DNA of 32,393 nucleotides from Candidatus Marinimicrobia bacterium CG08_land_8_20_14_0_20_45_22 (GTDB lineage: Bacteria > Fidelibacterota > UBA2242), in assembly GCA_002774355.1 (NCBI GenBank), contig PEYN01000090.1:1-32393 (forward strand), read 5' to 3'. Each line of letters starts with the position of its first letter. The stretch's first letter is position 1. A program made the position numbers and the translations under genes. Shown here piece after piece: positions 1 to 32,393 of the stretch. The notes under the pieces are model-generated. The model ran no database searches. It was not told where the DNA came from and saw only the letters and a list, made by a program, of their open reading frames with translations.

Positions 1-2900
1 TCTGAGTTGCTTTCGTTGAAATCTCGCTCGCCCCAAAAGATTGTGAACTTGTCGCGATACGGCTTCCCGTCCCACGGGCAAAAAGTGGCGCAGTTGCCGC
101 ACTCGTTGCATAATCCGTCTAAGTGAACGATTTGCCAACTGTTTTCCGTCTGGACAGCGACATTTGCGCGGTTTGGACAGACATCGACGCAAATTCCGCA
201 GAAAGTCTGGCAGTCGAGACAACGACTCGCTTCGCGATGAATGCTTTCCGGATCTTTCAATTCCTTCTCGGCGGATCTTATCAATCCTTTGCGCCGGTAA
301 ATTTCGTTCAGATCGATCGGTTGGCGAGACAGTTCCGGTTCTCTGAAATCGGGATTTTCACGCCGAATAATCTCCGTGGCAACTTTTTTGCCTTCGGCAA
401 TCGCTTCAACGACAGTTGCTGATCCCAGCCGTGCATCGCCACCAATGAAAACTCCCGGAACGTTTGTTTCGTTTGTCTGTGGATCGGCGATGGCTTTTCC
501 ATAATTATTAATGCCAATCCCCGACTCGTTTAAAAATTCGGTTTCAACATTTTCACCAATGGCGGAAATCACGAAATCGGCTTGAATATTTTCGTAAGCG
601 TTATCGATTGGAACTGGTCGGCGCCGACCGCTTTCGTCTTTCTCGCCCAGTTTCATGTTCTGACATTTTAAAATTCCGGCTTTGGAAAACTTGATAGGTG
701 TCAACAGTTCGCGAATGGTGGCGCCCTCCTGAAGAGCGTTATCGAGTTCCTCGCTGTCTGCAGGCATTTCTGAAGTTGTCCGCCGATAAATAATAGAAAC
801 GTTCCGAACGTGGTTAATTTTCAAAGCCGCACGTGCCGCATCCATCGCCGAGTTACCGCCACCAATAATAACGACATTTTTCCCCAGATGAACTTCCGTC
901 GGGGAATTCCGGTACGACTTGAGAAAATCGATCGCACTGATGAGATTTGCGTTTCCACCCGGTAAAACGAGCGGATTCGATTTACCAGTGCCAATTGCCA
1001 GAAAAATAATGCGGTAACCTAGATTTTTCAATTCCTCAACTGTAAGATTGCCGATGCCAAATTGAAATTTCACGCCGGTTTTTTCGATGAACGAAATATC
1101 GTTCCGGATCGCTTCTTCGGGAAGACGAAAGCCGGGAATGATGAATTGAACCGTTCCACCTGCCGCTGGATTCCGGTCGAAAATCGTCACAGAAAAGCCT
1201 GCCTGCGTTAAAAAATATCCGGCTGAAAGTCCGGCCGGACCGGCACCCAGAACGGCAACGTTGATTCCGTTCGCAGGAATGTTGGATTTCATAGAATTTG
1301 AGCCATCCGAAAAGCCTGTCTCTGCGGCAACACGTTTGAGGTCGCGGATTTTCACCGGTTCGTCGTAAAAACGTCTCACACAGCGCGTCGTGCATTGATG
1401 ATCGCAAATGTGACCGGTGATGTGCGGCAGAGGATTTTGTGCGAAAATTGATTGGAGCGCCTTTTCAGGACGATTTTGATCGATTAATCGAATGTAAGTC
1501 GGAACGTCCTGATGAATTGGGCATCGTTCGCGGCAGGGAGCGGTGAAACAATTGAAAATGGGCAACGGTTTGCCATTCTTCCCGGATTTATTTTGACGAT
1601 TTTCGGGAACAATGGCCGTGGATCGAATGCTGGTCAATGCGACTTTTTGTAATTGCTCAATTTCGATCTTTTCAGGAAGACCATTCTGCAAACGTTTATC
1701 AGCGACTTCGGATAATTGTCGGAGACGCAAATAGCCGCCCGGTTTAAGCAATTCTGTAGCGAGCGTCACCGGATAAATTCCCGTCTGCAAAATATCGTCC
1801 ATGTTGAAATAATTCGCTCCGCCTGAGTATGAGATATGAAGATTGCCGTCAAATGCTTCGGCGATTTTTGTCGCAAGGTGGATCGTCAGAGGGTAAAGCG
1901 CATTTCCGGACATGTACATTTCGTCGCCCGGTAGAACGCCTTTGGTATTTTTCACCGGTAAAGTGTTCGACAATTTAACGCCAAACTGGCGACCGTTTTC
2001 AGTGGCAAAGGCTTTCAGGCGGCGAAGCATCGGAATTGCATCGGAGAATTGCAGGTCGTGATCGAACGACTCACTTTTCAATTCGATCGAACTATAGCCG
2101 TTGGCTTTTAAGGTTGAATTCGTGAAATCGAATCCGAGTAAAGTCGGATTCAGTTTAACGAATGTGTGCAAGTGTTTTTCGGCGAGCAAATAGTTGCAAA
2201 TCGATTCGATTTCATTTGGCGGACAGCCGTGCATCGTCGAAAGCGTGACAGAGGTTGAAATAGTCGTTGGAATTGATTCAATCGCGCGATGCACAAATGC
2301 TGTATCGATTCTGTGGAATTTTGATAGAGCGCCAAAGATAAATTCCTGATAACGGCTGAAATTTGGCGTTTGTTCGGCATTTTTGAGGCTTTCGATGAAA
2401 TGGTCGATTTTCTGAGTTTGAATTCCGGCGAGATCATATCCAACGCTCATATTAAAGACAAATCCGCCTGTTTGTGGTGAAGATGACAGACCCAGAGCGG
2501 CGTTCAGGAAATGTAAAATCATCCATGCTTTTAAGTATTCGTCGAATGCTTGTGTAACGGATAGTTCTGTTGACCACTCGGTATTGTAACCTTCGTTTTC
2601 CGCGGAAATACAAGGCTTTTGGATTTCCAACTCGTCCATTTTTTGGACGGTTTTCAACTCGAAAAAGCGCGCACCGCACAGATACGCCGCTACGATGTTT
2701 TGTGACATCTGTGTGTGTGGTCCAGCCGCCGGTCCAATTGGAATGTCGCACCGTTCTCCACTTAGCATGATTGATGTTGTGTTCGATTTTCGAAAAAAAT
2801 TGACTTTTGGGATGCCAAAGATGGATTGGTGATCTCGATATTCGTATGCGATCCAGTCGATGAGTTTGTCGAACCGGATCGGTAGCATTTTATCGCTCAC
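1..2900 (-). CDS. ygfK: YgfK-type Fe-S flavoprotein oxidoreductase (putative selenate reductase subunit), 3' end cut by window edge
   Basis: A single open frame of 966 codons runs from a GTG at 2900 off the left edge; E. coli YgfK is about 1030 residues, so roughly 65-70 C-terminal residues are missing. The N-terminal ~440 residues resemble a dihydropyrimidine-dehydrogenase/GOGAT-type barrel (GPAAGPHTQ, TLSTMHGCPP, YMSGNALYPL). A cysteine-rich linker follows (CRERCPIHQDVP, near residue 460), then an FAD Rossmann motif (GAGPAGLS, ~550) and an NAD(P) motif (IIGGGNSAMD, ~673). The end carries two 4Fe-4S patterns (CLDCQTFCGICVDVCP and CNECGNCATFCPW). Start choice: GTG matches the length of E. coli YgfK, whose N-terminus reads M-x-D-x-M; an in-frame ATG at 2888 is the alternative. 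The family is proposed to act in selenate reduction or purine-related redox chemistry in the cytoplasm; the real electron acceptor is unknown. No molybdoenzyme partner is visible, though one could lie beyond the left edge. Confidence 0.88.
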   Translation of the reverse strand, partial: MSDKMLPIRFDKLIDWIAYEYRDHQSIFGIPKVNFFRKSNTTSIMLSGERCDIPIGPAAGPHTQMSQNIVAAYLCGARFFELKTVQKMDELEIQKPCISAENEGYNTEWSTELSVTQAFDEYLKAWMILHFLNAALGLSSSPQTGGFVFNMSVGYDLAGIQTQKIDHFIESLKNAEQTPNFSRYQEFIFGALSKFHRIDTAFVHRAIESIPTTISTSVTLSTMHGCPPNEIESICNYLLAEKHLHTFVKLNPTLLGFDFTNSTLKANGYSSIELKSESFDHDLQFSDAIPMLRRLKAFATENGRQFGVKLSNTLPVKNTKGVLPGDEMYMSGNALYPLTIHLATKIAEAFDGNLHISYSGGANYFNMDDILQTGIYPVTLATELLKPGGYLRLRQLSEVADKRLQNGLPEKIEIEQLQKVALTSIRSTAIVPENRQNKSGKNGKPLPIFNCFTAPCRERCPIHQDVPTYIRLIDQNRPEKALQSIFAQNPLPHITGHICDHQCTTRCVRRFYDEPVKIRDLKRVAAETGFSDGSNSMKSNIPANGINVAVLGAGPAGLSAGYFLTQAGFSVTIFDRNPAAGGTVQFIIPGFRLPEEAIRNDISFIEKTGVKFQFGIGNLTVEELKNLGYRIIFLAIGTGKSNPLVLPGGNANLISAIDFLKSYRNSPTEVHLGKNVVIIGGGNSAMDAARAALKINHVRNVSIIYRRTTSEMPADSEELDNALQEGATIRELLTPIKFSKAGILKCQNMKLGEKDESGRRRPVPIDNAYENIQADFVISAIGENVETEFLNESGIGINNYGKAIADPQTNETNVPGVFIGGDARLGSATVVEAIAEGKKVATEIIRRENPDFREPELSRQPIDLNEIYRRKGLIRSAEKELKDPESIHREASRCLDCQTFCGICVDVCPNRANVAVQTENSWQIVHLDGLCNECGNCATFCPWDGKPYRDKFTIFWGERDFNESNS

Positions 2901-3047
2901 ATGGACTTTCGGTTAACCAAATTCTTCATCCTTTCTGTCCAAAGGATTTTGTTTGAAAACTCGTTCAGGAATTGAATTACTAAAATAAAAATCGTTCGTT
3001 GCTCTCGAAGAGATGAAAGAGGTCTGGAGATTTTGAAATCAGCTGGT

Positions 3048-3177
3048 TTATTCGGTCGACGTCTCGATCGTTTCGGCGTTTTCGCGCTTTTTCTCAATCA
3101 ATTTCATTACGGCAAGAACCGCCAAGCCAACGATAACCAAAATGCCAGAGGATTTTCAACATGGTTGTTAGTTTCAT
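3048..3177 (-). pseudogene. Frameshifted single-pass micro-membrane protein (42 residues if corrected)
   Basis: An ATG at 3177 has a good ribosome site (AGAGG, about 5 bases upstream) and lies only 18 bases after the TPR gene. The frame opens as MKLTTMLK and then derails into a 27-residue product ending at 3094. Removing one A from the AAAA run at 3153-3156 restores a 42-residue protein: a hydrophobic span (GILVIVGLAVLAVMKLI), then a charged tail (EKKRENAETIETSTE) ending in TAA at 3048. The span from ATG to that stop is 130 bases, one more than a multiple of three. It is either a real one-base insertion or a homopolymer sequencing error. No family recognised; by position it would be the third gene of the outer-membrane/TPR operon. 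Confidence 0.5.
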
Positions 3178-3195
3178 AAAGCCTCTTCTGTATAG

Positions 3196-3984
3196 TTAGA
3201 GTTTCTTGAGCAAATTGCTCGCTTCGGTTTGCATGACTTTGTCCGAGTCGCTTCCCGCCTTTATTTTCAATGCATCGTTAAGCGCTTTTCTGGCGAGATC
3301 ATTCTGGTCTAGTTTAATGTATGTTTTTCCAAGCCAAAGCAGATGACGAATGTCGTCCGGTTTTAGATCATGCGCTTTTTGGAAGAACTTAGCCGCCTCA
3401 TCAAAAGATGCCGCCGGAGGTTTTGCGTAGATCAGGCTGGCGATTTTTCGTTCTGCCCAACTTAGGTCGGCAAGCGCGTAATGCCACCGTCCCATGACGT
3501 GATAATTTCCATCGTTATTCGGATCGAGTTCGATGGCTTTCATGGTGTGTTCTTTCAGCGGATAGGAATTTTGGATTTTCTGCTTGGTGCCTTCAATTTC
3601 GCCGATTCGCCCGATGAGAATTGCATAGTATTGATGACCGCCCGCGACGTTCGGGGCGAGTTCGACGCATCGTTTGGCGTATTCAAAACCCGGATAGAGG
3701 TTTTTTTTCTGGACGTCGAGGTTTTCCGGGTCCTGATCCGCAAAATCGAAATAGGCGCGCGCAATTTTCCAGAGAACTTCGGGATTGTCCTTGTCTAATT
3801 TTTCCGCTTCTTTCAGTTTTGTCATAGTTCCGGAGAAATTATTTGCGTCGTGAAGTTTTTCCGCTTCATTCAGAATGCTTTTGACTTTGCCAGCCTGAGC
3901 AAATAGGAAGGACAACGCAAGACAGGAAATCAAAAGGATTTTGATAAAGAATGAGAAATTCAGGCGATTGCTATGATTAATCAT
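3196..3984 (-). CDS. Exported TPR protein resembling the RMDN (regulator of microtubule dynamics) family
   Basis: 262 residues from the ATG at 3984, preceded by AAAGGAG at good spacing; an ATG ten codons earlier lacks such a site. Residues ~12-30 form a signal peptide (KILLISCLALSFLFAQA), so the protein is exported. The rest is a helical TPR-type solenoid. The segment from YYAILIGRIGEIEGTKQKI through KEHTMKAIELDP, MGRWHYALADLSWAERKIA, IYAKPPAASFDEA and LLWLGKTYIKL follows, in order, the signature of eukaryotic RMDN/FAM82 proteins (WYAI, EGTKxKI, IKEHxxKAIEL, W-x-R-xIAxxLFxxPPxxTYxEA). That resemblance is recalled, not searched. It lies 45 bases downstream of the outer-membrane protein gene and probably shares its promoter. 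No catalytic motif; likely a periplasmic scaffold or protein-binding role. Confidence 0.82.
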   Translation of the reverse strand: MINHSNRLNFSFFIKILLISCLALSFLFAQAGKVKSILNEAEKLHDANNFSGTMTKLKEAEKLDKDNPEVLWKIARAYFDFADQDPENLDVQKKNLYPGFEYAKRCVELAPNVAGGHQYYAILIGRIGEIEGTKQKIQNSYPLKEHTMKAIELDPNNDGNYHVMGRWHYALADLSWAERKIASLIYAKPPAASFDEAAKFFQKAHDLKPDDIRHLLWLGKTYIKLDQNDLARKALNDALKIKAGSDSDKVMQTEASNLLKKL

Positions 3985-4029
3985 GATGATTCTCCTTTGG
4001 AATTGATCTAGCATGCGTGTTGGGTGATT

Positions 4030-4794
4030 TTAAAAGGATTCGATAAAACTGATTTTTAGTTCGCGATTTAGATATTTCATCTGATTCCGATTGAGCAGAA
4101 TATTGTTGAAATCAACTTCAAGATGTATGTTTTCGACGACCGACCACCGGATTCCGGCATTTAAATAACCTTTTCCTTTGCCGAGTGAGATTTCGTTAGA
4201 GGCGTTGTCGTTCAGCGCGGCGTCGTATTCGGCAACGACCGAAATTTCCGAATTCAGGTTCTTGTCAATACCGACGAAAAATGATGGGTCAGAGTCGCCG
4301 TCTTCCCGCTCGACTGGATTGTAATTGATTCCCGCGTGCAAGCCGAGATTCCCGAGGAAATCGTAATTCTTGCTGGCAACTGCGTAAAAGCCTTTGGCTT
4401 TTGTTTCGTATCGCTTGAGCGTATCGATATATTCGCCAAAGCCCTGCGATGTGAAACCGACAAGTACGCCGGGAAATTTTAGTGATTCCTCGATAAGTCG
4501 GTAGCGAATTTCTACGCCGGGCTGGTTGTGCCAGTTGATGTTCTGATTTCCAACGATCTGCGCGCCGCCGTATGAGACACCGATCATAAACCGATCGGAA
4601 ATTCCGACCGAGATTCCGCCCATCAGACCGCCGCCCTGAAACAGGTAAAACTTAGCGATGTACGAGCCTTTCGGAATCAATCCCGCCGTCGGAACTGTCA
4701 CCAGATCGGTCGGTTGAAGCGTCGGTTTTTGCGCCAGACACAAAGAGAGGCTGACGCAAGTCAATATGAAAATGGTTTTAGTAATGTTTCTCAT
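4030..4794 (-). CDS. Outer-membrane beta-barrel-like protein of unknown function
   Basis: 254 residues from the ATG at 4794; an in-frame TTG six codons upstream is less likely given the promoter position. A signal peptide is clear (TKTIFILTCVSLSLCLA, ending near residue 21). The mature part alternates hydrophobic and polar residues in short strands rich in Gly and aromatics (LMGGISVGISDRFMIGVSYG, FYAVASKNY, YLNAGIRWSV) and ends in Phe, as many outer-membrane barrels do. The N-terminal PTAGLIPKGSY stretch occurs in barrel proteins common in FCB genomes (recollection). It is the first gene of an operon with the RMDN-like TPR protein and the micro-membrane protein, and has its own promoter with an operator-like palindrome. 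Substrate unknown. Confidence 0.75.
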   Translation of the reverse strand: MRNITKTIFILTCVSLSLCLAQKPTLQPTDLVTVPTAGLIPKGSYIAKFYLFQGGGLMGGISVGISDRFMIGVSYGGAQIVGNQNINWHNQPGVEIRYRLIEESLKFPGVLVGFTSQGFGEYIDTLKRYETKAKGFYAVASKNYDFLGNLGLHAGINYNPVEREDGDSDPSFFVGIDKNLNSEISVVAEYDAALNDNASNEISLGKGKGYLNAGIRWSVVENIHLEVDFNNILLNRNQMKYLNRELKISFIESF

Positions 4795-4823
4795 CTTACT
4801 CTCTACTCTCAAAAACTTCTACA

Positions 4824-4852
4824 AATATAAGAGTTGAACGGTTCAAAATCAA
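4824..4852 (-). promoter_or_regulatory. Sigma-70-like promoter of the outer-membrane/TPR operon
   Basis: On the minus strand TTGATT (4847-4852), a 17-base spacer and TATATT (4824-4829). Predicted start near 4817 leaves a short leader of about 23 bases before the ATG at 4794. The spacer contains a perfect palindrome, listed separately. Confidence 0.6.
4834..4846. promoter_or_regulatory. Perfect 6-1-6 palindrome inside the promoter spacer (candidate operator)
   Basis: The sequence TTGAACGGTTCAA is a perfect inverted repeat of six bases around one central base. It lies wholly between the -35 and -10 boxes of the outer-membrane operon promoter, a place where repressors, or MerR-type activators that twist the spacer, often bind. 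The binding protein is unknown. Confidence 0.4.
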
Positions 4853-4920
4853 TAATGTTACATCCCAATGTATAAATGAGAGCGGCGGATTTGATCTTGT
4901 TCACATTTTTATTGAATGAT

Positions 4921-4949
4921 TTGATACTTAGCGGAAAGTGTTCTATATT
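4921..4949 (+). promoter_or_regulatory. Sigma-70-like promoter of the 63-residue membrane protein
   Basis: TTGATA (4921-4926), a 17-base spacer and TATATT (4944-4949). Predicted start near 4956 gives a leader of about 58 bases to the ATG at 5014. It is divergent from the outer-membrane operon promoter about 70 bases away. Confidence 0.55.
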
Positions 4950-5013
4950 TTACTTTGTTTGACTATACGAAACTAAGAATTCAACTTATTTTCTCACTGC
5001 AAGAGAAGGGTTT

Positions 5014-5205
5014 ATGAAAAACTTTGGAGTTATCATTTTTATTGTGGGTTTTCTCCTGCTCGTCTTGGACGCATGGGTTATCAAGTTCCTCGGCGGCTTA
5101 GGACTTGTTATAGGACTGCTTGCGATTTTGATTCCCGAGAAAATGACCGAGATCGTCATTGAGATTACGTCGAAGTTCGACACGAAAACGCACGATAGTA
5201 AATAA
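5014..5205 (+). CDS. Small integral membrane protein, 63 residues
   Basis: The ATG is preceded by GAGAAGGG at suitable distance and by a good promoter, which supports a real gene despite its size and its isolation between two minus-strand genes. Two hydrophobic segments are visible: residues ~4-24 (FGVIIFIVGFLLLVLDAWVI) and ~26-42 (LGGLGLVIGLLAILIP). A charged C-terminal tail follows (EKMTEIVIEITSKFDTKTHDSK), giving a hairpin topology. It ends 19 bases before the stop of the convergent metallophosphoesterase gene, with no obvious terminator between them. No family recognised; small hairpin proteins of this kind often modulate larger membrane complexes, but nothing here says which. Confidence 0.7.
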   Translation: MKNFGVIIFIVGFLLLVLDAWVIKFLGGLGLVIGLLAILIPEKMTEIVIEITSKFDTKTHDSK

Positions 5206-5224
5206 GTTTAACACATCAAACTGG

Positions 5225-7123
5225 TCATTTTTTCCCTGTTGACACAGCCGGAATCGGCTTTTCAGTCGGTTTGCCATTTTCGACAATCCGGACTGTCTCG
5301 ATGATATCTCCATTGGCAGAATGAACATAAAGGTCAATATTTTGCCCAGCCACTTCAATGATCAAGTAATGTTCCTGCGATGAAAATTTAGCGATCGAAT
5401 TTTCCCATGGGACTTTTTGATCCGATTTTCCGTAGTACGGCGCACCTGCGCCTCCCGTAATCAATTCCCAGACAGGATTTTTAAAACGCGGATTGGGTTT
5501 GCCATTCGGATAAACCGGCGTCTTCGCATCAATTTTCAAGCGAACATAGTTGTGTTCGTGCCCAACGATAACCGCGCGCACTTTTTCATTTTGAGAAATA
5601 GCTGTCCAAAGTCTATCTCGACCTTTTAGAACATGCGATCGGTCGAGCGGCTTGCCATCGATATTTTTATTGAGTAATAAATCGCCGCCGTTATACCACA
5701 TCGCGTCGCGTATATGTCCGCTACACGGGAAAGGCGGTTCATGTGTAAACACGAAAACATGGCTAATGGCCGGATCGGCAGTGGTTTTTTCCAGTAAATT
5801 CCGAAACCATTCATACTGATTGTTAAAAACGTAGCCTTCGATGCTACCGCCAATGTCTTCGGCGTAACTTGCCCACCAATAATTGGAATTTAGCGAAATA
5901 AACCGTGTGTTGTCCCAATCGAAATAATAAACGGTTTCTCGATATCTTGGTGCTTCCGGTTGTTCGGGTTTGGGAAAATCATTGTCCGGGTTAACGAAAC
6001 AGTTGGCAAAAAGCGTTTCGGTAGAATTGCCAAAAACCTTGTCCCGAACAATCGGGATACCGTAGTTTGACCGGGGATCTTTCCAATAGTCTATGACAAG
6101 GTCGTGGTTGCCGATACCTTCATAAATAGGGATTGAATGTCCGACCGGTTCGATCGAACATTTAAAAGCGTCCATTTGCGCGAGATAATCTCTTTCATCG
6201 GTCGTGTGTCCGTTGATCAAATCACCGGCGAATATGATAAACTCCGCGTCGTTCGACTTTGTACCTAAAACTAGGCTACGCAAAATAGCGAGATTCGTTC
6301 CGTTGAAATTCGTTGTGAATCCGCCGTATCCCGCCCGACTGTCTGACATTGCCGCAAACCGAAAATTGCCTGACTTCCCCGGCGTTCGGAATTCGTAGAT
6401 TCGAGAGGAAACGGTTACTGAATCGGCGATTGTAAAGACGGAATACAAATGCTGTTCGCCGGTTAAGCCATTGATTTTGACCTCATGATGTTTGTTCAAG
6501 GTGGAAGGATAAGTTTTTCCATCTAAAACGACTTTACCTTCCGACGGAAGATCGGTTTCCCATGAAATAACGACTTCATGTGCTGAGAAGACATCGATCC
6601 ACGGACCATCCGTTATGCATACGATTCGTCGGCTATTCCGGAACTCAAACCGTTTGTCAAAAATATATTGATTCGCTCCATCGGATTCCGGAATGACTAG
6701 CCGGTAACAGACGGTTCCGCCATCCAATTTTTTCATCGCGCCTCCCGGATCGTTGATCGGTTCCAGCAAACGCGTCAAATCGAATATCACGGAATGGCGT
6801 GTTGTCGGCGCTGTCAAATTCTCCTTCGCCGAATGGCGGTAAGCCGGAACAGGCGTCTCCTGATCGTGGAAGTAAGGACCGTAGTGGACGTATGCGGCTG
6901 GCATTGGACGCGTCGTTTCAAATTCGACAATGGCCTTCAGGCGTCCTTCATCGGTTATGATTCGCACCTCCGGTCCGGATTCCAAAATTCGCATCGAATT
7001 AGGAACAAGATCTTCCGGATTACCGGTCAATGGTGGCATTCCGAGCCTTCCCAATTGGGCGATGGAATCGCTGGTCATTAACAATATCAGTAAAAGGGAA
7101 ACGTAAGTCAATTTATGGTTCAT
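5225..7123 (-). CDS. Exported metallophosphoesterase, purple acid phosphatase-like
   Basis: 632 residues from the ATG at 7123, which follows GAGG at seven bases; an ATG four codons upstream lacks a site. A signal peptide occupies the first ~22 residues (LTYVSLLLILLMTSDSIA). Residues ~50-250 look like one or two beta-sandwich domains with fibronectin-like character, as in the N-terminal part of purple acid phosphatases. The calcineurin-type catalytic domain spans ~255-600, with GDLING (~300), GNHD (~338-341), FTHEPPF (~459-465) and GHEHNY (~521-526). The first metal motif, usually Asp-x-His, reads Asp-Ser-Arg (~261-263). The protein should hydrolyse phosphate mono- or diesters in the periplasm or outside the cell; substrate unknown. 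It stands alone, 100 bases downstream of the NTPase gene. C-terminus is lysine rich. Confidence 0.85.
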   Translation of the reverse strand: MNHKLTYVSLLLILLMTSDSIAQLGRLGMPPLTGNPEDLVPNSMRILESGPEVRIITDEGRLKAIVEFETTRPMPAAYVHYGPYFHDQETPVPAYRHSAKENLTAPTTRHSVIFDLTRLLEPINDPGGAMKKLDGGTVCYRLVIPESDGANQYIFDKRFEFRNSRRIVCITDGPWIDVFSAHEVVISWETDLPSEGKVVLDGKTYPSTLNKHHEVKINGLTGEQHLYSVFTIADSVTVSSRIYEFRTPGKSGNFRFAAMSDSRAGYGGFTTNFNGTNLAILRSLVLGTKSNDAEFIIFAGDLINGHTTDERDYLAQMDAFKCSIEPVGHSIPIYEGIGNHDLVIDYWKDPRSNYGIPIVRDKVFGNSTETLFANCFVNPDNDFPKPEQPEAPRYRETVYYFDWDNTRFISLNSNYWWASYAEDIGGSIEGYVFNNQYEWFRNLLEKTTADPAISHVFVFTHEPPFPCSGHIRDAMWYNGGDLLLNKNIDGKPLDRSHVLKGRDRLWTAISQNEKVRAVIVGHEHNYVRLKIDAKTPVYPNGKPNPRFKNPVWELITGGAGAPYYGKSDQKVPWENSIAKFSSQEHYLIIEVAGQNIDLYVHSANGDIIETVRIVENGKPTEKPIPAVSTGKK

Positions 7124-7223
7124 CAAATACCTCATTGCAATTTCTGTTGGAATTTATATCTTTCGCAGATGAATGTCCAGAGCGAAGGTGAAGTAAATGA
7201 CCCAAATGAGTTCACGATGTATT

Positions 7224-7721
7224 TCAGATTTGCCGACTCACTCCTAAGGGCATGATTTCTACAATTTTCACATCAGTCAACCCGTCCGTCCAGAAATCAA
7301 GCGCGCGTTTCTGGATAACGGCGATGTATGAAGAGTAATTTTTCAAGATTTCTTTTGCGACAATGCAAAACATTGTCGCACTCTGTTCCATAATCCCCAG
7401 TTCGTCCATCAAAATCAGTTTTCCAGATTGGATCGAGTCTTGGAGTATCTTACTACCGAATTCATCGAAGACGGACAAATCCACGCCAAAGCGGTCGAAT
7501 GATACGGTTTTCGGGAAATCGACATGCGCGAAAGTTTGACCATTTCGGCGCCAGTCTTGTAGCGAGTAGCCAACGATTTTATCTTCGCGGAATATTTTAT
7601 TCGTTGTAAAACCTGCGGGAATAACGTTCAGGCTTTTCACCATTTTCTGAGCGGCTGTCGTTTTGCCGATGCCAATCGCGCCGGTCAGGATGATGTGAGG
7701 ATGAGCGGTTAATTCAGGCAA
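7224..7721 (-). CDS. THEP1-family nucleoside-triphosphatase (NTPase_1)
   Basis: 165 residues, close to the usual ~170-180 of this family. Walker A is GAIGIGKT (residues 14-21) and Walker B is LILMDELG (102-109). The GF-T pattern after the P-loop (PAGFTTNKI) and the E-G-style acidic segment resemble THEP1 proteins, small P-loop enzymes that hydrolyse NTPs in vitro; the physiological role is unsettled. The start must be the TTG at 7721, because the reading frame is the same as that of the upstream gene and is closed by its TAA nine bases before. No strong ribosome site is present, so translation is probably coupled to the membrane protein upstream. Confidence 0.75.
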   Translation of the reverse strand: MPELTAHPHIILTGAIGIGKTTAAQKMVKSLNVIPAGFTTNKIFREDKIVGYSLQDWRRNGQTFAHVDFPKTVSFDRFGVDLSVFDEFGSKILQDSIQSGKLILMDELGIMEQSATMFCIVAKEILKNYSSYIAVIQKRALDFWTDGLTDVKIVEIMPLGVSRQI

Positions 7722-7730
7722 GGCGCCCGG

Positions 7731-8408
7731 TTATAGGCGGATTAATATAGCAATCATTAAAAGTGCGGCGACCGTGCCCGGTAAGACAACGTGAAGACGC
7801 TTATGCAGAGTTACGGCAATCGGTTTTTCATTTGATACCAGAGCAGATAGGCGTTCCCCCAGAAAAAATCCGGCTGGATATGTCAGAATGGACAGGCCAA
7901 CCGCCAGTGGGGCAAAATAGAGCGAGAGCGGATAGGTTGTGCCTTTAACGACGCAGGCTGGCACGCCGGTGAAATATTTGACGAGTGGAAAGGCGGTGAC
8001 GGCGATTAAAGCGTATAATGCGCCGATCAAAGCCTGACCGTATAGTTTGGATTTGAGTTCCGGCCGGATAATATTAACAACCAAGCACAATGCCAGAACT
8101 TCAAGAATGATCGCGAAGATTGGATTGCCAACCGCCCCGTGCACAACCGGCAGATGCAGAAGCCATGCGTCAAGTAATTTGAATAAAACCACCATAGCCA
8201 AAGAGATAAATAAAAGTCCGCTTTGCCTTATCGCTCCGTATCCGAACGCAAGCAATAACGCCACGATACCGGTCATGATCGAACCGGTCATTCCATACGC
8301 CACCGTTTGACGCATGTACATTCCGACCAACGCTTCGGCTAAACCCCAAATGGCGCCGACGACTATTGCAATCCAGATCTTTTCGGTTTTATTCAAAGAA
8401 TTCATCAT
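7731..8408 (-). CDS. Polytopic membrane protein, resembles a small-solute uptake or ECF S-component type protein
   Basis: 225 residues with about six to seven hydrophobic segments (near residues 12-32, 36-57, 63-82, 95-113, 122-146, 155-180 and 206-225) and short loops. Two adjacent ATGs at 8408 and 8405 follow GGGAG; the second has the better spacing. Size and segment count fit ECF-transporter substrate-binding components, but no diagnostic motif was seen, so that is a guess. It is followed nine bases later, in the same frame, by the THEP1-like NTPase, so the two are probably made together. The NTPase lacks ABC signature motifs, so it is not an ordinary ECF ATPase. Confidence 0.7.
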   Translation of the reverse strand: MMNSLNKTEKIWIAIVVGAIWGLAEALVGMYMRQTVAYGMTGSIMTGIVALLLAFGYGAIRQSGLLFISLAMVVLFKLLDAWLLHLPVVHGAVGNPIFAIILEVLALCLVVNIIRPELKSKLYGQALIGALYALIAVTAFPLVKYFTGVPACVVKGTTYPLSLYFAPLAVGLSILTYPAGFFLGERLSALVSNEKPIAVTLHKRLHVVLPGTVAALLMIAILIRL

Positions 8409-8435
8409 TTTCTCCCTAATAATTCAACTGACGCA

Positions 8436-8464
8436 AATATAGAATTATTCTCGATAAATTGCAA
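8436..8464 (-). promoter_or_regulatory. Sigma-70-like promoter of the membrane protein/NTPase pair
   Basis: Minus strand TTGCAA (8459-8464), a 17-base spacer and TATATT (8436-8441). The predicted start near 8430 leaves a leader of about 22 bases containing the GGGAG ribosome site. Confidence 0.5.
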
Positions 8465-8475
8465 AGCCAAGTCGC

Positions 8476-9717
8476 TTAGTTATAGAGATAATATTGCCGA
8501 CTCTTTTGTTTAAACGCCTCCACGTCCTTCTGCCATGTGGCGAGGATTTGTTCGGCACTTAAATTATCCATAACCATTTTCTGGACGCTGTCCGTACCGA
8601 AAGCTTTATTGAAACTGCCGACGCGCTTGGCGTCGAACAACGGTTGGTTCGGGTACAGCTTTCTCAGCGCCGTCAAAATGTGAATCTGCGTTTCGATTGG
8701 TTTGAATGTTCTGAAATTGATAATATGAATTTGCACTCCCTGCATCGTGATGTCTTTTCGAGATAAATAATAAGGACGAAAATGGAGCGGTCGGAAAACC
8801 ACGCCCGGAAGATGGTGATCGTTAAGTTCTGCCGCTAATTGATCGGCGTTAATCCACTCTTCACCGATAAGTTCGAACGGCAAGGTGTAGCCGACGCCAA
8901 TGTTGACTGTCGGCATCTCGCCAATTCCTCCGGTTGCCGCACAATGATAAGCGGTTTCCCAATGCGGGATATGCGGCGATGTCAACACCCAATTGAGCCC
9001 AGTGTCGTTCCAATTCATTTTTCGGTTCCAGCCTTTCATGGAAACGACGATCAAATTGCAGTTGATTCCGAATTCTGTGTTGAAATAATGCGCCAGTTCA
9101 CCGGCTGTCAATCCGTAAAGGTAAGGGATTGGATACATGCCGATGCCGGATTTGAACGCGGGGTCGAGCACCGGACCTTCAACGAGTTCGCCGCCCAGCG
9201 GATTCGGTCGATCTAGAACGATGAACGGAATATTGGCGTCTTTGGCGGCGGACATTGAGCGCGCCATCGTGTAAATGTAAGTATAAGTTCGGTTGCCAAT
9301 GTCTTGAATGTCATAGATAAGCGCATCGACATTTTTCAACATTTCAGGCGTTGGTTTATTTGTTTTTCCGTAAAGACTGAAAACCGGAACGCCTGTTCTG
9401 GGATCAACGAAGTTTTCGATATTTTCACCGGCAAAAACGTCACCGCGGACACCGTGTTCGGGACCGAAAAGAGCGACCAAATTTCCATTTTTATTCAGGA
9501 TATCGATCGTGGATTCGAGTTCGGAATTTACGCCGGTCGGGTTCGTGATGAGTCCGAGACGTTTTCCGCGGATCAAATCCATTTTCTCGGCGAACAGAAC
9601 GTCGATTCCGAGTTTGACGGCGGGCTTTTGATAATTCGGTTGTTGGGCGAAAGATGAGGACGTTAACCATACGATTGTGGCAAAGATGCTGATGGTATAT
9701 TTCCAGGTGTTTTTCAT
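8476..9717 (-). CDS. namZ: DUF1343 / NamZ-type exo-beta-N-acetylmuramidase, exported
   Basis: 413 residues with a signal peptide (residues ~7-24, ending SSSFA). The mature protein follows the DUF1343 pattern throughout: GKRLGLITNPTG (51-62), LFGPEHGVRG (83-92), PVFSLYG (111-117), DALIYDIQDIGNRTYTY (131-147), FIVLDRPNPLGG, GLTAGELA and a C-terminal Y-x-x-LYN-like end. Characterised members (NamZ of Bacillus and Bacteroidota) release terminal N-acetylmuramic acid from peptidoglycan fragments; the Glu-His of GPEHG is the conserved active-site pair. Export fits wall turnover and recycling. It has its own promoter, divergent from the purine phosphorylase/PBP1A pair. Confidence 0.9.
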   Translation of the reverse strand: MKNTWKYTISIFATIVWLTSSSFAQQPNYQKPAVKLGIDVLFAEKMDLIRGKRLGLITNPTGVNSELESTIDILNKNGNLVALFGPEHGVRGDVFAGENIENFVDPRTGVPVFSLYGKTNKPTPEMLKNVDALIYDIQDIGNRTYTYIYTMARSMSAAKDANIPFIVLDRPNPLGGELVEGPVLDPAFKSGIGMYPIPYLYGLTAGELAHYFNTEFGINCNLIVVSMKGWNRKMNWNDTGLNWVLTSPHIPHWETAYHCAATGGIGEMPTVNIGVGYTLPFELIGEEWINADQLAAELNDHHLPGVVFRPLHFRPYYLSRKDITMQGVQIHIINFRTFKPIETQIHILTALRKLYPNQPLFDAKRVGSFNKAFGTDSVQKMVMDNLSAEQILATWQKDVEAFKQKSRQYYLYN

Positions 9718-9759
9718 CGTTATTACTCTCTATGTGAATTTTGATAGAAACCTTTTCAA

Positions 9760-9788
9760 ATCTAAGGGAATTAAACAGACGCTGTCAA
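9760..9788 (-). promoter_or_regulatory. Sigma-70-like promoter of namZ
   Basis: Minus strand TTGACA (9783-9788), a perfect -35, then a 17-base spacer and TTAGAT (9760-9765). The predicted start near 9753 leaves a leader of about 36 bases. Confidence 0.6.
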
Positions 9789-9796
9789 TGTATTAT

Positions 9797-9825
9797 TTGT
9801 CAGTAAAGAATTTTTTGTCTATTTT
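9797..9825 (+). promoter_or_regulatory. Sigma-70-like promoter of the purine phosphorylase/PBP1A pair
   Basis: TTGTCA (9797-9802), a 17-base spacer and TATTTT (9820-9825). The predicted start near 9832 excludes the upstream in-frame TTG at 9831 as translation start and supports the ATG at 9882. Its -35 lies only eight bases from the -35 of the divergent namZ promoter. Confidence 0.55.
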
Positions 9826-9881
9826 CACCGTTGTGCAGTTTCGGGCGGTTGGCTAATTTGAGAAGTGATTTGAATAAAGAA

Positions 9882-10718
9882 ATGATGACAATAAAAACCA
9901 ATCCATTTGCAGAAGATGAACAGGTGGCTAAAGCCGAGCGGTTTGTCTGTTCTCGCGTGGGAGAAATTCCTTCGATCGCTATTGTTCTTGGCTCCGGCCT
10001 TGGTTATTTTGCCGAGAATATTGAAGCGCGGTACACGCTCGACAGTCGTGAAATACCCGGCTATCCTCCGCCAACGGTCGAAGGTCATTCCGGCAAACTG
10101 ATTTTTGGAACGATCGACGGTGTTCCACTCATTGCTATCCAAGGACGCAGTCATTTTTACGAAGGACGAACCATCGCGGAAGTGACTTTTTATGTTCAAT
10201 TGCTGAATCGGCTTGGCGTTAAAAACTTGATCTTGACGAATGCAGCTGGCGGAATTCGATCGGAAATGCGCCCCGGCGATTTCGTCGTTCTCACCGATGC
10301 GATCAATTTCACGCAGATCGAAATCTTTTCCCCAGAAGAAACCGAAAAATCACCATTTGATATCGAATTGATGGAGATGGCTAAACGAGTCGCCAATGAA
10401 CGGAAAATTCGCCTTCTCGAGGGCGTTTATTGTTGGACAACCGGACCAAGTTATGAAACGTCGCTGGAAATTAAAACCATGCGTGATTTCGGAGCGGATG
10501 TCGTTGGCATGTCAACTGTTCCGGAGGCGCTGATGGCAAAACATCTCGGTATGAAAGTTCTCGGCATCAGTCTGGTGACGAATCTTGCGGCGGGAATCGG
10601 TCAGAATCCGCTTTCGCATGAAGAGGTTCAGCAGGCGGCGGAAGCGATTAAAAAACCCTATTCAATTTTCATATCGGCGGTAATTGCGGAAATGCAAAAC
10701 AAAGAATTAAATAAGTAG
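9882..10718 (+). CDS. punA: Purine nucleoside phosphorylase (trimeric, class I type)
   Basis: About 278 residues from the ATG at 9882 (a second ATG follows immediately), typical for trimeric PNP. It converts purine (deoxy)nucleosides and phosphate to the free base and (deoxy)ribose-1-phosphate in the cytoplasm. Visible family motifs: the phosphate loop IVLGSGLGYF, GHSGKL, GRSHFYEG, LTNAAGGI, GPSYETSLEIK, GADVVGMSTVPE (the Glu-x-Met base and ribose contacts lie around here) and SLVTNLAAG. The Asn of LVTN, a purine-contact residue in the family, is present. Ribosome site weak (AAAGAA). The gene ends eight bases before PBP1A, so the two are co-transcribed. Confidence 0.93.
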   Translation: MMTIKTNPFAEDEQVAKAERFVCSRVGEIPSIAIVLGSGLGYFAENIEARYTLDSREIPGYPPPTVEGHSGKLIFGTIDGVPLIAIQGRSHFYEGRTIAEVTFYVQLLNRLGVKNLILTNAAGGIRSEMRPGDFVVLTDAINFTQIEIFSPEETEKSPFDIELMEMAKRVANERKIRLLEGVYCWTTGPSYETSLEIKTMRDFGADVVGMSTVPEALMAKHLGMKVLGISLVTNLAAGIGQNPLSHEEVQQAAEAIKKPYSIFISAVIAEMQNKELNK

Positions 10719-10725
10719 TAGGACA

Positions 10726-12888
10726 ATGGGAAAAGCGGAAAAGGAATTGGAAATTCTCAGCTGGACAAAAGCTTTTAAACGAGTTTTTTATATCTATTGT
10801 ATTGGCGGCGTTCTTGTTCTGGCTTTGTTTGCATTTTATTCTAAAGACCTTCCATCGATCGAACAACTCCAGAATTTCAATCCGGAATTGGTAACGCGCA
10901 TTTATTCCTCCGACGGTATAATTTTGCAGGAACTCTATACCCAACGACGAATCTATGTCCCGTTGGATCAAATTCCCCGTGCGATGATTGATGCTATCGT
11001 AGCCGTTGAAGATTCGCGGTTTTACAAGCATTGGGGAATCAGCATGCGGGATAATCTTCGGGCGTTGACTGTTGATGTTCTGACGCTCAGCAAAGCGCAG
11101 GGCGCCAGCACGTTGACCCAGCAACTCGCGCGAATTCTGTATGAATCCATCGGGTTCGATAAGACTTTTTCCCGGAAAATGAAAGAATTTCTGACCGCTT
11201 TACAGATCGAGCGGATGTACGGAAAAGACGAAATCGCCGAAATGTATATCAATTCCAGCTGGATGGGACATGGCGTTTACGGCATTCAGGCGGCGGCAAG
11301 ACGATATTTCAACAAAACGTCCGAACAATTGACGCCGGATGAATGCGCGTTATTGGCGGGTGTAATAAAGAATTCCGTCCGATTTTCTCCGCTCCGACGA
11401 CCGATCAGCGCTTTTGAGAGAAGGAATCTTGTCCTTAGAAAAATGGAAGAGATGGGATTTCTCACCGAAGAAGAATATGCTCTTTACAAAAATGCGCCGC
11501 TTCAGGTGTTAAAACCTGAACCGCCGGCAAGCACCGCTCCATACTTCGTGGAATATGTTCGCCAACTGTTGACGAAAGAAGATGACAAGTACGGATTTGA
11601 TATTTACCGCGATGGACTTTCGATTTATACAACACTTGACTCGCGTGTTCAATCTTGTGCCGATTCCGCATTCATTCAGTATCTGTCGCAACAGCAACAA
11701 TTACTTAATCAACGGCTTCTGAATAGTAAGACCGAAATTCAGTCACTGATTAAAGACACATCGTTGACCGTCCAGAATGTAAAGTTGATGATCCGTGGCG
11801 AAGTGCCGATGGCGCAGTCGCTAAAAGCGTCACTTATCGTTCAAGGCGCGCTCGTAGCCATCGATCCATCAACTGGCAAAATTTTAGCAATGGTCGGCGG
11901 GCGGGATTTTTCCGAATCGGAATTCAACCGTGTGACGCAGGCAAAACGTCAGCCCGGCTCGGTCTTCAAACCGATTGTTTTTGCCGCGGCTGTTGACAAT
12001 GGCTTTCCGGTGACGACTATGTTGCTAAATCAGCCGCTCGTGATCAACTTGCCGGACGGTACGCGCTGGGCGCCGAACAATTATGACATGACGACAAGCG
12101 GAAATACGACGCTCAGAGACGGATTGGCACATTCACTGAATCTCGTTTCCGTGCGGGTCGTCCACGAACTTATCTCGCCTTCGACGGTTGTTCAGATGGC
12201 TAAACACATGCACCTCACAACGAAAATTCCGGCGGTTGAAGCAATCGCGCTGGGCGCCGCTGAAGTCATCCCGCTGGAAATCACCTCCGCTTTCGGAATT
12301 TTTGACAATCACGGCGTTTGGGTCGAACCGTATGCTATTAAACGAATTGAAGACAAATACGGCAACGTAATCGTAGATTATTTGCCGCGCCGGGAACTCG
12401 TGCTCAGCGAGGAAACAGCCTATTTGATGACAAGCATGATGGAATCGGTGATGAATCGTGGGACTGGTGTGACGGCGCGCTCGGTTTATGGCTTCAGGTA
12501 TCCCGCCGCCGGAAAAACCGGAACGAGCAACAACTTCGCCGATGCATGGTTCATCGGATTCACACCGCATATCGTTGCCGGCGTTTGGGTCGGCGTCGAT
12601 AATCCTGCCGTTTCATTGGGTAGCCATCAGGCTGGTGCCGTCGCCGCATTGCCGATCTGGGCGACTTTCATGCGGGATACGCATTATGCGATGCGCTGGC
12701 GCGCACAGGATTTTACACGTCCGGAAGGAATCGTTGAGGTTGAAATTTGCAAAGAAACCAAACTACTGCCATCTCAGTATTGCCCCGTGGAAACAGAAAT
12801 CTTCACGAAGTCAACGGTTCCGACTGAACATTGCCCGATTCACAAAGAAATCAAAGGCGATGAAAAAAAAGATGGCGTGACTTTTTGA
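10726..12888 (+). CDS. ponA: Penicillin-binding protein 1A, bifunctional transglycosylase/transpeptidase
   Basis: 720 residues. One membrane anchor (~21-38) leaves the catalytic part in the periplasm. The GT51 transglycosylase domain (~50-230) has the catalytic Glu95 in VAVEDSRFYKHWG, GASTLTQQLAR (126-136) and LLAGVIKNSVRFSP. The transpeptidase domain (~370-650) has SVFK (Ser412-Lys415), SLN (470-472) and KTGTS (597-601), so all three penicilloyl-serine motifs are intact. The C-terminal ~50 residues contain two Cys-Pro pairs (QYCPVE, EHCPIH), a feature also seen in other class A PBPs. It polymerises and cross-links peptidoglycan. TAGGA lies upstream at short distance; the gene is the second of the purine-phosphorylase operon. 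Confidence 0.95.
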   Translation: MGKAEKELEILSWTKAFKRVFYIYCIGGVLVLALFAFYSKDLPSIEQLQNFNPELVTRIYSSDGIILQELYTQRRIYVPLDQIPRAMIDAIVAVEDSRFYKHWGISMRDNLRALTVDVLTLSKAQGASTLTQQLARILYESIGFDKTFSRKMKEFLTALQIERMYGKDEIAEMYINSSWMGHGVYGIQAAARRYFNKTSEQLTPDECALLAGVIKNSVRFSPLRRPISAFERRNLVLRKMEEMGFLTEEEYALYKNAPLQVLKPEPPASTAPYFVEYVRQLLTKEDDKYGFDIYRDGLSIYTTLDSRVQSCADSAFIQYLSQQQQLLNQRLLNSKTEIQSLIKDTSLTVQNVKLMIRGEVPMAQSLKASLIVQGALVAIDPSTGKILAMVGGRDFSESEFNRVTQAKRQPGSVFKPIVFAAAVDNGFPVTTMLLNQPLVINLPDGTRWAPNNYDMTTSGNTTLRDGLAHSLNLVSVRVVHELISPSTVVQMAKHMHLTTKIPAVEAIALGAAEVIPLEITSAFGIFDNHGVWVEPYAIKRIEDKYGNVIVDYLPRRELVLSEETAYLMTSMMESVMNRGTGVTARSVYGFRYPAAGKTGTSNNFADAWFIGFTPHIVAGVWVGVDNPAVSLGSHQAGAVAALPIWATFMRDTHYAMRWRAQDFTRPEGIVEVEICKETKLLPSQYCPVETEIFTKSTVPTEHCPIHKEIKGDEKKDGVTF

Positions 12889-12936
12889 CGAGCGATCAAT
12901 CCGCTCAAAATTGCCTATAAATCTGTGAAATAAATG

Positions 12937-12966
12937 TTGCGGAATGTCCCGTAAATCCCCTATATT
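12937..12966 (+). promoter_or_regulatory. Weak candidate promoter of the lipoprotein/caspase operon
   Basis: TTGCGG (12937-12942), an 18-base spacer and TATATT (12961-12966). The -10 is good and the -35 only fair. A start near 12973 would give a leader of about 127 bases. The 211-base gap before the lipoprotein gene also holds a small GAGCG/CGCTC hairpin right after the PBP1A stop (12890-12906), without a following T run. Confidence 0.35.
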
Positions 12967-13099
12967 CGGAATAGTTGTAGTTAATATTTTTTTGGCAACG
13001 ATCGTATGAAATTACTGATTGATTCATTCTCAGGCGGCAATTTTACCCCAAAAGTGGTTTTTTGATCTCTTTGATATAAATTAATTATGAGGTATTGTC

Positions 13100-13711
13100 A
13101 TGAAAAAAGTGGTTTCTCTTCTGTTTGTTGCGCTCCTCATTCTCGATGGTTGTTCGTCACTCTCCTTTATCCCGACGCCGGCTAAAGCGACGCTGGCAAC
13201 TACAGATTATGTGAATCAATCGTTGCAAAAAATGGTTGATGAAACAACTGTCAAGGTCATCGAACAAACCAAATCCATCATGGATGAGGCTCTGAAAGCC
13301 GACCGCGAAAAAATGGACTCGCTGAAAAGTATGATGGAAAACCAGCACAAAGACGTCCAAACCGTTCTCGCCAAAATGGAAGAAATCGATGCACTATCTG
13401 CGCAAATACGCGATATGGTCGGTAAAATGAAGAAGGATCTGAACGAAGCGAAAGCCGAAATGCTTGACAGCATCGATGTCGTTTGGGTCAGCGTTCGGAA
13501 TTTGGAAAAAGTCGATCAGGCAGTTCGGACGAATCTCACACAGATTGAAGCGAACATCGTTAAGTTACAGCAAATTGACGCTGAATTTACCGCATTGACC
13601 AATCAGATGAACCTGAATATCGAGGTATTACCGAAAGAGACGCTGATGAAACTTCGGGACGCCATTCAAAAATTTTACGAAGCACAAATCCCAATTCAGC
13701 CGGGGGAATGA
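13100..13711 (+). CDS. Coiled-coil lipoprotein of unknown function
   Basis: 203 residues. The ATG follows TGAGGT at seven bases. The N-terminus is a lipoprotein signal (KKVVSLLFVALLILDGC) with the lipidated Cys at residue 18; Asp at the -2 position of the lipobox is unusual. Residues ~40-170 are strongly heptad-like and charged (KMVDETTVKVIEQTKSIMDE, DREKMDSLKSMMENQHKD, MVGKMKKDLNEAKAEMLDSI), predicting a long coiled coil reaching from the membrane into the periplasm. The C-terminus ends in a Pro-rich tail. It sits 27 bases before the WD40-caspase gene and almost certainly forms an operon with it, so a tether or partner role for the protease is plausible, though that is inference. Confidence 0.82.
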   Translation: MKKVVSLLFVALLILDGCSSLSFIPTPAKATLATTDYVNQSLQKMVDETTVKVIEQTKSIMDEALKADREKMDSLKSMMENQHKDVQTVLAKMEEIDALSAQIRDMVGKMKKDLNEAKAEMLDSIDVVWVSVRNLEKVDQAVRTNLTQIEANIVKLQQIDAEFTALTNQMNLNIEVLPKETLMKLRDAIQKFYEAQIPIQPGE

Positions 13712-13738
13712 AATCCTGACCGGCGGAGGAATGAAGCG

Positions 13739-16700
13739 ATGAAAAACTATGCCTTATTTGCCCGAATTATTAATCCTGTTTTATTTCTTGTATTTTTAAC
13801 TGTCGCGCTGGCGATTTTCGCCCGACCAGTTTTTTGTCAAACCCTGACATTCGAACAGGCTAAAGCAAAAATGGCGGAGTTAACAACGCAGGTGAAAGCG
13901 CTCGATAAGGAAATCGCCGATGAACTTGATAAGGCGATTAAAATCGAGATCAATTCCATGCCTAAAGGTGAATTTGAAACAACGACTGCGTATGACGAGC
14001 GGCTCAAGCAAAATGAAGCGAAAAAAGCCGAACTCGTCGCCAAATTCGACGCAGTGAAAACCGAGCGGCTTGCCATTTTAAATAAAGAAATTGAAACTCT
14101 GACGACTCAGACTTACTCAATGCCTGTTGCAATCGAGCTCGGCGTCTATCGCGCTGATATGGAACGATTTCCATTTGTAGTTTCTTCGATGAATAAAAAA
14201 GGCTCTTTGCCGGTTTCCCGATCTATTGCGTCGCAATTTAAGGAGGCTTTCCCAACGCTGAGCCCCGTTGGATATTTTCAGATTCAGCGAGAAGGCGAAC
14301 CGCGTCTGGTATATGTGGTCGTTGAGTATAACAACGAGCCGCTTATCGCGCAGACCGATCGGAAAATCGAAGAAATCAAAGAAGCCGCTAGTTTAAAAGG
14401 ACATGGGCGGAAAATTAATGCGGTCGCTTTCAATCGAGATGGCAGTCTAATCGCCAGCGGAAGCGATGATAAACTCATCAAAATTTGGAGTGTGAAACAG
14501 AATTCTTTATTGACGACCCTTCAAGGACATGCGCGATATGTCAAATCGCTTGCCTTTCATCCGTTCGAACCAATTCTCGTCAGCGGTTGCAATGACGGCA
14601 ATGTCATCATCTGGCAAATTGAACAGTCGTCGCCGCTCAGAACCATTTTTGCCCATGAAAATGGTGTTAATTCGGTCGCCATCAGTTCTGATGGCAACAC
14701 GCTTGCAACTGCTGGGTTCGACAAGACAATCAAACTCTGGAATATTGCCGATGGACAATTGCTCAAAACCTTCACAGGCCACACGGATGAAGTCAAATCG
14801 GTTGCTTTCAGTCCAGACGGCTGGACTCTCGTCAGCGGCTCGCTTGATCTGTCGATCAAACTCTGGAATGTGCGTGACGGATCGCTGATCAAATCGACCA
14901 AAGGTCATCTGCTCTGGATCAATTCGGTCGCTTTTTCTCCCGACGGTGAACTGGTCGCCAGCTGTAGTGATGACCGAACGGTTAAACTATGGAGCGTGCA
15001 TGACCTCTCGCCGATTCGGAAAATTACCGGATTCTCCGCGCCGGTCACCAGTATCACTTTTAGTCGTCCGGAAGGATTGACGCTTGCCTGTGTAACGGAA
15101 GACGGCGAAATCACTTTCGTAAAAACCGAAGACGGATCGATTGTCAAAATGATCAAAGGTTCAACGGGAACAATTAAAAGCGCAAATTATGATTCTAACG
15201 GGAAAAAATTTGTCAGTGCCGGCGACGATAAGATCGTGAAAATATGGGAGATCGTCTATGATCCGATAAGCGAGTTAGCCAGCGCCGGATTCGGAACAAG
15301 CAGAAGCACAACCAATCAGACCGGACTTCCGCCAATGCTAACCGCCGATGTGCGTTTCTCGGAACCGTCTGGCAACAATTATCTCGACGCCAATGAAACC
15401 GGTGTCCTGACAATCGTTTTGAAAAATTCGGGAAAAGGCACGGCGGTCGGCGCTTCGGCAAATCTAATCGGAAATGTGCCAAAGGAACTCGATTTTCCGA
15501 TGAAAACCTATATCGGCGACATTGCCCCCGATTCTCTCAAGACTATCGAAATTCCGCTCATGGCGCGCTACAAAATTCCATCCGATTCTGTCTCGCTCAT
15601 CTGCAATATTACCGAAATGTCCGGATTTAACATCGATCCGATGCGGATACAGTTTCCGACCAAAGAATACAATATCAAGTTGGTAAAAGCCGGTGTTGTC
15701 ATCGACGATAATTCGCAAAACGGTATGATCGAATCGGGCGAAATCGTCGATATCACCGTGCGAATTCAAAATCAGGGAACCAGCCTCGCGAAGAGCGTCG
15801 TCGCTGTCATTCGCATCGGCGAGAATGTCTTTTATGCTGGAAAAATGGCGCAGGAACGGTTTGAAAAATTCGATCTCGGCGACATCGCTTCCGGAGATTT
15901 CAAAGATGTTTCGGTGAAAATCTTCACCAATGCCGTCGCAACGGATGTGCCGGTTTTCCTGACGCTCTCTGAATATTACCGCGAATATGGCGCGCAGAAT
16001 ATTCCGCTTGAACTCGCTTTTAATAAACGCATCACGACGATGCAGGAATTTATCGTTCAGGGAAAAGATGCCGGTGCAGGTTTTCAAACCGGCGGTTTTT
16101 CCATCGATGTGGAGATGAACATTCCGTCGGGAACGATCCGGCAGAACGACGCAGTTGCGCTCATCATTGCGAATCGCGATTACCAGAATGCCGACATTCC
16201 GGACGTCGAATACGCGCAGAGAGACGGCGAATTTATGAAGCAATATCTAATGAAAACGCTCGGCTATCGCGAAGGCAACATTTTTCTCGAAAAAGACGCA
16301 ACGCAATCGCGCTTCAAAACAGCTCTCGAAAAACTTAAAAATGCCGCAAGAGATACCGCCGACGTCTTTTTCTACTACGTTGGACACGGCGCTCCCGATC
16401 CGGAGCAAAAACGCGGCTTCTTCGTTCCCGTCGATTGTGACCCGAATTACGTGAGTATCGGCGGGATCGGTTTGGATGATTTCTACCGCGACCTCGAAAA
16501 CGTGAAGGCGAGAAATATCACGGTCGTCGTGGACGCGTGTTTCTCCGGTTCCAGCGATAAAGGCATGATCATCAAGAACATCAGTCCGGTAATGATCGAA
16601 GTGGAAAAGAAATATATCGGCGCGCCCAATTTAACGGAATTCACGTCGGCATCCGGCGACGAAGTCAGTTCATGGTTTCCCGAGAAAAAACATTCGCTTT

Positions 16701-16888
16701 ATACTTACTATTTTCTCAAAGGTTTGCAGGGTGAAGCCAATGCGAATAAAGATGGAATTCTGACGGTCGGCGAACTTCAAGCCTATCTGAATGAAAAAAT
16801 ACCTTATGAAGCGCGCCGACTGAATAATCGCCAGCAGACACCAAGCGTGACGCCAGAACGCGACAACCGGGTTTTGGTTCGGTATTAA
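13739..16888 (+). CDS. Exported WD40-propeller / CARDB-like / caspase-like (C14) protease fusion
   Basis: 1049 residues; the ATG follows GGAGG at nine bases. Order of parts: signal peptide (~8-34, LFLVFLTVALAIFARPVFC); charged helical region (~38-125, with PKGEFETTTAYDERL at 75-89); a small alpha/beta region (~126-215); seven WD40 repeats (~217-505); a linker (~506-532); two beta-sandwich repeats of CARDB/NEW3 type (~533-640 and ~645-765); and a peptidase C14 domain (~800-1048). The catalytic dyad is intact: His883 in YYVGHGAP and Cys934 in VVVDACFSGSS. SASGDEVS follows at 970-977, near the pocket in this family. Such domains are caspase/metacaspase-like cysteine proteases; WD40 fusions are usually taken as ligand-sensing. 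Here the whole protein is exported. The C14 specificity (Arg/Lys versus Asp) cannot be read. Confidence 0.9.
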   Translation: MKNYALFARIINPVLFLVFLTVALAIFARPVFCQTLTFEQAKAKMAELTTQVKALDKEIADELDKAIKIEINSMPKGEFETTTAYDERLKQNEAKKAELVAKFDAVKTERLAILNKEIETLTTQTYSMPVAIELGVYRADMERFPFVVSSMNKKGSLPVSRSIASQFKEAFPTLSPVGYFQIQREGEPRLVYVVVEYNNEPLIAQTDRKIEEIKEAASLKGHGRKINAVAFNRDGSLIASGSDDKLIKIWSVKQNSLLTTLQGHARYVKSLAFHPFEPILVSGCNDGNVIIWQIEQSSPLRTIFAHENGVNSVAISSDGNTLATAGFDKTIKLWNIADGQLLKTFTGHTDEVKSVAFSPDGWTLVSGSLDLSIKLWNVRDGSLIKSTKGHLLWINSVAFSPDGELVASCSDDRTVKLWSVHDLSPIRKITGFSAPVTSITFSRPEGLTLACVTEDGEITFVKTEDGSIVKMIKGSTGTIKSANYDSNGKKFVSAGDDKIVKIWEIVYDPISELASAGFGTSRSTTNQTGLPPMLTADVRFSEPSGNNYLDANETGVLTIVLKNSGKGTAVGASANLIGNVPKELDFPMKTYIGDIAPDSLKTIEIPLMARYKIPSDSVSLICNITEMSGFNIDPMRIQFPTKEYNIKLVKAGVVIDDNSQNGMIESGEIVDITVRIQNQGTSLAKSVVAVIRIGENVFYAGKMAQERFEKFDLGDIASGDFKDVSVKIFTNAVATDVPVFLTLSEYYREYGAQNIPLELAFNKRITTMQEFIVQGKDAGAGFQTGGFSIDVEMNIPSGTIRQNDAVALIIANRDYQNADIPDVEYAQRDGEFMKQYLMKTLGYREGNIFLEKDATQSRFKTALEKLKNAARDTADVFFYYVGHGAPDPEQKRGFFVPVDCDPNYVSIGGIGLDDFYRDLENVKARNITVVVDACFSGSSDKGMIIKNISPVMIEVEKKYIGAPNLTEFTSASGDEVSSWFPEKKHSLYTYYFLKGLQGEANANKDGILTVGELQAYLNEKIPYEARRLNNRQQTPSVTPERDNRVLVRY
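14387..15253 (+). repeat. Seven WD40 repeats in the caspase fusion protein
   Basis: Seven units of about 42 residues begin with (G)H or an equivalent turn and end in W-like dipeptides: IKIW, VIIW, IKLW, IKLW, VKLW, ITFV and VKIW. Units 1 and 3-5 match the consensus best (VNSVAFSPDG, SGSxDxTIKLW); unit 6 is the most degenerate and lacks the Trp. Seven blades are enough to close a single propeller. Confidence 0.9.
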
Positions 16889-16999
16889 GAAAGAAATTGT
16901 GTAAGGCCTAGGATAGAGCACAACCAAAGTCTCGATATTCGCTAAAAATTTGCTTAAACTTGATCTGTCGATAAGCAATTGAATATGAAAGTTTGAACT

Positions 17000-17854
17000 A
17001 TGAATCGTATCTCACTCGTCGGATTGTGTTTTTTATCGTTACTGAGTCTTAGTCGGAGCCGCGCGGCGATTCCGGTTGTGATCGATACCATCAAAGTCTT
17101 TGATGAATCCGTTCCGCCGATGGAAGCCAAGAACCGAACACTGGCATTCGCGCGGGAATGCGCTATCCAGAAAGCCGTTCCGGAACTCGTTGCGACGTCG
17201 TCCCTGATTTCGGATATGCGGGCGGAAGTGGGAAAGACCGGCGAAGAGCAGACTTCGTTCAGTATTTTCGCGATTTCCTCGCAGGCTGGATACATCGTCG
17301 ATGAAACCGTTTCGCCGATTGAGATGAAACCCGGAAACGGCGTTATTCGGTATCACATCAGACTCAAAGCGAAAGTCGAGCCGGTAAAAGGCGAGCGCAA
17401 CCCGTCGATCGCTCTTGATCTTCAGGCTAAGAGCAATTATTTGAAGGACGGCGAACAGCTGATCCTGACAGCGAAATCCAGCGTGGACGGTTATCTTTAT
17501 CTGTTTTATTTTCTATCGGATAATACCGTACTGCTGATGTTTCCGAATTTCATCTCGAAGGACAATTTATGCAAAACCAACATTCCGGTGCAAATTCCAA
17601 CTTTGGAAGACCAGAAGCGTGGATTGCGATATGTCGTTTCGGCAATTCCGGGCAGGAAAGTTACAGCCGAGAACATTTTAGGCGTGTTCTGCGTCAATAA
17701 GATCGCCGGAATCGATCAGTTTGTTGGTGTCAAACAGGGAATGGCGCTCGTCACCGGCGGCGACGAAAGTTTCGCCGACTTCCAGAAATGGTTGGCGAAC
17801 GTTCCGCTCTCACAAAGAGTGGAAAAAGCGGTTCCGATTCATATCGTCAAGTAA
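17000..17854 (+). CDS. Exported DUF4384 protein
   Basis: 284 residues with a signal peptide (~3-22, ISLVGLCFLSLLSLSRSRA). Residues ~25-130 resemble the alpha/beta module seen in FlgT-like and other surface proteins, with a stretch of the kind EAKxRTLAFARECAIQKAVPEL. Residues ~138-250 match DUF4384: LTAKSSVDGYLYLFYFLSDN followed by VLLMFPN and an IPG turn. DUF4384 domains are repeatedly found fused to, or next to, caspase-like and kinase-like domains in bacteria (recollection). The gene lies 111 bases after the protease gene on the same strand, with no clear terminator between. Function unknown; a substrate, regulator or partner of the protease is the natural guess. Ribosome site weak. Confidence 0.82.
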   Translation: MNRISLVGLCFLSLLSLSRSRAAIPVVIDTIKVFDESVPPMEAKNRTLAFARECAIQKAVPELVATSSLISDMRAEVGKTGEEQTSFSIFAISSQAGYIVDETVSPIEMKPGNGVIRYHIRLKAKVEPVKGERNPSIALDLQAKSNYLKDGEQLILTAKSSVDGYLYLFYFLSDNTVLLMFPNFISKDNLCKTNIPVQIPTLEDQKRGLRYVVSAIPGRKVTAENILGVFCVNKIAGIDQFVGVKQGMALVTGGDESFADFQKWLANVPLSQRVEKAVPIHIVK

Positions 17855-17929
17855 ATTAGTCTAACACCGGATTCATTTTCCCGCTCATCTTCTTTTTAAT
17901 CCTTAACTTTAAGTAATCAGGAGGCGTTA

Positions 17930-17992
17930 ATGAAACGGATAAATGTTTTGCTAAAACCGGTAAGTTTTTTATGCAGATTGGGGATTGAATGA
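17930..17992 (+). other. Orphan start with strong ribosome site and a 20-codon frame (possible gene remnant or leader)
   Basis: CAGGAGG followed by five bases and ATG is the strongest ribosome site in the window, yet the frame stops after 20 codons (MKRINVLLKPVSFLCRLGIE). The first residues resemble the start of an exported protein. It lies 75 bases after the DUF4384 gene and just ahead of the methyltransferase promoter. Either a deleted gene left its start, or it is a short leader peptide. Confidence 0.35.
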
Positions 17993-18003
17993 GGGATTTG
18001 TTC

Positions 18004-18032
18004 TTGAATCATTTTAAATAAAATGCTATAAT
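18004..18032 (+). promoter_or_regulatory. Near-consensus sigma-70 promoter of the methyltransferase gene
   Basis: TTGAAT (18004-18009), an AT-rich 17-base spacer and a perfect TATAAT (18027-18032). The predicted start near 18039 gives a leader of about 53 bases with GAGGA before the ATG. Confidence 0.7.
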
Positions 18033-18091
18033 GACGTCGGAAGTTTTTATGAATACAGACTAATTTCTCTAATCGAAACATGTGAGGAAGA

Positions 18092-18973
18092 ATGAAAAGT
18101 AAAAAATTGCCGAGAATGAGAACTCAGATGATCGGGAAAGAAATTATCTGTCAAGTCAGCTCTGTTATTAATCAAATAAGTCACTTTGCCACCCGCTCTC
18201 GATCTTTACATGAACAGAAAGAGGTTGGTCGAAAAACGAACGAAGCGCTTGAACTGACTGAAAGTACGTTAAATGCGGTTATGCGTCGGCAATTGGTAGA
18301 TAATGAAGAAGTTCTGTTACAGAGAATCACCGGTGTAATAAGTGAATTATCGGTATCGACAGCGCAGATCATAATGCAGGATTTCGGCGCGCAGAGGAGT
18401 TTTTTCCGAAAAGACAAATCGGAGGAGAAATCTGGGAGTATCGTGACGAAAATAGTCGGGAAAATGTATGCCGACTCGATGATTTGTGAGGCTCAGGGCC
18501 GCTTTATTTTCAATCTGGTTCGTGAATTTCGTCCGGCAGTCTGTCTCGAATTGGGAACTTGCTTGGGAATTTCGGCGGCTTACATCGGAGCCGCGCTCGA
18601 ATTAAACCAGACCGGCAAGCTTAATTCAATCGAAGGCAGTGATTCCTTGGGGAAAATTGCGATGGAGAATATGGCGAAAATCGGTTTGACGCGAACAACT
18701 GTTCTAACGGGCAGATTTCAGGATAGATTGCCACAGGTTCTTCGTGAAGCGGCACCATTTGGATTCGTTTTTATCGATGGGCATCATGATGAATGCGCAA
18801 CATTAGAATATTTTGATGAAATATTTCCGTATCCAAGTCAAAATGCGCTTTTTGTTTTTGACGATATTTATTGGTCGTTTGGTATGAACCGCGCCTGGCG
18901 GAAAATTCGGGCAGACCGGCGAATTAGTTTTTCGTTGAACCGATCTGTGATGGGTCTTGCATTTAAAGTATAA
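18092..18973 (+). CDS. Class I SAM-dependent methyltransferase with an N-terminal helical extension
   Basis: 293 residues; the ATG follows TGAGGA. Residues ~1-110 are charged and helical, with no signal peptide. Residues ~115-293 form a Rossmann-type methyltransferase of the Methyltransf_24 sort: motif I is CLELGTCLGISAAYIG (151-166), an acidic residue after strand 2 is Glu181 in SIEGSD, and FVFIDGHHDE (225-234) matches the Asp-Gly-x-His loop of O-methyltransferases acting on small molecules. FDDIYWS (256-262) supplies a further acidic segment. Substrate unknown. The gene is a single transcription unit with its own strong promoter, separated by 101 bases from the next gene. AT content of its 5' part seems higher than neighbours by eye. 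Confidence 0.78.
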   Translation: MKSKKLPRMRTQMIGKEIICQVSSVINQISHFATRSRSLHEQKEVGRKTNEALELTESTLNAVMRRQLVDNEEVLLQRITGVISELSVSTAQIIMQDFGAQRSFFRKDKSEEKSGSIVTKIVGKMYADSMICEAQGRFIFNLVREFRPAVCLELGTCLGISAAYIGAALELNQTGKLNSIEGSDSLGKIAMENMAKIGLTRTTVLTGRFQDRLPQVLREAAPFGFVFIDGHHDECATLEYFDEIFPYPSQNALFVFDDIYWSFGMNRAWRKIRADRRISFSLNRSVMGLAFKV

Positions 18974-19074
18974 ATTAATTGGGAAAGTATTGTGCGGTAG
19001 TGTTAATGCATCAGATGAGTCTTTCGTTTGAGATTCCGTCCAAATTTTGTATTTTTTGACAGTTGTAGATATCG

Positions 19075-20226
19075 ATGAGAGTAAAGTACCAGAAAAAGTC
19101 CGTAAAGAAAATCGAACGCCGCCGGCAGGATGAGAAGCGATTGACATTTTTGTTTGTGACGATCGTTTCGATCTTTGCTTTTATCTTATTATATTACCTT
19201 CCGAAAGCGGCGCCTTCCCGTGAAATTCTGCTTCACGAAGGAAAAGGTTTGCTGAGTAAAACACGGCTTCAGTTTGTCACCAGCGGTTTTAAAGAGATCG
19301 GCATGGACACAGCGCCGGACGGTCAGATTTCTATAACCTTTGAAATACCGGAGAACCGCGATGCGCTTTGGGCTTTTAGTGTCGTAGAAAGTCGATTGAA
19401 GGCCAACCAGTTGACTATCCGAAAGACAATTTTTATGGCAGACCGTCGTGGATTTAATTTTTATGTGAATTACTTCGCTCAGCCGGTCGGCGTTATGACG
19501 TTCCTGCGGGAAGAAAAGCCACTGATTCAACCGCTTCCGAGCGTTACCGTTCCAGAGAAACCGCAATTGGTCGTCATTATCGACGATTTCGGATATAGTG
19601 ATAACGAGGTGATTCATGGATTTTTAGAACTTCCCGCCCGGCTCACGCTCTCCATCATTCCCGGACATACTTTCAGCAAATGGGTCGCGGAAATCGCTCA
19701 GAGAAAACGCAAGGAAGTGATCATCCACATGCCAATGGAGCCGGAGAACGGAAATTATAGCCGCGGAGAAGACAATTTTATCCTGAAAACGACACTGACT
19801 CCCGATGAAGTTGAAAGCAGACTCAATCTGGCTTATGATGAATTGCCGACAGCCGCCGGACTGAATAATCACATGGGTTCGTTGTTTACCGCAGACTCGG
19901 CAATGATGCAAATCGTTGTGAAGAGTTTGCGGAAAAAAGGACTCTATTTTATCGACAGCATGACATCGCCGAAGAGTGTCGGCTACGAAATTGCCCAAAA
20001 AAACGGCTTGCCCTCGGCGATGCGCACCGTATTTCTTGATAATAAGCGCGATAAGAACGAAATTCAAAGGCAATTTGATAAGGCGATTGAGATTGCGAGG
20101 CGAAGCGGAAAGGCTGTAGTAATCGGTCATGTGTACCCGGAAACGTTATCGGCGCTGAAGGCATTGATCGGTGGCGACCTTTTGTTGGACGTCGAAATCG
20201 TGTTTGCTTCGGAAATCGTGTCATAA
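19075..20226 (+). CDS. yibQ: Divergent polysaccharide deacetylase family protein (YibQ-like)
   Basis: 383 residues. A basic N-terminus (KKSVKKIERRRQDEKR) precedes one membrane span (~23-41), so the catalytic part faces the periplasm. Residues ~164-380 carry the divergent-deacetylase (PF04748) motifs in order: LVVIIDDFGYS (165-175), LSIIPG, IIHMPMEP (216-223), GLNNHMGS (262-269), FIDS and VIGHVYPET. The paired Asp and the two His fit a metal site of NodB-like type; the natural substrate is unknown. Envelope polysaccharide or peptidoglycan work is likely from location. It opens a run of eight closely spaced genes; the next begins 15 bases later. No strong ribosome site, and only a poor promoter (TTGAGA-16-TATTTT) before it. 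Confidence 0.85.
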   Translation: MRVKYQKKSVKKIERRRQDEKRLTFLFVTIVSIFAFILLYYLPKAAPSREILLHEGKGLLSKTRLQFVTSGFKEIGMDTAPDGQISITFEIPENRDALWAFSVVESRLKANQLTIRKTIFMADRRGFNFYVNYFAQPVGVMTFLREEKPLIQPLPSVTVPEKPQLVVIIDDFGYSDNEVIHGFLELPARLTLSIIPGHTFSKWVAEIAQRKRKEVIIHMPMEPENGNYSRGEDNFILKTTLTPDEVESRLNLAYDELPTAAGLNNHMGSLFTADSAMMQIVVKSLRKKGLYFIDSMTSPKSVGYEIAQKNGLPSAMRTVFLDNKRDKNEIQRQFDKAIEIARRSGKAVVIGHVYPETLSALKALIGGDLLLDVEIVFASEIVS

Positions 20227-20241
20227 ACCGTTAGAAAATTT

Positions 20242-20940
20242 ATGTCATATTTAGAAGTCAATTTAGACCCGTTTATATCCGTCGAAAGTATCATCCAGAC
20301 GCCGCTTGCCAATCCGCTGAATCTGCTGACTTACATCGAGTCCCGCGGCGTGACGGGTATTGGTGTTACTTTTCAACCGGAACTTCCGTTTCTGAAAAAT
20401 ATTTCGTTGGTCAGAGAAATGACCGGTGCGCGGTTGAACATTCGTTCTTCCGTCGAGGCGTCCGGCGTTGAGGGAAGCCTTTTCCTGAAGCCGGACGTGC
20501 TGACGCTGATCGATTGGGCGAATCCCGATCGTGCCGTTCGTCTGCCGTCGAAATCCGTTCGCGACATGCTCGATGCGGTTTCGGAACCGCGCGAATTCGC
20601 TGTCGCCATTCGGATTCATCCGCATCCCAAGCAGTTGAAAGAAGCCTATATACTGAACATTGACGAGATAGAAATTGCGACCGATCCGTTGACTCGCCAG
20701 ACGAATCAGCTTGGATATTTAGCCGAGATGGATGCTATTGCGCGGACAATTCGGCTGGCAAATAAGAAGGGCTTGAATGTTACCTGTTCGGGAAATTTGG
20801 ATGAACGAACGATCGCGGCCATTCGTGATATTGCCAATGTCGAGTTTTTTTCGGTGGGAAAGCACCTGCTTTCACGCGCGCTGGCAGATGGATTCGGAAA
20901 TGCGTTAAAAGAAATGATCGAATATATTGAAACAAGATAA
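20242..20940 (+). CDS. PdxJ-fold protein that lacks the known catalytic residues
   Basis: 232 residues, slightly shorter than PdxJ (~240). Along its whole length it aligns by eye with pyridoxine 5'-phosphate synthase: VNLDPF against VNIDHI, GVTGIGVTF against GADGITVHL, RLNIRSS against RMNLEMA, EIEIATDPL against FIEIHTGCY, GLNVTCSGNL against GLKVNAGHGL and SVGKHLLSRALADGF against NIGHAIIGRAVMTGL. Key residues of E. coli PdxJ are changed: His12 to Pro10, His45 to Thr43, Glu72 to Arg68, and the Gly-His-Gly containing His193 to Ser-Gly-Asn (183-185). The fold is therefore likely kept but vitamin B6 synthesis is unlikely. It sits 15 bases from both neighbours in the operon; the ribosome site is weak. 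The alignment is from memory of E. coli PdxJ. Confidence 0.75.
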   Translation: MSYLEVNLDPFISVESIIQTPLANPLNLLTYIESRGVTGIGVTFQPELPFLKNISLVREMTGARLNIRSSVEASGVEGSLFLKPDVLTLIDWANPDRAVRLPSKSVRDMLDAVSEPREFAVAIRIHPHPKQLKEAYILNIDEIEIATDPLTRQTNQLGYLAEMDAIARTIRLANKKGLNVTCSGNLDERTIAAIRDIANVEFFSVGKHLLSRALADGFGNALKEMIEYIETR

Positions 20941-20955
20941 AAGGAGAATCACTGA

Positions 20956-21942
20956 ATGAAATTAATTACCAAGTTCTATAGAGGAACGATTTTAGAGAGT
21001 TTTCACGTCGGTTATGCCGTTGTAGTGGATGAAAAAGGAGAAACGCTTTTTTCTGCTGGCGATCCCGACTATCCGGTATTCATTCACTCGACGGCGGCGC
21101 CTTTTCAAGCCGCGACAGTGATCGAATCCGGAGCGGTAGAGAAGTTCAAACTGAACGAAGAAGAAATTGCGATAATTTGCTCGTCACACAACGCCGAATC
21201 CTATCATGTCGATCTCGTATCGAGCATTCTTAAAAAAGCAAATTTAAAAATTGAAGACCTTTTGTGCGGAACACACTCACCCTTGGATAGGATTAGTTAC
21301 GAACAGTTGATTTTGCAAGGACGTCGGGCGACCGCTATCCACAATAATTGCTCGGGAAGACATGCCGGAATGCTCGCCGCTACTCAGGCGCTGGGCTTAC
21401 CAACGGAAAACTACATCGGCGCCAATCATCAAGTTCAACAAAAAATATTTGAAAAAATTAAAATGTATTCTGAGCGGGAAAAAATTCCAACAGCCATTGA
21501 TGTCTGCAACGCACCGACTTATTTTCTTCCGTTAAAAAATCTCGCACTGATGTACAGAAAACTCGTCGAAGGTGCGGATGAATCCTTGCGAAAGGTTTAT
21601 CACGCTATGACGGCGCATCCGAAACAAATCGCCGGCAGAGGTCGTTTTGACACCGATTTTACCATTACGCTCGGCGGAAGAGCGGTCGCCAAGATTGGCT
21701 CGGATGGAATTCGTGGTGTCGGCCTTCGCACGGAAAATGGTCGGAATATCGGAATTGCCGTCAAAGTCCTAAGCGGGAATTGGGATGCGGTCAATTCTAT
21801 GACGCTTGCCGTTCTGAAATATATCAAGGTATTAGACGAAGAGACGTTGAAAAAACTCGATGTTTACGCCAATCCGGTTATCAAGAGCTATACCGATACG
21901 GAGATCGGGAAAGTATCGACAGAAATCTTGCTGGAAGACTGA
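20956..21942 (+). CDS. Asparaginase II (Rhizobium ReAV-type) family protein with altered lysines
   Basis: 328 residues; the ATG follows AAAAGGAG. It matches the asparaginase_II (PF06089) family of Rhizobium etli, unrelated to E. coli AnsA/B: HVGYAVVVDEKG, SSHNAESYH, CGTHSPLD, NNCSGRHAGML, IDVCNAPTYFLPL, MTAHPKQIAGRGRFDTDF and IGSDGIRGVGL. Compared with ReAV as I recall it (Ser48, Lys51, Ser80, Cys135, Lys138, Cys189), this protein has Ser45, Ala48, Ser77, Cys132, Arg135 and Cys184. The first lysine is lost and the second is arginine, while the two metal-site cysteines remain. Hydrolysis of asparagine is therefore uncertain. Cytoplasmic, no signal peptide. The gene lies between the PdxJ-like gene (15 bases) and a HAD gene (32 bases). 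Confidence 0.85.
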   Translation: MKLITKFYRGTILESFHVGYAVVVDEKGETLFSAGDPDYPVFIHSTAAPFQAATVIESGAVEKFKLNEEEIAIICSSHNAESYHVDLVSSILKKANLKIEDLLCGTHSPLDRISYEQLILQGRRATAIHNNCSGRHAGMLAATQALGLPTENYIGANHQVQQKIFEKIKMYSEREKIPTAIDVCNAPTYFLPLKNLALMYRKLVEGADESLRKVYHAMTAHPKQIAGRGRFDTDFTITLGGRAVAKIGSDGIRGVGLRTENGRNIGIAVKVLSGNWDAVNSMTLAVLKYIKVLDEETLKKLDVYANPVIKSYTDTEIGKVSTEILLED

Positions 21943-21974
21943 TCCGACCGAAGTTTGTTTCGTAAATATATCAG

Positions 21975-22646
21975 ATGGAAATGAATCACAAACCCACGAT
22001 TTTTTTTGATCTCGGAAATGTTCTGGTGCATGTCGATAAACAATTGGCGATCCGAAAACTTTCGGAACTAACGGGTAGAAACACGATCGAAATAACCGAT
22101 CTGATTTCTTCGGAAAAAGAAGAGGCGTTCGGGCGTGGAGAGATGACAAGTCTTGAATATCTCGCCTACTTCCGGGAAAAATTCCGATTGCCCGACTCGC
22201 TGACACTTGAAGAATTGACTCGCTGGTGGATTGCCCCGTTCACTCCGAACGAGCCTGTCCTGGCCATGCTCCCGAAGTTGCGCCGGCAGACAAAAATATT
22301 TTTGCTCTCCAATACAAACGCAATTCATATCGAAGCGCTCGAAAATGCCTACCGGATTTTACCACGCCTTGATGGAGCGATTCTATCTTATGAGGTTGGT
22401 TTTCTGAAACCGGATCGTGAAATCTATGAAATTGCCATGAAACGTGCCGGAGCAAGTCCGGAGAAATCCATTTTTGTCGATGATCTTGAAGAAAATGTCG
22501 AAGGCGCAAAAAGAGTTGGGATGCGCGCTCACCGATTCACTTCTGTTGCAGACCTGATCTCATTTTTCGAATCAGAGGGATTTGACTTGAACTCAAGCGG
22601 GATTCACACTGACCAACGGCAGATTTTACCTAAGCAGATGAATTAA
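21975..22646 (+). CDS. HAD-superfamily phosphatase, YihX-like
   Basis: 223 residues. HAD motif I is FFDLGNVLV with nucleophile Asp12; position +2 is Gly rather than Asp, as in the YihX (glucose-1-phosphatase) branch. Motif II is LLSNTN (Ser then Thr/Asn), motif III contains Lys in GFLKPDREIYE, and motif IV is FVDDLEENVEGA. The helical cap is inserted after motif I (subclass IA). The product is likely a cytoplasmic sugar-phosphate or nucleotide phosphatase; substrate not readable. The C-terminal ~25 residues extend beyond the usual end. The ATG at 21975 and a second at codon 3 are both possible; no clear ribosome site. The sensor kinase-like gene follows after 15 bases. Confidence 0.85.
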   Translation: MEMNHKPTIFFDLGNVLVHVDKQLAIRKLSELTGRNTIEITDLISSEKEEAFGRGEMTSLEYLAYFREKFRLPDSLTLEELTRWWIAPFTPNEPVLAMLPKLRRQTKIFLLSNTNAIHIEALENAYRILPRLDGAILSYEVGFLKPDREIYEIAMKRAGASPEKSIFVDDLEENVEGAKRVGMRAHRFTSVADLISFFESEGFDLNSSGIHTDQRQILPKQMN

Positions 22647-22661
22647 TACAAGAGGAAGCGT

Positions 22662-24269
22662 ATGGAATTTCAGAACTTGATTCTAAAAATTTCAATGCAA
22701 TTTATCAATCTGGATTTGAACGAACTGAATACGAAGATCGTTGATACGCTGAAAAAGGTCTGTAAGTTCACCGAAGTTGCGGGCGGTTATGTTTTTATTC
22801 TATCTGATGACAGACGATTTATCTCGGGGATACATCAATGGAATTCGTTAAACGAAAAACCGGTCATTCAAGAGATACAATCTGCGCCAGTTACCCGTTA
22901 TTGGTGGTGGGCAGAACAAATTATGGATAAAAAACCGATATATATTTCAGACGTTGCCAACCTGCCCGACGAATGTGAAAGTGAGAGAAAAGAGTTCGTT
23001 TCCCGGAAAATTCAGTCGATCCTGATCGTTCCGATGGTCTTTAATAATGATGTTATCGGATGTTTGGGATTTTATACGGTTGAAAAAACACGAAACTGGT
23101 CATCACGTGAGATTTCCGCACTTCAAACCATTGCGGAAATCATTGCACGAGCTGTCATCTCGAAGAAAAGTGAAAAAACGTTGAAGGATTCGGAACAAAG
23201 ATATCGGTTTCTCGTCGAAAACGCTAACGATGCCATCCTCATCAATCAAGGAGGGCGTTTTGTTTTCTTCAATCGGTTGTTTTGTGAAATGCTTGGATAC
23301 ACACCTGACGAGTTATCGCAAATTGAATATATGGATGTTTTTTCCGCCAGAGGCACTGAACTTCTTCACGAGCGAGAAAAACTTCGGAATAGAGGTTTTA
23401 ATGTATCTCCCCGTTATGAAACGACATTCGTTAGAAAAGACGGAACGATCATCGATGTCGAGGTCAATGTTTCTATTGTCGATTATTTGGGTGCGCCTGC
23501 GTCTCTGGCGATTGCCCGAGATGTCAGCGAACGAAAAAGACTCGAGAGGGAATTTCAGGAGATGAAAGTTCAATATCTGAAGAAACAAAGGCTGTCATCT
23601 CTTGAAGCGATGTCGGACGACATGGTACACGATATCAAGAACACACTTTCGATTATTAGCGGAAGAGCGCAAATGCTTTCCAGCCGACTTCCCGATCTCA
23701 AAGAACCTGCTATCATCATCCGTTATGCCAAACAGATCGAAAAAATGGTCAGCGCATTTTTAAAAAAGATTCAGATGGAAAAAGACCTTAGCCGAAGATC
23801 GCTTGATTTAAACGAATTGATCAAGACGGAAATCACTTTCTTTGAATCGAATAGCTATTTCAAGAATGAAATCACCAAACGATTTCAATTGGAGAAGAAT
23901 ATTCCTCCGATTTCCGGCGCTTACGTGGATTTTTCTCATGGAATCATGAACATCGTTCAATTTTCAGCTCTTTCTATGCAGGATTCACCCCAAAAAATTT
24001 TGACAATTCGAACATCCTCGGTTCCCGAAGGTGTCCGAATCGAAATTTCATCCACCGGCAAAGAAATACCGGCGGAAATCGCATCGAATCTCTTTTCTCC
24101 CATCGGAATCAGTCGTCTTCGTTCAAATCAGGAAGAACAGGAAAATCTGCCAATACCGGCAGTAAACTTGTACCATTCATATCTATTGCTTCAACCTTAC
24201 GGCGTTATTTTCGACGTGGAAAGCAAGCCGGATGTCGGGACCACCTTCCGCTTGACCATCCCAACGTGA
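22662..24269 (+). CDS. GAF-PAS sensor with histidine-kinase architecture but degenerate ATP-binding domain
   Basis: 535 residues, no membrane span. GAF domain ~15-165 (GGYVFILSDD, ILIVPMVFNNDVIGCLGFY); PAS ~175-292 (YRFLVENANDAILI, MLGYTPDEL, RYETTFVRKDGT, ARDVSERK); dimerisation/phosphoacceptor helix ~305-375 with His323 in DMVHDIKNTLSIISGRAQML. The C-terminal part (~415-535) ends like a kinase (VESKPDVGTTFRLTIP), but the N box reads GIMNIVQFSALSMQ, with Phe/Leu where the second Asn and Asp should be. The G1 box reads STGKEIP instead of D-x-G-x-G, and no GLGL-type G2 box is present. Autophosphorylation is doubtful; it may act as a pseudokinase or be phosphorylated by a partner. The next gene, which shares its PAS type, starts 19 bases on. 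Confidence 0.85.
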   Translation: MEFQNLILKISMQFINLDLNELNTKIVDTLKKVCKFTEVAGGYVFILSDDRRFISGIHQWNSLNEKPVIQEIQSAPVTRYWWWAEQIMDKKPIYISDVANLPDECESERKEFVSRKIQSILIVPMVFNNDVIGCLGFYTVEKTRNWSSREISALQTIAEIIARAVISKKSEKTLKDSEQRYRFLVENANDAILINQGGRFVFFNRLFCEMLGYTPDELSQIEYMDVFSARGTELLHEREKLRNRGFNVSPRYETTFVRKDGTIIDVEVNVSIVDYLGAPASLAIARDVSERKRLEREFQEMKVQYLKKQRLSSLEAMSDDMVHDIKNTLSIISGRAQMLSSRLPDLKEPAIIIRYAKQIEKMVSAFLKKIQMEKDLSRRSLDLNELIKTEITFFESNSYFKNEITKRFQLEKNIPPISGAYVDFSHGIMNIVQFSALSMQDSPQKILTIRTSSVPEGVRIEISSTGKEIPAEIASNLFSPIGISRLRSNQEEQENLPIPAVNLYHSYLLLQPYGVIFDVESKPDVGTTFRLTIPT

Positions 24270-24288
24270 AATGAAAGGAGAGAAAACG

Positions 24289-26385
24289 ATGAAGAAACTC
24301 AATATAAAAACTGTGTCGGAAGAAAGTGAGCAACCTGTCTATCCGGTAAAAAAAGTGTCTGACCAAGCTGAAAATATAATCGATCATCAGGAGCAAGTTT
24401 GGCGGCTTCGAAAGATGAATGAAATCTTGCTGTCGCTTGCCCGATTTCGGTCGGGAAAAGAAGATATTCCGCTGGAACTGGAGATGATCACAGCGGCATC
24501 CGCACAGATGTTGAACACGGATCGATGTAGTATTTGGCTCTTTGACGCAAGTAAAACGCAGATAACCTGTATCGATCTTTTCGACCGGCATCTGAATCAG
24601 CATATGCACGGCGATGTGTTATACAGAAAAAATTATCCAACCTATTTTCACGCTATTGAAACCGATTCGTTCGTAGATGCTACGGACACCTACGCCGATC
24701 CGCGAACCAGTGAACTTAAAGACGATTATCTGAAACAACTCGGTATTGCATCGCTTCTCGATACTGCTATTATATCGAAAGGAAAACGGATCGGGCTTTT
24801 TTGCAATGAACAAATCGGAAAATCGCGGGGATGGAGCGATGACGATAAAGAGATCGTTTCCATGTTGAATGAAATGATCGCGATCGCCATAGAAAATATT
24901 GAAAAGAAAAAAGCACTGGCTGATGCCCAAGAAAACCAGAATAAATTTGAGAGGTTATTCGATTCGAATCCGGAGCCTGCCGTTTTTATGGACAAAAATT
25001 TCTGTATCATTAATGTGAACTCCAGATTTACAGAGGTTTTCGGATGGACGGTCGATGAGATTGCAGGAAAGCACATCAATGAAGTCGTCGCTGATAAAGA
25101 AATGCTTATCGAGGCAAAATCGCTGGATAATGCGGCTGAGAAAGGTTATTTACATCACGATACGCTAAGGAAGCGAAAAGACGGGACACTCGTTGCAGTT
25201 TCCATTTCAGCGTCACCAATCTATATCAAAGGCGAGTTGGTGAATTTCTTCGCAATGTACAAGGACATCTCCGAACAAAAACATCTCCAAGACATCAATC
25301 ACGTCGTGTACGAAATTTCTCAAGCGGTTCAGGCTACCGACAAATTGCCTGAATTATACCAAAGCATTTATCAAACGCTCAAGCGCGTGGTTCCGTCTAA
25401 CAATTTTTATATCGGATTCTACGATCCGGATAAAAGCGAAGTAATGATTCCATTTCACATTGACGAAGGCGTTAGTCAGCAGTGCATCGCAGACGAAGTT
25501 TATTCGTTGCTGGCAAAGGAGATCGTCAATTCCGGAAAACCGCTTTTAATGGAGAAATCCAAGTTAAAAAACCTAATGCGAAAGAAGGGAATTATCAACG
25601 CTGGACTTTTACCCGAGGTATGGTTTGGGGTTCCGCTCCACGCAAAGGGGCATATCATCGGATTGTTTAGTTTTCATCATTTTACTAAAACTGATGCGTT
25701 TTCAGAAAAGCAGATAAGTTTGCTCGAATCGATCGCGGAATCCCTTGCGATTGCCATTCAATATAAACAGCATGAACTTCAAGTGCGGGAATCCGAAGCG
25801 CGTTATCGCCTGCTCGTCGAAAATGTCAATGATGCTATTGTAATCAGTAAACAGAATAATTTCATCTATTTCAATCAGCAATTCGCTACGATGCTTGGGT
25901 ATGCTTATGGAGAACTGCTGATGAAGGATTACCGCGAAGTTTACACGACGCAGGGGCTAGAAATTCTTCATGAGCGCGGGAAACGGCGTGAACTCGGCGA
26001 ATATGTTTCGTCTCGATACGAAACGACTTTCCGAAGGAAAGACGACACAGATATCGATGTGGAAGCTAATGTGACGATCATTGAAATTGAAGGCGATAAA
26101 GCAACGTTTGCAGTCATTCGCGACATCTCTGAACGAAAACGCATCGAACAAGAACGGGAAAAAACTATTCAGGAACTTCAGAGCGCACTCGCCAATGTGC
26201 GAACGCTGAGAGGGCTTATCCCGATTTGTGCTAACTGCAAAAAAATTCGCGATGACTCTGGCTATTGGAGCGACGTGGAGAAATATATTTCAGAGCATTC
26301 GGATGCCGATTTTACGCATGGAATTTGTCCCGATTGTATGAAAAAACTTTATCCCAACTACCGAGATAAGTCTGAAAAGAAATAG
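24289..26385 (+). CDS. GAF-PAS-GAF-PAS sensor protein with C-terminal four-cysteine motif
   Basis: 698 residues from the ATG at 24289, chosen because AAAGGAG lies eight bases before it; an ATG six codons earlier overlaps that site. GAF1 ~45-205; PAS1 ~216-332 (NPEPAVFMDKNFCIINVN, YKDISEQK); GAF2 ~340-492; PAS2 ~500-618 (YRLLVENVNDAIVIS, RYETTFRRKDDT, VIRDISERK). A short coiled coil (~618-640) leads into LIPICANCKKIRDDSGYW and HGICPDCMKKLYP, with Cys647, Cys650, Cys680 and Cys683. That tail is found at the end of many bacterial PAS/response-regulator proteins and may bind zinc, but its function is not settled. No kinase, cyclase or DNA-binding domain. It probably signals through the preceding protein. 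Cytoplasmic. Confidence 0.87.
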   Translation: MKKLNIKTVSEESEQPVYPVKKVSDQAENIIDHQEQVWRLRKMNEILLSLARFRSGKEDIPLELEMITAASAQMLNTDRCSIWLFDASKTQITCIDLFDRHLNQHMHGDVLYRKNYPTYFHAIETDSFVDATDTYADPRTSELKDDYLKQLGIASLLDTAIISKGKRIGLFCNEQIGKSRGWSDDDKEIVSMLNEMIAIAIENIEKKKALADAQENQNKFERLFDSNPEPAVFMDKNFCIINVNSRFTEVFGWTVDEIAGKHINEVVADKEMLIEAKSLDNAAEKGYLHHDTLRKRKDGTLVAVSISASPIYIKGELVNFFAMYKDISEQKHLQDINHVVYEISQAVQATDKLPELYQSIYQTLKRVVPSNNFYIGFYDPDKSEVMIPFHIDEGVSQQCIADEVYSLLAKEIVNSGKPLLMEKSKLKNLMRKKGIINAGLLPEVWFGVPLHAKGHIIGLFSFHHFTKTDAFSEKQISLLESIAESLAIAIQYKQHELQVRESEARYRLLVENVNDAIVISKQNNFIYFNQQFATMLGYAYGELLMKDYREVYTTQGLEILHERGKRRELGEYVSSRYETTFRRKDDTDIDVEANVTIIEIEGDKATFAVIRDISERKRIEQEREKTIQELQSALANVRTLRGLIPICANCKKIRDDSGYWSDVEKYISEHSDADFTHGICPDCMKKLYPNYRDKSEKK

Positions 26386-26410
26386 AATATTGGAAATAGG
26401 GGATTGACGA

Positions 26411-27829
26411 ATGATGGGTGAGATTGGCTGGGTTTCCGTGCTACCGCCATTGATAGCGATTCTATTGGCGATTTTCTCGCGACAGGTTTTCATCTCGTTG
26501 GGAGTTGGAATTTGGATCGGCTGGACCATTCTTTCCGGTTGGAATCCGTTGATCGGCGTTGCCGCTACGTTGGACTCATTCGTCAATGTATTTAAAGACG
26601 CCGATAATACGCGTATCATTCTGTTCAGCGCGATGGTCGGAAGTCTGATTGCGCTCACTCAGCGATCTGGCGGAGTCAATGGATTCGTCCAGTATCTCTT
26701 TCAGAAAAATCTTATTAAGAGCCGAAAAGGCGCTCAGATTCTCGCGTGGACTCTGGGGATAGTGATATTCATCGAATCGAGCATCAAAATTCTCATTGTT
26801 GGCACGATTTGTCGTCTGCTGTTCGACAAATTAAAAATTTCGCGTGAGAAATTGTCATTCTTTGCGGATTCCACTTCCGCGCCGGTTTGTATGTTAATTC
26901 CGCTGAATGCGTGGGGAGCGTTTGTCATCGGCTTGTTGGCGGCGCAGGGTGTCTCCGAACCAACGAAGGTGCTTATTCAGTCGCTTCCGTTGAATTTCTA
27001 CTCGATTTTCGCGGTGATTACAGTTTTGGTTGTTGCTTTGACTGGTTGGAATTTTGGGCCGATGAAGAAAGCCGAACACCGCGTTTTTGTGGAAGGCAAA
27101 CTCCTCCGTGACGGCGCCGTTCCGCTGGTGGACGAGAGCATCACTGAGATGAAACCTATCGAGGGGAAGCCGCACCGGGCTAGAAATTTGATTGTTCCGA
27201 TTTTAGTGATGAGCTTTTCCATGCCGGCGATGTTGGTGATTACCGGACATGGAAATCTGACGCACGGCTCCGGCTCGACAGCCGTGTTTTGGTCGGTCGT
27301 CATCGCCATCGGTGTTGCCGCCGTTATGTATCGATTGCAGGGGCTGATGAAGACACAGGAGATCATGGACATGGTTTTAAAAGGCGCAGGTGGAATGATC
27401 TCGCTGGCATTGCTCATGCTGTTGGCATTCTCGTTGGGCAATACCTGTAAAAGTCTTGGAACCGGTTTGTACATGGCGAACCTAACTTCGTCGTTCCTTT
27501 CGCCGCATTTAGTTCCGGCTATTGTGTTTTTCGTTTCGGCACTGGTTGCATTTGCAACGGGTACGAGTTTCGGGACATTTTCACTGATGATACCGCTTGC
27601 CATTCCATTGGTTAACTCGTTGGGAATCAATCTTCCGCTTACGGTCGCGGCGGTGTTAAGCGGAGGCGTTTTCGGCGATCATTGTTCGCCGATCTCAGAT
27701 ACGACGCTTGTCGCTTCCATGTCCGCCGCCTGCGATCACATCGATCATGTCAACACGCAGTTGCCCTATGCGGTTTTAAACGCTTCGCTGGCTTTTATCG
27801 TTTATATTGTTTTAGGATTCATCGTTTAA
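26411..27829 (+). CDS. nhaC: NhaC-family Na+/H+ antiporter
   Basis: 472 residues with about eleven to twelve hydrophobic segments. The NhaC/IT-superfamily signature GGVFGDHCSPISDTT lies at ~415-430; other family marks are SRQVFISLGVGIWIGW near the N-terminus, a glycine-serine rich GSLIALTQRSGG (~78-89) and STSAPVCMLIPLNAWGAF (~155-172). It should exchange Na+ (or another ion or organic acid, as in relatives) for H+ at the inner membrane. A long hydrophilic loop (~210-260) splits the two halves. The ATG at 26411 (a second ATG is adjacent) follows AGGGG. It lies 25 bases after the sensor gene, so sensing and ion transport may be co-regulated. Confidence 0.9.
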   Translation: MMGEIGWVSVLPPLIAILLAIFSRQVFISLGVGIWIGWTILSGWNPLIGVAATLDSFVNVFKDADNTRIILFSAMVGSLIALTQRSGGVNGFVQYLFQKNLIKSRKGAQILAWTLGIVIFIESSIKILIVGTICRLLFDKLKISREKLSFFADSTSAPVCMLIPLNAWGAFVIGLLAAQGVSEPTKVLIQSLPLNFYSIFAVITVLVVALTGWNFGPMKKAEHRVFVEGKLLRDGAVPLVDESITEMKPIEGKPHRARNLIVPILVMSFSMPAMLVITGHGNLTHGSGSTAVFWSVVIAIGVAAVMYRLQGLMKTQEIMDMVLKGAGGMISLALLMLLAFSLGNTCKSLGTGLYMANLTSSFLSPHLVPAIVFFVSALVAFATGTSFGTFSLMIPLAIPLVNSLGINLPLTVAAVLSGGVFGDHCSPISDTTLVASMSAACDHIDHVNTQLPYAVLNASLAFIVYIVLGFIV

Positions 27830-27879
27830 TATTTCGCTGGTTATTTCGTCAACCTGCAATCAATCATGACAGGAAATTA

Positions 27880-28566
27880 ATGAAATTTAGTGGACAGAAA
27901 ATCCGGGCAATCGTGTTCGATTTCGATGGTGTTGTCGTTGATTCTGAGCCGCTTTACGAAAGAGCGGAAGCACGATTGTTTGCCGAATATGGCGTCACCA
28001 TTCCAACGTCCGATTGGCGATTGTTCAAGGGACTTTCGGATTGCGATTTTTTCACCCTTTGCAAAGAAAAATACGGCATTCGCGAAGAATTGTCGGTTCT
28101 CCAGAAGAAAGGCAAATGCCTGCTGAAAGAGGAAATCCGCAATAATTTGCGCTACATCGATGGATTTGAAGATTTCATCCAAGAAATCCGTTCATCATTT
28201 CTCATCGGGTTGGTAACCTCGACCCAGCGAACATTTATGAACTGGATTTTCCAAAATACGCCGATCCGTAATCATTTCGAGATGATGATCACCGCCGAGA
28301 ATGTAAGCCATCAGAAGCCGCAACCGGAGCCGTATCTGAAAATGGCTGAACTGATGCAAATCCGACCGGAGGAAATGATCGTTCTGGAGGATTCGCTCAA
28401 TGGCGTCAAATCGGCGATGAGTTCGGGAGCGGTTACCATTGCGTTTTTGAGTTCCTTTCCAAAAGAGGCGTTTGAAGCGGCAGATTATTTCGCCGCTACG
28501 TATGATGATATCCGGGAAATTATTCTCTCTATTGCCTCACGCGATAAACTATTTTCTTGCATTTAA
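27880..28566 (+). CDS. HAD-superfamily hydrolase, beta-phosphoglucomutase-like
   Basis: 228 residues from the ATG at 27880, which follows AGGAAATTA. Upstream in-frame starts fall inside nhaC and are unlikely. Motif I is IVFDFDGVVVDSE with Asp14 and Asp16, motif II is LVTSTQ, motif III has the Lys of SHQKPQPEPY, and motif IV is IVLEDSLNGVKSA, all intact. The cap inserted after motif I and the DSEPLY segment fit the beta-phosphoglucomutase/sugar-phosphatase subgroup. Substrate not readable. Last gene of the long operon, 50 bases after nhaC. Confidence 0.87.
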   Translation: MKFSGQKIRAIVFDFDGVVVDSEPLYERAEARLFAEYGVTIPTSDWRLFKGLSDCDFFTLCKEKYGIREELSVLQKKGKCLLKEEIRNNLRYIDGFEDFIQEIRSSFLIGLVTSTQRTFMNWIFQNTPIRNHFEMMITAENVSHQKPQPEPYLKMAELMQIRPEEMIVLEDSLNGVKSAMSSGAVTIAFLSSFPKEAFEAADYFAATYDDIREIILSIASRDKLFSCI

Positions 28567-28864
28567 TCGCCTGAAAAAGGAACTTACTGACTGCTTGAAA
28601 GTGATTTTGAATGTTGATTTTTACATGATGAGTCGATTACCAAAAGTGAAGTCCTCCCACCGAATTATTATTCTGAAATTCGGGAAATCGGCGTTGTTTT
28701 ACGGTTTAATTTATCTCAACAATTTTCAGATTTTCTCTATGAAAGCCGTTTCTCATCTCGGTTAGTAATATTTGTTATGCCGCAACATCGACTTAAATAT
28801 TATCTTAATTCCAGCATTCCTTATACGAATCTCACTTGAACTCGTTAGTTAGGAAAGAAGAAAA
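28567..28864. other. 298-base intergenic region, no gene recognised
   Basis: The short frames here show no ribosome sites and no recognisable protein. No strong inverted repeat with a T run marks the end of the upstream operon. The last ~100 bases are AT rich and probably hold the promoter of the next gene, but no box pair with good spacing stands out. Confidence 0.5.
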
Positions 28865-29851
28865 ATGGTAAAAAGTACAGAGTGGAATAAACGCTTGAAA
28901 ATCGATCCGATTCACATTTTAATGGAGAAGGCGCCGGCGCCTGTCAGATTTCTCACAGCGTATCGCTTTTTCCCGCAGGATGAAGCGTTGCAGGATCGGA
29001 TGTATCAAGACCTCGTCAAATTTAAACCGCGCGAGAGGCTACTCGGTACGCAATTGAGCGATGGAACGTGGAAACTCACCGAGAAATTCACGATTGAAGA
29101 GCACGCCAAAGGAATGCAATTTCTTCTGCAGTTGAAAAACTTGTATGCTCTTTTAAACATGGGGTGTTCGATCGACATGCCCGGAATTCAGCATGGACTC
29201 ATTGCGTTACTGAAAATGCAGAAATCGGATGGGAAATTTCCGCTGTTGTTTCATCATTCCGGCTTGGCGCTGATGCTTTTAGTTAAATTTGGATTAGCCG
29301 GAAATCCGTTTGTCGAACGCAGTTACCGGTGGATTTCGAAACGCCAGCGCGAAGATGGTGGCTGGCTTTCCGCTTCCATGGTTCCGTCTGATGTGACGGT
29401 TAAAACAGCCAAAAGCGGGATATGGACGACGATGGTGATTTTGCAGGCGCTTGGGATTCACTCTCGCTTACGCAGTTCGCAAACTTGCTTGGAGGCGGCG
29501 GAATTTATCCTGAAAAATTATCTCGCCTCAAATCCCTCGACGCTTTTTCCGGAGCCAGATGCTTGGAATTATCTCTACACTGACTACACGGATAATGGAC
29601 TTTTTCGTGGCGGCACATTGAGATTTATTGAATCGTTGGCGCCACTCGCCGAATATCACGGTCGCCCGCAGTTTAGAAAAGCGATTGAGTGGTTACTGGA
29701 ACAGCAATTGCCGAATGGGCTTTGGCCTGCGGTTGTTGGCGTTTCCCGGAACGGAGATTTTGATGTAACGCTTCGTGTGATAACGGCGCTCAAAGAGATA
29801 GAGTACGCAAAAGCGGAACCGATAAAGTTGCAGAAATCAGAAGTTGCTTGA
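28865..29851 (+). CDS. Alpha-toroid (squalene cyclase/prenyltransferase-like repeat) protein
   Basis: 328 residues, cytoplasmic, no signal. The ATG follows AGGAAAG, rather distant. QW-like turns repeat through the chain: QLSDGTW (63-69), QKSDGKF (119-125), QREDGGW (161-167) and QLPNGLW (281-287), each after a helix, which fits the alpha/alpha toroid of terpene cyclases and protein prenyltransferases. The acidic cyclase motifs (DxDD of class II cyclases or DCTAE of squalene-hopene cyclases) are absent, and at ~330 residues it is half a cyclase. It is thus more likely a binding protein or an enzyme of unknown type than a hopanoid cyclase. The lon gene follows after 37 bases. Confidence 0.72.
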   Translation: MVKSTEWNKRLKIDPIHILMEKAPAPVRFLTAYRFFPQDEALQDRMYQDLVKFKPRERLLGTQLSDGTWKLTEKFTIEEHAKGMQFLLQLKNLYALLNMGCSIDMPGIQHGLIALLKMQKSDGKFPLLFHHSGLALMLLVKFGLAGNPFVERSYRWISKRQREDGGWLSASMVPSDVTVKTAKSGIWTTMVILQALGIHSRLRSSQTCLEAAEFILKNYLASNPSTLFPEPDAWNYLYTDYTDNGLFRGGTLRFIESLAPLAEYHGRPQFRKAIEWLLEQQLPNGLWPAVVGVSRNGDFDVTLRVITALKEIEYAKAEPIKLQKSEVA

Positions 29852-29888
29852 CAATCTGTTAATTTAAAATATTCATTAGGAGTCGTTC

Positions 29889-32264
29889 ATGGTTGATGAA
29901 CCAATAAAAGATAATGATGAACCGTTAACTCTCGGTTCTTCTGTGCCGGAAATCCTGCCGATCATGGCACTGCGGAACACGGTTCTGTTTCCGCAACAGG
30001 TCATTCCGATCTATGTCGGACGCGAGCGTTCGCTTCAGTTGATCGAAGACCTTCCGGAGTCGAAAAAACGGATCGTCGTCGTTGCTCAGCGGGACGGAGC
30101 GGTCGAAAATCCCGAAAAAGAGGACTTGTTCGAATGGGGAACCATCGCACAGGTTCTAAAAATCTTCAACATGCCGGACGGAAGTAAAAGCGCCATCGTT
30201 CAAGGCGTCGAACGCGCCAAGATTCAATCCTACATTCAGGAAGACCCATATTTCAAAGGCGCTATCGTTAAGACGCAGGAAATCTACGTGCCAGGAATTG
30301 CCATAGACGCGATGATCGTTAACATCCGGCAATTATACGGAAAATTGATCAAGATCGCGCCGTATCTGACGGAAGAGCACACGACCATTTTGCAGAATAT
30401 CCAGAATCCTGGCCGGTTGGTTGACCGGACGATGCACCTAATCAATGTGCCGGTTCACGAAAAGCAGGAAATCCTCGAAGAACTCGACGTGAAAAAACGC
30501 CTTGAAAAGGCGACCGTCGTTCTCAACCGCGAAATTCAGCGCATCCAACTCGGCGAGCGAATCCAATCTGAAGTGCAGGACGAGATCACCAAGACGCAGA
30601 AAGAATATTATCTGCGCGAACAGTTGAAAACCATCAAAAAGGAACTCGGCGAAGACGAAGGAACCGTCGAACTCAAGGAACTTCAGGAAAAGATCACCAA
30701 GTGCAAAATGACCGATGAAGCGCGGAAAATCGCCGAAAAGGAACTCGATCGTTTAAGCAAAATTCCAGCCGCGTCGCCGGAATATACCGTTTCCAGAACT
30801 TACCTCGATTGGCTTGTTGATCTGCCATGGGGTATTTATACCGAAGACAATGTCGATATTCGGCAAGCTCAGCAAATTTTGGATGAAGACCACTATGGAC
30901 TTGAAAAAGTCAAGACACGTGTCATCGAATATCTTGCCGTGCGGAAACTGAAGGAGCAGATACAAAAGGGCGAATCTATCAAAGGGCCGATCTTATGTTT
31001 CGTCGGACCGCCCGGCGTCGGCAAAACATCGATGGGAAAATCCATTGCGCGGGCGATGGGAAGGAAGTTCATCCGGATTTCGCTCGGTGGCGTTCGGGAC
31101 GAAGCCGAGATTCGCGGTCACCGAAGAACTTATATTGGCTCACTGCCGGGACGCATTTTGCAGAGCATCCGCAAATCTGGCAGTAGCAATCCGATCTTTA
31201 TGCTGGATGAAATTGACAAGGTCGGCGCCGATTTTCGCGGCGATCCGTCTTCCGCTTTACTAGAAGTATTGGATCCGGAACAGAATTATACTTTCAGCGA
31301 TCATTATCTCGAAGTGACTTACGATCTATCGAAAGTCATGTTTATTGCCACTGCGAATATGATTGATTCGATCCTCCCGGCTTTGCGCGACCGGATGGAA
31401 ATGCTGGAATTCAGTGGTTATATCGAAGAGGAAAAACTCAATATCGCCAAAACTTTTCTCGTTCCGAAGCAGATTAAGGAACACGGATTGAATCAGACCA
31501 AAGTCGAATTCGACGATAAAGCGCTGAGGTACATTATCACCAGTTACACACTGGAAGCGGGCGTCCGGAATCTCGAACGTGAAATCGCCAATATCTGCCG
31601 GAAAGTCGCCAAGGAAGTGGCTGAAAAGAATCGGAAGAAAGTTTATTCTATTGACGAAAAAGCGGTCGAACAATATCTCGGTCCACGAAAATTTTTCGTT
31701 GATCTTGCCGAACGCGTCAGCAAACCGGGAATTGCCGTAGGGCTTGCATGGACATCCGTTGGCGGTGAAATCCTTTTCATTGAGGCGACGAGCATGAGAG
31801 GAACCGGTAAGTTGAATCTCACGGGTCAATTGGGTGATGTGATGAAGGAGTCTGCCGAAGCCGCAATGAGTTATATCCGCTCAAACGCCAAAGAACTTGG
31901 CATCGATGACTCCATCTTTGCACAGACTGATATACATATTCATGTACCGGCAGGAGCAACGCCCAAGGACGGGCCATCGGCGGGTGTCACGATTCTTTCT
32001 GCTGTTTATTCGCTTCTTAAACAGAAGAAAGTTAAAGACAGCCTTGCGATGACTGGCGAAATTACGCTTCGGGGTGCGGTATTGCCGATCGGCGGCGTCA
32101 AGGAAAAGGTGCTTGCCGCGCATCGCGCCGGGTTAAGACGCGTTATTCTTCCAGAGCAGAACAAGAAGGATTTGATGGAAATCCCAAAACAGATCAAGAA
32201 TGAAATGAAGTTCGATTTTGTCAAGGAAATGTCCGAGGTGCTTGACATCGCCATTAAAAAATAA
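29889..32264 (+). CDS. lon: ATP-dependent protease Lon (LonA type)
   Basis: 791 residues; ATG after TTAGGAG. N-terminal substrate-binding domain ~20-215 (LPIMALRNTVLFPQQVIPI), coiled-coil linker ~215-300, then AAA+ domain with Walker A GPPGVGKTS (373-381), Walker B IFMLDEID (436-443), ISLGGVRDEAEIRGHRRTYIGS and sensor-2 AGVRNLEREI. The proteolytic domain (~600-790) has the Ser697-Lys740 dyad (KDGPSAGVT and GGVKEK), 43 residues apart as in E. coli Lon. It degrades misfolded and regulatory proteins in the cytoplasm. No heat-shock promoter is apparent. Complete and apparently functional. Confidence 0.97.
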   Translation: MVDEPIKDNDEPLTLGSSVPEILPIMALRNTVLFPQQVIPIYVGRERSLQLIEDLPESKKRIVVVAQRDGAVENPEKEDLFEWGTIAQVLKIFNMPDGSKSAIVQGVERAKIQSYIQEDPYFKGAIVKTQEIYVPGIAIDAMIVNIRQLYGKLIKIAPYLTEEHTTILQNIQNPGRLVDRTMHLINVPVHEKQEILEELDVKKRLEKATVVLNREIQRIQLGERIQSEVQDEITKTQKEYYLREQLKTIKKELGEDEGTVELKELQEKITKCKMTDEARKIAEKELDRLSKIPAASPEYTVSRTYLDWLVDLPWGIYTEDNVDIRQAQQILDEDHYGLEKVKTRVIEYLAVRKLKEQIQKGESIKGPILCFVGPPGVGKTSMGKSIARAMGRKFIRISLGGVRDEAEIRGHRRTYIGSLPGRILQSIRKSGSSNPIFMLDEIDKVGADFRGDPSSALLEVLDPEQNYTFSDHYLEVTYDLSKVMFIATANMIDSILPALRDRMEMLEFSGYIEEEKLNIAKTFLVPKQIKEHGLNQTKVEFDDKALRYIITSYTLEAGVRNLEREIANICRKVAKEVAEKNRKKVYSIDEKAVEQYLGPRKFFVDLAERVSKPGIAVGLAWTSVGGEILFIEATSMRGTGKLNLTGQLGDVMKESAEAAMSYIRSNAKELGIDDSIFAQTDIHIHVPAGATPKDGPSAGVTILSAVYSLLKQKKVKDSLAMTGEITLRGAVLPIGGVKEKVLAAHRAGLRRVILPEQNKKDLMEIPKQIKNEMKFDFVKEMSEVLDIAIKK

Positions 32265-32321
32265 TCAAATGGCAATTTGGAGAAGAATCTGTAAATTCTC
32301 GCGCTTTTTAGGTTGATATTT

Positions 32322-32393
32322 GGACGCTTAGCTCAGTTGGTTCAGAGCGTCCCGATACATCGGGAAGGTCGCGAGTTTGAAATTGTTAGGGGT
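32322..32393 (+). pseudogene. tRNA-Val(UAC)-like sequence, degenerate and cut by window edge
   Basis: The 5' half is a good tRNA: acceptor strand GGACGCT (32322-32328), TA, then a D arm GCTC/GAGC with a GG-containing loop (32331-32348). The anticodon arm TCCCG/CGGGA (32350-32365) is perfect but its loop ATACAT has six bases; one extra T would give U33 and a UAC anticodon (Val). The T arm fails: GCGAG (32371-32375) faces TTGTT, and the loop TTTGAAA lacks the invariant C56. The last bases (AGGGGT) pair poorly with the acceptor. It could be a pseudogene, a tRNA split by an insertion, or poor sequence at a contig end. Confidence 0.5.

What the first reader, a model, noticed from the sequence alone, without database searches (positions are those of the whole stretch)
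13100..17854. Envelope caspase-WD40 module: lipoprotein, exported WD40-CARDB-caspase fusion and exported DUF4384 protein in one operon
Seen: three adjacent plus-strand genes, each with an export signal (lipobox Cys18; signal peptides ~8-34 and ~3-22). The middle one has an intact His883/Cys934 caspase-type dyad. Known: bacterial caspase-like proteins are usually discussed as cytoplasmic effectors in defence or cell death. Inference: here the protease would work in the periplasm or at the outer membrane, with the lipoprotein as tether and the DUF4384 protein as partner or substrate. That makes it a candidate undescribed envelope stress, proteolysis or predation-defence system.
Basis: partly seen in the sequence, partly recalled or inferred. 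Interest (0 to 1): 0.78.

Follow-up and report, generated by a model that had tools for sequence, protein, structure and literature searches.

The report
Mobile exported caspase-protease gene cassette
Three neighbouring bacterial genes form a transferable unit that sends a caspase-type protein-cutting enzyme, built onto a WD40 propeller, outside the cytoplasm together with a small lipoprotein and a DUF4384 partner; the unit has moved between bacterial families and once had its cutting domain exchanged, which makes a poorly studied kind of exported bacterial caspase testable.

Summary
Three plus-strand genes encode a lipoprotein (13100-13711), a secreted coil-WD40-CARDB-caspase fusion with intact His883/Cys934 (13739-16888) and a secreted DUF4384 protein (17000-17854), in a Neomarinimicrobiota MAG. 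The three-gene order recurs in four further genomes, three of them with unrelated flanks. In G013 a 4,880-bp segment holding exactly these genes is missing from two congeners whose flanks close up over 47 bp. That copy is 77% identical to one in another family but 38% to the window's: the cassette moves horizontally. Its caspase domain is exchangeable: two cassette lineages share lipoprotein, coil, WD40 and CARDB but carry caspase domains from different clades (AU p = 0.0005), with the crossover at the CARDB-caspase linker. More widely, secreted caspases sit beside DUF4384 genes on the same strand in many phyla and carry an EF-hand-like loop (81 of 96; 0.06 expected). Best reading: an envelope-tethered, calcium-assisted protease with a constant anchoring and recognition part and a replaceable cutting part. 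Export is well supported; trigger, substrate and role are inference. Exported bacterial caspases, WD40-caspases and caspase-DUF4384 links were already known, so this is a new variant of a known kind.

The parts
13100..13711 (+). Lipoprotein, 203 aa: signal peptide and lipobox Cys18, then a long, almost Pro/Gly-free, probably coiled helix
   Evidence: Cys18 invariant in homologues; one Pro and one Gly in residues 41-190, strongest hydrophobic period 3.5; directly upstream of the WD40-caspase in 8 of 8 genomes of the phylum where both are seen
13739..16888 (+). Exported fusion, 1049 aa: signal peptide, coil, WD40 propeller, two CARDB-like sandwiches, caspase domain
   Evidence: Pfam, AF2 model, hydropathy and divergence
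13739..13837 (+). Signal peptide of the fusion, residues 1-33
   Evidence: 52% identical to the congener vs 91% for the rest; only hydrophobic segment of the protein
13850..14104 (+). N-terminal coil, residues 38-122, proposed docking site for the lipoprotein (inference)
   Evidence: two long helices in the AF2 model
14366..15259 (+). Seven-bladed WD40 propeller, residues 210-507
15338..16042 (+). Two CARDB-like beta-sandwiches, residues 534-768
   Evidence: PF07705 E 7.5e-5; AF2
15707..15742 (+). EF-hand-like loop DNSQNGMIESGE in CARDB-2, residues 657-668
   Evidence: similar loop in 44 of 72 homologues vs 0.82 in shuffles
16106..16885 (+). Caspase domain, residues 790-1049; exchanged as a unit in the G013/G050/G069 cassettes
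   Evidence: PF00656; swap
16385..16387 (+). Catalytic His883 (YYVGHG)
   Evidence: invariant
16538..16540 (+). Catalytic Cys934 (DACFSG)
   Evidence: invariant
16739..16774 (+). EF-hand-like loop NANKDGILTVGE in the C-terminal part of the caspase domain, residues 1001-1012
   Evidence: strict pattern in 81 of 96 homologues vs 0.06 in shuffles; the window has N in place of the first D
17000..17854 (+). Exported DUF4384 protein, 284 aa, probable partner of the caspase
   Evidence: PF14326 40.9 bits vs cut-off 27; adjacency across phyla; AF2 pLDDT 77.5

Best explanation
A horizontally moving three-gene cassette for an envelope protease. All three products cross the inner membrane (well supported by comparison). 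The lipoprotein is anchored in a membrane, probably the outer one, and its long helix pairs with the N-terminal coil of the fusion and holds it there (inferred). The WD40 propeller and CARDB domains recognise a ligand or partner (inferred). The DUF4384 protein is the usual companion of exported caspases, as regulator or client (association shown, role inferred). Ca2+ bound at the EF-hand-like loops keeps the caspase domain competent, and it cuts after Arg/Lys (inferred from the dyad and two conserved Asp, D829 and D932). The caspase domain is a plug-in that can be replaced while the tether, the recognition part and the DUF4384 gene stay (replacement shown).
For: Same three genes in the same order with changed flanks. 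Empty site: exactly the three genes, 4,880 bp, absent from two congeners, whose flanking gene is 96-98% identical. Cassette 74-77% identical between two families vs 34-38% within one. Lipoprotein upstream of the WD40-caspase in 8 of 8 genomes. DUF4384 within 5 kb and on the same strand in 36 of 77 caspase loci and for 25 of 32 DUF4384 loci of the phylum. Signal-peptide-like N-termini. Dyad and two Asp invariant. EF-hand-like loop 81 of 96 vs 0.06 in shuffles. Caspase swap at the linker, AU p 0.0005.
Against: No direct evidence of contact between the three proteins, of proteolysis or of calcium binding. G050 and G069 carry lipoprotein and fusion without an adjacent DUF4384 gene, and G018 and G020 carry DUF4384 without a caspase, so the partners are separable. 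41 of 77 caspase loci show no DUF4384 within 5 kb (25 of them with at least 3 kb of flank on both sides). The coil domain also occurs in caspases without the lipoprotein gene. The window's lipobox is atypical.
Confidence: 0.5

Rival explanations
1. Envelope conflict system: the WD40/CARDB part senses a phage, predator or rival's molecule outside the cytoplasm and unleashes the caspase to kill or disarm.
For: Patchy, mobile, with effector-domain exchange; weak match to the PADLOC caspase model; survey authors suggested extracellular or fratricidal roles (PMC3501461).
Against: No NTPase, gasdermin or nuclease partner; flanks are housekeeping genes, no defence neighbours; no relatives in phage records. 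Both swapped caspases keep the same predicted specificity residues.
Confidence: 0.17
2. General housekeeping processing or quality-control protease of the envelope, where WD40 and DUF4384 are scaffolds and mobility is incidental.
For: No defence partners; exported CARDB-caspases occur in many phyla; DUF4384 can occur without the caspase.
Against: Absent from most genomes even of its own family (8 of 16 family members have a caspase match in the first search), so it is dispensable; cassette transfer and domain swap.
Confidence: 0.25
3. The caspase domain is not an active protease; the fusion is an exported adhesion or scaffold protein.
For: Pseudo-orthocaspases with a lost dyad exist (PMC6426788).
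Against: His and Cys are invariant in the 24 aligned proteins, and the swap replaced one intact protease by another.
Confidence: 0.05
4. The three genes are neighbours by chance and unrelated in function.
For: Lipoprotein and DUF4384 homologues also occur alone.
Against: Conserved order with changing flanks and a precise empty site for exactly these three genes.
Confidence: 0.03

Closest known systems
Prokaryotic caspase homologues (orthocaspases/metacaspases, peptidase family C14, PF00656), surveyed in PMC3501461
   Same: Caspase fold by Pfam, HC dyad, WD40 as the commonest partner domain; N-terminal hydrophobic helices are common there
   Different: C-terminal caspase behind a coil-WD40-CARDB front, fixed lipoprotein and DUF4384 genes, EF-hand-like loop, mobile cassette with protease exchange
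Caspase-DUF4384 proteins (cyanobacterial orthocaspases, PMC8283722; alphaproteobacterial clade, PMC6426788)
   Same: Caspase and DUF4384 associated
   Different: There fused in one protein; here separate secreted genes in an operon
Anti-phage caspase systems (PADLOC caspase model; NACHT-caspase proteins)
   Same: A caspase attached to a recognition domain; patchy, mobile distribution
   Different: Exported; no NTPase, pore-former or nucleic-acid sensor; no defence neighbourhood
Other exported clan CD cysteine proteases (gingipain, clostripain; from general knowledge)
   Same: Caspase-like proteases acting outside the cytoplasm, often Arg/Lys-specific
   Different: Different families; no WD40/CARDB front or DUF4384 partner; not compared directly here

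Membership tests
Peptidase family C14 (prokaryotic caspase homologues) | Match to PF00656 over the curated cut-off | tested here: met
   61.2 bits vs 21.4
Peptidase family C14 (prokaryotic caspase homologues) | Catalytic His-Cys dyad | tested here: met
   H883 and C934 invariant in 24 proteins
Peptidase family C14 (prokaryotic caspase homologues) | Acidic specificity pocket (two conserved Asp) | tested here: inconclusive
   D829 and D932 conserved in all 14 compared; equivalence to the pocket residues inferred by motif only
Peptidase family C14 (prokaryotic caspase homologues) | Cleavage after Arg/Lys | not testable with these tools
   needs an enzyme assay
Orthocaspases sensu stricto (p10-less) | No p10 region, calcium-independent | tested here: inconclusive
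   about 110 residues follow the Cys, with an EF-hand-like loop in 81 of 96; definition from PMC5756287
Anti-phage caspase defence systems | NTPase, gasdermin or nucleic-acid-sensing partner | tested here: not met
   none among the cassette or flanking genes
Anti-phage caspase defence systems | Cytoplasmic location | tested here: not met
   signal-peptide evidence by comparison; not fractionated
Bacterial lipoproteins (gene 13100-13711) | Signal peptide with lipobox Cys conserved in homologues | tested here: met
   the window's own -2 residue (D) is atypical
DUF4384 (PF14326) | Match over the curated cut-off | tested here: met
   40.9 bits vs 27

The most novel reading that the evidence does not exclude
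An envelope-located surveillance protease in which a tethered WD40/CARDB recognition part controls, through Ca2+ and a DUF4384 regulator, an exchangeable caspase that acts on intruding or damaged proteins outside the cytoplasm: a mobile, modular extracytoplasmic counterpart of intracellular caspase defence.
Probability: 0.15. Interest if true: 0.85.

Novelty: new variant of a known kind. Interest (0 to 1): 0.57.

Why it matters
Exported bacterial caspases have been listed in surveys, but I found no function or defined system for them in the papers searched. A minimal three-gene unit with an exact empty site, a recurrent partner (DUF4384) across many phyla, and natural evidence that the protease can be swapped at a defined linker give direct handles: which genes suffice, where to join chimeras, and that calcium should be tested. 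It also offers a functional setting for DUF4384.

Tried and rejected
The PF00656 family search in the own genome returned nothing, although hmmscan of the window protein and a protein search both find the gene: a limit of that tool's first look. Foldseek of the DUF4384 model gave no match at E <= 0.001. Sequence search of solved structures found no relative of the caspase part and only weak matches for DUF4384, one of them a putative lipoprotein. Foldseek of the whole fusion shows only propellers in the 50 rows listed. Phage records: no match; plasmids: only distant caspase matches under 60% identity. Empty site for G004 in its congener G010: the flanking transporter gene is not there. The idea that DUF4384 takes over the lipid anchor where the separate lipoprotein is missing: lipobox in 12 of 46 vs 0 of 6, too weak. 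Considered and rejected: the conserved Cys at the end of the fusion's signal peptide as a lipidation site (bulky residue at -1). Promoter scan at chance level. Two paper searches gave nothing useful.

Full report
WHAT IS THERE. Between a nucleoside phosphorylase-PBP1A pair and a methyltransferase, then a polysaccharide deacetylase-PdxJ-asparaginase block, lie three plus-strand genes with gaps of 27 and 111 bp. They encode a 203-aa lipoprotein, a 1049-aa fusion and a 284-aa DUF4384 protein. In the fusion Pfam finds WD40 (E 2e-64), CARDB (E 7.5e-5) and Peptidase_C14 (E 1.6e-16). AlphaFold2 (mean pLDDT 82.9; pTM 0.49, so the placement of domains to each other is uncertain) gives a signal-peptide helix, a long coil (38-122), a small a/b domain, a propeller (210-507), two beta-sandwiches (534-768) and the caspase domain. 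The propeller matches solved seven-bladed WD40 structures at TM 0.95-0.97.

EXPORT. SignalP was not available, so the case is comparative. In the fusion, residues 1-33 are 52% identical to the congener against 91% for the rest, and no later segment is hydrophobic enough to span a membrane. Homologues have typical signal-peptide ends before Gln (LQA-Q, AIC-Q, AYC-Q). Over the wider family, 68 of 75 caspases and 34 of 37 DUF4384 neighbours have a strongly hydrophobic N-terminal stretch, against 245 of 560 other ORFs (a crude measure). The lipoprotein Cys is invariant in all six sequences aligned. The window's LDGC box is odd; the homologues are mostly canonical. Ser, not Asp, follows the Cys, which by the E. 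coli sorting rule would mean outer membrane (general knowledge; the rule may differ in this phylum).

THE THREE GENES ARE A UNIT. Lipoprotein-fusion-DUF4384 in that order occurs in G000 (window), G001, G004, G005 and G013. Flanks are shared only between the congeners G000 and G001; elsewhere they are a peptide transporter (G004), aromatic-pathway genes and a very long ORF (G005) and an oxidoreductase operon (G013). In other family members the two blocks that flank the window's cassette exist but lie apart. The clearest evidence is an empty site: L019 (G013) matches G011 and G007 at 93-95% up to base 7015 and at 88-96% from base 11896, while those genomes have 47 bp in between; the 4,880-bp difference contains exactly the three genes. 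The flanking gene is 96-98% identical in these congeners, and its best match in G050 is 45%. The G013 cassette is 77% (fusion) and 74% (lipoprotein) identical to G050 in another family, but 38% and 34% to the window in its own family. It has therefore moved between families; the direction was not determined, and gain in G013 was not told apart from loss in both congeners. In the phylum, the lipoprotein lies directly upstream of a coil-WD40-caspase in all eight genomes where both are seen (G000, G001, G004, G005, G013, G050, G069, G061); G006 is cut by a contig end. Shorter homologues of the lipoprotein occur alone beside unrelated genes.

CASPASE AND DUF4384 BELONG TOGETHER ACROSS PHYLA. A genome scan with the CARDB-caspase part gave 80 loci from Neomarinimicrobiota, Cloacimonadota, Nitrospirae, Deltaproteobacteria, Bacteroidetes, WOR-3 and others. 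Of the 77 with a called caspase ORF, 36 have a DUF4384 gene within 5 kb, all 36 on the same strand and 21 within 300 bp; 16 of the 41 without one have short flanks. In 245 genomes of the phylum, 25 of 32 strong DUF4384 loci lie within 5 kb and on the same strand of a caspase match (my count). With about one DUF4384 gene per 2.5-Mb genome, chance would give well under one such case. Fusions of the two are already published: 23 cyanobacterial orthocaspases (PMC8283722) and an alphaproteobacterial clade (PMC6426788). Some related clusters add an LPP20 lipoprotein and Ig-like proteins.

EXCHANGEABLE PROTEASE. On a tree of 91 caspase domains the window type (G000, G001, G004, G005) and the G013/G050/G069 type lie in different deep clades, although their lipoprotein, coil, WD40 and CARDB are one family. 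In 14 proteins, CARDB keeps the cassette proteins on one side of a branch (support 96/98), while the caspase tree rejects this (delta lnL 92.6, AU p 0.0005). CARDB in turn rejects the grouping seen with the caspase (AU p 0.0023). The groups were named after seeing the larger tree, so the p-values are somewhat optimistic, but the identity profile shows the same: G013 resembles the cassette family up to about residue 790 and from there resembles caspases of proteins with other front ends (54-73% against 31-51%). The boundary is the linker containing FSIDIExxIP. Both types keep His, Cys and the two Asp. The WD40 label itself needs at least seven changes on the caspase tree.

CALCIUM. An EF-hand-like loop (D.[DNS].[DNS]..[ILVF][TS]..E) is present in the last 110 residues of 81 of 96 caspases (0.06 in shuffles), and a similar loop in the CARDB region of 44 of 72 (0.82 in shuffles). 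The 96 are related sequences, so this measures conservation, not independent origins. The window's own C-terminal loop is NANKDGILTVGE, with N in place of the first D. Metacaspases are mostly Ca2+-dependent, whereas p10-less orthocaspases are described as calcium-independent (PMC5756287); calcium dependence here is a prediction, not a result.

MECHANISM. Shown: cassette, transfer, recurrent partners, intact dyad, domain exchange. Strongly supported: export. Inferred: lipoprotein as tether by coil pairing, propeller/CARDB as recognition part, DUF4384 protein as regulator or client, Ca2+ assistance, Arg/Lys cleavage. The biological role (quality control, processing or conflict) is open. No defence-type partner or neighbour was found, yet patchiness, mobility and domain exchange keep the conflict reading alive.

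COMPARISON AND NOVELTY. I found no description of this cassette, its mobility or the protease swap in the papers searched; the library lacks most subscription papers. New variant of a known kind.

Noticed in passing
window fusion residues 30-34; L015, L016, L019, L022, L144: A Cys sits at the end of the signal peptide in six of the WD40-type fusions (VFC, AYC, AIC, AVC, IIC), with a bulky residue before it; not a normal lipobox, unexplained.
   Followed up: partly
L137:846-1742 (G018), L138:6378-7274 (G020): DUF4384 genes 44-45% identical to the window's persist in genomes of the same order without any caspase match; their lipoprotein homologues lie on other contigs.
   Followed up: partly
L140:6250-6741, L149:5380-5874, L151:5488-5976, L152:4716-5207: A family of about 163-aa lipoproteins (SFIPTEGGAAKFNLATVEYV motif) related to the cassette lipoprotein is widespread in one genus of the phylum, in the two longer contigs read (G030, G237) followed by the same pair of genes, without caspases nearby.
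   Followed up: partly
L148:5627-9940, L020:10603-15665: Smaller caspase + DUF4384-lipoprotein clusters with an LPP20 lipoprotein gene next to DUF4384 and a Kre9/KNH-type Ig protein gene beside the caspase in L148.
   Followed up: partly
G169:C61:22302-27447 and other genomes of family f26: Tandem pairs of long proteins (about 1600 and 1000 aa open frames) that both match the CARDB-caspase profile, at the same spacing in many genomes.
   Followed up: no
window 8476-9717 (-): NamZ exo-muramidase (NamZ_N E 4e-85) upstream of the PNP-PBP1A pair.
   Followed up: no
window 22662-26385 (+): Two adjacent PAS/GAF sensor proteins; the second (704 aa) shows PAS and GAF domains only, with no kinase domain.
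   Followed up: no
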